From: Daucus carota subsp. sativus
Lineage: Eukaryota > Streptophyta > Magnoliopsida > Apiales > Apiaceae
Direction of reading: 5' to 3'
Length of the DNA: 64,000 nucleotides
Assembly (NCBI RefSeq): GCF_001625215.2
Contig: NC_030381.2
Location: 37,012,689 to 37,076,688 of the forward strand
The stretch's first letter is position 1. Each line of letters starts with the position of its first letter. Position numbers and translations under genes: made by a program. The notes under the pieces were generated by a model that worked only from the letters and a program-made list of their open reading frames with translations, was not told the DNA's origin and did not search any database. This document shows positions 1-64,000 of this stretch, one piece after another.

Positions 1-1002
1 TAATACAGCTCAGTCAAAGAACCAAGGATGCCATAAGCTCTCCTGTATATAGCAAAAGGAATAAAAATTGCTTATGGAATATGTGATCAGATCTGTGTTA
101 CACTGTCACATATTACAATATTTCCAAAAGGTAGAGAGAAAAAAAATATTGCTAAAAGGGAGTTGGTCCTTGTTGCAATTAATGTAACCCCAAAAGGGTT
201 GTGACTTGCGATTATGATTCCTGGTCTATTGTGTGGACCAACTACTAAGATCAAATACTTTCCTTGTAGAAAAAGCAGTCAAGCTTAGTCTCAAAGGAGA
301 CATAGCGGTGAAGTTAATCAACATCTGTAAAAAGCAATTCTCTGCTCGGAATTTACCATAGAGTATCTATTTATTAATTGATGCCAGTAAATTATGCATA
401 ATTTAATCAACCAGTTAACTAAAGAACACAGACTTTATGGCCTCATCTGAGGTCTATGCATTATTCATATTAGTGCATAACAGATGCAGCAACCCATTTA
501 CTACAGTATTCTATATTAACATTGTATAAATATACTGACCTTAATCTTGATGGACAGCAAGACTCACAAGAACCATAAAGTGTTATTTCAAACTTAACAG
601 TCGCAACATGAAAAATTGAACTAGGTCCGGTATAAGTTTGAAATATACAAAATGAACTCATACCGGATACAGAATATTGCAGCAGGGGCTTAAGGTTCTG
701 GAGTAATTCTATTATATTGTAACTAAGATATAATTTAAGAAAGCCATTAAAGAAATATATCTACTTATGAAGATCTTAATATAATGAACTGAAGACACGG
801 AGAGAAACCGACGATAATGCACTAGACCAATATAAGTGCAGGAACGGTCTAAGATTTCTGCCAAGAGAACCATAACCAACATTTACCTGTTTTATATTAG
901 TTGTTCAATAACGCTAATACTAGCCAACAGTATCAGCATACACCATTAAAACCTCCACAATATCAACTACAGGAGCAATAGATCACTTTATGTAATACTT
1001 AC
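1..1002 (-). other. Presumed intron 3 of the NPF gene
   Basis: AT-rich sequence following the GTAAGT donor at 1002-997. I searched the minus strand for the next conserved family segment (GTGGIKP-like) and did not see it. The short ORF at 470-661 has no recognisable domain. Confidence 0.5.
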
Positions 1003-2538
1003 AACTAAATAGATTATAGAGAAGACGGCAATTGTCCAGTATCTTCCCCAGCATGTATCCGCTAAGATTGCTCCTACCAAGGGTGCCAAGTAGCAAGTTC
1101 CTTGCCAAGTAGTAACATTTCTCGCAGCAGAAGCATTTCCTTCGTGCAATTCTTTTGTAAGATAACTGACGAGGTTTGTAGCAATACCATAATATGCTAG
1201 CCGCTCGCAACATTCCGTACCTAATGGCCAAAACGAAATTGCAATAAAAGTAACCATATAGGCATATACCGATAAAGTGGACAAATTACAAGAGTGATGC
1301 CAACCTACCAAGAATAAAAGGGCATGCTCTCCAATTTCCAGTGTTACTTTTCAACACGGGGTTGCCTTTGATATCGACGGATCCATCTCCAGTATAAAGC
1401 CCATTGCTTTCATCCTAAGGACATTATATATTATTGTTCCATTACATAATAAATCATTTATCAAACACAGATACTGGGCATATAGACATATCCTCATTCA
1501 AAGATAAATCATTTGTGGCATGTCAGAACTATTAACCTTAAACAAGTGCAATACTACCTTGATACAGTATCAACTTGTAATGCACAGTACTTACAGGCCA
1601 GACAAGACCATGTGAAGAATAGTATAAGTTCTGCAAGCTATATACAAGCTCCTCTCCTATCATTCAATGATTAACTACAATATGCATCTGTTATAAGTTT
1701 GCAAGTGGAACTAGAGCTACATATGGCATGACAATAAAGCACCAAAGTTCTTGCCAGCATCATTGCTAGTAATTATCATCTTGCATTGTACACGGATAGA
1801 ATATTAATAGAATTAATATAAAGTAAGGATCAGAACTGATGACAAGAGAAAACAATTATCAATTCAAAAAAAAATTCATCAAATTCTTCTTCTAATAATA
1901 AATTATATCTCCTTATCCATAGGTAATGTTGGACCCGTAAAAACGTAAAACTTAACCAATGGCGCAAAACAAAACCCTATTGTAAAGCAAATACGATCTA
2001 ATATTATAATTCCATACTCCACCTTAACAGTTTATGTGACTCGACAATGTGATTCACTCCACAAGATGCAATAGTATATTATTGATTAATCTGAAATCAG
2101 GTCAAAACTCCAGCTAGGCCTCTAGCATATTTGCTATCACTTCACATATTTCCTCCAATATATACAAAAAAACCTCCACTAAACAGTGTTAACTGCCAAA
2201 CACTTTAACTAAAACTAATCCCCATCTCGCCTACACAATAAATCCTACAGAAAAAATTCACTTCAGATAAACAAATCAACAATCATACATAGACCCGAGA
2301 TCCAAAACCAAGAACTAAACAATAATCCAAACCCAATTCACACTCTTGCACAAACATAAAAATCTTCAACTTGATCTTGATCTACTAATAAAGATCAAAA
2401 CTTTAACACATAATGCATAAAAATCTCACAAGGGGTTACACAAAATCACAAATTACATAAAGGGTACAAGGGAAACTGAGAAATTACCTGAGGAATTCCA
2501 TCTTCTAAGAGCAGTCTCTCTTCTTCCTGGGTACCCAT
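1003..2538 (-). CDS. NPF8/PTR-type peptide transporter, 5' exons only (partial)
   Basis: Three exons on the minus strand join in frame: 2538-2488 (begins [14 protein letters not shown]), 1414-1309 ([20 protein letters not shown], then [11 protein letters not shown]) and 1220-1003 ([18 protein letters not shown] through [15 protein letters not shown]). Borders are GT/AG, phases agree, and the 218-nt third exon is, as I recall, typical of this family. The product would be a proton-coupled di/tripeptide transporter of the plasma membrane or tonoplast with 12 membrane helices. Only the cytosolic N-terminus, helix 1 and part of helix 2 are here, about 125 residues of an expected 570-590. The [10 protein letters not shown] motif is the family's N-terminal signature. 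The usual ADxYWGRYW motif reads ADTCWGRYW. No further exon is seen in 1-1002, so intron 3 exceeds 1 kb or the gene is broken. The family call is strong; intactness cannot be judged. Confidence 0.88.
1415..2487 (-). other. Intron 1 of the NPF gene
   Basis: About 1.07 kb between the donor after codon 17 and the TTAG acceptor at 1415. AT-rich, with no coding sequence or repeat recognised. Confidence 0.7.
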
Positions 2539-3434
2539 CACCAGACTAATGGATCTTGCTCTATGCTTGAATGTGTGTATCTATCTACTATCTGTATGTA
2601 GATAATAATATATGTAGAGAAGGACTAATATTAACTTGCAAGTCTTGTTCAAAGTAAGAGTTAGATATAGATACGCCAAGTATGATGAAACAGAGACCCT
2701 CTGTCCAACTGCAGATGACATGTATTTTATTTTTAATTAAAAGGAATTTATTTTCCATATGATATTAATATTTTATTACTTACGTTACTTTATCTACGTG
2801 ATAACATGGGTAGATATTAATTAACGTGCAAACGGATAATGGATGATAGAGTATTGTAACGTCTAGTAAATAAATTATTTCAGAATAGATATTTGATATA
2901 AAATACATGCAATCAGAGAAAACTGCCGGTACAGATTTGTTAATATTGGCGCATGCTGGATTAAAAATAGTAATATTTTTAATAGAGTTTTATGACAAAA
3001 AAATCCATAATTTAGCGTAATCTAAAATATAATCTATTTAATTTATGAGCGATGTGCATCTTAACTGATTGATTTTATTTTTTTAAGACTTAATTGATTG
3101 ATTTCTTTTTGAATCATAAAACACATAACTTTGGTATTTTCTAGGATATTTCATTAAAAAATCCTTGAAAAATAATTTAAAAATCTTGAAAAGTTACTTT
3201 TCTGCAAAACATTTTAAATTTTTTTCCCAAAAAAACCAACTCAATTAACAAATCAAATCAAAACGGAGGAAATTATTGCGGAAATCATGTATGAAAATAT
3301 TTTAATTACATGCGTCGATTTTCCGGATATTAGACTATACTGATTTCTAGTGTACTTCATTTTTCGATAAATAAATTTTATTTTCAAAACTCGGCCCGCC
3401 GAGCTTTTCAAGACGACCCCCAAACGCTAAAACC
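2539..3434. other. Divergent intergenic spacer between the NPF gene and F-box copy 1
   Basis: Holds the 5' regions of two divergently transcribed genes. The last roughly 100 bases (about 3340-3440) resemble the region upstream of F-box copy 3 (about 13980-14115), including a shared GATAAATAAAT box, so the F-box duplication included promoter-proximal DNA. Nothing else was recognised. Confidence 0.6.
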
Positions 3435-3455
3435 ATGGTCCATGGGAAGGACTGA
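3435..3455 (+). promoter_or_regulatory. 7-codon upstream ORF overlapping the F-box copy 1 start
   Basis: An ATG in the context ACCATGG opens a frame ending at TGA 3453-3455, overlapping the annotated ATG at 3442 in another frame. Codons 6 and 7 of the main ORF are ATGs at 3457 and 3460, directly after the uORF stop, and the second corresponds to the start used by paralogue 3. Translation of copy 1 may therefore begin there by leaky scanning or reinitiation. Confidence 0.5.
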
Positions 3456-4761
3456 TATGATGAAGAGAAACGATGGGTACAAAATGTTAACAGATGAAGA
3501 TCTTTTGACCGAGGTGCTTTCCAGGCTCCCTGTAAAATACCTACTCCGATGCAAAGCCGTTTCCAAATCTTGGTACTCTCTTATTTCAAACCCTAGTTTC
3601 ATCAAAGCTCATTATCAACGTCATGCTATTACTATCAACAGCGCCGGGGATGATAACAACGCTACTCTAATTGGACGCCTTTTTCAAGGAGCAGATTCTG
3701 ATCTTTATTTTGAAGAAGACGGCTCCTATTCACTCTTCCGACTCGGAACTACTGATGATTATATAGCCAGTCTTAATTTTCCTTTCTCCAGAGGTGATTA
3801 TCCTTTTACGCCTAACTGTATTCCCGTTGGTTGTGTTTGCGGAATTGTTTGTGTTTGTGTTGATCCCTCTGCTCCTATTGATGCTTATTATTGCTTCCCT
3901 GCTCCTGATAAAGCTACTGATATATACATTTGGAATCCCGCAACCAGGCAATCCAAACTCATTCCCTCGCATGCTCTGTACGATTGTGATGATACGGATA
4001 AAGTTGCTTTAGGCTTCGGGTTTGATCTCGTTGATTTTGATTTTAAGGTTGTTAGGGTTGTATCTCGTGCTATTTTTCCTCAGGTATATTCTGCAAATAG
4101 AGATGTTTGGCAAAACATTGAGACTAACTTGACTGATTTTCCCCAAGAAGATGTATTTCATATATGCCTTCATGGATTTTTGTTTACCACGGGAGATAAT
4201 GGCATGATAGCTTTTGATCTAAACAAGGAGGTGTTTATTTGTGATATCAAACTTCCCGGATGCTCCAATGAACCTCGTGAAGAATGTTATGACGCTCGAA
4301 TTGTTGACTTCAAGGATTCTATTGCTGTCATTACCTCTGATGATAAGGAGCTCAGTGGAAAACTTAACTTGTGGACACTAGATGACGAGGCATGCCTTCG
4401 TGGTGGTAGAGTTAAGGCATTATGGACTTTCATGCTTAGTATTGATGTAGGTGTGCATCTCATGTATGTGAAGGGCCTTTTCAGTAGTGTTGAATTCTTA
4501 CTGGTACTGGTACCTGATAGTGAATGGTTCTCCTATAATTTTGACAAGAAAGAGGCCAGAAGGATTAATACTGTTCGTTTTTCTGATTTCGATGCAGTAT
4601 TCAAGTATACAGAGAACCAGCAGATGCTTTTAGTCACGAAATCAAAACTAGTCAATTGGTCTGATGATGAAGAAGATTTTAGTGAGGAAGTTAGCATTAA
4701 TTTGGAAAATGTCTATGATGATTTTATTGTTATTTCAGATGATAGTGAGGAAAGTAATTAA
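3442..4761 (+). CDS. F-box protein, tandem copy 1
   Basis: Intronless ORF of 439 codons. Residues about 16-60 form an F-box (LTDEDLLTEVLSRLPVK, then LLRCKAVSKSWYSLIS), the part that binds SKP1 in SCF ubiquitin ligases. The rest resembles the plant F-box-associated beta-propeller type, with the family-like blocks DIYIWNPATRQSKLIP, ALGFGFD, DFDFKVVR and a LWTLDD segment; it would recruit an unknown substrate. The C-terminus is acidic (WSDDEEDFSEE). The first ATG is used here, but M7 aligns with the start of copy 3, so translation may begin at 3460. The stop is TAA, followed in frame by 45 further open acidic codons (see the separate entry). Length is normal for FBA-type proteins. The substrate cannot be inferred. 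Nearest relatives are the ORFs at 9514 and 14116. Confidence 0.88.
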   Translation: MGRTDMMKRNDGYKMLTDEDLLTEVLSRLPVKYLLRCKAVSKSWYSLISNPSFIKAHYQRHAITINSAGDDNNATLIGRLFQGADSDLYFEEDGSYSLFRLGTTDDYIASLNFPFSRGDYPFTPNCIPVGCVCGIVCVCVDPSAPIDAYYCFPAPDKATDIYIWNPATRQSKLIPSHALYDCDDTDKVALGFGFDLVDFDFKVVRVVSRAIFPQVYSANRDVWQNIETNLTDFPQEDVFHICLHGFLFTTGDNGMIAFDLNKEVFICDIKLPGCSNEPREECYDARIVDFKDSIAVITSDDKELSGKLNLWTLDDEACLRGGRVKALWTFMLSIDVGVHLMYVKGLFSSVEFLLVLVPDSEWFSYNFDKKEARRINTVRFSDFDAVFKYTENQQMLLVTKSKLVNWSDDEEDFSEEVSINLENVYDDFIVISDDSEESN

Positions 4762-4899
4762 GAAGATGATAATGAAGAAAGAACCGCTGATTTCGAAGAC
4801 AATGAGAGGAGTAATATTATCTCTAAAGATGATAATGAGGAAACAAACAGAGATTCTGAAGATGATAATGAGGAAAATACCTCAGATTCTGGCAGTTAA
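4762..4899 (+). other. Open in-frame acidic tail behind the F-box copy 1 stop
   Basis: After the TAA at 4759-4761 the same frame stays open for 45 codons to a second TAA at 4897-4899. It encodes a Glu/Asp/Asn-rich segment with three (E/K)DDNEE-like repeats, in keeping with the acidic C-terminus before the stop. It is most simply the former C-terminus, now 3' UTR after a nonsense change. Stop-codon readthrough is the less likely alternative, since no known plant readthrough context follows the stop. Confidence 0.6.
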
Positions 4900-6130
4900 T
4901 GATGGCATTACTCATCTCAGTCAGTGTTTTTTTCCTTTCATTTCCCTCAGTTTATTGCACATTTTCGAAATTTTATGTGGAATAATTTGATGTTTCTTTC
5001 CATGAGTTGGACATGATAAATATCTGGTATAAGTCTTGCCTGTTCTGTTCAGTTCTTGGAAATTTTTTTGGGCTATGTAGATGCTACTGGTGTGTGCTAT
5101 AATTAACCATATTAGCTATTGGATTAACTTAAGCAATTTGCAAGGTTCAAGTTTAGTATGTTATTGTAAAGTTTGTTTACATTTGGAAAAAATAAGACAT
5201 AACCTGAACTTGTTCAGGTAAAAAGTTACTCTGGCTGTTAACTTGACCAAAAAAATAAATTCCTCTGACTGTTGCATGAATACAGAACCATCAATCTCTC
5301 AACTAGCCCTAATTTGAAGGTCCGCACAAGCACAACTTTAACTTTCCCTTTTTGCTGTTGTATGATGAAAAAGATTACTTATCTAGTTATCTTGGTATAA
5401 GCTTGAGCAAAGCAATTCAAGGAAAAACCAGGAGCCAAGTGAGAGCAGATGATGTAGGTCTGCTGCCAAACCTTCACAATAATTAAACAGATATATATCA
5501 TATATGTATCTCCAGATAGAAAACAGGATTTGAAAGAGAAATATAAGTGTATGTATCTGCATCGTTTTTTTTTTGACAGATGTATCTGTATCGGTTTGAA
5601 TATATTGAAACCATGAATTTTATTTCTTTGGACAAAAATTAAGCTAGCAATTGTCTACTAATAAGTATCCGGTTGAACTGCGATGAAGTAGATTATATTA
5701 GCTTGAAAAGAACTCTGCTTTGATTATGCCTGTAGTTCGAAAACTTATGACGGATTTAGGCTTAAAATTTCGTCTGTAACTTTGCTTGAGTATCATGTTC
5801 ATTTCCAGAGAGTGGCCAAATGGGGAGTAATGTTCTTGGTTAGTTACATTCATATGTACTTGCTGATTTAGCAAATTAATAAATGAAACAGATTGCTTTC
5901 AAAAAAAAAACTTAAATTTCTATATATTTATGATAATTGTCAATTTTATATGTATATCCTGAACTTTTGAATTTTGATGGAGTCATGGCTCAGAAGATAG
6001 TTATGACTTATGACCTGTCTCCCTCGAACAATTGAAACCAACTCCCACCGGTTTATGTTTTAAGCAAGGAAACTAGCAATTTTGATACCAAATTTTGGTA
6101 CGTATTCCTTATTTCATATATTACACCCAC
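4900..6130 (+). repeat. Downstream part of the F-box duplication unit (element-free version)
   Basis: Noncoding DNA collinear with about 15550-18070 behind copy 3, and in part (to about 11360) with the DNA behind copy 2. It lacks the insertions present behind copy 3 and so serves as the reference empty site for them. It probably holds the 3' UTR in its first few hundred bases. Confidence 0.8.
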
Positions 6131-6559
6131 TGTTACAGCCAAATGTCTAATTTAATGTGATGATAGTGGTCATATACTTAGGGTCCGTTTGAGTCTTTGA
6201 GAGTGCTGCGTTTTCAGATAAAGTGCCCGGAAAAAAGTGTTTAGCATTTTATTTATATGTGCTTATTTTGAGTTATAATATAATAAAAATTATATTTTAT
6301 TTTAATGATATTGATTAGTTTTTAGTCTGGTATTTGGAGGTCTAATATGATATCTGTATACTTTGTTTCCGATGTATTCAGTTTCATTTTTATTTTTTTT
6401 GGAACAAAGAATCATCCTCATCTATGTCTAATACATGAATTGCTTAGTTTGATTTTTATCCATAAAATTCATACTTTTAGCATGTGATCACTTAAAATAT
6501 TTCAGTAGTTATGTGATTTTAAATTTCATTTGCCAGTTGTTTCAACAGGTAGTACTGAA

Positions 6560-7440
6560 CAATGATCTAAACCAGATCCTGGTAGTGTTAAGGTCAATTG
6601 TGAGGTTGCTTTATTCAGGCGAGTTATTATATGCAGCAAGTATATGCTTTGTAGGTAGATCAGAGGTTCATCATGCTGAAGCGATTGGGATAAAGGAGTC
6701 GTTAAGCTGGATTAAGGCTAAGGTTGACAGTGGTGAGGGTAGTGGTGATCCCTGCCTCACCTGCGGTTTATAGTCTATGTTACTCTGACTCTTCTATCTA
6801 GGTTGCCGTACCCGTGTCGGACACTTGGACACTCGGACACGACACTTATTTTGTATCGGATCCTTTGACTAAAATGTGGACTCTTTGACCAATTTAAAAA
6901 TCAAATATGAGTAAAACTTACAATTCAAAAGAAATATGCGAGAAAAAAGAAAGAAGCAAGAATGGGATTTAAGTACAAAAGGCGCCTAATTTACAAAATC
7001 CCTTACAAAATCATGTCTAATATGAGTTCTATTGTTACTTTTTGTTAAGATGTCTAACTTTCCATACTTGTTTATTAGTATAGTACGATGTGTCCTCGTA
7101 CCCGTGTCCAAGAATAGGACAGTGTCCCCGTGTCCCCAATTTTCATAGTTCTCAAGTCCGACACTCGGATATGTGTCGTGTCCGACACTCCGTACCCGAG
7201 TCCGAATAACATAGTTTGTAGTCGAATCTGATAGCCAGTGGGCAGTGATCCCAGGCCTCACCTGCAGTTTGTGGTCGAATCTAATAGCCAGTAGGCAGTG
7301 AATGCAGTCCTGATGAAGCAAGAAAAAATCTACTCACCATTTAGTAGTGTAATAGATGAGTGCAGAAGCATTATTGAAATATTAGTATTGTATTTTTAAA
7401 GGGGAGTCTGTCCCCCTGATCTTAGTTGTATCTTGGAAGA
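6560..7440 (+). pseudogene. Broken RNase H-like (RVT_3-type) fragment
   Basis: Pieces in different plus-strand frames read VKVNCEVALF, HHAEAIGIKESLSWIKAK, IVESDSQWAV and then AVNAV followed by IYSPFSSVIDECRSII. In this order they match my memory of the RNase H-like domain found in plant non-LTR retrotransposons and derived host ORFs. Frameshifts, stops, a short tandem duplication around 7215-7300 and a MITE at 6776-7213 disrupt it. No reverse transcriptase is seen upstream, so only a fragment is present. Confidence 0.55.
6776..7213. mobile_element. Mutator-like MITE inside the RNase H-like fragment
   Basis: 438 bp with imperfect terminal inverted repeats (TATGTTACTCTGACTC at the left, TATGTTATTCGGACTC as the complement of the right), each followed by a GTACCCG/GTGTCGGACAC block. 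It is flanked by a 10-bp direct repeat with one mismatch (GTTTATAGTC / GTTTGTAGTC). A 9-10 bp target duplication suits the Mutator superfamily. Removing it restores the IVESDS reading of the host fragment. Confidence 0.72.
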
Positions 7441-8998
7441 TGATTTAAAGTAATGGAATTTGTTTTTGCCTTCGAAAAAATCATAATTTATATCCTAATT
7501 TAGATTAATTTTAAGATAAAAGTGAATAAATTTTACTCTGTCTCTTTCAAAAAGCATTTTATCTTAAAATTTGTTCACTTTTATCTTATAATTGTAAGGT
7601 TTTTTTTAAAAGACTAATCTATTTAATGGATATTATTAGTATTATTTCATAAGGCTATAAGTTTTTTGGTTGCATTATTATTTTATTTATCATATTTTGT
7701 GACGGTTTTTTATTTTGAGAGAATAGTTCGTGAGACTTGCATGCTTTGTTTTAATATTTTTACATTCTTTTATTTGTCTATCATATTTACTTGATTATCA
7801 ATAAGAATGACTATATAAAATGATTATATATAAGAGTTCAAAATTAATCTTTATTTGAAAATAGAAAGTTTTTAAGATATATATAAAGAAATAAATAGAA
7901 TAATTATTATTAATCTTTACCAATTAAAAATCATTTAAATTTGCGGTAAATTACAAATTTATATTGTACGTCTCTGAAGGAGAAAACTATTCTAATATAT
8001 TGTAAATACAAATATTGTTTTGAAAATTAGAAGAATTAAGTTTTTACATTACAAAATATACATAAAAACATAATTTAACAAGTTAAATAAAATTTAACGA
8101 GTTAAGAGTTTTGAAATTTTCTGTTAATGATAAAAATGTGTACTTGATTCGTCAGTTATTCCGTTTCATGTAGATAAATAGTTTATTATTTTAAAAAATT
8201 CGTAAAAAATATTGTTGATATCACGATAAAACATTACTTATCAATTTTTTGCCCGAAGAATTTTTTATGACATTTATTGCGGTATTGATTTAAATATTTC
8301 AAATACATTATTTTCGCTTCATAACAAATATTTTTTTGAAATTACACTCTCATATAGAATTCATAATATCAATATAATTTTCTACCTACATTATAGTAAA
8401 TTTCAAAATTTTTACTCCCTCTCCTCTGAATTGAATTGTATATACTGGGAGACGAGAATGAGACACACACTTTAATACTCGCTTAAAGTACAATTCTATA
8501 ACTATTTTTAAAATTTTTAATTTTTAATAAAATTTTAACATCTAAAATTTTATTCAGAATTTTTTAAAAATATAAGTTACTTTTATAAGAGACTTAATGT
8601 GTGTGTCAGTAATAAAAATAAATAAGACAGAGAAATACACCCGTTAAAGTATAACTTTCAGAACTTCATAAGACAATTTTTTTTTTTTGAAGGTTATTTA
8701 TATATAACGGTTCTAGCACCTATAAAGCGGACATCACACAACAACTCAATCAGATTGCTGTCATTATATATAATTTTTGTAATAATACAACAATTTTATG
8801 AAGGCATTATACAAATAACTCAATTAAACTATATAAAATTCATTTATGTCCAATAACTCATGATATTCTGAATTTCGTAAAAATACTTAAAAGCAATAAT
8901 AATTTTCAGGATGTTAGCACGCGTAGCGAGCAAAATTATATTATAAAATTGTATTATAATGTGTTATTAGAGTTAAGTTCTATGGAGTACATAAAAAC
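7441..8998. other. AT-rich spacer, nothing recognised
   Basis: Very AT-rich DNA without coding-like frames on either strand. No clear element ends were found. Confidence 0.5.
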
Positions 8999-9358
8999 AT
9001 TGGAGTATTGGAGTACAAATCAAAATTTGTTAGTTTGATCCTATATAATATCTTTGATTATCCAAATTTTGATATAATCTATCATTTATAAGTTGTCTTG
9101 CACATAATTGTCAGTTAATCATTAATATCTTTCAACTTTAACAAGTATTAAGATTATTGTTCTGCTTATTAGTTATATTGCAGAACATAGAGTCCTATGA
9201 TTTATAAAAGTAATTATTCTACCATTTGATCACGATGTTTATGTTGCAGAACATAATGTGCAGGTTGTCAAATATTTACAAATATTATTGGACAAAAAAA
9301 ATTGAAATTTAGATGACTAGATTACATTTTATCAAACTTTGTACTCCAATACTCCAAT
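8999..9358. mobile_element. Inverted-repeat element upstream of F-box copy 2
   Basis: A perfect 21-bp inverted repeat (8999-9019 and 9338-9358, core TTGGAGTATTGGAGTAC) encloses about 320 bp of AT-rich DNA. No target-site duplication was identified, so the class is unclear. It ends about 155 bp before the start of F-box copy 2, whose upstream DNA differs from that of copies 1 and 3. Confidence 0.5.
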
Positions 9359-9513
9359 TTGCGGGTGCAAAGTGTAAACCTATTAAAACGTCTTGATGAG
9401 AGCATCGTCGGGTTTCTAAACTTGTACAAATTGCTTGAGGACTGAGGTCTTTTTCTGCCCCAATTCACAGCCCCCATTCCCAACAATCAGTAGCGGAAAA
9501 CCTAACCCCTGAG

Positions 9514-10821
9514 ATGGCGAAGCGGACTGAGGGGATGGAGATGTTAACAGACGAAGATCTTTTAACCGAGGTGCTCTCTAGACTCCCTGTAAAATACTTA
9601 CTCCAATGCAAAGCCGTGTCAAAACCCTGGTACTCTCTCATTTCCAGCCCTAGTTTCATCAAATCTCATTATCAACGTCATGCTATTACAATCAACCGCG
9701 CTGTAGATGATAATAATGAACAAGGTCCTACTCTCATTGTACGCCTTTTCAAAGGAGAAGATCTTGATGACCATCCAGAAGAAGACGGCTCCTATTCACT
9801 ATTCCGGCTCGGTACTACTGATGATTATATAGCCAAGCTTAAGTTTCCTTTCTCCAGAGGTGATTATCCCTTCACGCCTCCCTCTATTCTCGTTGGTTGT
9901 GTTTGCGGAATTGTTTGTGTTTGTGTTGATCCCTCTGCTCCTATTGATGCTAATTATTGCTTGCCTACTCCTGATAAAGCTACTGATATATACATTTGGA
10001 ATCCCGCAACTAGGCAGTCCAAACTCATTCCCTCGCATGCTCTTTACGATCGTGATGGTATGAATAAAGTTGCTTTAGGCTTCGGGTTTGATCCCGTTGA
10101 TTTTGATTTTAAGGTTGTTAGGGTTGTATCTCGTGCTATTTTTCCTCAGGTCTATTCTGCAAATAGAGATGCTTGGCAAAACATTGAGACTAACTTGACT
10201 GATTTTCCCGAAGAATTTATATTTCATATATGCCTCCATGGATTTTTGTTTACCGCGGGACAGAATGGTATGATAGCTTTCGATCTAAACAAGGAGGTGT
10301 TTATTTGTGATATCAAACTTCCTGAATGCTCCATTGACCCGGGTGAAGAATGTTATCATGCTCGAATTGCTGACTTCAAGGATTCTATTGCTGTCATTAT
10401 CTCTCATGACGAGGAGCTCAGTGGAAAAATTAACTTGTGGACACTAGATGACGAGGCATGCCTTCGTGGTGGTAGAGTTAAGGCATCATGGACTTTCATG
10501 CTTAGTATTGATGTAGGTGTGTATTTCATGTATGTGCAGGGCCTTTTCAGTAGTGTTGAATTCTTACTGGTAGCTGATCATGAATGGTTCTCCTATAATT
10601 CTGACAAGAAAGAGGCCAGAAGGATTGATACTGATCCTTTTTTCGATTTCGATGCAGTATTCAAGTATACAGAGAACCAGCAAATGCTTTTAGTCACGAA
10701 ATCAAAACTAGTCAGTTGGTCTGATGATGAAGAAGATTTTGGTGAGGAAAGTAGCATTAATTTTGAAAATGTCTATGATGATTTTATTGGTATTTCAGAT
10801 GATAGTGAGGAAAGTAATTAA
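9514..10821 (+). CDS. F-box protein, tandem copy 2
   Basis: Intronless ORF of 435 codons, collinear over its whole length with copies 1 and 3. The F-box is at residues about 10-54 (MLTDEDLLTEVLSRLPVK, then LLQCKAVSKPWYSLIS), followed by the FBA-like region (DIYIWNPATRQ, ALGFGFD, LWTLDDEACLRGG) and the acidic end WSDDEEDFGEE. The N-terminus (MAKRTEGMEMLTDE) and upstream DNA differ from the other copies, so this gene may have its own promoter. It ends at the same TAA position as copy 1. The in-frame tail beyond is closed by further stops at 10885-10887 and 10942-10944. The likely role is substrate receptor of an SCF ubiquitin ligase; the target is unknown. Confidence 0.88.
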   Translation: MAKRTEGMEMLTDEDLLTEVLSRLPVKYLLQCKAVSKPWYSLISSPSFIKSHYQRHAITINRAVDDNNEQGPTLIVRLFKGEDLDDHPEEDGSYSLFRLGTTDDYIAKLKFPFSRGDYPFTPPSILVGCVCGIVCVCVDPSAPIDANYCLPTPDKATDIYIWNPATRQSKLIPSHALYDRDGMNKVALGFGFDPVDFDFKVVRVVSRAIFPQVYSANRDAWQNIETNLTDFPEEFIFHICLHGFLFTAGQNGMIAFDLNKEVFICDIKLPECSIDPGEECYHARIADFKDSIAVIISHDEELSGKINLWTLDDEACLRGGRVKASWTFMLSIDVGVYFMYVQGLFSSVEFLLVADHEWFSYNSDKKEARRIDTDPFFDFDAVFKYTENQQMLLVTKSKLVSWSDDEEDFGEESSINFENVYDDFIGISDDSEESN

Positions 10822-11360
10822 GAAGATGATAATGAAGAAAGAACCGCTGATTTCGAAGACAATGAGAGGAGTAATATTATCTCTTAAGATGATAATGAGG
10901 AAACAAACGGAGATTCTGAAGATGATAATGCAGAAAATACCTAAGATCCTGGCAGTTAATGATGGCATTACTCATCTTAGTCAGTGCTTTTTTCCGTTCA
11001 TTTCCCTCAGTTTATTGCACATTTTCGAAATTATATGTGGAATAATTTGATGTTTCTTTTCATGAGTTGGACATGATAAATATCTGGTATAAGTCTGCTT
11101 GTTCTGTTCAGTTCTTGGAAAAATTTTGGGCTATGTACATGCTACTGGTGTGTGCTATAATTAACCATATTAGCTATTGGATTAAATAAAGCAATTTGCA
11201 AGGTTCAAGTTTAGTATGTTATTGTAAAGTTTGTTTTCATTTGGAAAAAATAACACATAATAATGTGAACTTGTTCAGGTAACAAGTTACTCTGGCTGTT
11301 AACTTGACCAAAAAAATAAATTCCTCTGAGTGTTGCATGAATACAGAACCATCAATCTAT

Positions 11361-11519
11361 TAACAAAAAGATTCTATACAGATTGACAATTACAATAATA
11401 ATTCGTATTTATGTTTTCTATTATTATAATATTAAATTAAGAGTGTGCAAAAGGTGGGAGCTGAATATTTAATCATTAAAAATTAAATGTGAAATGTGTT
11501 ACGCTACCTATTTATGATG
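11361..11519. other. Breakpoint of the copy 2 duplication and short spacer
   Basis: Similarity to the DNA behind copies 1 and 3 stops abruptly at about 11360. The last 10 bases (ATTTATGATG) are the target-site duplication of the next element. Confidence 0.6.
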
Positions 11520-12516
11520 GGGTTAAATGGCGTTTTGGTTACTCAACTGATCGGAAATTTGCAATTGGGTCATCCAACTCAAAAAGCTTTTAGTCACATC
11601 ATTATACTCTTAAAAATTTTCATTCAGGTCACTGACCGTTACACTCCGTTAAATATTTGACGGAAAGCTGACTAAGGGTCTTGACTTGACTTAAATAAAT
11701 CTACCGTGGCATGTACAATCAGCTGAAGCGGCATTTTGGTCACTCAACTGACTACAAACTTGCAATCGGATCATCAAACTCAAAAAACTTTCATTTAGGC
11801 CACTTATCATAATATCCGTTAAAAATTGAAAAAAAAAGATCATTTTGAAAAAACTAAACGTCGTGGCTTAAATAAAGGGTTAAATGACCATTTTGGAAAA
11901 ACTCATTAAATTTTTGATGGATTTTATTTATAAACTTCATACTTATCAAAAATTACTTATTTGTAAATTTCATACATATTAAATTTTTGATGGACTTTAT
12001 TTGTTAACTTCATCTCTTATCAAAAATTTAAATGATTTTCTCCAAAATGGATATATAAAACGATAATACATAAACAAAGTTTATGTTTTTGTGGGTGAAA
12101 CTATTGATTTTATGTGTGTGTATTTTATTTTTTTTTATTAATAAGTTTCAAAACTTTTAAGAGAGAAAAAAAAGTGATGCATGATAACTTTTAATTCTTT
12201 TTTTTTTCAATTTTTAACAGATATTATGATAAGTGACCTAAATGAAAGTTTTTTGAGTTTGATGATCCGATTGCAAGTTTGTAGTCAGTTGAGTGACCAA
12301 AATGCCGCTTTAGCTGACTGTACATGCCACAATGGATTTATTTAAGCCAAGTCACGGCGCTTAGTCAGCTTTCCATCAAATATTTAACGGAGTGTAACGG
12401 CCAGTGACCTGAATGAAAATTTTTAAGAGTATAATGACGTGACTGAAAGCTTTTTGAGTTGGATGATCCAATTGCAAGTTTCCGGTCAGTTGAGTGACCA
12501 AAACGTCATTTAACCC
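11520..12516. mobile_element. Mutator-like element with long terminal inverted repeats
   Basis: 997 bp, flanked by a perfect 10-bp duplication ATTTATGATG (11510-11519 and 12517-12526). Inverted repeats of roughly 330 bp start GGGTTAAATGGCGTTTTGG at the left and GGGTTAAATGACGTTTTGG as the complement of the right. Each arm contains two imperfect direct copies of a motif of the type TTTTGGTCACTCAACTGA. The spacer is AT-rich with no ORF, so the element is non-autonomous and can fold into a long hairpin. Confidence 0.85.
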
Positions 12517-12526
12517 ATTTATGATG

Positions 12527-13288
12527 AATGAAAAGTGGATCTTTAATGTTTAGAGAATAAGTAGGAACTTTGTAGAAGTGAATTTTTGGAAATTATAATT
12601 TAAGACATCATATAACTATTCAGTTGAAAATGTTCCGGTACTACCCCAATTCCCAAATCTATCCCAATTTTTTTCTAAATGACATGACAAACAAATAAAT
12701 TATTTTAACTGGATTGTTGATGTGTATAAAAGCATCTCCAACGAGGTTGACTATAATAGTTGTTACATATACTTATAAAACACATTTGCTCAACCTGCAA
12801 GTATTTTATTTCGATGGTATTTGCTATATTGATTAACTATATTTTAAAAATAGTATATTATTATTTCAAATTGTTATAAATAAAATATATTGTTTGAATA
12901 TGATAATCGATGATGTGTTACATAGTTGTCCGACAAATATTGTCATTGACATATTTTTGATTAAAATTATAAACAAGGGGAGTGCATGATTCGAGTGTGA
13001 GATTTTGAGGATATTATTTTTTTTTTAATTGTTAGGATGTGGCTCATTTTTTAGTTAAAAGATTTTTCAAAATTGGAGTTGTTATAAGAGGATATTATTA
13101 TTATTAATATAAATGAAACGAATCAAACATTGTGGCTGTTTCACTAAATTTATTTTTTAGAAATAAAGGTTTATTTTTGGAGAAAAGTATATACAATTCT
13201 ATTTTTTTTCTGAAATCTTTATTTATTTTTTGCTATATAGCAAATTAAATTTAAAAAAATATACATTTTATAAAAACATAAGTCCGTA

Positions 13289-13333
<45 letters not shown>

Positions 13334-13360
13334 TGCCCCCGTATAAGGCCATTACAAATT
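12527..13360. other. AT-rich spacer with a TA microsatellite
   Basis: No coding signal. A (TA)n run lies at about 13295-13329. Confidence 0.55.
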
Positions 13361-13361
13361 A

Positions 13362-13901
13362 CTCCCTCCGTCCGATTTTAGTTGTCATATTTCTATTTTT
13401 GTTGGTCAAATTGACTAACTTTTTATCAAAGATTATAAGTCACTTTTTCATCATTTTAAAAAACTGAAAATTACATCTTAAAGTAGATTAAAAATTAATT
13501 CCGATGACATATTTTTCTTATTTTTTCAATTGATAAAATATTACTCCCTCCGTCCCTCCCATTTCTTATCGTTTGGGTTGGGCACGGAGGTTAAAAAATA
13601 TGTATAAAGTAGTGGAAAAGAGGATGAAAAGTGGGTGAAGTGGTGGGACCCATTGATTTTTAATGTATAAAAAGAAGATAGTGGAGTAAAAGTAGTGTGA
13701 AAAGGAAAGAAAAGTGAAGAAATGGTGGGACCCATTGACTATTTTGGGTAAGTTTTGAAATGTAAAGAATTGGATGGGACACCCCAAAAAGAAAAGTGTA
13801 AAGAAATGGAGGGTACAGAGGAAGTAGTAAATTTCTGTCAAACTTTGGTCAATTTGACCGGCACAATACAAAATGTGACAACTAAAATAGGACGGAAGGA
13901 G
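13362..13901. mobile_element. Stowaway-like MITE carrying a nested Stowaway
   Basis: Starts CTCCCTCCGTCCGATTTTAG and ends with the matching complement (CTAAAATAGGACGGAAGGAG), flanked by TA on both sides. Its inner arms pair (GTTGTCATAT/ATGTGACAAC), giving a long subterminal inverted repeat. A second element is nested at 13544-13824. Similar AACTAAAAT-type debris follows up to about 13980. Confidence 0.8.
13544..13824. mobile_element. Nested Stowaway-like MITE
   Basis: 281 bp from CTCCCTCCGTCCCTCCCATT to the complement of CTTCCTCTGTACCCTCCATT, flanked by TA. It interrupts the older element at 13362-13901. The interior holds two diverged copies of a GGTGGGACCCATTGA motif. Confidence 0.75.
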
Positions 13902-14115
13902 TAGAATATGAAGAGAAAAGATGTTAGGGAGGGAGTAGAATATGTGACAACTAAAATGGTTCGGAGGTAGAATATGGGGAGTATCAGTGTACTAACTTGC
14001 ATTTTTCGATAAATAAATCTTCTTTTCAAAACCAGGCCCGTACAATACCCCCAGCTGAACTTTTCAAGACCACCCCCAATTCCCCAACGCTAAAACCATC
14101 TGGACTACTGAAACG

Positions 14116-15411
14116 ATGAAGAGAAACGACGGGTGCAAAATGTTAACAGACGAAGATCTTTTGACCGAGGTGCTTTCCAGGCTCCCTGTAAAATACCTAC
14201 TCCGTTGCAAAGCCGTTTCCAAATCCTGGTACTCTCTTATTTCAAACCCTAGTTTCATCAAAGCTCATTATCAACGTCATGCTATTACAATCAACCGCGC
14301 CGGGGATGATAACAATGAAGAAGCGGCTACTCTCATTGTACGCCTTTTCAAACAAGAAGATCTTGATGACCATCCTGAAGAAGACGGCTCCTATTCACTC
14401 TTCCGGCTCGGTACTACTGATGATTATATAGCCGAGCTCAACTTTCCTTTCTCCAGAGGTGATTATCCCTTCACGCCTCCCTCTATTCTCGTTGGTTGTG
14501 TTTACGGAATTGTTTGTGTTTGTGTTGATCCCTCTGCTCCTATTGATGCTATTCATTGCGTGCCTGCTTGTGATAAAGCTACTGATATATACATTTGGAA
14601 TCCCGCAACTAGGCAATCCAAACTCATTCCCTCGCATGCTCTTTACAATTGTGATGATACGGATGTAGTTGCTTTAGGCTTCGGGTTTGATCCGGTTGAT
14701 TTTGATTTTAAGGTTGTTAGGGTTGTATCTCGTGCTATTTTTCCTCAGGTGTATTCTGCAAATAGAGATGCTTGGCAAAACATTGAGACTAACTTGACTG
14801 TTTTTCCCAAAAAAAATATATTTGATATATGCCTCCATGGATTTTTGTTTATCGCGGGACAGAATGGTGTGATAGCTTTTGATCTAAACAAGGAGGTGTT
14901 TATTTGTGATATCAAACTTCCCGAATGCTCCAATGACCCGCGTGAAGAATGTTATTATGCTCGAATTGCTGACTTCAAGGATTCTATTGCTGTCATTATC
15001 TCTAATGACACTGGAAAAATTAACTTGTGGACACTAGATGATGAGGCATGCCTTCGTGGTGGTAGAGTCGAGGCATCCTGGACTTTTATGCTTAGTATTG
15101 ATGTAGGTTTGGATTACATGTATGTGCAGGGCCTTTTCAGTAGTGTTGAATTCTTACTGATAGCTGATACTGAATGGTTCTCCTATAATTCTGACAAGAA
15201 AGAGGCCAGAAGGATTGATACTAATCCTTTTTTTGATCTCGATGCAGTATTCAAGTATACAGAGAACCAGCAAATGTTATTAGTCACAAAATCAAAACTA
15301 GTCAATTGGTCTGATGATGAAGAAGATTTTAGTGAGGAAAGTAGCATTAATTTGGAAAATGTCTATGATGATTTTATTGTTATTTCAGATGATAGTGACA
15401 AAAGTGATTAA
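14116..15411 (+). CDS. F-box protein, tandem copy 3
   Basis: Intronless ORF of 431 codons. The F-box is at residues about 7-53 (MLTDEDLLTEVLSRLPVK, then LLRCKAVSKSWYSLIS), followed by the same FBA-like region as copies 1 and 2 and the end WSDDEEDFSEESS. The ATG at 14116 is the first in frame and matches M7 of copy 1. The protein is a mosaic: promoter-proximal DNA, F-box and C-terminus resemble copy 1, while the middle (EDLDDHPEEDG, FTPPSILVGCV, RDAWQNIE) resembles copy 2. A short deletion relative to copies 1 and 2 removes codons near ISNDTGK. The likely role is an SCF substrate receptor of unknown target. Confidence 0.88.
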   Translation: MKRNDGCKMLTDEDLLTEVLSRLPVKYLLRCKAVSKSWYSLISNPSFIKAHYQRHAITINRAGDDNNEEAATLIVRLFKQEDLDDHPEEDGSYSLFRLGTTDDYIAELNFPFSRGDYPFTPPSILVGCVYGIVCVCVDPSAPIDAIHCVPACDKATDIYIWNPATRQSKLIPSHALYNCDDTDVVALGFGFDPVDFDFKVVRVVSRAIFPQVYSANRDAWQNIETNLTVFPKKNIFDICLHGFLFIAGQNGVIAFDLNKEVFICDIKLPECSNDPREECYYARIADFKDSIAVIISNDTGKINLWTLDDEACLRGGRVEASWTFMLSIDVGLDYMYVQGLFSSVEFLLIADTEWFSYNSDKKEARRIDTNPFFDLDAVFKYTENQQMLLVTKSKLVNWSDDEEDFSEESSINLENVYDDFIVISDDSDKSD

Positions 15412-15549
15412 GAAGATGATAATGAAGAAAGAACCGCTGATTTCGAAGACAATGAGAGGAGTAATATTATCTCTAAAGATGTTCATGAGGAAACAAACAG
15501 AGATTCTGAAGATGATAATGAGGAAAACACCTCAGATTCTGGCAGTTAA
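15412..15549 (+). other. Open in-frame acidic tail behind the F-box copy 3 stop
   Basis: The frame after TAA 15409-15411 stays open for 45 codons to TAA 15547-15549, as behind copy 1. By eye it differs from the copy 1 tail at three bases, two of them changing amino acids. See the copy 1 tail for interpretation. Confidence 0.6.
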
Positions 15550-16143
15550 TAATGGCATTACTCATCCCAGTCAGTGTTTTTTTTCCGTTCATTTCCCTCA
15601 GTTTATTGCACATTTTCAAAATTATATGTGGAATTATTTGATGTTTCTTTCCCTGAGTTGGACATGATAAATATCTGGTATAAGTCTTGCCTGTTCTGTT
15701 CAGTTCTTGGAAATTTTTTGGGCTATCTAGATGCTACTGGTGTGTGCTATAATTAACCATATTAGCTATCGGATTAAATAAAGCAATTTTCAAGGTTCAA
15801 GTTTAGTATGTTATTGTAAAGTTTGTTTACATTTGGAAAAAATAACACATAACCTGAACGTGTTCAGGTAACAAGTTACTCTGGCTGTTAACTTGATTAA
15901 AAAAATAAATTCCTCTGACTGTTGCATGAATACAGAACTATCAATCTCTCAACTAGCCCTAATTTGATGGTCCGCACAAGCACAACTTTAACTTTCCTTT
16001 TTGCTGTTGTATGATGAAAATGATTACTTATCTAGTTTTCTTGGTATAAGCTTGAGCAAAGCAATTAAAAGGAAAAACCAGGAGCCAAGTGAGAGCAGAT
16101 GATGTAGGTCTGCTGCCAAACCTTCAAAATAATTAACAAGATA

Positions 16144-16780
16144 CTCCCTCACGGGGTGTATTCGATTGAGATTTTAATTGATTGTTTTTAGTGATTGTAT
16201 GTGATTTTGATTTTGTGCGGATTTTTGATAAAATGTCACAGAGTTGATAGGATTCTGATGGGATTTCAAAAAACTTAAAATATACCGAAAAATGCCACAA
16301 AATCCATCATTTTATGAAACCCTAATCAATCCACCAGCATTTGAATACCATCAGATTTTAGTGGATTTTAAACGATCTCAATTGAATACTATCGGATTTT
16401 AAAGCATAATTTAAAATCCCAATTGAATAACTCAAGATTTTAATGGATTTCAAACAATCCTAATTGAATACCCTCGGATTTCATGAATGCAAAAAAATGC
16501 TTTAAAATCCCAATCCAATACACCCTCTCAAACTCTTAATACATTTCCTGTTTCCCTTTATCAAGTTTGTCAATTCACATTTTTTATGGTTATTATCTTT
16601 AATTTCGTATTAGTATTAAATATAAAATCTTCACCATATTAAAGTATTCATGAATACGAATCCAACAAGATCATTCACGACTATATTTAGTCTTATAGGT
16701 CAGACGTAAATCAGTAATTTGTCTCATGTTATGAACAGTCCCGACATCTCAAGCGAGAAAATAAATAGAAATGGAGGGAG
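16144..16780. mobile_element. Stowaway-like MITE with a nested MITE
   Basis: Ends CTCCCTC and GAGGGAG, with TA on both sides (16142-16143, 16781-16782). The paralogous DNA behind copy 1 (about 5490) lacks it. Its left end is split after a few bases by a second element at about 16151-16525. Confidence 0.78.
16151..16525. mobile_element. Nested MITE with GGGTGTATT termini
   Basis: Left end GGGGTGTATTCGATTGAG; the complement of the right end reads AGGGTGTATTGGATTGGG. The interior repeats TTTTAATGGATTT-like and TTGAATACC-like units in both directions. Probably a non-autonomous element with a 3-bp target duplication (PIF/Harbinger type), but the exact borders are ambiguous. Confidence 0.6.
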
Positions 16781-17247
16781 TATATATCATATATGTATCT
16801 TCAGATAGAAAACAGGATTAAAAGAGAAATATAAGTGTATGTATCTGTATCGGTTGAATATATTGAAACCATGAATTTTATTTTCTTTGGACAAAAATTA
16901 AGCTAACAGTTGTCTACTAATAAGTATCCGGTTGAACTGCGACGAAGTAAATTAGATTAGCTTGAAAAGAACTCGGGCTTTAATTATGTCTGTAGTTCGA
17001 AAACTTACTACGGATTTAGGCTTAAAATTCCGTCTGTAACTTTGCTTGAGTATCAATTTCATTTCCAGAGAGTGCCAAATGGGGAGTAATGTTCTTTTAT
17101 TTTTTGTTTTGAAGAGGGGGAGTAATGTTCTTGGCGAGTTACATTCATATGTACTTGCTGATTTAGCAAATTAATAAATGAAACAGATTGCTTTCAAAAG
17201 AACCTTAAATTTCTATATATTTATGATAATTGTCATTTTTATATGTA

Positions 17248-17673
17248 AGGGTAGCACTCCATAGCATATTATATTATATGGAGTTACGTAGCACACCATT
17301 ATAAATATATACATAATATATATTCTATTATATTATTTATGAAATATAATTGCAAATTTTGATTATTAAACCGAAAACGAAGTTATACAATTTTTTTATT
17401 CCAAAGATCATCTAAAATTATGCAATATCTCAACATGATTCTATAACAGAATAATAATCATCCAGAATTATTCTGTTGTAGAATCAGTTTCGAAAATATA
17501 CTTTTTAATCAAATTTTAAGTGTTTAATTACTTAAAATAGATTTATTTTATAGTATTCTATATTAGAATCACGTTTTATATGTACTCTATAACAGAATTT
17601 ATAATAAAACTGATGATTTATAGTGGCGCATTATGTAACTCCATATAAAGAGTCCCTCTCTGGAATGTTGGCC
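17248..17673. mobile_element. Mutator-like MITE with a 10-bp target duplication
   Basis: 426 bp flanked by perfect direct repeats TTTATATGTA (17238-17247, 17674-17683). The paralogous site behind copy 1 (about 5947-5957) has a single copy and no insert. The arms pair imperfectly around ATATGGAGTTACGTA / TATGTAACTCCATATA. Confidence 0.8.
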
Positions 17674-17824
17674 TTTATATGTATATCCTGAACTTTTGAA
17701 TTTTGATGGAATCATAGCTCAGAAGTCAGAAGATAGTTACTGTATGACTTATGACTTGTCTGATGTCTCCGTCGAACAATTGAAACCAATAACTCCCACC
17801 GGTTTATGTTTTAAGGAAGAGTAG

Positions 17825-17995
17825 CGCTACATGCACAAAATTGGATACAGTTGTTTGCACAAAATGAAATGACAATTGAGGTAGGAAATTTTAATCGGTA
17901 CTATTAATGCATATAAAGGGGGTCCATACCAATTAAAAGTTGATGCATATTTATTATGTGAATGTTTTTTTACCCAATTTTATACATCTAGCATT
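17825..17995. mobile_element. Small inverted-repeat insertion
   Basis: About 170 bp absent from the copy 1 paralogous site (about 6065). The ends pair imperfectly: GCTACATGCACAAAATTGG against CCCAATTTTATACATCTAGC. The target duplication could not be fixed exactly. Confidence 0.6.
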
Positions 17996-18070
17996 TTCCT
18001 TCAAAGAAAGAAACTAGCAGTTTTGATACCAAATTTTGGTATGTTTTCCTTATTTCATATATTACTCCCC

Positions 18071-19250
18071 CTCCCACCAAATGTCTACTTGTACATGATG
18101 ATAGGGGTGATATACAAGATGAAAATAGTATTTGACTTGCAAATATATCACAGTATATTTTATTCATATTATATTTATTTGGACTCATATATAACTATAA
18201 ATTTAATTGAAGTTCATCCGGTAAATTTTTATTTTTGACGGTTTTTTACTTCGAATTTCATTAAATGTAATATTCAAATATATCCAAATATGTCATATAA
18301 CTTTTTTTATTTATCATTTTAATTTTATACACATAATTTGAGGTGATTATAGAAATATTTTCATTTGTTATTTTTAAAAACGTTCCTCTTTTGAATTAAG
18401 TCTAAAACTTTATATTTTATTAAAAGATGTTATAGTTATTGATAAATTTATTATATTATATACACTCTAGAATGTGAAACTGACAGCTGAATAATAAGTA
18501 TAAAAAGGAATTGATTAAGAGGTAAAATAATAGTTTAACACTTATTTTTAAATTGACCGGGCAGCCCATTCCCGTCTCACACAAAGAAATCAACGATAGC
18601 CAAGTCGAACATAAACGTCAATCCGGATGCTGGTTTTGTAGTGACAAACGAATTGTAAACCATTCCTCGTTTTACACATTCCTCTAGAAAGAATGCCAAA
18701 AAAAGGCATATGAAAAGTATCAATTCTACTTTTCTCTTCCAATTTCGGTGTGCTGTATGCAATATGTGAAAACTTGAAACCATATGCACCGATCAAACTT
18801 AGGACATCGAATATATTTGCGTAGCTTTAATAAAGAATATAAAGTTGGGTTCTACGGATTCTTATTTTAGTAGGAGTCTTTAACACCGTCTAGTTTATGG
18901 TTAGACATGTTGATATGTTATTGAACTTATTCTTCAGATTATTGAATGTTTAAAAATAATATTAAATTAGAAAAATTAACATCAAAATTATTAAATTATA
19001 TCTTATTGAATTTTTTAATAATATAAACTCAGAGGATTCCGTATAATTTTAGTCACAGAATATAAATATCCGCTCAAATGAGTCAAATTTGCTGTCAATA
19101 TTCAGTTATTTTACATCCGCGAATCCCGCCCGTATTAATCTTTCACAAACGCGTAAAACATACTATTCGAACGACTTGAATTCTTCCCCGCGACTCAAGT
19201 CAAAAGGCATGCAAAAACAAATAGTATTATTTTCCCTACCCATTTCAGCC
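18071..19250. other. Spacer upstream of the glutamate decarboxylase gene
   Basis: AT-rich up to about 18540, then mixed sequence. The overlapping minus ORFs at 18577-18796 match no domain I know. The last few hundred bases are the likely promoter of the downstream gene. Confidence 0.5.
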
Positions 19251-19259
19251 ATATAAATA
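19251..19259 (+). promoter_or_regulatory. Likely TATA box of the glutamate decarboxylase gene
   Basis: ATATAAATA lies about 100 bases before the ATG at 19353. The interval between (purine-poor, with ACAGACAAACAGATC) looks like a plant 5' leader. Position fits a TATA box; inferred only. Confidence 0.55.
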
Positions 19260-19352
19260 CTGGTAACATCTCTCTCCTTGAACATCCACAGACAAACAGA
19301 TCAAACACTAGTTATTCGATCAATCTGATCATTTTCTCTGCAGATTTTAACG

Positions 19353-22300
19353 ATGGTGCTTTCGAAAACAGCTTCGGAATCAGATGTTTCTGTCCATTCC
19401 ACTTTTGCTTCTCGCTATGTTCGAACTTCTTTTCCAAGGTGTGTGCATGAGTTTACACTGAATTTCGGTGTAGTGATTAGGACTGGTGCATTATGCTAAC
19501 TAATGCAAATTGTGTGTGTTGCAGGTTCAAGATGCCGGAGAATTCGACGCCGAAAGAGGCTGCATATCAGATCATAAACGATGAGCTGATGCTGGATGGG
19601 AACCCCAGGCTTAACTTGGCCTCTTTTGTGACCACATGGATGGAGCCAGAGTGTGATAAGCTTATGATGGCCTCCATCAACAAAAACTATGTTGACATGG
19701 ATGAATACCCTGTCACCACTGAGCTTCAGGTAGTTTTATTACCTCCAATCCCTCACAAGTTTCATCTCATATTTTATCAAAGTTGTTTTATGTTTTAACA
19801 CACATATGCAATATACATGAGCCTCTTTGTCCCAAAAGTCATGGCTTTAAAGTTATTTTTGACTTTAAGCTGAAAATGTCATTAAATTAAAGTCATAAGA
19901 GCATCTCCAACCATCTAAAACCCTTGGCTAAAAGGTGAGGTGGCATACCTAAAATAAAAAAATTTAGCCAACAGCTCCAAAACCTCAACTCCAACCATGC
20001 TCAGCTGTTGTCTATAAATTTAGCCAACCTCCTATGGATGGCTAAATTTGTCGAACCTCTACAGGTCTGTAAGAAAATCTGTAAGAAGATTGTACATCAT
20101 TTATTACTATATTGAACTGATATATTCTATTTTAACAATTTAAAATATTAATAACATACTATTTTTAAATTATAGCCAACCAATATAGCCAGTACCATTA
20201 AAGCAAAATGTCTTACAGGTTCAGCAAATTTTACATAATGTCTTACAGGTCCAATTTAGCCAACAATTATAGCCAACGCCGTTGGAGATGCTCTAAGTAA
20301 GTCAGAAACTGACTTAAAGCCAGAAACTGACTTAAAGCCAGAAGTTTGCTTGAAATACTTTGTTTAATGACTTAATTTTATAAAACTTTTTTTTGATAAA
20401 AATTATCTATAGGTAGCTTATCACAATAAGTTACGTTAAGTCATAAGTCATAATTTTAAACTTAGTCAAACGCTCATAAAGTTGTTTTACGTGATCCTGT
20501 CTATGAAAATGTTATGCATTTGGATAGTACCCGAAAATAAACACTAAACGTAATAAAAATCAAATAGGATTGTGTATGGAACCTCTGTTTTACATGGATT
20601 CAATCTAATTGTTTAACAAATTTCTGGACTGGTGAACACTGAATGGTTAATGAATTGCTGTCACCTGGCCTGTTTGTTAGATAGTTATTGAACCACAGTG
20701 TTTTCCGCGGTTTCTATTAAGTTATTTGTTATAAATTGTTTTTGACTATGTACATGCTTGATAGTCGAATGATTGATATGTAAAACTGTGTGCAAAATTA
20801 AATCTTCAGAATCGATGTGTAAACATGATAGCACATATGTTCAATGCACCTTTGGGGGAATCGGAAACTGCTGTAGGAGTTGGAACAGTTGGTTCATCTG
20901 AGGCTATAATGCTAGCCGGCCTTGCTTTTAAGAGAAGGTGGCAGAACAGGCGCAGAGCAGAGGGCAAGCCTTGTGACAAGCCAAACATAGTCACGGGAGC
21001 AAATGTCCAGGTATACTTTCATTTGTGATAATGCTAACAGTACAAACATTTCAGGGCAGTGGGAGAGTTTAATGAATGGTCTATTGATGTATGAATCTTC
21101 GTATTATATATTTTTAGGTATGCTGGGAGAAGTTTGCAAATTACTTTGAGGTAGAGTTGAAGGAAGTGAAACTGAGTGAGGGTTACTATGTAATGGACCC
21201 TGTGAAAGCTGTTGAACTGGTGGATGAGAACACCATTTGTGTTGCTGCAATCTTGGGCTCAACTCTCAATGGAGAATTTGAAGATGTTAAGCTCTTGAAT
21301 GATTTACTGATGGAAAAGAACAAGCAGACAGGGTACCTGAACTGATACTACTTAAACGTCTATTATATTTTCCTCTGTGACCAATACGCCTTTTATGAAT
21401 CAAGTTTTTGAATACATTTTGTGCAGATGGGATACACCAATTCATGTAGATGCAGCTAGTGGTGGATTCATTGCACCATTCCTATATCCGGAGCTCGAGT
21501 GGGACTTTCGCCTGCCTCTAGTGAAGAGCATCAATGTTAGTGGCCACAAATATGGACTTGTGTATGCTGGCATTGGTTGGGTTATTTGGAGGAGCAAAGA
21601 GGATTTACCAGAAGAACTTATTTTCCACATTAACTACCTTGGAGCCGATCAACCAACGTTCACTCTCAATTTCTCCAAAGGTAACGAGATATTAACAATG
21701 TTTCCAAATTACTCGTATGTTTTAGCCACAGTGGAACAGTTTAGAAATAATAATATTGTGATATTATTTACTTGATCATTAGGTTCAAGTCAGGTTATTG
21801 CGCAGTATTATCAGCTAATCCGCTTGGGCTATGAGGTCAGAATCAAATTATGTATTAACAGTTCATTTCTGGTTTATAGTTGTAAAATATTTACTGATAA
21901 AATTCTGATCACAATGCCAGGGTTATCGAAATATAATGGAGAATTGTCAAGAAAATGCAATGGTGCTAAAAGAAGGTCTGGTGAAAACAGGACGATTTAA
22001 CATTGTGTCAAAAGACAATGGAGTCCCCCTGGTGGCCTTCTCTTTGAAGGACAATAGTCGTCACAATGAGTTTGAAATTTCAGATACGCTTAAACGTTTT
22101 GGTTGGATCGTGCCAGCATACACCATGCCCGCGAATGCACAACATATCACAGTTCTTCGAGTTGTCATAAGGGAAGATTTTTCACGCACACTTGCTGAGC
22201 GACTTGTGCTAGACATTATTAAGGTGATTAATTACTTGGATGCTCTTCCTTCGAGTTTTACTGCCAAGGTGAAAACTGATGATGAACTGGAAGAGAAGGT

Positions 22301-22406
22301 GAAAAATGGGACTGTTGTGAAGAAAACAGCTATAGAGACTCAAAGAGAAATTACTGATGTTTGGAAGAAATTTGTCATGGCTAGGAAAGCAAAAGTAATT
22401 TGCTAA
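19353..22406 (+). CDS. GAD: Glutamate decarboxylase with calmodulin-binding tail
   Basis: Seven exons join in frame to 499 codons: 19353-19438, 19525-19729, 20810-21010, 21118-21332, 21427-21680, 21783-21835 and 21921-22406, all with GT/AG borders. The enzyme converts L-glutamate to GABA and CO2 in the cytosol with pyridoxal phosphate. Visible hallmarks are the N-terminal [20 protein letters not shown], the cofactor-site region [28 protein letters not shown], and SGHKYG with the Schiff-base lysine at about residue 277. The last 30 residues ([19 protein letters not shown], then basic residues) form the plant-specific calmodulin-binding segment with its conserved Trp, so activity should respond to Ca2+/calmodulin as well as acidic pH. 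Length is typical (495-505). No defects were seen. Intron 2 is enlarged by MITEs. Confidence 0.96.
19819..20475. mobile_element. MITE in GAD intron 2, interrupted by a second MITE
   Basis: The arms share GACTTTAAGC / ACTTAAAGCC and CATAAGTCAT-type repeats. The ends GAGCCTCTTTGTCC and (complement of right) GAGCGTTTGAC are related to the element at 43367-43726. Borders are approximate, with no exact target duplication. A younger element sits inside at 19899-20293. Confidence 0.55.
19899..20293. mobile_element. PIF/Harbinger-like MITE (GAGCATCTCCAAC family)
   Basis: 395 bp with terminal inverted repeat GAGCATCTCCAAC / GTTGGAGATGCTC and a TAA target duplication on both sides (19896-19898, 20294-20296). 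The TWA-type 3-bp duplication fits PIF/Harbinger. The interior is AT-rich with TAGCCAAC repeats. Relatives are at 30512, 34317 and 48184. Confidence 0.85.
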
Positions 22407-24366
22407 AGCTTGAGCACTAGGGATTCTGTTCGTTTCGGTTTTGCTTACTGATATGGCTAACGTTTTACAATTTACAGTTTATAAGGGAAGATTTGTTACC
22501 CAGAGACAGTTGCATGAAACTGTGTTATGACTATTATGATCTTATTTTCTACACCTAATTGAGAAGTTTGAGTCCTTTGGCTCTTGTAATAAGAGGTACT
22601 TGTTTAAGCTAATGTATGGGAATATTTATCAAAGCTTTTGTCTTTTTGATTCTGGTACCATTATTAGTCCTGAATCTCATCTTTTAGACAGCACAAGCCT
22701 TTTATCTCATGTGGCAGAACCATGATTTCGAAACAGTGAGAACTAACATAATTTATATTTAAATTTTGGAGGTTAGTCTGGCTTAAAATCTGTTATATGT
22801 AAAAATTATGGCTTACAAAAAAAATTATCTATTGATTTTTGAAGGTCAGTCGAGACTATAGCCTAGGCTGCCCCGGCTTCACCCTATTTGTATCAACAAG
22901 GTTTTAAGTCATCTTGATTAATATCTGGAAAAAAAACACTAAGCCATTACTTAAGCACGAACTTATCCTTGTTACATCTCCATATCATCCTACCAGACAT
23001 CATCTTAATCCGATACACAATCAGGCCAAAAGAAAGAAGGCATTCTACAGCAAAAGCTCAAGTTCAACATCGGTACTCTAATTAAATTGACAAAACACAG
23101 CTGCAAAATATGTTGTTGAACAGAGATTTCTCTCTGCATCCTTGTAAAATTCAATGGTCTGTGGTCATCACATAGTTCACAGATGTTGGATAATTCAACA
23201 AACAACAACACTTGGTCCTACTTATTCAACTCAATCTTTGCAGTTGGGTTTACTGATCCATTTGTATGGAAGCCAGCATGCCACTGGTGGTCCTACTAAC
23301 CCAAGAAAACGGAACAAAAGATTTGGGTCTGATTTTTTCTCTGCGCCCCACAACAACTCAAGAATATATTTCATACTTTACCAAAACTTGCATTCTTGCA
23401 CCTAAACTCATCCAAATACATCTAACAAGTTTATTTTTGTTCAAGAATTCCACTTGTAGATGGAAATGCAACATAGAAACATGTCCAGGTCTATCATAAA
23501 TCAGCTGGAACTTATGTTCGCTCTTGTGCTCCTAACATGCATTCTAGAATATATCACAAGGGCAGCATTGTGTGAAACACGTTTTAGTGTGAGAATACTA
23601 CTGCTAAACAATAAAATATTGAAATTGTGAAAATCTGCTAAATAGTTGTTCTGCACTTTTTTGGTAAGTGCAGGACATTTGTTTTCACGTATAAATTGTT
23701 CTAATTTGAATCACTGTCAATATCACAAAAACAAAAAAGAAAAAAAATATCCTGATTCTTTTCTTGGCATGAGAGTTTGATCAACAAACGGCTGGAAAAT
23801 AAAAAAGGAAAGCAGAAGATACTGATGAAGAAGCAAACGAGCCCACAAAATATAGCTAAGAATGTGAGTAAAGCTGGGAACAGCAAGTACAGCACAGAAA
23901 AGAAAGACAGTTAGTTCAACACAGCACAGCTGAAGGAATTGGTAAAACTTAAAAGTCTAAAGAGAGAAAAAACAAATGAACAGAAAGAAAAAGCTGAATT
24001 TGAATTATGTCTCTTCAAGCATTTCTCCTGTTTGCTTTGTGTAAACATTTCTTTGCCTTATTATGCAACCAAACCAACATGAAATCATAACCACTGCAAT
24101 TATTTAGTCCCCCACACAACCCACCCTCCCTATAATATAGATTCAAAGTTTAAAAATCTTTATTTTTCGAATCCCAAGAAACCAATGAATCACCTTTCTT
24201 TTTCACCCTCTTGGCTTTCATTTCCTTGCAGTTGACTGCTCTCTTCTTTTTCCAAATTTCTTTACCTCACATATATAATTTTCTTTTGTCTTTAAAACCT
24301 CTATGCACAATATAAGTACTAGTAGTCTAGTACCTGGCAGTCATTTAAATTCCCTATCATTGCTAA
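22407..24366. other. 3' flank of GAD and spacer to the XRI1-like gene
   Basis: The first roughly 250 bases are the probable GAD 3' UTR. The remainder shows no supportable gene: ORFs at 23005-23499 and 23701-23895 are short, overlap on both strands and have no known motif. The last 250 bases are pyrimidine-rich and probably contain the promoter and leader of the next gene. Confidence 0.5.
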
Positions 24367-26088
24367 ATGGGAGACCTTCACTCTATAGCTAACTACAGTA
24401 GCTACTGCTCTTCTTCTTCTTCTTCTTTACTTGGTTGGGAATATCACAATCTTGGAGTTTATAATGCAGACATGTCTCACTCAACTAACTGTATGTTTAT
24501 TCTCTAGCCTTTTCTTAGTATTTGTACACATCTATTAATGTGTACTAATGACTGGAGCCATGCATTTTTGCAGTTGCTCTGGACAGTGATTACACTCCAC
24601 CATATTCATCATCATCTCTTGATGATTCTGATTATTCCACTGGCTATCTACAAGATGCTCTCTTCGAATTCAGCTCCAAGCGAAGGCGGCTGCTGTTGTT
24701 CTCTGATGACCAGACAAACTACTCTACCTGTCCAGTTCAGGTACTTCCGTCTAGTTTCTTTAATAACTAGTGTCTCGTATATTTTGGGACGGAGAGAGTA
24801 CTATTGTACTAGTACGTAATTTGCTGTCGTAAATTTTGATCGAGAAAAATGTATAAAATTTGAATGTCATCTATTATATTGGCTAGGATTTCTGGACTGA
24901 AAATTTCGGCGCAATTTATCCTGAAGATTTCGGTTTTCTGAATCAGACTAACGAGAGAGATGAATTCTCAGGTGAATAAATCATTACTAACATATGTTTA
25001 CAATAATTTTCTCTGAGGAGTATTTAGTTCTTAATAATTTTCACAATTATGTGCAGGCAAAATGATGAAAAACAATAATGCAGAGGTGGAAACACTAGGA
25101 CAAGGCAATACTGGAAATTCTTTCTCTTCTTCAGCAAACAGCAAAGACTCACTCCACACTGGGTCCAGTTCTGAAATACTAGATTCTCTATCTCCTCTTT
25201 CAGCTGGTAGGTCTTTATGCCCTTAATTTCTTTACATTCAATTAACGGATAATCGTCCACAACCATCGATTATGAACACCATACGTTCAGCGGAAAAATT
25301 CACTGATGATAATATGTTGTATTGTACGTAATGTCGGGGATCCGATCTTTAACTAATTAGCAGAGTATATTTTTGAGTAATTATTATTTGCATGAAACTT
25401 GTAGCTCACATAATTGTTGCTCAAAGTGAGCCGTGATACTGATATATACAAACAAAGTGTACTATGCTCGCAAAAGAAAAAGACGAGAAGAAAGAGATAA
25501 ATTTAGGTAGCTAGGAAGTGTAAAGCATTTCTACGAGATTTTTTTCTTTTCCGAATCATGCTTTAAACTATTTCCATAATTTAACACTATTATATATCTG
25601 TTATCCATTAATTAATTACGGGATTTAAAGTGTTCAAACCGAGGAAAATGTGTGCTTCAGTATGGTATAATTAATTACCCTTCTATGGTGGATAATTGAT
25701 GCTGTGAGTGTGTGACAACAATTTCATTATTGTATTTTCAAATTATTCGTCGTTTTCGTTATTGATTTGATTGGACTAATTGATAATAATTGAATTAGGT
25801 GGTGGAAATGAGAAGAAAAGAAAGAAGGTGACGATCATGACAAGGGTGGTCTATCCCTTCGACGTGGTTAAACCGGGAGGAATAGAAGGCGATATGACCT
25901 TAAATGACATCAATGAGAGAATTTCAATGCCCCCGACGAGGCCGGTGATGCATCCGGTCGGCGACTTCGCATGCAAACCGATCATGTCGCCGGAAGGACC
26001 GGGATTGTCCGGCAAACCGGTGGTCGCTTTAACCCGAGTTCAAACTCAAGGAAGAGGCACAATCACAATAATCAGGACCAAAGGCTAA
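24367..26088 (+). CDS. XRI1: XRI1-like protein (X-ray-induced, DNA repair/meiosis)
   Basis: Five exons join in frame to 271 codons: 24367-24490, 24574-24740, 24887-24971, 25057-25206 and 25799-26088, all GT/AG. The N-terminus is Ser-rich (MGDLHSIANYSSYC, serine run). The middle holds LDDSDYSTGYLQDALFEFSS and basic KRRR and KKRKK patches that could be nuclear signals. The C-terminal block (VVYPFDVVKPGGIEGDMTLN, DINERISMPPTRPVMHPVGD, ALTRVQTQGRGTITIIRT) is the conserved part of plant XRI1. Arabidopsis XRI1 is induced by ionising radiation, is needed for fertility and post-meiotic stages, and interacts with the recombination factor MND1. The family call rests on remembered C-terminal similarity; the exact start is the first in-frame ATG. 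XRI1 families have several paralogues, so this may be a homologue rather than the orthologue. Confidence 0.78.
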
Positions 26089-27981
26089 AAGCAGCTAGTT
26101 TTGGTTTTGCGACAAGAATTCACGTCAATGAATTGTATCGAAATAGAATATCGGAGTGAGAAACTTTTAAAGAGAGTATTTCATTTAGTTAGTTTAATAT
26201 AGTTAGCACATAGAAGACTTCACATATGTATTTTAGTTAATTATGTCATTTTCTGTTGCGTAAATTGTATAAACATATGTGTATGGGGTACTTACAAATT
26301 ATATATGTACATACAATTTCGTCGCTTAGTTTATTTTTGTTCGAATTCGTAATCTTTCCGTTAATCAAACATTTAAACTTGAAGCTGTCTTCGGTGATTT
26401 CAAATTGTTTGTCTGCAGGTGAATTTATTAACTAATTTAAATTATGACAAAAAGGATATATGCGAAATCCAGCTAGCATGATTGTGAATTCATAGATTCA
26501 ATGGATATATAAGACTAACTACTACATGTCATCAAGTGTAACAAACTAGGACATTGACTTTTTGTGTATGTATGCGTATCAAATATCTTGAAAGCCGGAT
26601 CAGCTTCATTTCAAAGTTTACAGGTATGACTTGTGAGATATCTTTCACAAAACAAACACCCTTCCACCGAGCTGTATCAACTAGAATAAATTCCGACATA
26701 ACGAGATTCTAGTCTAGCGATGAATATTTATGTTTACTGTATTTTCATAAAACATGAAAAATGGAAATAAATGGATGGAGTTAATGGGCCTACAACTTAT
26801 AATAGCGAATGAAGCATGCAAAATGTACTATATATGCATGCAGCTTTTGAATGGAGATCAGTGCTTTAGAATCGCAGGCGTTGAATATAGGGTGATCCAT
26901 TCCTTGCATGTGTTTTGTTTGGACTTTCATCCATGTCTTGCCTTTTGGATACGCATTTGTACATAAATAATAATTGTTTTAGTTAAAAGCTTGGACACTT
27001 AATTAGCCACACTGCATGTGATATAGCCACTAACTTCAGCTATGCGCTCATGCTAATCTCATTTCTTGTCACGGCACCACATACTAACAACTTCTATTGT
27101 TATATCTTTTCGAGAGCAACTGAGCGAGGTTTCTTTTATCTTCCACATAAAAGTAAACGCGAATAATTTATTATAGCTATAAGAATTGTCAGTGATGCCC
27201 TTGTTTTGGCTTATTTTCATTTTGTGGTTTGGCGTGATAGAAGAAGATACAATTCGTACCGGATACAATTTTGAGTACTTATAGATTTTACACTGTATTT
27301 AGATTAAAAAAATTGTGAAAATACTTATGTTTTCAAATTTATTTTAAAAAATCCGGTCAAATGATAAATGAGATTTTAATACTAGTTGAATATAGTTGTT
27401 ATTCAGGTTGCAACAGTTATAATTGAGGTTGCATATATGATATTATACCATACTTTTGAATAAAATTATAACGGGCATATGTAATTACTGGAAAAATATT
27501 TATACATAATTAATATGTGAAGATAATAAATAATATTTAAAAAAATATTGAGTGTGTATGGCAGGTGACATATCATGGGAGTGGTTAATTAAGTGAATAT
27601 CACCCAGAAACAGTAGCAAGCTTGATCTGGATATCCATTCAAGAAAAAAAAATCATTTACTTATGTAAAACGATATATCGATCACCATACCTTAAGGAAA
27701 AACGTGAAAAATGAATTTTCCTTTTTTATTTTTGAATTCCTCCATTGCGACCATTACTTCGTATTTATATGGTTGCTGGTGGGGTTGGAAACTTTATGTT
27801 TCTGCTCAGTATATGTGTGTGCAGGTTCCTCCACCGTGTGCGGTCAGAAGAAACTACAATTATATTGCTTTGATTAACAACTAAAATTATGACTAAAATA
27901 CCTCATTAATTAGTCCTGCATAATTTATACAATCGTTCCATGAGGCAGAGATGGCCTACTTTTCTGAAGGAGCTCTGACAA
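26089..27981. other. 3' flank and AT-rich spacer, no gene recognised
   Basis: The first few hundred bases are the probable XRI1-like 3' UTR. Short ORFs at 26754-26966 and 27059-27268 have no recognisable motif, and none of the spacer looks coding. Confidence 0.5.
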
Positions 27982-28230
27982 AATCGGTGTTTGGCACGGA
28001 CTTATAAGCTCGGCTTCTGAATTATAAGTTAGAATCATTTATTTATACTGTTTGTGTAAGAAGTTAAGAAGTACTTAAAAAAAACTACGATTAATAGCTT
28101 TTGTCTCACGGCTTCTACTTATTTTCCAAACACTTTTATCACTTATAAGTCTTAACTTGCTTCTAACTTCTACTTCATTTTTTTACTTTAAACAATAAGC
28201 ACTTATTTTAAGTTCACCCAAACGGCCCCA
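27982..28230. mobile_element. MITE of the TTATAAGT family
   Basis: Ends GGTGTTTGGCACGGACTTA and (complement of right) GGGGCCGTTTGGGTGAAC. Inside, CACTTATAAGTCTTAACTT and TTAGAATCATTT-type blocks recur in the relatives at 40902-41114 and 53131/56918. Borders are approximate. Confidence 0.6.
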
Positions 28231-29408
28231 AAATATTATTACAGGAAAAATTCGTTTTCTCACGGCGAATGATATATTCTGCTGTAGAACATAGTGGGAT
28301 AGAATGTCGTCTGGAATATGGACAATAGTATGGGACTCTATTAACCTTTCACCGTTCTGAGTTGCGAATGTGTCAAATTGGTCCCGTACGACTGCACAGA
28401 TAGATTTATAATACTTGTTTTAAAATACTACTATCTTTTTACCCTGGTATGTCAATATTTTTATATATTAAGTTAGTAATTTATTATAATATCTTAATAT
28501 ATAAAAATATGTTATTAACGAGATTCGAATCTTAGACCGTTAGTAGTATACATATAAAATATTAATTTAAAATTCCTAATCAATTTAATATAAATGATCT
28601 AACAGTTATAATCTAATATACCAAAATGTAAACTACGACCATATTTTTGTATGTTTAATTTTGATAACACGGTATAGATGTATTTTATATTTAACGAATT
28701 AGAAAAACATAAAGTTAATACCATCAAATTGAATGTAACAATCTCTCACACTAAAGCGAAACAATGACAAAATCTAAGATATTTCGTGAGTCCGTGATTG
28801 TATAAAATATTTCGTGATTGTATAGTGACTACATCCATAATATTGAAGAAGCATTTTATAACCTTGTAAATGGGAAACACATTTTTCCAGGGGCTCTCAT
28901 GAATATTAATAATCTACTGTATTTTCTTTTGAGAAGAGTTGGCTCAAAATGAAAGCTCCAAAAAAACTCCAAACATGTGTTAGTAACTTAGTATAAGTCT
29001 GATCAGTAGGTAGTCCAGGTGCTTATATATCCGTAGGGATATTTTATATGTGATTGTTTATTATGTGCAACACTTGCGTACATTCTAATATATCAAATCA
29101 AATATAATATATATCCACTACATTCAAGCAATATATATCAAATTAATATATAATTGAATCTTTGTAAAAAAAAAATGATAAACAGGACCCAGATAACCAA
29201 TTTCCATTCTCTTGCGAAGTGCAAAAGGCTGTACTCAAGTTTCCGTCAAAAACAAAGAATAAGCCAAAGTTGTCGCATATAAATATCTTAAGAAAAGATT
29301 AAATAATAACTCGAAAACGAATTTAAGGTACAAATCAATAAGGGGAGACTAAGAAACCTATGACTAGGGCTTGTTATTATTCTTAATTTTTGTATTGTGA
29401 CTTGTGAG
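28231..29408. other. AT-rich spacer, nothing recognised
   Basis: No coding frame or clear element ends. The last eight bases are the target duplication of the next element. Confidence 0.5.
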
Positions 29409-30265
29409 TAGGGATGAGCAGAAACCGAACCGAAAACCGAAACCGCACCAAAAACCGCAAAAACCGGACGAAACCGCACCAAGAAAAACCGCACCAAATA
29501 AAAACCGAACCGAATAAAAACCGCACCGCTACTTTGGTTTTGGTTTTGGTTTTAAATATTTTTAAAACCGAATACAAACCGAACCGAACCGCCATAATAT
29601 ATTTATTTATTTATTTTATATATTATATTTAAAAACATAGATTATATTTATTATAGAATATATAATTAGATATTTAGATATGGAATTGTAATACACTGCC
29701 TTGGCCAGTGACTTTAGCTCGACTACCTTGGCCCTCTTTTGATGTATTCTAATTTAGACAATATGAATTATAAACTGTTAATTCATGTTACTGTAATCCT
29801 GTTGCATATTCTGCTTCTATGTATTTTGAATTCCAAAGTGTACATGATATATTGGACAGTTCTGTTCTTTTGGCACTGATGTAGTCATGTACTCTATCTT
29901 TTTTATGCTCTAGTAGGTAAAAACTGCATATCAACAGGGACTGCAAACTTATTAAAGGCCTGGATACATGATCAACACATGATCAGTAACCTGCCGGCCT
30001 GCTTATGTTTTAATTAGGTCTCAGCAGCTTTCGGAAGTTACTCACCCGTAGCTAGGTTGGTGTTGATGCAACCATATAATCTCTCGATCTTTATGGTTTA
30101 AAAACCGAACCGCACCATATAAAACCGGAACCGCTTATATTATAAACCGAACCGCATCATGGTATTTGGTTTGGTTTCGGTTTTGAATTTTAGAAACCGC
30201 ACCTATGTGGTTCCGGTTGCGGTTTTAGGTGCAAACCGCACCAAACCGCACCACGCACATCCCTA
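29409..30265. mobile_element. hAT-like non-autonomous element rich in AACCG repeats
   Basis: 857 bp, flanked by a perfect 8-bp duplication CTTGTGAG (29401-29408, 30266-30273). Termini are TAGGGATGAGC at the left and the complement of GCACATCCCTA at the right. Both subterminal regions hold many AAACCGAACCG or AACCGCACC units in opposite orientation. The 8-bp duplication fits hAT. No transposase is present. The nearby ORFs made of NRTEN/RFLVR-like repeats are artefacts of this repeat. Confidence 0.85.
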
Positions 30266-30511
30266 CTTGTGAGGGTCTTCGGCTTATTATTTAGCTTTAT
30301 GTAGCTGGAACAAGGCAGTAAAGAGCCAAGGACAAAGTTGCTGTTAGTTAACAATTTTTAGAAAGAAATTATTATGCTAATTTGAACTAATTATAAGAAT
30401 GTGGACAGTATTCTTTCAAAAAAAAAAGAATGTGGACAAGTAGTAACATTAGTCACTTTCACGTCCACGTCGGTTCCCGAATACAAGCAAGTTATTATGG
30501 GATTTTTATTA

Positions 30512-30860
30512 GAGCATCTCCAACCTACCTGTGCATCTGTTAGCTATATTATCAAGTTGGCATGCTGTATAACTAATATCTTCAAAAATGAGTCACTCCA
30601 ACGGGCGTATTTTTTTACCTACCGCAAAACAAGTACGCTACATCAGATGAATAAACGGCCGTCATCTATATTACATCCACGTCAGCTCCCTCACAAATCT
30701 ATACATAAATTCTTATATTTAATAATTATATTAAATATATTACTAGTTTAGTTTTATATTTAAATTTTATTTTAAATTTAAATGTGTATTTTAATAAATT
30801 TAGTTATTAAGTTAATAAAGTAAATATAATTATAATTTTTTAAAGTTATAAGAAAAATAT

Positions 30861-30901
<41 letters not shown>

Positions 30902-31944
30902 CACTTGCTCAAATGATAACTTTCTTAAAATGAGAACCGTGAGAACTTTTTTAATTTATCAATATCTCATTCATTTGAAGGGCCCCGCCAGGGGCACCTT
31001 CACAAAAAATGTATATAATTAAGGTCTCCACCTAGCTAGTCGAAAAAAAAAATTCAAAAAAAATCAAAAAAAAATCACTAATGACGTGGCAGTGGACTTT
31101 TTTTTTGAATTTTTTTTTGAAATTTTTTTTTTTGACTAACTAGGGAGAGACTAGTTTTATATACATTTTTTATATTGAGTACCCACTAGTTTGATGTTTA
31201 GATTAGTCAAAATATGATAAATAAACGAAGTTCTCACGGTTCTCATTTTAAGAAGTTCTCACTGGAGTAACCCTCTATATATATATATATTTTTAGATAC
31301 AATATATATTTCTCATTTTTAAAATTTACATCAATTTTGAGCTATATGAAAATGTATTTTTTGATATGAAATTTACTTTATATGTTAATATATATTTGTA
31401 TAAAAAAATTAGCGTAAAATTTACACCACGTGTACACACTTGTTGGTACCAAATTTTTAAATTTATAAAATTAAAATAAAATTTTAATTAATTAAATAAC
31501 ATATATTTTTGTAGAAAAGTTTCATTTGATTAAATTCAGAAAATAATTTATTTATTAATTTTATTTACAATACATAACTACTATGTGAAATTTAGCTATT
31601 AATATATGAAAATAGTTAAATAATAGATTTTTAAATGATATATCATTTCAATTAATTAGAATAAATTCAAAAAATAATTTATTTATTATATTTATATAAA
31701 ATATTTATTTAACTGTATTTATAAGAAAGTCATTCAAGAAATTTATTCACAATAAATAATTATTATTTAAAAATATAATTATTAGAATGTGAAAATAACA
31801 AAAATAACAAAATTTTAAAATATAGCTAACCATTATAGCTAATATCACTGGAGCAAAAAGCTTACAGGTTCAGTAAATTTTTACCTAATCATCTATATTT
31901 ACACTTTTAGCTAACAGTTATAGCTATCTCCCTTGGAGATGCTC
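30512..31944. mobile_element. PIF/Harbinger-like MITE (GAGCATCTCC family), enlarged by an insertion
   Basis: Termini GAGCATCTCCAAC and TTGGAGATGCTC with a TTA duplication on both sides (30509-30511, 31945-31947). At 1433 bp it is longer than its relatives, partly because of the element at 30900-31275. The interior contains AT-rich TAGCTAAC-type repeats. Confidence 0.78.
30900..31275. mobile_element. Micron-like element inserted in a TA microsatellite
   Basis: 376 bp bounded on both sides by (TA)n runs. The arms share CTTAAAATGAGAACCGTGAG as an inverted repeat extending about 50 bp with mismatches. Between them lies a second imperfect inverted repeat around ATGTATATAA / TTATATACAT. It also contains the GC-rich block GGCCCCGCCAGGGGCACC at 30981-30998 that recurs at 59.8-60.3 kb. 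Confidence 0.65.
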
Positions 31945-33269
31945 TTATTCAGAAAAAGTGTTTAAAAATATAGAGAATATATATTTAAAATCATTTATAA
32001 TTGATATATATCGTACAGGATAGGTTTTTGAGAATATAGAGAATATGTTTTTACTATTTCTATTTTGGGAGTTATTATTCATATGTTTAGGTATTCAAAT
32101 AAGTGTCCTAATTTTTTAAATTTCATTAAAGGATACGAAATTCATTAAATTAACACTAAACATCTCAAAACTCAGACCGTCTCATCACTTTCAATTTATT
32201 TCCTCAATCATAAATTGCTTACATATGAAATTTTAAATGAATGATTTATTTAAAGTCTATCTGCTTCATTTTGGTTAAGAGGATGTAGTCAGTCGCCTCC
32301 CTCCTTATTCTGTTTTCTTCGAATGACAAGTATAAACTTGTGTATCTAATTATTTTTCGGTGACTTGAAAACAAAACTATTTTTCAATGAAAATTTTGAT
32401 TATGAGGGTACGCAATGTCAATTTTGGGCCTTATAGACTGATCTTGGTACCATTTTGTTAAATCGGAAAAAAGCTAAAAGACTTTTATTAAGCCCATTAG
32501 CATCTACCTAAAGATACAAGTACACAGTACTAATGTAGTCCGAGTGTAAGCCACTTGGGCCATCAGCCACACACTTCAAGTCTTTAACCATATTCACGCC
32601 AAGAAATTTAGGCTGGTTTTACTTGTACACGTGTTGTGTTGATCTTTCTGCTTTTAAATATTTACCGTGCGCTAGTAATTGATAAATTACTTAATTTGTG
32701 CACTATTTAGTATTTAGTGAATGGTCATTTAAAGAGTAATATTATATCAGATCGAGAAGTCTACAAAATATCTTAATTTGAGAAATGAATTACAATCGCA
32801 TCGAATTGCCATTTTCTGAAAGAGCATATCTATACATCCATGCAGCTTTGATTATATATTTCATTAATTGTCTATATTATCCTTCGACGCTGCTCCTTTG
32901 ACCCTGACCCGGTCTGTGTTTTACTTCCGTGTCACCAACTTTCCGACTAAACTATTGTAATGCATATACAAGCTGCGTACTCTAGCTAGTAGCATTTCTA
33001 GTTCCTTAAAAAGTGACAAGTAAGATTAGCAACAAAAACAAAAAAAGAAGTGACAAGTACGTACTAACGCCATCTATTATTCTCGATCAGAACGTACAAA
33101 ACTCAACTTACATTCGAACTCTGAACAAGACCTGCAAAACCGAACCAACCATCCTAACAACAAAAATCACAAACACAGTGGCGCCAGATCTGACACCAAT
33201 TCTGGCCAATTACGACGGATATCTTACGACAGAAAAGACGGAGCACAAAACTCTAGAGTGCATGCAAAT
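31945..33269. other. Spacer, no gene recognised
   Basis: AT-rich to about 32160, then mixed sequence. The plus ORF at 33013-33441 has no known motif and overlaps the minus-strand candidate below; I do not consider it supported. Confidence 0.45.
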
Positions 33270-33422
33270 TCAACCATGTCGAGCCACTGGCTTCACTCTT
33301 CTCGAAATGCGCCTCTTCCTCCTCGTAAAACACAGGCACGAAGACACAGACAGCACTCCCAGAATGTTTCGAAGAACTTGTCCCCTTTTCGGAATCAAAC
33401 GTGGCATACTGGAGCTTGCCAT
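33270..33422 (-). CDS. Possible 50-aa basic small protein, unrecognised
   Basis: Minus-strand ORF starting at 33422 in a good initiation context (CAAATGGC). It reads MASSSMPRLIPKRGQVLRNI, a hydrophobic stretch (LGVLSVSSCLC), then a basic tail (FTRRKRRISRRVKPVARHG). A TATATATAA box lies on the same strand at 33515-33506, about 85-95 bases upstream, and this is the first ATG after it. An overlapping 137-codon minus ORF (33666-33253) uses another frame, but its ATG lies upstream of the TATA box. I recognise neither. The call rests on promoter-like spacing and start context only. Confidence 0.4.
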   Translation of the reverse strand: MASSSMPRLIPKRGQVLRNILGVLSVSSCLCFTRRKRRISRRVKPVARHG

Positions 33423-33505
33423 TTGTGTACTGATGAGGTGACAAAAATTGGTTAAGTGCAAGAACGAGGAAGGATCGCAGTGGAGGAGTGCGAGGGAAAT
33501 AGAGG

Positions 33506-33515
33506 TTATATATAT
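33506..33515 (-). promoter_or_regulatory. TATA-like box upstream of the small minus ORF
   Basis: Read on the minus strand as ATATATATAA followed by CCTC. The spacing to the ATG at 33422 is plausible for a short plant leader. Confidence 0.4.
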
Positions 33516-34316
33516 GGGCGTGTTGCAGCCGCGTAAACGTGTTTTTTAGCGAGTGCAGGGGAGACTGGGGAAGATTGGTGCTAGTCGTCGTCGTCTTGAT
33601 ACTTTTGTTACTGACTTCATTAAAACAATTGTCTCTTTTCTCCAGTCTCTCTTTCTTATTCGTCATCTGTCCAGCATTTTTGTATTCAAACTAGTGAGGT
33701 TCCAAATCGAAAGATTCAAGATTAATTAAAAAGGTTTTGAAACGAATAATTAATTTGAAATTTGAGATTCGACTCGATTGAATCAAGATATATTTAACCT
33801 CCTAGAACAAACTCAAACTATTTACAAAAATCATAGAGGGAGCCTTTGACATTATCATTATCATTGTTGTTATAAATTATTTACAAAAATTATAGAGGGA
33901 GCCTTTGACAATATCATTTTAATTACTAAATTTTAAAATTAAATTTCCAATTAGAGATTTTAATTTATTTGAGTTGCAAATATGGTCGGGAGCGCTAACC
34001 ATGCATATTGCTTTAAATATTTTTCACAAAATCAGTAATTTTGTGAAAAAACACTAAACAATTTGTACTTCTGAAAAAATATTTCGAAAAGGACTATATT
34101 TTTTGTACAAAAGTTTCTACATTCAAAGAACTTTGAAATAAAGATCTTACAAAAGCTGGGAATTGAAACTCGAAACGAACGGCTCTTAATTTTCATTGCA
34201 TATCCACAAAAATGGCAATACAATCACAATTGGGCCGCCACAGCCCCACAGGTTGATGGAACACTTCGGTAGACTCGAGTCGTCATCTAAGACTCTGCTC
34301 CGGTGTTTTTCTATAA
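33516..34316. other. Spacer with a short direct duplication
   Basis: Contains a partial direct repeat (ATTTACAAAAATCATAGAGG, then GGAGCCTTTGACA, at about 33820 and 33880). No gene seen. Confidence 0.45.
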
Positions 34317-35013
34317 GAGCATTCGCATCCGCTTACCTATACTGACCCCATCTCTAATATTTGGGGAATATTATAACTTTTGATTAAAAAACCTTCTCCA
34401 TCCGGGACCCCAAAATGGGGAAAAAATATAAGGGCCAAGAATACACCCCCAAATTTGAGGTCTCACTGTACACCCCGCATCTCACCTACCCGCCATTTTT
34501 TCCTACCTTTTTCTTCTCTCTTCTCTGTAGATACAACCTCCAGTTCACTTCAAGTCTAGCTTCCATGGAATAGCTTGTTATAATCGATTCGCCGTCTCCG
34601 AAGGTTCATCTCCTTACTTTAAATCTCTAGATTTTTTTCCAGTTCTCTTTCTTTTTGTCTTTGATATGCGGCTATTGATATTGGATAAATGTTATTAGCT
34701 ATTGATATTGGATAAATGATCGAAACATTTGAAAGCAGGACGAAGGAAGTTCTGTATGCTGAGGAAAGAACAGAGTGTATATGAAGAAATGACCGTTAAG
34801 AACCAGCAACTTTGAAATGTACTGATAATAACGTTACAAATGTGGTTGTTGAAAGGAAGTTAAAAAACAATAAAAAAACAAGATAAGGATGGGGATGGGG
34901 AACGGGATGCACGCATTGTTTTTAAGATAAATAAAATTTAAGGATAATTTTAGGGTATTACTAATTATAGTAATAATATGAGGATGGGGATTGGGTTTCA
35001 GTTGTGAATGCTC
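34317..35013. mobile_element. PIF/Harbinger-like MITE (GAGCATTCGCATCC variant)
   Basis: 697 bp; termini GAGCATTCGCATCC and GTTGTGAATGCTC with TAA on both sides (34314-34316, 35014-35016). The outer bases match the GAGCATCTCC family, but the inner sequence differs. Confidence 0.7.
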
Positions 35014-35292
35014 TAAAAGAAAGCTAAGTGATTGTGATTGAAAATACATGAATTTTTATTTTCGTTATATTTTTTAGGTGCAAGTTTTGAAGTGAAATTA
35101 TATTATAATAATATTTATTTTTATTTACTTTCGTCTCTTTAAAAAATTCGAGAGCACAATTTTTGTTTTACTTGCTCCTTTATGTTTATAACTAGTGGAA
35201 AAAACGCGCTTCGCGCGAGTGAGAAAAATATAAATATAAAATATTTTATAAAAACTTTATGATCTATAATTTTTTAATCCCTTTATTTTATA

Positions 35293-35522
35293 CTCCCTCC
35301 GTTTTGAAATATAAGTTGTTTGACTTTTTTGCACGTATTTTTAAGTCATTTCACCGCAAGCTTATAATCATTATTTTTGAATTTTTTCTGAATAATAATA
35401 TTAATCACATATTTTTATTCAAAAAAAGAAAATTTCAAAAATAATCATTTTTAGCACGTGGTCAAAAGACTTAAAAATGCGTGCAGAGAAGTTGAGCGAC
35501 CTATATTTGAAAACAGAAGGAG
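35293..35522. mobile_element. Stowaway-like MITE
   Basis: 230 bp from CTCCCTCCGTTTTGAAATAT to the complement of CTCCTTCTGTTTTCAAATAT, flanked by TA. The arms pair over about 80 bp. Confidence 0.78.
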
Positions 35523-35542
35523 TATTTACTATTTAAATATAT

Positions 35543-35666
35543 GAAAATATAGAAAGAAAAAAGTTGTAAAGGCCCTGAAGGAACCTCACTACATAGTGAA
35601 GCTGAAAATATAGACGAAAGAAGTTGCAAAGGTCTTAAAGAAACCTCACTACAGAGTGAAGTTGAA
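35543..35666. repeat. Two-copy tandem repeat of about 62 bp
   Basis: Two diverged direct copies of a unit containing GAAAATATAGA, AAGAAGTTGCAAAGG and ACCTCACTACA(T/G)AGTGAAG. It lies inside the Helitron. Confidence 0.65.
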
Positions 35667-35739
35667 TAAATATTGAAAAGGATGGTTACATGTTTGATAT
35701 ACTCTCTCAATCACATGATTGGTTTCAAAGATTAACATC

Positions 35740-36700
35740 TCATCAAGGTTTGCCTTGCTATGAGGAATTTCAGTAACCTTTTCGGACTCTTCATCGCTCA
35801 ACTCCTAGTCAAAAATCCGTAGATACTGCTTAGTCTTTCTTTATTGAAGCTCTCGAACATAATAACAGCGCCTTGCTCATAGCATCATAAGCCCAATCTG
35901 AAAGCAACCTGAGCAGCAAATTTCCCTTTTGACTTTACAATTTCCATTAGAAGCTATACTTTAACTCACTACCTATAAAAAAGAATGAAAGAACTTGGAC
36001 GAAGGAGCACACTGCAAGTCTGCCGGAGCAATTTAATGATATATTGCTAGTACTGATAAGCTAAGTTACTGATTAACTACAGAATTATCTTAGTGTTTCC
36101 TAAACTTCAAACCAACTCATCTAGTCATCCAGGTGCAGTATCAAATCTCTGGCAAAAATAAAAAATATTTGATTTACAAAATATATGTTATGATATCACT
36201 CCAAATCGCAATCTGAAACCTGAAACAAACTTTTTCGCCTGAAGCTTAAATGCCTTTTGTGCCTATAATCCATATCTCAAATTTCAGGGTACTCACACCT
36301 TGTTACGGACTGCAACCATTATAGCCATTGTACACATGAATATATGTATTAGCGTTTTTCCTTCTAAAGTCTGGAACTGTAAAAACATAAGAAGGAAAAA
36401 AATAATACTAAAGTAATTATAGATTATAGTACTTGTAAATCAAAATTTAAGGCAAGTTTCAGTTAAAAACAGACTATGCATAACCTTTAGCTTTCAGAGC
36501 CATGTCCGAGAAAACTTGATGCCATATATTGGTAGAATGAGCTGATCAAAAAGACCTGTTGTTGAGTTTTAAAAAAGAAAAAGAGGCTCTAAAAATTAGG
36601 ATACAGTTTGGTTGATATAAGATCGATCAATATATCAAAAAATCATTTCATTAAGTTGCACCTTGAGAAATATACTCTTATATAATTAGGTACAGAAAAG
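35740..36700 (-). other. Helitron interior with unresolved coding-like stretches
   Basis: On the minus strand at about 35950-35700 a frame reads ELSDEESEKVTEIPHSKANL, and another holds KGKFAAQVAFRLG. These look like decayed exons, but I cannot assign them. They may be 3' flank of the captured gene or a second captured gene. Confidence 0.3.
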
Positions 36701-37195
36701 CACATCCATCAAGCTGGCTAGGTTTCAATGTTTTTTGGAAAACTCGTTTTGCCAAGGTAAACCTGTGGCATCTCCACTCTCCATGTCTGTAGCAGAAATA
36801 TTAATGTGGTCTTTAAATATTCATGTTGATTAAAACATGTTGTTTCTTTTTTGGTGCCCTTACATACCTAAGACTCTTCAACATATAGATCAGAGTTTTC
36901 ATTTGATGCAACTGAGTGGCTATCAGTGAAAGTGAAAATTTGTAGAGAAGAGGTGCATAATTAAGTATGTGAAGCAAAATAGAACTTTCTAAAAGTAAAC
37001 AGCATACCGTGCCACAAAATTCCAGCCTGATATGAGGCACATTCTTCCTGTAAATATCATTACCATATGGTCCTCTCTTGTAGCACTCCTTTCCAATCCA
37101 GTGGGACAATAAATAAAAAGGAATATAATTTGGTAGAGCTCTTCAAATATCAGAACAAAAATTGAAGAAACAGAAAGCATCATTGTAGTTCAAAT

Positions 37196-37550
37196 TGTAG
37201 AATATAAAACTAAGGATGCATATATAAGTACACGTGAACAGATGAATTGAACAAACTCATTCTTATATATTGAAACTCAATGAAAGCTTTGGTTCTGGTG
37301 GTGTACTCAGAACTCATACATGCCAAGATATATATAACCTCTAAAATAAACTTACTACTCCCTGAGGACTAGGAAATAGGAGTAATCTATCTCATTTTCC
37401 ACGTCTCCTTATTTCAGTAAACTCCTAAAAACACTTAACTTCTTAAGTCTTAGACTTACTGCATCATATAGAACTCTTATAGCTGCTTTATTCAAATAAA
37501 CTACCTAAAGTAAATAAATTATAACAATTGAATTTAAGATTATTCCAACA
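37196..37550 (-). repeat. 3' LTR of the gag-only element
   Basis: 355 bp. On the element's own strand it begins TGTTGGAATAATC and ends TATTCTACA. Near-identical to 38647-39001. Confidence 0.93.
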
Positions 37551-37697
37551 ATCACCCCCTTAATCTTAAATTTAATAAGCACTTCTCTTCATCTATGATG
37601 CACTTCTCACCACCATCATTTTTGATGCACATCTCATCAAAAACAAAATAACCACTTTAGAGCACTTCTCTCCATGGTGCACATAATCACCATAATT

Positions 37698-38555
37698 CTA
37701 AAGAAGAGGTTCTGCCTCAACCAATTGTGCCATGACTTCTTCATTGTTTTGGAACCTACAATTCTTTGCCAGATGCCCATATCTTTTGCAATTGAAGCAT
37801 TGTGGCTTTCCTTTGTGCCAACAATCATTTTCTTCATGACCGAGCTTTTGACAGTGGTTGCACTGAATTTTGTTGCCTGTGCCTTTGGAGAATGAAGTTT
37901 TTGCTAATAGGAGTCCCTCATTCTTTCCTCCTTTTTCTTCCACCCTCATTGATCTCCTTTGATCAACGGCACTCAAGGCATTGACCAACTCCATTAGGGT
38001 TATTTTGGATAAATCTTTGGAATCTTCAAGTGAGGATATTTTAGACTCATATTTTTCAGGAACACTCACCAGAATTTTATCAACAACCCTCTCATTAGCA
38101 AATGTTTCACCAAACAACCTTATTTGATTAACAATGCTCATAAGTTTACTCACATATTCCTTAATAGTTTCGTTCCCTTTCATCCGCTGCATCTCGAATT
38201 CTCGTTTGAGATTCAAAACTTGCATCAACTTTGTTTTAGCATTTCCTTCAAACTCTTCCTTTAGCGTGCTCCATGCCTCTTTTGGTGACTCGCAAGTCAT
38301 GATACTTGTGAAGATTCCATCCGACACCGCTGAATGAATACATGAGAGTGCCTTTGCTTCTCTTGCCGCTTCTTCGTCACGTTTTTTGATTTGGGCCGGT
38401 GTTGGATTTTGTGGAAGAAGGGTTAATTCAACATCACTTTCAATTGTTTCCCACAAACTCATAGCTTTCAAATATGATTTCATTTTGATAGCCCATGAAT
38501 TATAGTGATCTCCTTTGAACGATGGAATAGAGATGGAGAGGTTGTTTGATGCCAT
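37698..38555 (-). CDS. gag: Copia-type gag protein of the LTR element
   Basis: Intact 285-codon ORF. It starts MASNNLSISIPSFKGDHYNS, the usual start of plant copia-type gag (DUF4219 followed by UBN2-like domain, residues about 10-200: YNSWAIKMKSYLKAMSLW, EAWSTLKEEFEG, KEYVSKLMSIVNQIR). Two zinc knuckles of the form C-x2-C-x4-H-x4-C follow at about residues 232-266 (CNHCQKLGHEENDC and CFNCKRYGHLAKNC). Gag would form particles and bind the element RNA. The frame has no disruption, in keeping with the near-identical LTRs. The protein ends before any protease motif. Confidence 0.93.
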   Translation of the reverse strand: MASNNLSISIPSFKGDHYNSWAIKMKSYLKAMSLWETIESDVELTLLPQNPTPAQIKKRDEEAAREAKALSCIHSAVSDGIFTSIMTCESPKEAWSTLKEEFEGNAKTKLMQVLNLKREFEMQRMKGNETIKEYVSKLMSIVNQIRLFGETFANERVVDKILVSVPEKYESKISSLEDSKDLSKITLMELVNALSAVDQRRSMRVEEKGGKNEGLLLAKTSFSKGTGNKIQCNHCQKLGHEENDCWHKGKPQCFNCKRYGHLAKNCRFQNNEEVMAQLVEAEPLL

Positions 38556-38646
38556 TGAATATGAAAGCTAAATACTTAATATATATAGGTGTATGTATAA
38601 AAAAAATCAACTCACAAGCCCTAGATAACCTGGCTCTGATACCAAA

Positions 38647-39001
38647 TGTAGAATATAAAACTAAGGATGCATATATAAGTACACGTGAACAGATGAATTG
38701 AACAAACTCATTCTTATATATTGAAACTCAATGAAAGCTTTGGTTCTGGTGGTGTACTCAGAACTCATACATGCCAAGATATATATAACCTCTAAAATAA
38801 ACTTACTACTCCCTGAGGACTAGGAAATAGGAGTAATCTATCTCATATTCCACGTCTCCTTATTTCAGTAAACTCCTAAAAACACTTAACTTCTTAAGTC
38901 TTAGACTTACTGCATCATATAGAACTCTTATAGCTGCTTTATTCAAATAAACTACCTAAAGTAAATAAATTATAACAATTGAATTTAAGATTATTCCAAC
39001 A
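38647..39001 (-). repeat. 5' LTR of the gag-only element
   Basis: 355 bp; should contain the element promoter. It is followed on the minus strand by the initiator-tRNA primer-binding site. Confidence 0.93.
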
Positions 39002-39656
39002 CAAATACTATTTCCAGAAACATAAACATGATATCACAACCCCTTTAGCATGACAGCACAACCCCCTTTCCCATCCGAGAAACTATTTCTGTCGATCCTA
39101 CTGTAGCATGGCGACCATATCAGAAGAGATTTAATATACATAAAGAATTTTAGAAAAGCTCCTTAACAACTGTACCTTTAAAATATGTGAGAAACCTGAT
39201 TGGTAGAATGAATTACATGCAATCTCACATAAATCGCATGAGCCCAACTTCTACACCTGCAAGGGAAAAAGTTTGCATTATCATATTAATATCATCTCAT
39301 GTTTTATAATGCAAATAGATTAGGGAGAATACTCACTGAAGCATCTATACTGCATTCTTCAACCACGGGTGATTTTGTGTGATGAATTTGTAATGGATCA
39401 ACGGTTGAAAGGGAAACATTAAGGCCCCTGAAGAGGCAAAACTAAAGAAGGGAAACTGAAGAGATAAAATGTAATAAATTGCCTTTTCATCATCTCTTTA
39501 TATTTCTCAGCTTTAAATTTAATTTAATATTTCTCAGCTTTAAATTTAAAAGTAATTACTAAAATGTGAAAATCTAGAAAATGAGAGATTTGAGAGGAAG
39601 GATTGTGAAGCATGCCATGTCAGCCTCTCAAGATCCTCCTTTATATAAATATAAGA

Positions 39657-40901
39657 TAAGAAGATTCGAGAACAAGACCTGACAGCAAGGGTGAGGAGAA
39701 TCTTCAACAAACCCTTTTTTGTTTTCTACGTGCAGTGTATTCATATTGCAAATTAATGGGAACACTAACCAATCAACGTCTCCATATGATATAACGTCTG
39801 TGTGTCTAAAAAGCTGGTTGATACCCATTTTTATAAATAAGTAGAATAATTTTTAAAATTTGAATGCTAACTTTTCATTTAGAGTTTATATCTTATTTAC
39901 AAATATGTTATTAACATATTTAGTTCTCAATTATATGTCATTTTTTTATTTTTTTTGAACAAAAAGTATGAGAGTTAGTGATTATTGTATATCGTTAAGC
40001 ACATCATACAGAAACTTTTTGTTGATAACTATGGTTTTACCCGTACCAGGTAGAATGGTTATTTTTATTATATCAAAATAATCGTGTTAGTATATAAATC
40101 CAAACAGTTATTATTTACACATCTTTTATATAATTTTAATTTTGGTTTATATTTTTCTAGATGATATATATATTAAAATCATATTTTTTTCAAATCAAAT
40201 ACTATATACAATAATTTTTCCTTTATATTACTTGGGGATCAGTATAGAGTCACTTTAGGATTATTTTTTTTTTTAACAAAATACTTACAAAAATTTTGCA
40301 TAGGTCCAGAGAAATATTAGACAATACTATCTGAGCTTTCGAATTTTGAAACTCAAAATCTCTGCGACCTGGGTTCGGATTCCACCCTATTCACGAATTC
40401 TTCCCGATGCTCATATGATATTAGTTCTTTTGGGAAACCCGATCGAACGAGATGATCCTCGCAAAAATTTGCCAACAGTCTTGAATATTCTAAAATTAAA
40501 TTATATTATACTATATTTTAAAATTAGTTAATAAATACTCAATACGAATCAACATTTAGTTAAAGTATATTTAAAAAATAAACATAAAATTGATATATCT
40601 TATTATAATATAAAATAATTAAAAATATAATATAAAAGCACATATAAAAGTATGTTATTTTTGATAATTTATATAATGTTATGCACAGAAATTTTAATAG
40701 TACATGAGTACTGGGGAGTGTAAAAGTTTAGGTGTTCCCATACATGATTAATGTAAAATTTAGTTATGATAAAATTAATATGATTGGTATAACTTAGTAA
40801 GTTAATTCGCAAGTTATAGAGTAATAAACTTACTCAAACAGACATCATGTTAACTCGTAAGTGAACTCCTAATTCATGTTACTCAAAATTTAAGACACAT
40901 T
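39657..40901. other. AT-rich spacer
   Basis: No gene recognised. A GACCTGGGTTCGGATTCC block at about 40368-40386 resembles a tRNA-derived B box but no tRNA fold or A box is evident. Confidence 0.45.
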
Positions 40902-41114
40902 GTGGGTGTTTGTTTAGGACTTATAAGTCCAGCTTCTAGATTATAAGTTAGAAGCATTTATTCGTATTGGTAGGAATGCTAGCTTTTGTTTCAGGACTTC
41001 TACTTATTTCCCAAACACTTTAATCACTTATAAGTTTTATCTTGTTTCTAACCTCTACTCCACTTATTTATTTTAAGCAAGAAGCACTTATTTTAAGCTG
41101 ACCCAAATGACCCC
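40902..41114. mobile_element. MITE of the TTATAAGT family
   Basis: 213 bp. Ends GTGGGTGTTTGTTTAGG and (complement of right) GGGGTCATTTGGGTCAGC, with ATT on both sides. It shares TTATAAGTTAGAAGCA and AATCACTTATAAGTTTTA blocks with the element split by the CACTA insertion at 53.1/56.9 kb. Confidence 0.68.
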
Positions 41115-41428
41115 ATTATCTTTAAAATTGTAACATAAGGAGGCCATGGTCACCTCTTAGCCTCGGCCCGACTATGTGGTTAGGTTTTTAGGTGATTTAA
41201 GTATTATTCAGTTGAAGAAATCTTGATCATAGCTAGCTTATATAAACATTGCCGTCAAATGCAAGTAGGTGATGATGAGTTGTACTTGTTACCAACCAAG
41301 ATATGTTACGAGTAAACAGACTCTATTAAGATAATATTAGTAAAGTTGCTCCATCATAAAATATGTATTCTTCAAGCAGATGCGAGCACTTTGTTCACTT
41401 GAACCTTTCTCATTACAGTATATACACA

Positions 41429-42594
41429 CAGTGGCGGAACCAGAGGGGGCTAGGGGATGCTAGAGCCCCCCCTAACCTCGAAAAAACAATGTATATTTTT
41501 TTTCAGCTCCCGCTGAATTAGTGTGATGTCAGTATAATTTTTTTTAGCCCCCGCTGAATTATAAATGTCATAGAGAGGGTCTTATTGGGAAAAAAAGGAA
41601 AAGAAAAGACACTTGGTCTAACGAGAGTCTAATTAACAAATACATTCAAACTGAGAGCAACTCCAACAAACTCCTTAATTTTTCTCTAAAAATGATATAA
41701 ACAATCAACTCTTAACTATTTAAGAAGTAAATTACACAATATCTCCAACAATATTCCCTATATGCGCTCTCTATCTATATATGCTAGGAGCTTGTTGGAA
41801 TTCATTTCAATCTGAATATTCTTCAAATTTAGGCTAAAGAGCCCATGTGAAGAATCTTTTGGACATGCTCTCATAAGTCATACGCACACATTGACACTAC
41901 CCTAACTCAGTGGAGTTCTTTTGATGAAAGTTTTCTTCGCAATTACTAATGATCTGTCATAAGCTTTACAACAAAGAACTTCAAATATTATAAATACTAT
42001 GAAAAGGGTTCGAAGTATGAAATTTTAAATTGCAGCTATCAAGAGAGAAAGAATGGGAGACATTTTTAGAAGATGTTCAGTGTTATAAAACTTGTTTACT
42101 AACCTTTTTATTTAACAGATTATTGATCTTATTTCCCAAGAGATGGATAACCGTTTTACAGAGAGAAACATAGAGCTACTACTTTATATTTGCTCTTTGA
42201 ATCTTAGGAATTAATTTTCTGCCTTGCACAATTTTATCCAAACGATATCTCTTTACTAGACCTGGAGTTTATCAATGATGTGAGAGCGGATAAAGATTAA
42301 TCTAGATTTCAAAGTATAGGAAATCTTCCTGTCATGACGGTTAAGACACACAGACACACTGTTTATCCCTTAGTTTATCTACTGGTTGAGTTAGCTCTAG
42401 TTTTACCCGTTGTCATTGCTATTGTTGAGATAGTTTTTTCTACTATAAAAACAATGTAGACTTATCAGCGTGATAGGATGAAAGATGCATGACTAAATGA
42501 TGGTATGATGATATATATTAAGAAAGCTATTTATGCAAGTATAGATGAAAATATATTTCAGCCCCCCTAACTTTTAATCCTGGTTCCGCCACTG
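41429..42594. mobile_element. hAT transposon relic
   Basis: 1166 bp with terminal inverted repeat CAGTGGCGGAACCAG / CTGGTTCCGCCACTG (right end with small differences inside) and a perfect 8-bp duplication TATACACA (41421-41428, 42595-42602). Contains remnants of a hAT transposase, so it is an internally deleted copy of an autonomous element. Confidence 0.9.
42121..42550 (+). pseudogene. hAT transposase C-terminal remnant (TTF/ZMYM-like)
   Basis: Plus-strand pieces read IIDLISQEMDNRFTERNIEL and, further on, YPLVYLLVELALVLPVV, IAIVEIVFSTIKTM, stop, TYQRDRMKDA, stop, LNDGMMIYIKKAIY. This follows the hAT dimerisation region (LALVLPVATATVERAFS type) of plant TTF-finger/HAT proteins. Several stops and a frameshift make it non-functional, and the N-terminal zinc finger and DDE part are lost. 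Confidence 0.75.
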
Positions 42595-42886
42595 TATACA
42601 CATTTTGCTAGTACCATTTGGCATTTACTTTGCAAAATACTCTCCCACAACTGAGATTTGTTCAATTTCCACTGTTTCCAAATTCCAAACGAGAGGCTAA
42701 ACTAATAAGTAAAACTGGACAAACTATTAGGCCATAGTTTTTTGTTTGAATCCTCTTGGAATTTAGTTAAGAGAACATCAAGAACCGATTGATTCATTCA
42801 AAATTACTGTTTCCAGATACCAGACCAGCGGCTGAACTTCTTAAACCAAAGACTTTAATGGAACATAAACGCCATAATAGATAATA

Positions 42887-43119
42887 CTACCTCCGTCCCC
42901 ATTTACTTGTCACTTTGACTTTTTGCGCGTAACTTAAGGTGAGTAAAAAACATAATTCCGCTTATTATTTTTAAATTTTTTTTTGTGAATAAAAATATAA
43001 ACTATAAACTTTAATTCAGAAAAAGAAAATTTTAAAAATAATAAGTAGAAGTATGTTCTTTAATCACCTTAAGTTACGTGCAAAAAGTCAAAGTGACAAG
43101 TAAAAAGGGACCGAGGTAG
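42887..43119. mobile_element. Stowaway-like MITE
   Basis: 233 bp from CTACCTCCGTCCCCATTTAC to its complement, TA on both sides. The arms pair nearly perfectly for about 60 bp (TTGACTTTTTGCGCGTAACT / AGTTACGTGCAAAAAGTCAA). Confidence 0.82.
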
Positions 43120-43366
43120 TACTGTAGTATATAAAGAACCGCTTGCAATAAGAGAAAAAATATATCGACAAACACGAGAAGCTGCCCTCTTTTGTATGGC
43201 GATGAGGTAGAGAGCCACAAGAACGTCTCTAGCTAGCCTAACAGTGATCTTGAGGTATGAATTTCATTTTATCCTCCCCCAGACCCCGATTCTGATCGCT
43301 AGTACCGATCTTGTTTAGTTAAATTTTTGGTGACGAGTCATACATATGTAATGTATGGGTGATTAG

Positions 43367-43726
43367 GAGGTGTTTGCCTGTGCTTAAAGCCCGGGCTTTA
43401 AGCCAACTCTGACTTTAAACTGAAAAATGTTTGTTTATGTAATAAGTCAGAAGCAACCTTAAAGTCAGAAGTAAACCAGAAACTGACTTAAAGCCATAAG
43501 TTAGTTTGAGGTATTTTTTAAGCAGCTAATTTTTTTCGAACTTTTTTTTAAGATAAAAATTACTCCTAAATCATAAGTTACTCATAAATCATTTTTATTT
43601 TTATCATGATATTAATAACTCATAAGTCATTCATAAGTCAAAATTATCCAAACAGACATTTTAAGCTGTCAGCTTATCAGATAGGTCACGTTAAGTCATA
43701 AGCCATAAGTTCAGCCAAACGGGCTC
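43367..43726. mobile_element. MITE with GAGGTGTTTG / CAAACGGGCTC ends
   Basis: 360 bp flanked by TAG. The interior carries many ACTTAAAGCC and CATAAGTCAT units in both orientations, as in GAD intron 2. Confidence 0.62.
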
Positions 43727-45567
43727 TAGATCAACGACTAAAGTTAGTTGTAGACTGTTTGAGCTAACAAAGTTAGGTCGTCAGCCCCTGCATGCCTGTA
43801 TTCAGACTGGTCCAGTGGTAACCTAAATGGTGTTTTCAGAAGACATGTCAGCTTGAATGGAACTCCCAGTTCCTCTCAATGTTGTAATTGATGATTGCAA
43901 GATGAGCAATCCTCCATTGTCACATTGGGAGAAATTGAGGAGTTCTAGGAGCTGTGACCTGTTATATATAGTCCTCCTACTATTTTCTTAATCATGTGAT
44001 ATCATCATAATATTGATATTTTTCACAAAAATATATTATTATATTGCAGTTAATAAACACAATACTCCGTCCATTTCAAAATAATATCCGATCCCGATAC
44101 TAACTAAACCGTTTGGTGAGTATCGGGACCCTTTGATTATTCGACTTTTCAATACTAAGACTTTTCTTATTCGGGCCTTAAGTAATGAATGCAAATTCAG
44201 AGCGCAAACACTGCAACTGTTGGTGCCATTAAATCAAAGATAACAGTAGATTGCCTCCTCCAGTGTTTTGACTCTTATGATGGGAAAGTAGCTAGAGAGG
44301 AGTGTATGTTTTTTGTACTTAAGGTTTTTGTTTTTGTGTGTTTGTATTTTCACGGTGAAAGAGACAGGTCCTTCTCGTATAGCCATTCAACTGTGGCACT
44401 GAAAATCATGGCGTCTTTATAACTCATTTATAACCAACTGAAATTGCAATGACTGCCCCTCTCTTCCCCCATAATAACGTAAATCTGATCTCTGTGACAC
44501 AGAATATATGTTTGTCGTCCACGTACGTATATGAATAATTGTGTAGATTTAAGGCTTCATATAGTAAAAAAGTGAAAAAGAAAGATTGATGTAATCTTGA
44601 CCCTACCCATTTCTCTTAAGATTGCATTAATAAGGCAGTCTCAGCTTTTCTCACGAACCTTATTCAACATGACAAAAGTAGGTCTCAGATCTCACATGAG
44701 GATGTTCTCTTGCTTTTCAGTTTTCATATATACATATCATTAGTATAGTAGGTTTCAGATTTCCCAAGTGGATTAATGCTCTCTCCCGCTTATTCTTAGA
44801 GGTGGTTTGGGTAAGTTTAAGATAAGTGTTTTTTCTTTAAGTAAAGAAGTGAAATACAAGTTAAAAGCAAATTAAAACTTATAAGTGATTAAATTGTTTG
44901 AGAAATAAGTAGAAGTCATGAAACAAAAATTAATGATGCATGAGGATTTTGTTCGTCCTCTTTCACTCAAATATGATCACATGCATATGCCTGCAGCGCC
45001 CCTCTCTCTCTTGTATATAGATGTATATAGGTTATGTATAATAAATAATTGTTGCTGTCGGCATGTCATATATGCGGCCGGTTTCATGAAAACCGGAAGA
45101 ATGTTTGGTCTCGTCAAAATATGCATTAATCATATATACGTAGGTTGAATTCGGCCACCAGCTTAGCTGGTGTTGAGCATTTTTACAGTATATCACATGA
45201 CATGCATTCGGCTTATATCGATACTTTGATGATGATATATAGTTATATACATATGACTTGATAATATTGTCTTTTATAGGTGTTAGCTGAACAACTACAA
45301 CTGCCTGTATGTTGAATATTGTTCTCTTTCTAGTTACTTTTCTGTTGTAGAAAAGATGACACAAATTACTTTGTGGGTTGTAGAAAAAGATGAAACAAAG
45401 CGTTATCAGAATCGTAAGACTGTGAACATGGTCACGAGTATGCTGTAAATTTAAGTCGATTTGATAAGTCTTTATTAACAGTTCATATATATACAAAAGA
45501 CTACTGATCGAGATTTTGATTTATTTAGCATTTTCCAGGCCACCTTCATGAAGGTGCAAATCAACTG
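43727..45567. other. Spacer with MITE debris
   Basis: About 44808-44935 resembles half of a TTATAAGT-family MITE. ORFs at 44189, 44918 and 45032-45496 show no domain and are AT-rich; I do not support them as genes. Confidence 0.45.
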
Positions 45568-45801
45568 CTCCCTTCATTCCAAAATAATAGTCGCTTTGAC
45601 TTTTTGCACGTATTTTGAGGTGCATAAAAAACATATTTTTAAATATTATTTTTCAAATTTTCTTTTTTTAATAAAAATAGGGATGTTAAACTTTTATTCA
45701 GAAAAAGAAAAATTCAAAAATAATGTATAATAGTATGTTTCTTTTACACCTCAAACTACGTGCACAAAGTCAAAGCGATTATTATTTTGGAATGAAAGGA
45801 G
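45568..45801. mobile_element. Stowaway-like MITE
   Basis: 234 bp from CTCCCTTCATTCCAAAATAA to its complement. The right side has TA; the left TA is mutated. The arms pair over about 70 bp (GACTTTTTGCACGTATTTTG / CAAACTACGTGCACAAAGTC). It ends 125 bp beyond the stop of the IDD gene. Confidence 0.78.
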
Positions 45802-45926
45802 TAGCATTTATTAATGAAGGGGTGACTCGTGATGTTAAGTTAATTTTGCCTCCGTTCAAACAGCAAGATTTAAGAACACAGAAAAGTTGAAGACAAAAAT
45901 GTCATGTTAAGAACAATGTAGTTCCT

Positions 45927-47810
45927 TCACCTTGTGATGTGATCAGCTGATGGCATATAGCTCATTGCAAAACAAGCTTGATCATCTGCAAATATTCTAG
46001 CTGCAGTAGTACCATTATTTCTTGGTTTGGCTGCTTCGAAATCTCGCTTACAAGCATGACAAGTTATTTCCAACATGAGAGAACGGATTTTGTTCGTAGC
46101 TTGCTCCTTGGCAATCTGGGCCTTTTCCAGCTCCGCCTGTGCTGCTTGCCTTATTCTTTTAGCATTACCCAACTCCATCTCCGCCAATTCAATCTGCCTC
46201 TTCCCTACTTTCCTCGCTTCGTCTGCCAACGCCTTCTCAGCCATCGCTTTCTTCAAGGACTCCTCTTCTCCACCTCCTTCATCGGTCCTTCTGTTTTCGT
46301 TGTCTTGTATACTGCATGATGATGTTCCAATGGAGAGTTTCAACTGCGTCGAGTTATTTTCATTGCGGCTACTGTAAAGTGAGCATTCTTGCATATGTGA
46401 TGTTGATGGTAATAGCCGTAGCTCTAAGTTGTGTTGGTCAAAATTTTCATGATCCAATTGTGGATGAGTATTGGTTACTGGCATTGAGAATGATCTTGAC
46501 AATGTGACCCAATCAGTCAAGTTTGCATCACTAGAAGGACTTGTGCTGGAAGCTGGACGAGGTGGGCAAACCTGTTGCTGCTGCGGCAAGCTTGCGTGTT
46601 GATGATTCGGTCGGATCTCCCGGATATTGCAGGCATCTTGGTGCTCAATGAAACTCTCAACTCTGAAAGATATATATAAAAACACAAACTACTCAAATAT
46701 ATGTAACAACATACATGTGGTAACTTAATTGGTAACTGAAGCTTCCTTGTGTTGAGCTACCAACTAACAAGCAAATAAAAGATCGCTAATAATTTACTCA
46801 ACCAAATTCTATTGAATTTATGAATTACTATAATCATTATTGACCTTAGCACTCCTAAGTACTAAATATATAATTTAGCATGAAGTCATAATAAGCACCA
46901 GGAATATTTATTGGGTTCATCTAAAATCATTGGGATGATGCATTTTCAATCGGGTTATCGAGAATGACAATGAGATTTCAGTATCCGAATGCATTAGAAT
47001 TTTATTCTCATTTTCATTACCTTGGTTGCAATCCCATGATACAAAAGGCGCGTTATCTCAGAAATGTTGAGAAAGTTAAAAAAATTTAGTCACACTTTTA
47101 GGCATATATCTTTTATAGCCATTTTTAGTTTGAGTAGTGGAAAAATGAACAATGACTGAATGAAGAATTAGCTGCTAGTAGTGTACTAGTGAATGAGGGA
47201 TTTAAAACCTGGAAAAGACACGACCACAGTCACAAGAATGACCCCGGGTGCCACAAGTCTTGAGATGGGCCTTATAATCCGACTGAACCGCATAGCCTTT
47301 GGAACACTTGTCGCACACCCACTGCTTATTATCGCTGTGTTTCCTTCGAAAGTGCTTCTTAATCCCCACAAGATCCCCCAGCGCGTGGCACGGATCATGG
47401 TGCAGGCAGCTCGGCTCAGGGCACACGAACACCCGTTTCCTCACCTCATCCGCCGAGGCCTCTCTTTTGAGCAACTTCCACGGCACCTTGTGCCTCCTCC
47501 GGTGCATCTGCAGGTTCTGGTCTCTCTGGAACCCTTGCTTGCAGATCTCACACACGTATCTATCTGACTCCATTAAGGTCTTTGGTGATAATGAAACCAC
47601 TTCAGCATCTGGATCTGCAACCACAAATAATACTCCCTCAATAAATAACAACTAATATTAGTGTATAAGTCATGTAAATGCAAATGTAGAAGTACTTTAG
47701 GATTAATTGCAGAGACCTGGAGTGCCAGCGGGTCTTCTTTTTCTGCGAGTAAAAGCATGATGAGCAGAAGGACAGGTGGAAGATGCAGTAGGATTGCTAT
47801 AGTCTAACAT
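45927..47810 (-). CDS. INDETERMINATE-domain zinc-finger factor (IDD14/15/16 type)
   Basis: Three minus-strand exons join in frame to 411 codons: 47810-47717, 47614-47209 and 46662-45927, with GT/AG borders. A basic nuclear signal RRKRRPAGTP (residues 22-31) precedes the ID domain: C2H2 finger 1 (C53, C56, H69, H73), long C2H2 finger 2 (C96, C101 ... H119, H124), C2HC finger 3 (C132, C135, H148, C152) and C2HC finger 4 (C159, C161, H174, C178), the last split by intron 2. The C-terminal half has the alanine/glutamate-rich helix (EKALADEARKVGKRQIELAE) and ITCHACKRDFEAA typical of the IDD14/15/16 clade. Those factors bind DNA and, in Arabidopsis, act in auxin supply, organ shape and shoot gravitropism (IDD15 is SGR5). 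All zinc ligands are intact. I cannot tell the three orthologues apart. Confidence 0.92.
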
Positions 47811-48183
47811 GGGGGCTAGGCTAAGCTAGCTAGCTAACAACTTTTGATGGTTTCTTTTGTAGATAGGTTTGAATTGAAACTGAAAAGCAAGAGGATGGTG
47901 GAACAACAATCAAATCTCATCTTGTACAGTACAATTAGCTGCTCATGTAGTGGGAGAGAGAGTTATTGTTTCTGTTCCAGCTTTATTAGAGAGAGATAGA
48001 GGGGGAGAGAGAGAATATACATGAGAAATAGTGAGGGGAAATGGAGATAAAAAGGGAGAGTGGATGTTATCTGCAGTATTTAGCTTTCTTTTACGCTTAC
48101 AGTTGCTTTTAAACTTTTAGCTTTTCTCTTAACTTTTTTTTGCGTTTTTTTTTATTCATTTGACTCCCAGCTTCAGCCGGTTA
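47811..48183 (-). promoter_or_regulatory. 5' leader/promoter region of the IDD gene
   Basis: Contains a purine-rich tract (GAGAGAGAG-type, about 47950-48020; CT-rich in the transcript sense), common in plant leaders. No clear TATA box was identified. A MITE begins at 48184. Confidence 0.45.
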
Positions 48184-48963
48184 GAGCATATCTAACGGGG
48201 CTCTTAAAGCATCTCCAACAGCCTCTTTGCTGGCTCTTAAATATAATATAAAAAATGTGGTTCTTAATAATTTAGGACAAAGTTAAGAGTGTAAACTCCA
48301 ACAATACTCTCTGCATCTCTTCTCTATTTCATATTTTATTCAATATATTGGGCTCCACTATAACAAAAAAGAAGGAAAGATGGAGGTGAATTGGAGGGAA
48401 GGATTTTTTTATTGTGAAAAAATAAGTTAGGAGCCATGTGGTGGCTCTTAACTTTGAGGAGAGAGGAGAGAGAAACAAGAGGCTCTTAGTGATTTAAGAG
48501 CCATTTAAGAGTCTCTTGGAGCAACATTTTTCCTCTCCCTCCTCAAATCTCAAGTTAGGAGTCGAAATGAGTTAGGAGTCTAAATGAAGAGGCTCTTGGA
48601 GATGCTCTTAAATCGCTTTTTAAAATATAATATAATATTTGGCTCCTAGTGAGTTAAGACATTGAAAAAAATTTCATCTCCAATGCTTCTCTTTATACTT
48701 GCTCCTTATTCATATTTTATTCATATAAATGAGAGAGAAAAGTAAAAAGAGAGAAATGTTGGTGGTAAAGTTGAAGGGAAAGTAATATTATATTTATGAA
48801 AAAATGTTAAGATCGAGCTCCTACATTCTCTTTAAAAGAGTGGAGAGATGATGAGCTCTTAAATTTTTAAAAAGCTTCAAGGAGCCTATTGGAGCTCTAT
48901 TTCTTGTCTTGCTCTTTAAATTTGAAGTTAAGAGTTCATTTAGAGAGTTCCTTGGAGATGCTC
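48184..48963. mobile_element. PIF/Harbinger-like MITE with a nested relative
   Basis: Termini GAGCATATCTAACGGG and CCTTGGAGATGCTC, with TTA on both sides (48181-48183, 48964-48966). A second element of the same family lies within at 48207-48607. The interior holds many TTAAGAG(CTC) units. Confidence 0.76.
48207..48607. mobile_element. Nested GAGCATCTCC-family MITE
   Basis: 401 bp from AAGCATCTCCAACAG to CTTGGAGATGCTC, flanked by TTA (48204-48206, 48608-48610). Inserted about 20 bp from the left end of its host element. Confidence 0.74.
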
Positions 48964-48966
48964 TTA

Positions 48967-51116
48967 GAAGGTTGGTCTCAGTCTTCATCGTCACATGAGA
49001 TTATTTATACAAGTATTTTCTTACCATACTATTTATGGAAATGGGAAGTTATAAATAGAATAATTTACGCTTTGCATACCAATAAGTTTAAGCGTTTTTA
49101 ATTTCCGATTTGATCTCAAACAAATTTTTTTGTCAGTACGCATCCTCATGTTTAAAAAGCATTTCGATATGCACCTCTTTAACCATATTTCATCAAATTG
49201 ACCGTTGAAATTAACCTCTGCAAGGATAAATTAATTAATAATTTTGTAGACTTCTTTCTACTGATTCTTTCCGTACAAAATTCAATTCGATCGGATCATT
49301 AGCAGTATTCTCAAACAGAAATACAATTTTACGTTATGATGTCCACTTTGACAAATACTGTCAGAGATTTCACAAAACATGAATTATATTTCAATCAAAT
49401 TGTTATTCCTAAACCACATAAGTAGCTAGAACTGTCAGCACCTCTTTAACCTACAAAATTCCAGTCAAATTATATCGTGAAAATAAATATATTATGAAGT
49501 AGATAAAAGCCTGTAATTGGGGATGTCTGGAGCTTGCTTGTGGCATCACGTGATAGATGCCTTAACCTCACGTGACCCTTCCATCATCGTCATCATAATC
49601 TCCTTTGCGCTTTGTCTCTGTAAAGTGAAAGTTGAACCGCTTAGAAAACGAGTTTATAAATATATCGAACAATTAGCAGCCAAGTGAAGTACCAAACATA
49701 CATGAAATGATATGATGAGCTCAAAGTAAAAACATGCATGAGTAATGTTTTGTAGCAGCTTTCCTTGAACATATATAGTTAAAGCATGAGGTTTGGATCC
49801 AATGAATCATCACGGTTACTCCACAAATGAACTGGAACTATTTAAGTATGAGGATGCACAATCACGCTCGCTGCTATTATTAACCATGAGTAGAGATGGA
49901 TGTAGAGTCAGACACATATATTTAAAGTAAAAGTGAAAGACGATGATGATTTACCTATTTAAGTGTGTGGGATGATTACATGGTTATTATCGACGTCAAG
50001 CCTTGGCTATGTTCCCCGTAGTTTTCGATTTTAGTTCAGTTTATAAATATTATTGTCAATTATATCAATTAATCATTTTGAAGGTTTATGATGAACTAAG
50101 ATGGGCTTGTTGAATTATTTAAGTTGTTAATGTTAATATTTGAATTAGTATATTTCAACTTCTTTCCAATTAATTTGAAACGAGAGACTTGACTGATCTT
50201 CAAAAAGGATTCGAGATTTAACCCGCATTATCACCTGTGTGATCTCATTAATGTAGGATCCTGAAAGTCACTATGTACATGATTAAGTGCATGTGCAGTC
50301 CAATAATTCAAGAACGTATGGTCCATTTTGTTTTTGTTAGTGCACCGGATACAAAAAACTCGTCTGGTTTATGTTTTGTTTGATCCATTTGGGTGATGCA
50401 ATAAAGTTTTCATATAGATTCGGACAATCCCAAAAACGTATGACACACAGAAAAAGGAATCCGTGTTCAGGACAAGCTAAAACAGTCGAGTACGGAAACA
50501 CACTATACTTCCGGCCCATTTTCACTCTTTGATTAAGATGCATGACAAACAGATAGAGATAAACATTGACTTGTTTGTTAGTTATACATTGAATTGAATT
50601 ATATATAATAGACGATGGATTTTATCTTTGAAATGAAGTAGTTGAAAAGAAAGAGATAGGCGACAAGTATGCTGAGCATAAATCTTGAACACTCATTTAT
50701 CACCGGTGTCCGAGTTGATTGAGACCCTAATTTTAGAGATTTATCATCTTAAGATCATAAATTCGATTTCAGAAGCACGGGAGTAATTTTAAGGACTCCA
50801 ACATAGCATAATAAATTAAAATAGTTACCTGCAGTAACCATATTTGCTTTTACATATTCATCTTTGAGTACTACTGAGGTGATTAGTGATTACACACTAG
50901 CTCTAAGTCTTGATGGTGAGCTCGGTTCACCATCAAAGACTAAAGCAATTTCTATTGGCCAAAAATGAGTTAACATAACTCGCTCATTTAAAAAATCACA
51001 TCCATGCGATACATATTACTTCACAGATCATTCCCACTCTGTCAATCATCGAATTATCATGTATATAATCGAACATAAACATTGTTCTAGCTAGCCAACT
51101 AGTCTCACTGATCAAC
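48967..51116. other. Intergenic spacer, no gene recognised
   Basis: Short ORFs at 48889 and 50337 have no domain. A small hairpin (GTCTTGATGGTGA / TTCACCATCAAAGAC) sits at about 50908-50943. Otherwise nothing recognised. Confidence 0.45.
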
Positions 51117-51120
51117 TGCT

Positions 51121-51212
51121 ATATATATTTATATGCGTATATTTTTTAATTTTTGAACGGTAATTAAGTATACCGTTCAAAAATTAAAAAATATACGCAT
51201 ATAAATATATAT
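51121..51212. repeat. Perfect 42-bp inverted repeat with 8-bp loop
   Basis: Arms 51121-51162 and 51171-51212 are exact complements (core GCGTATATTTTTTAATTTTT then GAACGGTA). With one bulge the pairing extends five further bases (ACTGC). A transcript would fold into an uninterrupted hairpin. No target duplication is visible. Confidence 0.85.
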
Positions 51213-51216
51213 GCAG

Positions 51217-51984
51217 TATAAATATGGTCCGTAGTATCTGAAATTGGGATAAACCCTAGCTAGACAGTTTTGTAGTAGTTTCTACGAGCTTGAGAGTGGC
51301 TATTAAATCCTGTAAATCAAATTTAATCTCAGTATCCAATAATAATGCAACATATATTTATAATATATATAACACACTGACTTGTGCTTGTGTGGTATAT
51401 TTAGCTATAATACTTCATTAATTACTAACATGAGAAGAAGAAAAACAGATGAAGCTTTGTTTTCTGGCAGTTTATAATATATCAGCCCCACCACTGATGG
51501 ACTGTGGTCAAGGCAATATATAGTGTGCAGAGACTGCAGTACATGCATGAACCATCATGATACCAGTTAACTCACCTGCATTTTGAAGGCTAGCTAGCTC
51601 CTTGTATCATTCTTTCTTCTTAATCTTCATTTTCATAATTACGTTCAAAAATGCTCATCACAACTTCACATATGCTGCTACCTCTCCATGCTAACGGGCA
51701 TGGTGATAGTTATTAGGTTTAACTGCAGTACTCCTCTCTATTTTCAGCCCAAACCCAAACTCAAGTTGGCACATCTACAGCATTACAGAAGGGAATACTA
51801 GCCCATGGTCGATTAATTCCATTCTCCGGCTCTCTTCTTCCTTTAGTTTCAAGAATTTTGTTCATAATTAATTTTTCGTATAAATTGAAATGACCTTCGT
51901 TTCTTCACTGGCTTAATTTGTAGTTGCTCGGTAATTCTAATTTTTGCAGACTAGCTTAAAGTCATTACTTGGTTTTTTAATGAA
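51217..51984. other. Intergenic spacer, no gene recognised
   Basis: No coding frame or element ends. The last bases (GTCATTACTTGGTTTTTTAA) recur just outside the other end of the adjoining Helitron at about 57750. Confidence 0.45.
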
Positions 51985-52166
51985 CTAGTTGAGAAGCCGC
52001 GCATCGCGGCGGCCTATAAAAATTATATTAATGATGCAATATTAATATTTGCAGAATAAAATAATTTTGTGGCTGTCTATAAAAAGTATATTAACGTTTC
52101 AAAATTATTATTTGTAGGATAAAATAAATTTTATATTATAAAAATCTTCATGTTATACCAATACTA

Positions 52167-52402
52167 CTCCCTCCATCCCAAATTAGATGAGATATTTGAC
52201 TTTGGGCACGTAACTTAAGGTGCATTGACCGTCTAGTTCTGAAATTTATTTATTTTTAATTTTTTTGTAAACGAAAATTTCATATTTAAATTTTTATTTG
52301 CAAAAGTAAAATTTTAAAAATAAATAATATAGCTATGCGGTCAATGGATTTTAAACTGCGTGCCTGAAGTCAACGAGCTCATCTAATTTGGGATGGAGGT
52401 AG
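52167..52402. mobile_element. Stowaway-like MITE
   Basis: 236 bp from CTCCCTCCATCCCAAATTAG to the complement of CTACCTCCATCCCAAATTAG, TA on both sides. The arms pair over about 70 bp. Confidence 0.8.
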
Positions 52403-53261
52403 TAATATATAAAATTGAAAAAGTGGACTATAATTCATGGTAAAAAATGAAAATAAATTTATACAGGTAAATAACAATTTAAAGCACGACGAATCTTAAT
52501 TTTATTTGTGTTTTTTTTAAAAGTAATCATGTTCTTACATTGTCACCTTCCGTCAAATTTTTTGGATTGATTGTGCAAAAAAAAAATCTTAAATCTGTGA
52601 GGTTGTAGTATTGAGAGAGAGGAGGTTGTGTTAAGATGATCTAAAACCTTACGATCTATAAGGGTATTTATAGGTGCAAAGAGACTTGTGTGCTACTCTT
52701 TTGCATAATTAAATAATCCGAAACAAACTCAGATTAAAACTTTCAAGCTACTATATTCCGTAAATAATCTGAAACAAAATCAGATTCTGAAACTTGCTTC
52801 TAATATATTTTTCATCCAAAAATTCCAGAATATTAGAAAAATAAAACGGAGCAATGTGAGAGGCGCCACCTACACTCCCTTCCCTTCTCCACCATATTTT
52901 CGTGTATACAAAGTAAATCATATAAAAATTAACAACAACAAACAGGTTCGATGAACAGAACAAATATTATAAAAGAATAACCAACAAAAATACATTACTA
53001 ATAGTTAATTTATTGATATCATCCATCAATATCATGTTAAGACTATATTCTTTTCTCCTGTTTGAATCTGTCAACTCCCACATAACGATCTATACTTTGC
53101 TTGCAACAACCTTTATTTTTTTTAATACTAGGGGGTGTTTGGGGAGGGCTTAAAAGTCCGGCTTCTGGATTATAAGTTAGAAGCACTTATTCGTACCGTT
53201 TGTGTAAGAAGTCAAGAAGCACTTATAAAAAGCTAGGAATGCTAGCTTTTGTTTCAGGACT

Positions 53262-56200
53262 CACTACGCCATATATGGCCTACAACAACATCAAAAAAAT
53301 GATGCCATAACCCCAAAATATGTTGCAATAGCCCGAAAAAGGGCTATTGCAACATAAAATTTAAGTTGCTTTTTTCGATGTTGTCCTAGGCCTCTACTGC
53401 AACATTATGGTCACCTACTGCAACATGAGGTTTTATGTTACAATAGCCATGCTACTGCAACATCTAACTACCCTATTGCAACTGAAATTTTATGTTACGT
53501 TAGACCTTCTGATTGCAAAAAAAAAGTGGGACCCACGTGTGGGCCACCTGGGTGCCACGTGTCAGTCCAGTGGCTGCCACGTGTCTCTACCAAGTGGAGA
53601 CACGTGTCAGCCCTATGTTTGGACACCTGTTTGTTAGTCACATGTTAGCAACATTTTTTATTATGCAACTGCAACATATATATGTGCTACTGCAACATTA
53701 AATACAACTTTTCAACATTTTACTATATGAGCTGCAACATTTTATTAATCAAAGGCAACATTATTTACTGAAAGAAATTAAAAATATACTCTTTAAATAT
53801 TAAACATCCCAAAATTCCAACCAAATCTAAGTTGCTAAAAACCAAAGTAACTACCAAATCAAAGTACATCCTGCTACTCACTACCAGTCAATTGAACAAA
53901 ATTATAAAGATGTACGTTCTACACTTATATATGCTATAAGTGGATTAATTGGCACACATAGTCTTCGAACGGTGGTAGATCCCAGACTTCTGGCTGCCAG
54001 TCCAGCAGTGTGTGAAGAACCATATCAGCAATAGAAAATTGACCAGATTCGCTTTGGAGCAAAGGAGCAACCATAACCTTCATTTCAGCAGCCTCTAGCT
54101 GCTTTTACACCAATCCTGTTTAGATGCATAAATATCAATAAGACTATAAGAAAATAAAATATAACAAAGGGAAATTGATAACAACCAGAAGCATCTATAT
54201 ATTTATAATCATAGCGGCCACTAAATATAACAAGAAGAGGAGTTTATATATCAAACTTATGTAGACGGATAAAGAACTTTTAACTCTAAGTAGTTGAAAA
54301 ATTTATAGTTACTGGGATCTGGTGGAATATGGATGAGCTGAATACACAATTAGTGACCAATGACAGATCAAAACCACATACAACTGATAAAGACTGCATT
54401 TAAAATTGCACTTTAATAATATTTAGGCATTCAATTTTAAGTAAAAATGTGCAGGAAGTGCACCGAGTGAAAAATACCTTTTTGTAAGGCCCCTGTAATA
54501 GAAATCTCAATTTTTTGAGCCGACAAGTGAAAAGGCGCAAGAAGTGCACCTACTGAAAAAACACTGACGAAATTTCTATATAAAGATAGACCATATCATG
54601 CTTAATATATATTGTAATTACAATAAAAGGTAAGCATATACAAAGATAATTTTTCAGAATTTATCAAAGTTTATACCTTTGAATAACTCAAGGTTTTGCA
54701 AAGCATCACTATCAAGAGATAATATTGAGGGAATTTCTATATAAAGATAGACCATATCATGCTTAATATATATTGCAATTACAATAAAAGGTAAGCATAT
54801 ACAAAGATAGTTTTTCAGAATTTATCAAACTTTATACCTTTGAATAACTCAAGGTTTTGCAAAGCATCACTATCAAGAGATAATATTGAGGGCAACCCTT
54901 TTCCAAGAGGCTGCAATATCCATGAGTTCCACACGTTCATCATCAATCAATTCCATCGACTCTTTAGCAATTTTTCAAGCAGTTGCCCTTTCATTAGCTA
55001 ATTTTAAAACACAGATAAAATGGAAACACTTAATAAATAAAGGAGGCGTCAAGGAGGTGTCACCTACATATATATTTCCATGCCAGTATGGAGATAATTC
55101 TGTATGAACCTGAAGACAAATACAATCTCGATATAAAACTTTAGACATATCAGATGCACTAGAACAGTATTATAAACCCTTATTACATTTGAAGTTAGTT
55201 TGTCAATCCAGATTTAGCTTCGTCAGAATTATCAAAATAGTCATAAAGCCACTTTATTGCTACAATTTTGCATTATTTATGGAAATTTATAATTCAAACT
55301 CATTCTTGCCACCTCGACAAACACTTGCACCTGAACATGTCCAGGCTACCTTTACATTTCCAAGAAGAGAGACTTCCCTGATTAATTATAAGAATTCACA
55401 ACAATTAGATTAATTATAAGAAATCAACATTTTACTAAAGACAACTTGCCAAAATATAAAGTACTAATTACACAAAGCCCTGAACTCTGTCCAGAGTACT
55501 CGAGACCATAGACTGACTAACAAGGATATAGAGAAGTTAATCCTGGTTTATGATTAACTGGGTAAGTTAATCTGGGTACGTTGCATACTGTTCTAACAAA
55601 CAATTGTATACACATACCACATAAGAATACATAACATACACATCAATTTAACATAAAAACATACATCAAACTGGAAGATCTGAGGCATTCAATTAAAAAT
55701 AAAACCAGAGATACGCACCACTCATACACATAATCATAAAACATATACACACCAATAATAAATATATACACAAGAATTGAATAAAAGTAGTACCTTAAAG
55801 TAGAAGCTTAAGCTAAGTCCCAACTTATTCAACCCCAAATTAGCACTGGAACAAAGAGATGAAACAAAATTAGTACCAAAACAGAGTGAGTCTCACAAAA
55901 ACAGAACCAAAAACCAAACACCCCCAATTCAAACATGAAACCCTAGTTTTGTTTGAAGCTCGAATCGGTTCAAGGAGTCCCCATTTCCATTGATCTGTGA
56001 AAGTTTAACTCTCAATTGAAGCCAATTGACTTTTATCTACAGCTCAGTTGAAAGAAATCTGAGAGAGAGAGAGAACTGGCTAGATCTAGAAGAGAGGCAA
56101 AGAGAAATGTCCAGAGTGGATAGGTAGACATTTTAATTTTTGAGAGTGTGTTTTCACTTCTTCAAATATTAACCCGCCCTCTCAAAAAAAAAAATGTCCG

Positions 56201-56801
56201 CCTGTCCAAAAACTTAACCCGCCTAAAACCATAATGAAAATTGAAAATTTTACTTTATTTTTATATTTTTTAAAGATAATAGAGTAATAGATTGTATTCG
56301 AAAAATTTTTAATCGATAAAAATATCAGTTAATTACTATATCTAGTAATTTATTTAAAATAAATTATTTGTGTTATTTATTTAAAATCAAGTAATAACAT
56401 ATTCTATAAATAATATACTTTACTTTTAAAATTTATTCAATTTTAGTATTATTATTTTATTCTTATGCAAATTTACTACTTTTACTATATTTAATTATTT
56501 TAAAGCGATTATATGTAAATTAATCTTTTTTCACAAAGAATTGTGTTTTCATGTTTAATATAATATATTTTATCAATTAATCATTTAAATTTATTATAAT
56601 TATATTTTATGTGAATATTATTATCAAATTATAAATAATTATTTTACTAATACTCTATGCAACACATATGTTTGGCTATTGCAACATCAAATGGACATAA
56701 ATGGCTATCGTTGCGGTAGGTATGAATTAGTGCCTCTAATGCAACATAATTTTGCAACACTCGTGTTTACACCATTGCCATAGGCCATATATGGCGTAGT
56801 G
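53262..56801. mobile_element. Non-autonomous CACTA (En/Spm-type) transposon
   Basis: 3540 bp; ends CACTACGCCATATATGGCC and its complement GGCCATATATGGCGTAGTG, with the 3-bp duplication ACT (53259-53261, 56802-56804). Both subterminal regions carry many CTACTGCAACAT/GCTATTGCAACA units, as expected for transposase-binding repeats. No transposase domain was recognised, although short exon-like stretches occur (for example 54886-55107). A 161-bp tandem duplication lies at 54571-54892. Confidence 0.9.
54571..54892. repeat. 161-bp tandem duplication
   Basis: Units 54571-54731 and 54732-54892, both starting AATTTCTATATAAAGATAGA, differ at only a few positions. It lies inside the CACTA element. Confidence 0.85.
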
Positions 56802-57019
56802 ACTTCTGCTTATTTGCCAAATACTTTAATCACTTATAAGTCTTAATTTACTTCTAACTTCTTTTCCACTTCTTTACTGTAAGCAAAAAGCACTTATTTT
56901 AACCTTACCCAAACGCCCACTATATAAACAGCCTTCACTTATCGTTGCAGAAGAACAGCACCACCAAGTAGAAAATCTAGTAAGAGATTTATCACCAGAG
57001 AGAGGTAGAGTTGTGGTAT

Positions 57020-57680
57020 TGAGAGAAGGGAGGTTGTGTTTAGATGATACAAAACCCTATAATCTATAGGGGTATTTATAGGTGGAGAGAAACTTGTGTG
57101 CTACTCTTTCCCATAATTAAATAATCTAGAATAAAATCAGATTAAAACTTTCAAATTACTATATTCCATAAATAATCTGAAACAAAATCAAATTCTGAAA
57201 TTTGCTTCCAATATACCAGAAACTAAAAAAGGTAGTTCTAATTTTTGACTTTTTAATCCAAAAATTCCAGAAAATTAGAAAAATAGAACGGAGCGATGTG
57301 AGAGGCCACCTACACGCCCCTCGCTTCTCCTTTATATAAGTATATTGATTGAGAGAAGGGAGGTTGTGTTTAGATGATACAAAACCCTATAATCTATAGG
57401 GGTATTTATAGGTGGAGAGAAACTTGTGTGCTACTCTTTCCCATAATTAAATAATCTAGAATAAAATCAGATTAAAACTTTCAAATTACTATATTCCATA
57501 AATAATCTGAAACAAAATCAAATTCTGAAATTTGCTTCCAATATACCAGAAACTAAAAAAGGTAGTTCTAATTTTTGACTTTTTAATCCAAAAATTCCAG
57601 AAAATTAGAAAAATAGAACGGAGCGATGTGAGAGGCGCCACCTACACGCCCCTCGCTTCTCCTTTATATAAGTATATTGA
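57020..57680. repeat. Tandem duplication of the Helitron 5' region (two units of about 330 bp)
   Basis: Two almost identical direct copies, each containing GAGGTTGTGTTTAGATGATA and ending CTTTATATAAGTATATTGA. A two-base difference (GAGGCCACC / GAGGCGCCACC) separates them. A more diverged copy is at 52600-52890. Confidence 0.88.
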
Positions 57681-57855
57681 TTGATTAATTTTATAACTTA
57701 TAATTTCATAAGAAATTAAAATATAAGGTTAACAATTATGTAACTACAAAAGTCATTACTTGGTTTTTAATAAATTTTATACATCTGTGCATTCTCACTA
57801 ACGGAAAAAATATGATTTATTAAAAATTTGTAATAGCTGTTTTCTTAACCCCACA

Positions 57856-58828
57856 TCTATCTATACTATCTATGCTATAAACCCAATATATATCTAATAC
57901 TATACTATAATAAGCCAATATAGGTATAATTTGTACTCCAAGATTTTAGTTATATTGTTTGGTTTGGTACTACAAGTCTACAAATGTGGAGTCTATTATT
58001 TTTTGGTTTGATACTTTCCTTTGGGTACCTCAAGTACTATAATAAGCCAACATAGGTATAATTTATAGTCCAAGGTTTTAGTTTTATTTTTTGGTTTGGT
58101 ACTCTCCTTTTGGTACTACAAGTCTACAAATGTGGAGTCTATTATTTTTTTGGTTTGGTACTCTCCTTTGGGTACTACAAGTCTACAAATGTGGAGTCTA
58201 TTAGTATTATATTGTTAAACAGTTTCAAATACTAAAAACACTCATAACGATTCATTATCATATAATATTTCATTAAAACAATTATAACGATGTTATAAAT
58301 AAAATTATAAATATACAATTTTGAATATCTTTTTTTAACAATAACCTTCATATAACTATTTTTAACTTTAGCGTGTCCTATTTCAATATAAACACGAACC
58401 ATTACATAACCCTTTCTAACTCTAATCTTAAAAGTTATTGTTGTCAAAAAAAAACCAAGATTACAAAATTAGGTTGAAATTCGATTGATTAGATTAATCT
58501 TTCAAAGGTATTACACGATCGGCTATGTTTGGAAAAAAATTGAATTTTCTGATTTTTTTTATTTTTAAATCTATGTGTACTAAATTCGGATTAAATGTAT
58601 TAAAATCCTGACACACACACACATATATATATATATACATATATTTATTTAATAGGATTTGTCCATTTTCAAGTAATCGGTAGAAAATATAGTCAGTTGA
58701 ATAATATAATTTAATTAAAATTCAATCCATTAATACTAAAATACTAATAAAATGATGTTAAAATTTAAATTATAAATAATAAATTACGAACTATATACCG
58801 CCCGTGCTTCGCACGGGTTAAAGGCTAG
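57856..58828 (+). mobile_element. Short non-autonomous Helitron
   Basis: 973 bp. The 5' end is TCTATCTATACTATCTATGC after an A. The 3' end is hairpin CCCGTGC-TTC-GCACGGG, ten bases, then CTAG (58825-58828), followed by T. Internal TTTGGTTTGGTACT and ACAAATGTGGAGTCTATTA segments repeat three times (57960-58200). No ORF of note. Confidence 0.76.
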
Positions 58829-59376
58829 TAAGGTATAATTTGTACTCAGTACAAAATTTTGGTTTGGTCGTGTTGGTTTGGTGATTCACTTTATAACTAA
58901 AAGTCTGCTACACGTAGAGTTATCATAGTCTTACATCTCTAGACAGTTCTAAGTCTTACATCTCTAAACAGTTTAATATACTACTGGATAAAAACTCCAC
59001 CATTATTCTTTTAAATATAATTTATAATTAGTTAAAGAATAAAAAAAGTAAACTTACTATCATTAATATATATTACTATTATATAATAATTATTAATAGA
59101 TGCATAACTTATAAATACATTTGTTAATATGTCTTCTACTCCAAAATAATAATATATTTTTTATAAACATAAAAAATGAAAAAAATAAATTTTATAATTA
59201 GTTAAAAAAAGGAAAAAACTATATACTCCCCCGTGCCTCACACGGGTTCAAGGTTATAACATAAAAAGTTCATTATTTTTTTTAAATATAATTTATAATT
59301 AGTTAAAAAAAAAGGAAATAAAACTAATATCAATAACATATAGAATTTAAAAGGGGAATTATCTTGTATATTGTTT

Positions 59377-60608
59377 TTTCAATCTTATTTTCAAAAATAC
59401 TACCTTATCCAATCTTATTTTCAAATCTCTAAAATATTTTCAAAAATACTACCTTTTTGAAAATATTTTCCAAAAATACGGTGGTTGCATATGCAACTAT
59501 ATATGCAATTGAATTCCTGATTTCGAGTTCCAATTTTCAAATGTCATTTTCGACCTCATCTTTGGAGTCGATATATATATATATTTCCAATTTTCAAATG
59601 TCATTTTCGACCTCGAAATATATATCGACTCCAAAGATGAGGTCGAAAATGACATTTGAAAATTGGAACTCGAAATCAGGAATTCAATTGCATATATAGT
59701 TGCATATGGTTGTATTCAGTTGCATATGGTTGCATTCAGTTGATTCTATTGCAATCTAATGGCCCCGCCAGGAGCACACCATACATCTGTTGCAACTTAC
59801 AGTTTTCAGTTGCATTTAGTTGCATATGAGGTTGCATTTAGTTGCATATGAGGTTGCATTCAGTTGATTCTATTGCAATCTAATGGCCCCGCCAGGGGCA
59901 CCCATACTTCAGTTGGAACTTACAGTTTTCAGTTGCATTTAGTTGCATATGAGGTTGCATTTAGTTGCATATGAGGTTGCATTCAGTTGATTCTATTGCA
60001 ATCTAATGGCCCCGCCAGGGGCACCCATACTTCAGTTGGAACTTACAGTTTTCAGTTGCATTTAGTTGCATATGAGGTTGCATTTAGTTGCATATGAGGT
60101 TGCATTCAGTTGATTCTATTGCAATCTAATGGCCCCGCCAGGGGCACCCATACTTCAGTTAGAACTTACAGTTTTCAGTTGCATTTAGTTGCATATGAGG
60201 TTGCATATGAGGTTGCGTGCAACCTCATATGCAACCTCATATGCAACGGAAAACTGTAAGTTGCAACTGATGTATGGGTGCCCCTGGCGGGACCATTAGA
60301 TTACAATAGAATCAACTGAATACAACCCATATGCAACCATATATGCAACTGAATTCCTGATTTCAAGTTCCAGTTTTCAAATGTCATTTTCGACCTCATA
60401 TTTGGAATCGATATATATATATATATATATATCGATTCCAACGATGAGGTCGAAAATGACATTTGAAATCTGAAACTTGAAATCAGGATTTGTAGTTGCA
60501 TATATGGTTGCATATGCAACTACAGTATATTTGAAAATATTTTAGAGAAGGTAGTATTTTTGAAAATAAGATTGGATAAGGTAGTATTTTTGAAAATAAG
60601 ATTGAAAA
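59377..60608. mobile_element. Foldback element with a tandem array and nested palindromes
   Basis: Outer inverted repeats are made of CTTATTTTCAAAAATACTAC / GTAGTATTTTTGAAAATAAG units. Next inside, each end carries a palindrome built on TTTCAAATGTCATTTTCGAC (about 59505-59700 and 60350-60485). Between them lie a 123-bp tandem array and a perfect palindrome centred at 60217. No target duplication was found. ORFs here (59457-59699, 60301-60519) are by-products of the palindromes. Confidence 0.72.
59700..60190. repeat. Tandem array, unit about 123 bp, four copies
   Basis: Each unit holds TTGATTCTATTGCAATCTAA, then GGCCCCGCCAGGGGCACC, CAGTTG(G/C)AACTTACAG and repeats of TTGCATTTAGTTGCATATGA. The GC-rich block starts at 59761, 59885, 60008 and 60131, so the period is 123-124 bp. 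An inverted, diverged copy follows at 60277-60294. Confidence 0.88.
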
Positions 60609-61385
60609 CGTGATTATTAATAAAAAAAAGCCCAATTTAAAACTACCATTAATAACATAAATTAATATTCAAAAATACTTATAAATAAATATATAACTTA
60701 TAAAGACAAACCAAAAGTCATATAAAAATTTATATAAATAAACGTGAATGTTTTCTACTCTAAAACAAAACCTTATCAAATATTAATAATAGAAAATATA
60801 AAAAAATATTGCAAAAGCTCAATTCTAAAGTGAATATAACCAGTCTGTTAATATAATTTAATAAAATTACATTCATTAATATTAAAACACTAATAAAATG
60901 ATGTTAAAATTTAAATTATATATAATAAATTTAAAATTATATAACCGTCCGTGCTTTGCACGGATTTAAGGCTAGTATATATTAAGATTTTTCTTAATTA
61001 AAAAGCACGTGTTAATTCTTTGGGGACTTATATGGATTTTGCGCCCCTGATTAATTATTAAATGTATTTTGCATATAATAATTTTATGGCTAAGTCTTTT
61101 TATCTCTTAACTTCAAAATTTCACAATTTAAATTTTTTAAACACTTCCCATCACCGTTATTGTTACTCAGCGGAGAGTATTTTAGATATTTGATATTAAA
61201 AATATTATTCTTATTTTATATTATTCAAATTTCGACTAATATATTATGGACCCAGTATTTTGTTTATATAATCATTTGAAATACGAAAACAAACAAACAT
61301 TACTACAAACTTTGAATACACTAGCTTTATTTGTTGATTACTGATCTTAGTTATTGTTTGTTTTCGTATTTTGCTTCATTCAAAG
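60609..61385. other. End of the Helitron unit and AT-rich spacer
   Basis: The Helitron terminus is at 60975. Beyond it no gene is recognised. The final eight bases are the target duplication of the next element. Confidence 0.5.
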
Positions 61386-61775
61386 TAGAGCTGTAATTCG
61401 AGTCGGGCGGCTCGCGAGCTCACCCGACTGGAACTCATCTAACTAGACTCGACTCGGCTCGTTTAACTAAACGAGCCGAACTCGGGCAAAGGTTCCAGCT
61501 CATTTAAATAAACGAGCCGGCTCGGCTCGGCTCCACTCGTGAAATTAAACGAGCCGAGTTCGGGTAGAAGTTTTTAAGTGTAATATTAAACGAGCCGGCT
61601 TGCCCGACTAGCTAAAACCGGCGCTCGACTCGACCCGTGAAATTAAACGAGTCGAGTTCGGGTGGGAATTTAGGCTCGACTAGTTAAACGAGCCGGCTCA
61701 GCTCGGTTCGATTAACTTTGGCTTGAATTACGACCGACTCCAAACTCAGCTTGCTCGGATCGAATTACACCTCTA
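61386..61775. mobile_element. hAT-like MITE rich in CGAGCCGGCTCG repeats
   Basis: 390 bp with ends TAGAGCTGTAATTCGA and TCGAATTACACCTCTA, flanked by an 8-bp duplication with one mismatch (ATTCAAAG / ATTCAATG). Inside are many GAGCCG/CGGCTC and AAACGAGCCG units, more GC-rich than the surroundings. Confidence 0.78.
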
Positions 61776-62931
61776 ATTCAATGTTTGAAATGCACAATTA
61801 AATACATATACATTCTCTCTCTCCCTTTCTCCCTCTCTCACCACAATTCACCACTCTTGGGGATTCTTTCTCCACGAGGGGCAAAAACCTTAGAACTATT
61901 GTTTACCCACACAAGTAAGTTCACTTTCTCTCTCCATTTTCATATAAAAATCCATGCTTTTTACCCCCTCTCCCTGCTCTTTATCCACCTCATTTCCTCT
62001 TTTATATTATATATATATATGTTCTTTTATATTGTTTTAATACATTATTATGCTTAAAGTTTCAATCTTTTTGATGGTGGATCTGATTATAACCCTCATC
62101 TATGATTTAGATCTATGCTCAAATTCTTGAATTTGTTATATGCATTGTTGATTAACCAAAGACAAGATATGTGGGGTGTTTAGTAAGCTTAAAAAACCTT
62201 CTTATTTAAAGTAAAGGAAAGAAATAGATTAAAAATGAGAAATAAATTAAGAAGTAAGGGATCTTTTGATTTGCGGAACGATGCGAGGTTGAAATGAGGA
62301 ATTGGGTTGAGGAGATATGAGTTTTAGCCTTGAGGTATTAAATCTAATACCATGCGTTTGTGTTTGGTTGAGTACCGGAACTAATCTATTCAATTTTTAA
62401 CAACTAAGTTATTAATTTATATTAATAAATTATTATTATTATATAATATTTAGGTATCATCAATTTAATTTTGTATCAAAAACTAATATTTAATTATTTA
62501 AATAGATCAAGAAATCAAAAACGAAAATAATTCTCATACCTCCTTATACCCAAACTGTATCAAAAATCTATACCTTAAAAGTTGAAATTTTATTGGAAAT
62601 AAACAAAACTCATCGCGGATTCTTGATTCCTATAAATCAAACGGTTCTTAAAATATTTGGAAAACAAATAAAAAGGTGGGGAGAGCACGATTCCTAAAAT
62701 ATTTGCAAAACAAATAAAAGGCGGGGGAGAGAAAAGTACCCAAAGGGCCAAAGTGATCAAGAAAAGGAGAAATATGCGAAAAGGAAGCAGAAGAGTCACA
62801 TGGGTTTCCAATACACAGCGACCAAACGAGCCTAAAAGCTTTGAATTACTCAACCAAAACCCTAATGCTAAAAGCTCTTCAACCAGTTACGAGCCCGGGC
62901 GAAGAAACTCTCATCGGACACGTTAACAGAA
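61776..62931. other. Spacer before the F-box relic
   Basis: Pyrimidine-rich at 61800-62000, then AT-rich. A short imperfect direct repeat (AAAATATTTGGAAAACAAAT / AAAATATTTGCAAAACAAAT) occurs at about 62650 and 62697. ORFs at 61785 and 62590 have no domain. Confidence 0.45.
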
Positions 62932-63500
62932 GCTTTAGGCTTTGGTTTTGATTGCTTACATTATGATTTCAAGGTTGTTAGACTTGTATCGTGCTCTGTT
63001 CCTGTTGAAATTTATTCTGCAATTAGGAATTCCTGGGAAATCATTAGGCATAATCCCACGGATACTCCTTATGCCTATGAAGAGGTATGATGGCTTTTGA
63101 TCTACACAAGGAGGCCTTTATTTGTAACATTGGGCTGCCTATCAGCTCTCAAATTGCTGTTATTGTTGACTTGGAGAATTCTGTTGCTGTTTGTAACCTT
63201 GATCAATTGCATAATCAGTTTAGCTTGTGGACATTAGACGATGAGGCATGCCTTAGTGGTGGAGGTGGAAGTAAGGCATCATGGACGACGAAGTTCATTG
63301 TTGATTTAGGCGTGCCACTAGATCTTGGGGAAGGTGTTTTCAACATTGTTGAGTTCTTGATACAACCTCAAGAACTTGGACGTCTATGGTTTTCATACAA
63401 CTCTGAGAAGAAAGTGGGCAAAAATGTCAATGTCAATTCTTATTCTGAGAAGTATACAGAGAGCTTGCTTTCTGTTGCAGGACCCGAACTAATCAGGTGA
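62926..63500 (+). pseudogene. Broken F-box gene copy 4 (F-box lost, frameshifted)
   Basis: Frame one (62932-63090) reads ALGFGFDCLHYDFKVVRLVS and EIYSAIRNSWEIIRHNPTDT, matching residues about 189-240 of the intact copies. It is closed by TGA after a deletion of about 50 bp. The homology resumes in another frame from 63087 (MMAFDLHKEAFICNIGLPIS, SLWTLDDEACLSGGGGSKAS, RLWFSYNSEKKVGKNVNV) and ends with a TGA at 63498-63500, before the acidic tail. No F-box is present; the preceding TTAACAGAA may be what remains of the MLTDE start joined to ALGF by a deletion of about 500 bp. It is much more diverged than the three tandem copies, so it is an old member of the family. Confidence 0.8.
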
Positions 63501-64000
63501 CCTAATCTGATTACGAAGATGATGAGAGATGTATTATTTCAGCTTTTTACTAATCTACATTAGTTTAGTTTCTTAAGTCTCGTTGTATTTCCTTTGTCAT
63601 TGTTATCCACGAGAATTGACCTGTTTGACTTATCTTATTTTTCAGAAATTAAAAAAGTACGTAAATATAAAGTTGTTTCTCGACCCACTCGTAAACATAC
63701 TAAGAATTGTAAAGAGATTGCTCAATGCCCAGAACTCAACAAACTGTAATAATCTTGTTAGCAAAACCCTAGACTTCTAAATTCTAATTTGCATTAAGGT
63801 GCATTAGAGCAACCATAACTGGGCTCAGAATCTCATGTTGTTGCTATAATTGAGAGCAGGATAGCGAGGATCATCTTCCGGACTTGTAGTTGGCTCTCCA
63901 AAAATTCTCAACAAATCTGGCGAGGTAACCTCTCTCCCCTATCTCTATATTTTGTTACTTTAATCTTTACTTTTTGTTTTTACTACACCTGTTCTCCTAA
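63501..64000. other. Downstream flank of the F-box relic to the window end
   Basis: The first 50 bases still resemble the DDEEDF-coding region of the intact copies. A possible exon end (GGCGAG followed by GTAACC) occurs at 63922, but the frame is not recognisable. Confidence 0.4.

Follow-up and report, generated by a model that had tools for sequence, protein, structure and literature searches.

Results

A Helitron with recurrent ends on carrot C1

The window analysed here is the 64,000-nucleotide stretch C1:37012689-37076688 of the carrot genome, and the copy of the element that it holds is referred to as the window copy or C1 copy. On the minus strand at 35192..39664 lies a non-autonomous Helitron with gene fragments, delimited by copies of its ends throughout the genome, by the pairing of these ends and by a full copy at C8:16.64M. 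The 3' terminal region (35192..35292, minus strand) finishes in CGCGCGAAGCGCGTTTTTTCCACTAG followed by T, the last base being 35192; by its parts the terminus reads CGCGCGAAGCGCG TTTTTTCCA CTAG, then T at 35191, with the hairpin at 35217-35205 and CTAG at 35195-35192. The window has a single instance of this hairpin-CTAGT pattern, which all 100 shuffles lack. Folded as single-stranded DNA the hairpin reaches -6.3 kcal/mol (z -2.2), and equally stable shuffles were 2 in 200. The 5' terminal region (39435..39656, minus strand) starts with TCTTATATTTATATAAAGGAGG. Comparison with the other copies would place the 5' end at 39656; 39664 is also possible, as the window copy and C8:16.64M have about eight further bases in common. 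The element is flanked by A on its 5' side (39657 or 39665) and by T on its 3' side (35191). Likewise, T follows CTAG in all four copies read at the 3' end, and A precedes TC in most of the 5' copies read. A CTRR 3' terminus preceded by a short hairpin was read in the window, C8:16.64M, C3:41.51M and C8:11.75M, and the 5' TC is conserved among the copies, though not in every one read: C8:4.70M has a TA run at the end, and the copy L052 has TG.

A query with the 5' part of the element, in which position 95 corresponds to window position 39656, gave 47 matches when the best 40 of 91 candidates were scored. Besides the window, 36 of them begin at query 84-103, in about 31 separate places; the other 10 do not start at the terminus and were excluded from the list of 5' ends. 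A query with the last 108 bases gave 40 matches including the window, 39 of them elsewhere (best 40 of 89 candidates scored). These matches stop at query 102-106 in 31 of 40 cases and at 102-104 (35191-35189) in 26, and 19 stop exactly at 103, two bases beyond CTAG. For at least 10 of the 40 scored 3' ends, including those of the window and C8:16.64M, a 5' end lies 2.1-6.5 kb upstream on the same strand, and no 3' end is accompanied by an opposite-strand 5' end within 12 kb; the two ends thus recur together as units elsewhere in the genome. The remaining 30 have no 5' partner among the scored matches. Given that scoring was limited to the best candidates, the end counts are lower bounds. A strict 3'-end pattern was found in none of 25 short 5'-end loci, most of which are too short to reach the 3' end. 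A search with Helitron_like_N, in which 150 of 344 candidates were scored, gave at least 168 matches in the genome. The original prediction of a minus-strand Helitron with a TC 5' end and a hairpin-CTAG 3' end is borne out by the end structure and by the recurrence of the ends, and the other Helitrons with the same termini that it proposed to seek do exist. No PF14214 (RepHel) match falls inside the window element or, with positions compared by eye, in the ten paired elements, among the matches listed. The sole open reading frame of at least 120 amino acids inside the window element is the gag of a nested LTR element.

The AMP deaminase fragment and its donor

The first captured segment is an AMP deaminase fragment (36639..39429, minus strand) that runs from a partial exon to the 3' UTR, with the LTR element inserted in it. 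A partial exon is followed by three whole ones, together with their introns, in order and on one strand, as had been claimed, and the fragment matches C5:37578065-37579024 with 88.5% identity over 810 compared sites. The exons, placed by alignment, are a partial one at 39337..39428 and whole ones at 39176..39256, at 37008..37106 and, the last, with its natural stop retained and supported also by splice sites, at 36718..36786, all on the minus strand. PF19326 covers most of its profile, exon by exon, at three places in the genome, C2:58778946-58783835, C5:37572384-37578666 and C8:31849350-31855371; its other matches are fragments, including one at C5:18622383 that is unrelated to the Helitron. 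PF19326 is the right model, a genome search with PF00962 having returned nothing. Only the C5 gene aligns with the Helitron through the introns at exon-level similarity, and it is the parental gene that was to be sought; with the C2 gene the alignment over the first short intron is weak (73%). Given the homology in the introns, capture took place at the DNA level.

The C5 homology spans about 0.96 kb and no more; it begins halfway into the exon bearing SLSTDDP and ends just past the stop codon. On the window it begins at 39429 and ends at 36639, that is, 0.2 kb and 1.4 kb inside the ends of the Helitron, and nothing of the donor extends past 35192 or 39656. The left breakpoint, with related non-AMP deaminase sequence before it, is also found at C8:16.64M, C8:4.70M, C3:6.02M and C3:46.08M. 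The right junction can be compared in three copies, those of the window, C8:16.64M and C8:4.70M, and is the same in each.

All three lesions described earlier are confirmed by the alignment, and with them the view that the copy is dead. In the partial exon SLSTDDP has become SLSTVDP (GAT to GTT), a change private to the window copy among the copies aligned; C8:4.70M has CAT (His) at this position, and in C8:16.64M the Thr before it is changed. In the next exon a Trp codon has become a stop (TGG to TAG). The acceptor in front of the third exon, at 37110-37107, is ATTG in the window where the donor has ATAG. The TAG is found in five of the six Helitron copies aligned, namely the window, C8:16.64M, C8:4.70M, C3:6.02M and C3:46.08M, and not in C8:11.75M (the fragment at C3:6.78M was left out of this alignment). 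Because most copies have this stop in common, the comparison suggests that the fragment was already unable to encode a C-terminal domain when they spread.

Further captured DNA and nested transposons

The content of the Helitron had been predicted only in part: the AMP deaminase fragment stands, and the element also has a second and a third captured segment and two transposon insertions, all of them overlooked. The second captured segment (35956..36631, minus strand) is partly common to two places on C8, C8:118175-118986 and C8:100416-101227. These lie 17.8 kb apart (within C8:116677-120008 and C8:98918-102249) and are nearly identical over 812 bases. They were rejected as donors, with a K2P distance of 0.004 from each other and of about 0.2 from the Helitron copies. 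A Pfam scan covering the first of the pair, C8:118k, gave weak matches to ANF_receptor (receptor ligand-binding), Sec15 and PPR near segment 2, all below the curated cut-offs, and this place is probably a gene-fragment mosaic.

The third segment (35535..35955, minus strand) is an aldo-keto reductase fragment of the codeinone/chalcone reductase type. This assignment is based on PDB 7mbf, matched at E 6.7e-5 by a query in which X linked the pieces, and on a related piece at C3:41.51M. The latter matches PF00248 with E 4.7e-5 and 23 bits, where the cut-off is 24; another piece there has no match, and a Pfam search of the window's own pieces gave none. The best match outside Helitron-like places is C8:32163587-32163972 (80-84%), within a run of matches at C8:32110-32164k. 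Reductase-like pieces adjoin Helitron 3' ends elsewhere, for example at C2:6674706-6675096, C3:41510186-41510656 and C8:2080106-2080433.

The second captured AMP deaminase intron is occupied by a gag-only copia-type LTR retrotransposon (37196..39001, minus strand) with LTRs at 39001-38647 and 37550-37196, a target site duplication ATTTG and a gag reading frame at 38555-37698 (Retrotran_gag_2, E 9.5e-36). The 355-bp LTRs differ at one position, and the insertion site is uninterrupted in two copies and in the donor. Plant substitution rates would date the insertion to about 0.1-0.2 million years ago, which makes it much younger than the Helitron copies. Next to the 3' terminal region lies an unstranded MITE with TA flanks (35293..35522), which we take to be Stowaway-like from its end sequence and TA target. 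Its inverted arms of 97 nt are 79% complementary; it has dozens of matches in the genome, and its site is uninterrupted in the C8:16.64M copy. About 6 kb from the Helitron, at 45927-47651, minus-strand reading frames are present that look like those of a plant C2H2 zinc-finger protein with a INDETERMINATE domain.

Copies, divergence and differing right halves

The copy at C8:16637574-16639691 runs from end to end, without about 0.2 kb (39248-39049) and without both nested insertions. The window copy differs from the donor by K2P 0.126, from C8:16.64M by 0.111 and from C8:4.70M by 0.126; donor and C8:4.70M differ by 0.098. In segment 2 the three copies are equally divergent (0.095-0.099). In a GTR+G tree for which the C2 gene served as outgroup (C3:46.08M and C3:6.78M left out) the Helitron copies stand apart from the donor, with ultrafast bootstrap values of 97 for the window, C8:16.64M and C3:6.02M, 91 when C8:4.70M is added and 81 with C8:11.75M. 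Divergences and tree together indicate that spread came fairly soon after capture. Plant substitution rates are 0.7-1.3e-8 per site per year, and with these the K2P range 0.095-0.126 translates into an inferred age of roughly 4-9 million years.

The C8:4.70M copy shares its left half (5' end, AMP deaminase fragment and segment 2) with the window and C8:16.64M, and homology breaks at 35955. Beyond this point it carries Prp19 (PF08606, E 4.9e-14) and class I chitinase (PF00182, E 5.7e-10) pieces, whereas the window and C8:16.64M continue with a reductase fragment plus 3' end, a combination also carried by several other Helitron ends. Two events would account for this difference: Helitrons may have swapped their right halves, or fragments may have been lost and others acquired anew.

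Two insertions interrupt the C8:4.70M copy. One, of about 5.3 kb (C8:4697445-4702773), resembles a further Helitron, from a different family: A, then TCTGCTATATC at one end, and hairpin CCCGTGCCTTGCACGGG with CTAG, then T, at the other. The second (C8:4696233-4696708), before the last exon, is 0.5 kb long with an A-rich tail and LINE-like by appearance. At C3:46076645-46079254 a further family member has both Helitron ends and a shortened AMP deaminase piece; 90 bp of it are 95.6% identical to a stretch in the far part of the C8:4.70M copy, and mitochondrial carrier and glutaredoxin pieces considered in it had no Pfam match. In the window itself, 144 bp at 40975-41118, perhaps a dispersed repeat, are 74% identical to a stretch that lies about 0.2 kb upstream from the AMP deaminase fragment at C8:11.75M.

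Discussion

We are highly confident that the C1 element is a non-autonomous rolling-circle Helitron that carries a captured piece of an AMP deaminase gene and has since decayed. Could the same arrangement have arisen by a segmental or tandem duplication, or a retro-copy, of AMP deaminase that came to lie near Helitron-like ends by chance? A genomic duplication would fit exons that follow each other on one strand with their introns, and these same introns rule out a retro-copy. The breakpoints in turn speak against segmental duplication, given that donor homology ends inside the element on both sides and that four further loci, two on C8 and two on C3, have the left one; we give such origins hardly any credence, and capture by a Helitron, as originally predicted, is what the limits of the donor homology and the shared left breakpoint support. 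Whether the donor piece was captured once and then spread, or several times independently, is a finer question. C8:11.75M speaks for repeated capture, as it has a different left boundary, keeps TGG and is without an intron insertion that three others have. Against it, the C1, C8:16.64M, C8:4.70M, C3:6.02M and C3:46.08M copies have the left breakpoint and the TAG in common, and the first four join apart from the donor at a bootstrap value of 91. Several independent captures are thus unlikely for the family; for C8:11.75M, which joins the other copies at only 81, an independent capture may have taken place.

A question remains, does the Helitron act on its donor gene? FAC1 is the essential AMP deaminase gene of Arabidopsis, and the original prediction envisaged antisense or chimeric RNA against an essential embryo gene. 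This argument does not transfer to the donor, because the carrot genome holds three AMP deaminase genes. Moreover, exact sharing between the Helitron and the donor is small: 37 21-mers, of which 11 are wholly exonic, 15 24-mers and no 30-mer, the longest shared run being 28 nt and intronic. Captured sequences in maize are described, in the part of a review consulted, as siRNA reservoirs for donor genes (PMC13317346). Judged from sequence comparison, effects of the carrot element on its donor gene are possible, yet action by antisense or small RNA seems to us very improbable.

For capture and spread of the Helitron we propose the following history. The element acquired a genomic AMP deaminase piece of about 0.96 kb from C5, from mid-exon into the 3' UTR with its introns, and also picked up segment 2 and the aldo-keto reductase fragment, host DNA presumably being captured by copying during rolling-circle replication. 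It was then copied to several chromosomes, presumably mobilised by RepHel proteins in trans, after which the copies decayed; the window copy was later struck by the MITE and, very recently, by the gag-only copia-type LTR element. A tentative addition, on which we would not yet rely, is that Helitron halves reassort by template switching between Helitrons in rolling-circle copying. If true, such half-swapping would build multi-gene mosaics, as opposed to adding one fragment each time.

The element is a clear, ordinary multi-fragment plant Helitron of an already known kind, more composite than previously held, and picking up and shuffling gene fragments is biologically expected Helitron behaviour. 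Our analysis documents multi-fragment capture in carrot with donor, breakpoints and copies, and with the small family one can work out in which order the fragments were captured, or how halves may have been exchanged. Our literature search found nothing that treats Helitrons and AMP deaminase together, and among the papers listed on related topics none had a title on carrot Helitrons that capture genes. The carrot DH1 v3 study reports a Helitron that disrupts DCAR_730022 (PMC10581907); the portion of it consulted has no captured gene fragments in carrot Helitrons. Non-autonomous Helitrons of maize and rice, according to the excerpt seen, have a TC 5' end, a CTRR 3' end, A/T insertion and a 3' palindrome (PMC2575219), and the carrot element shows the same TC, CTRR and palindrome, with A/T read here from the flanks alone. 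The maize helA gene-fragment Helitrons, as far as the sections consulted describe them, acquired fragments stepwise and share them partially among related elements (PMC3288121). Like helA, the carrot element has conserved 5' and 3' ends, a CTAG terminus and fragments from several loci that are partly common among relatives; unlike helA, it has other termini and another host, and a pair of its copies shares the left half and differs in the right half from 35955 onward.
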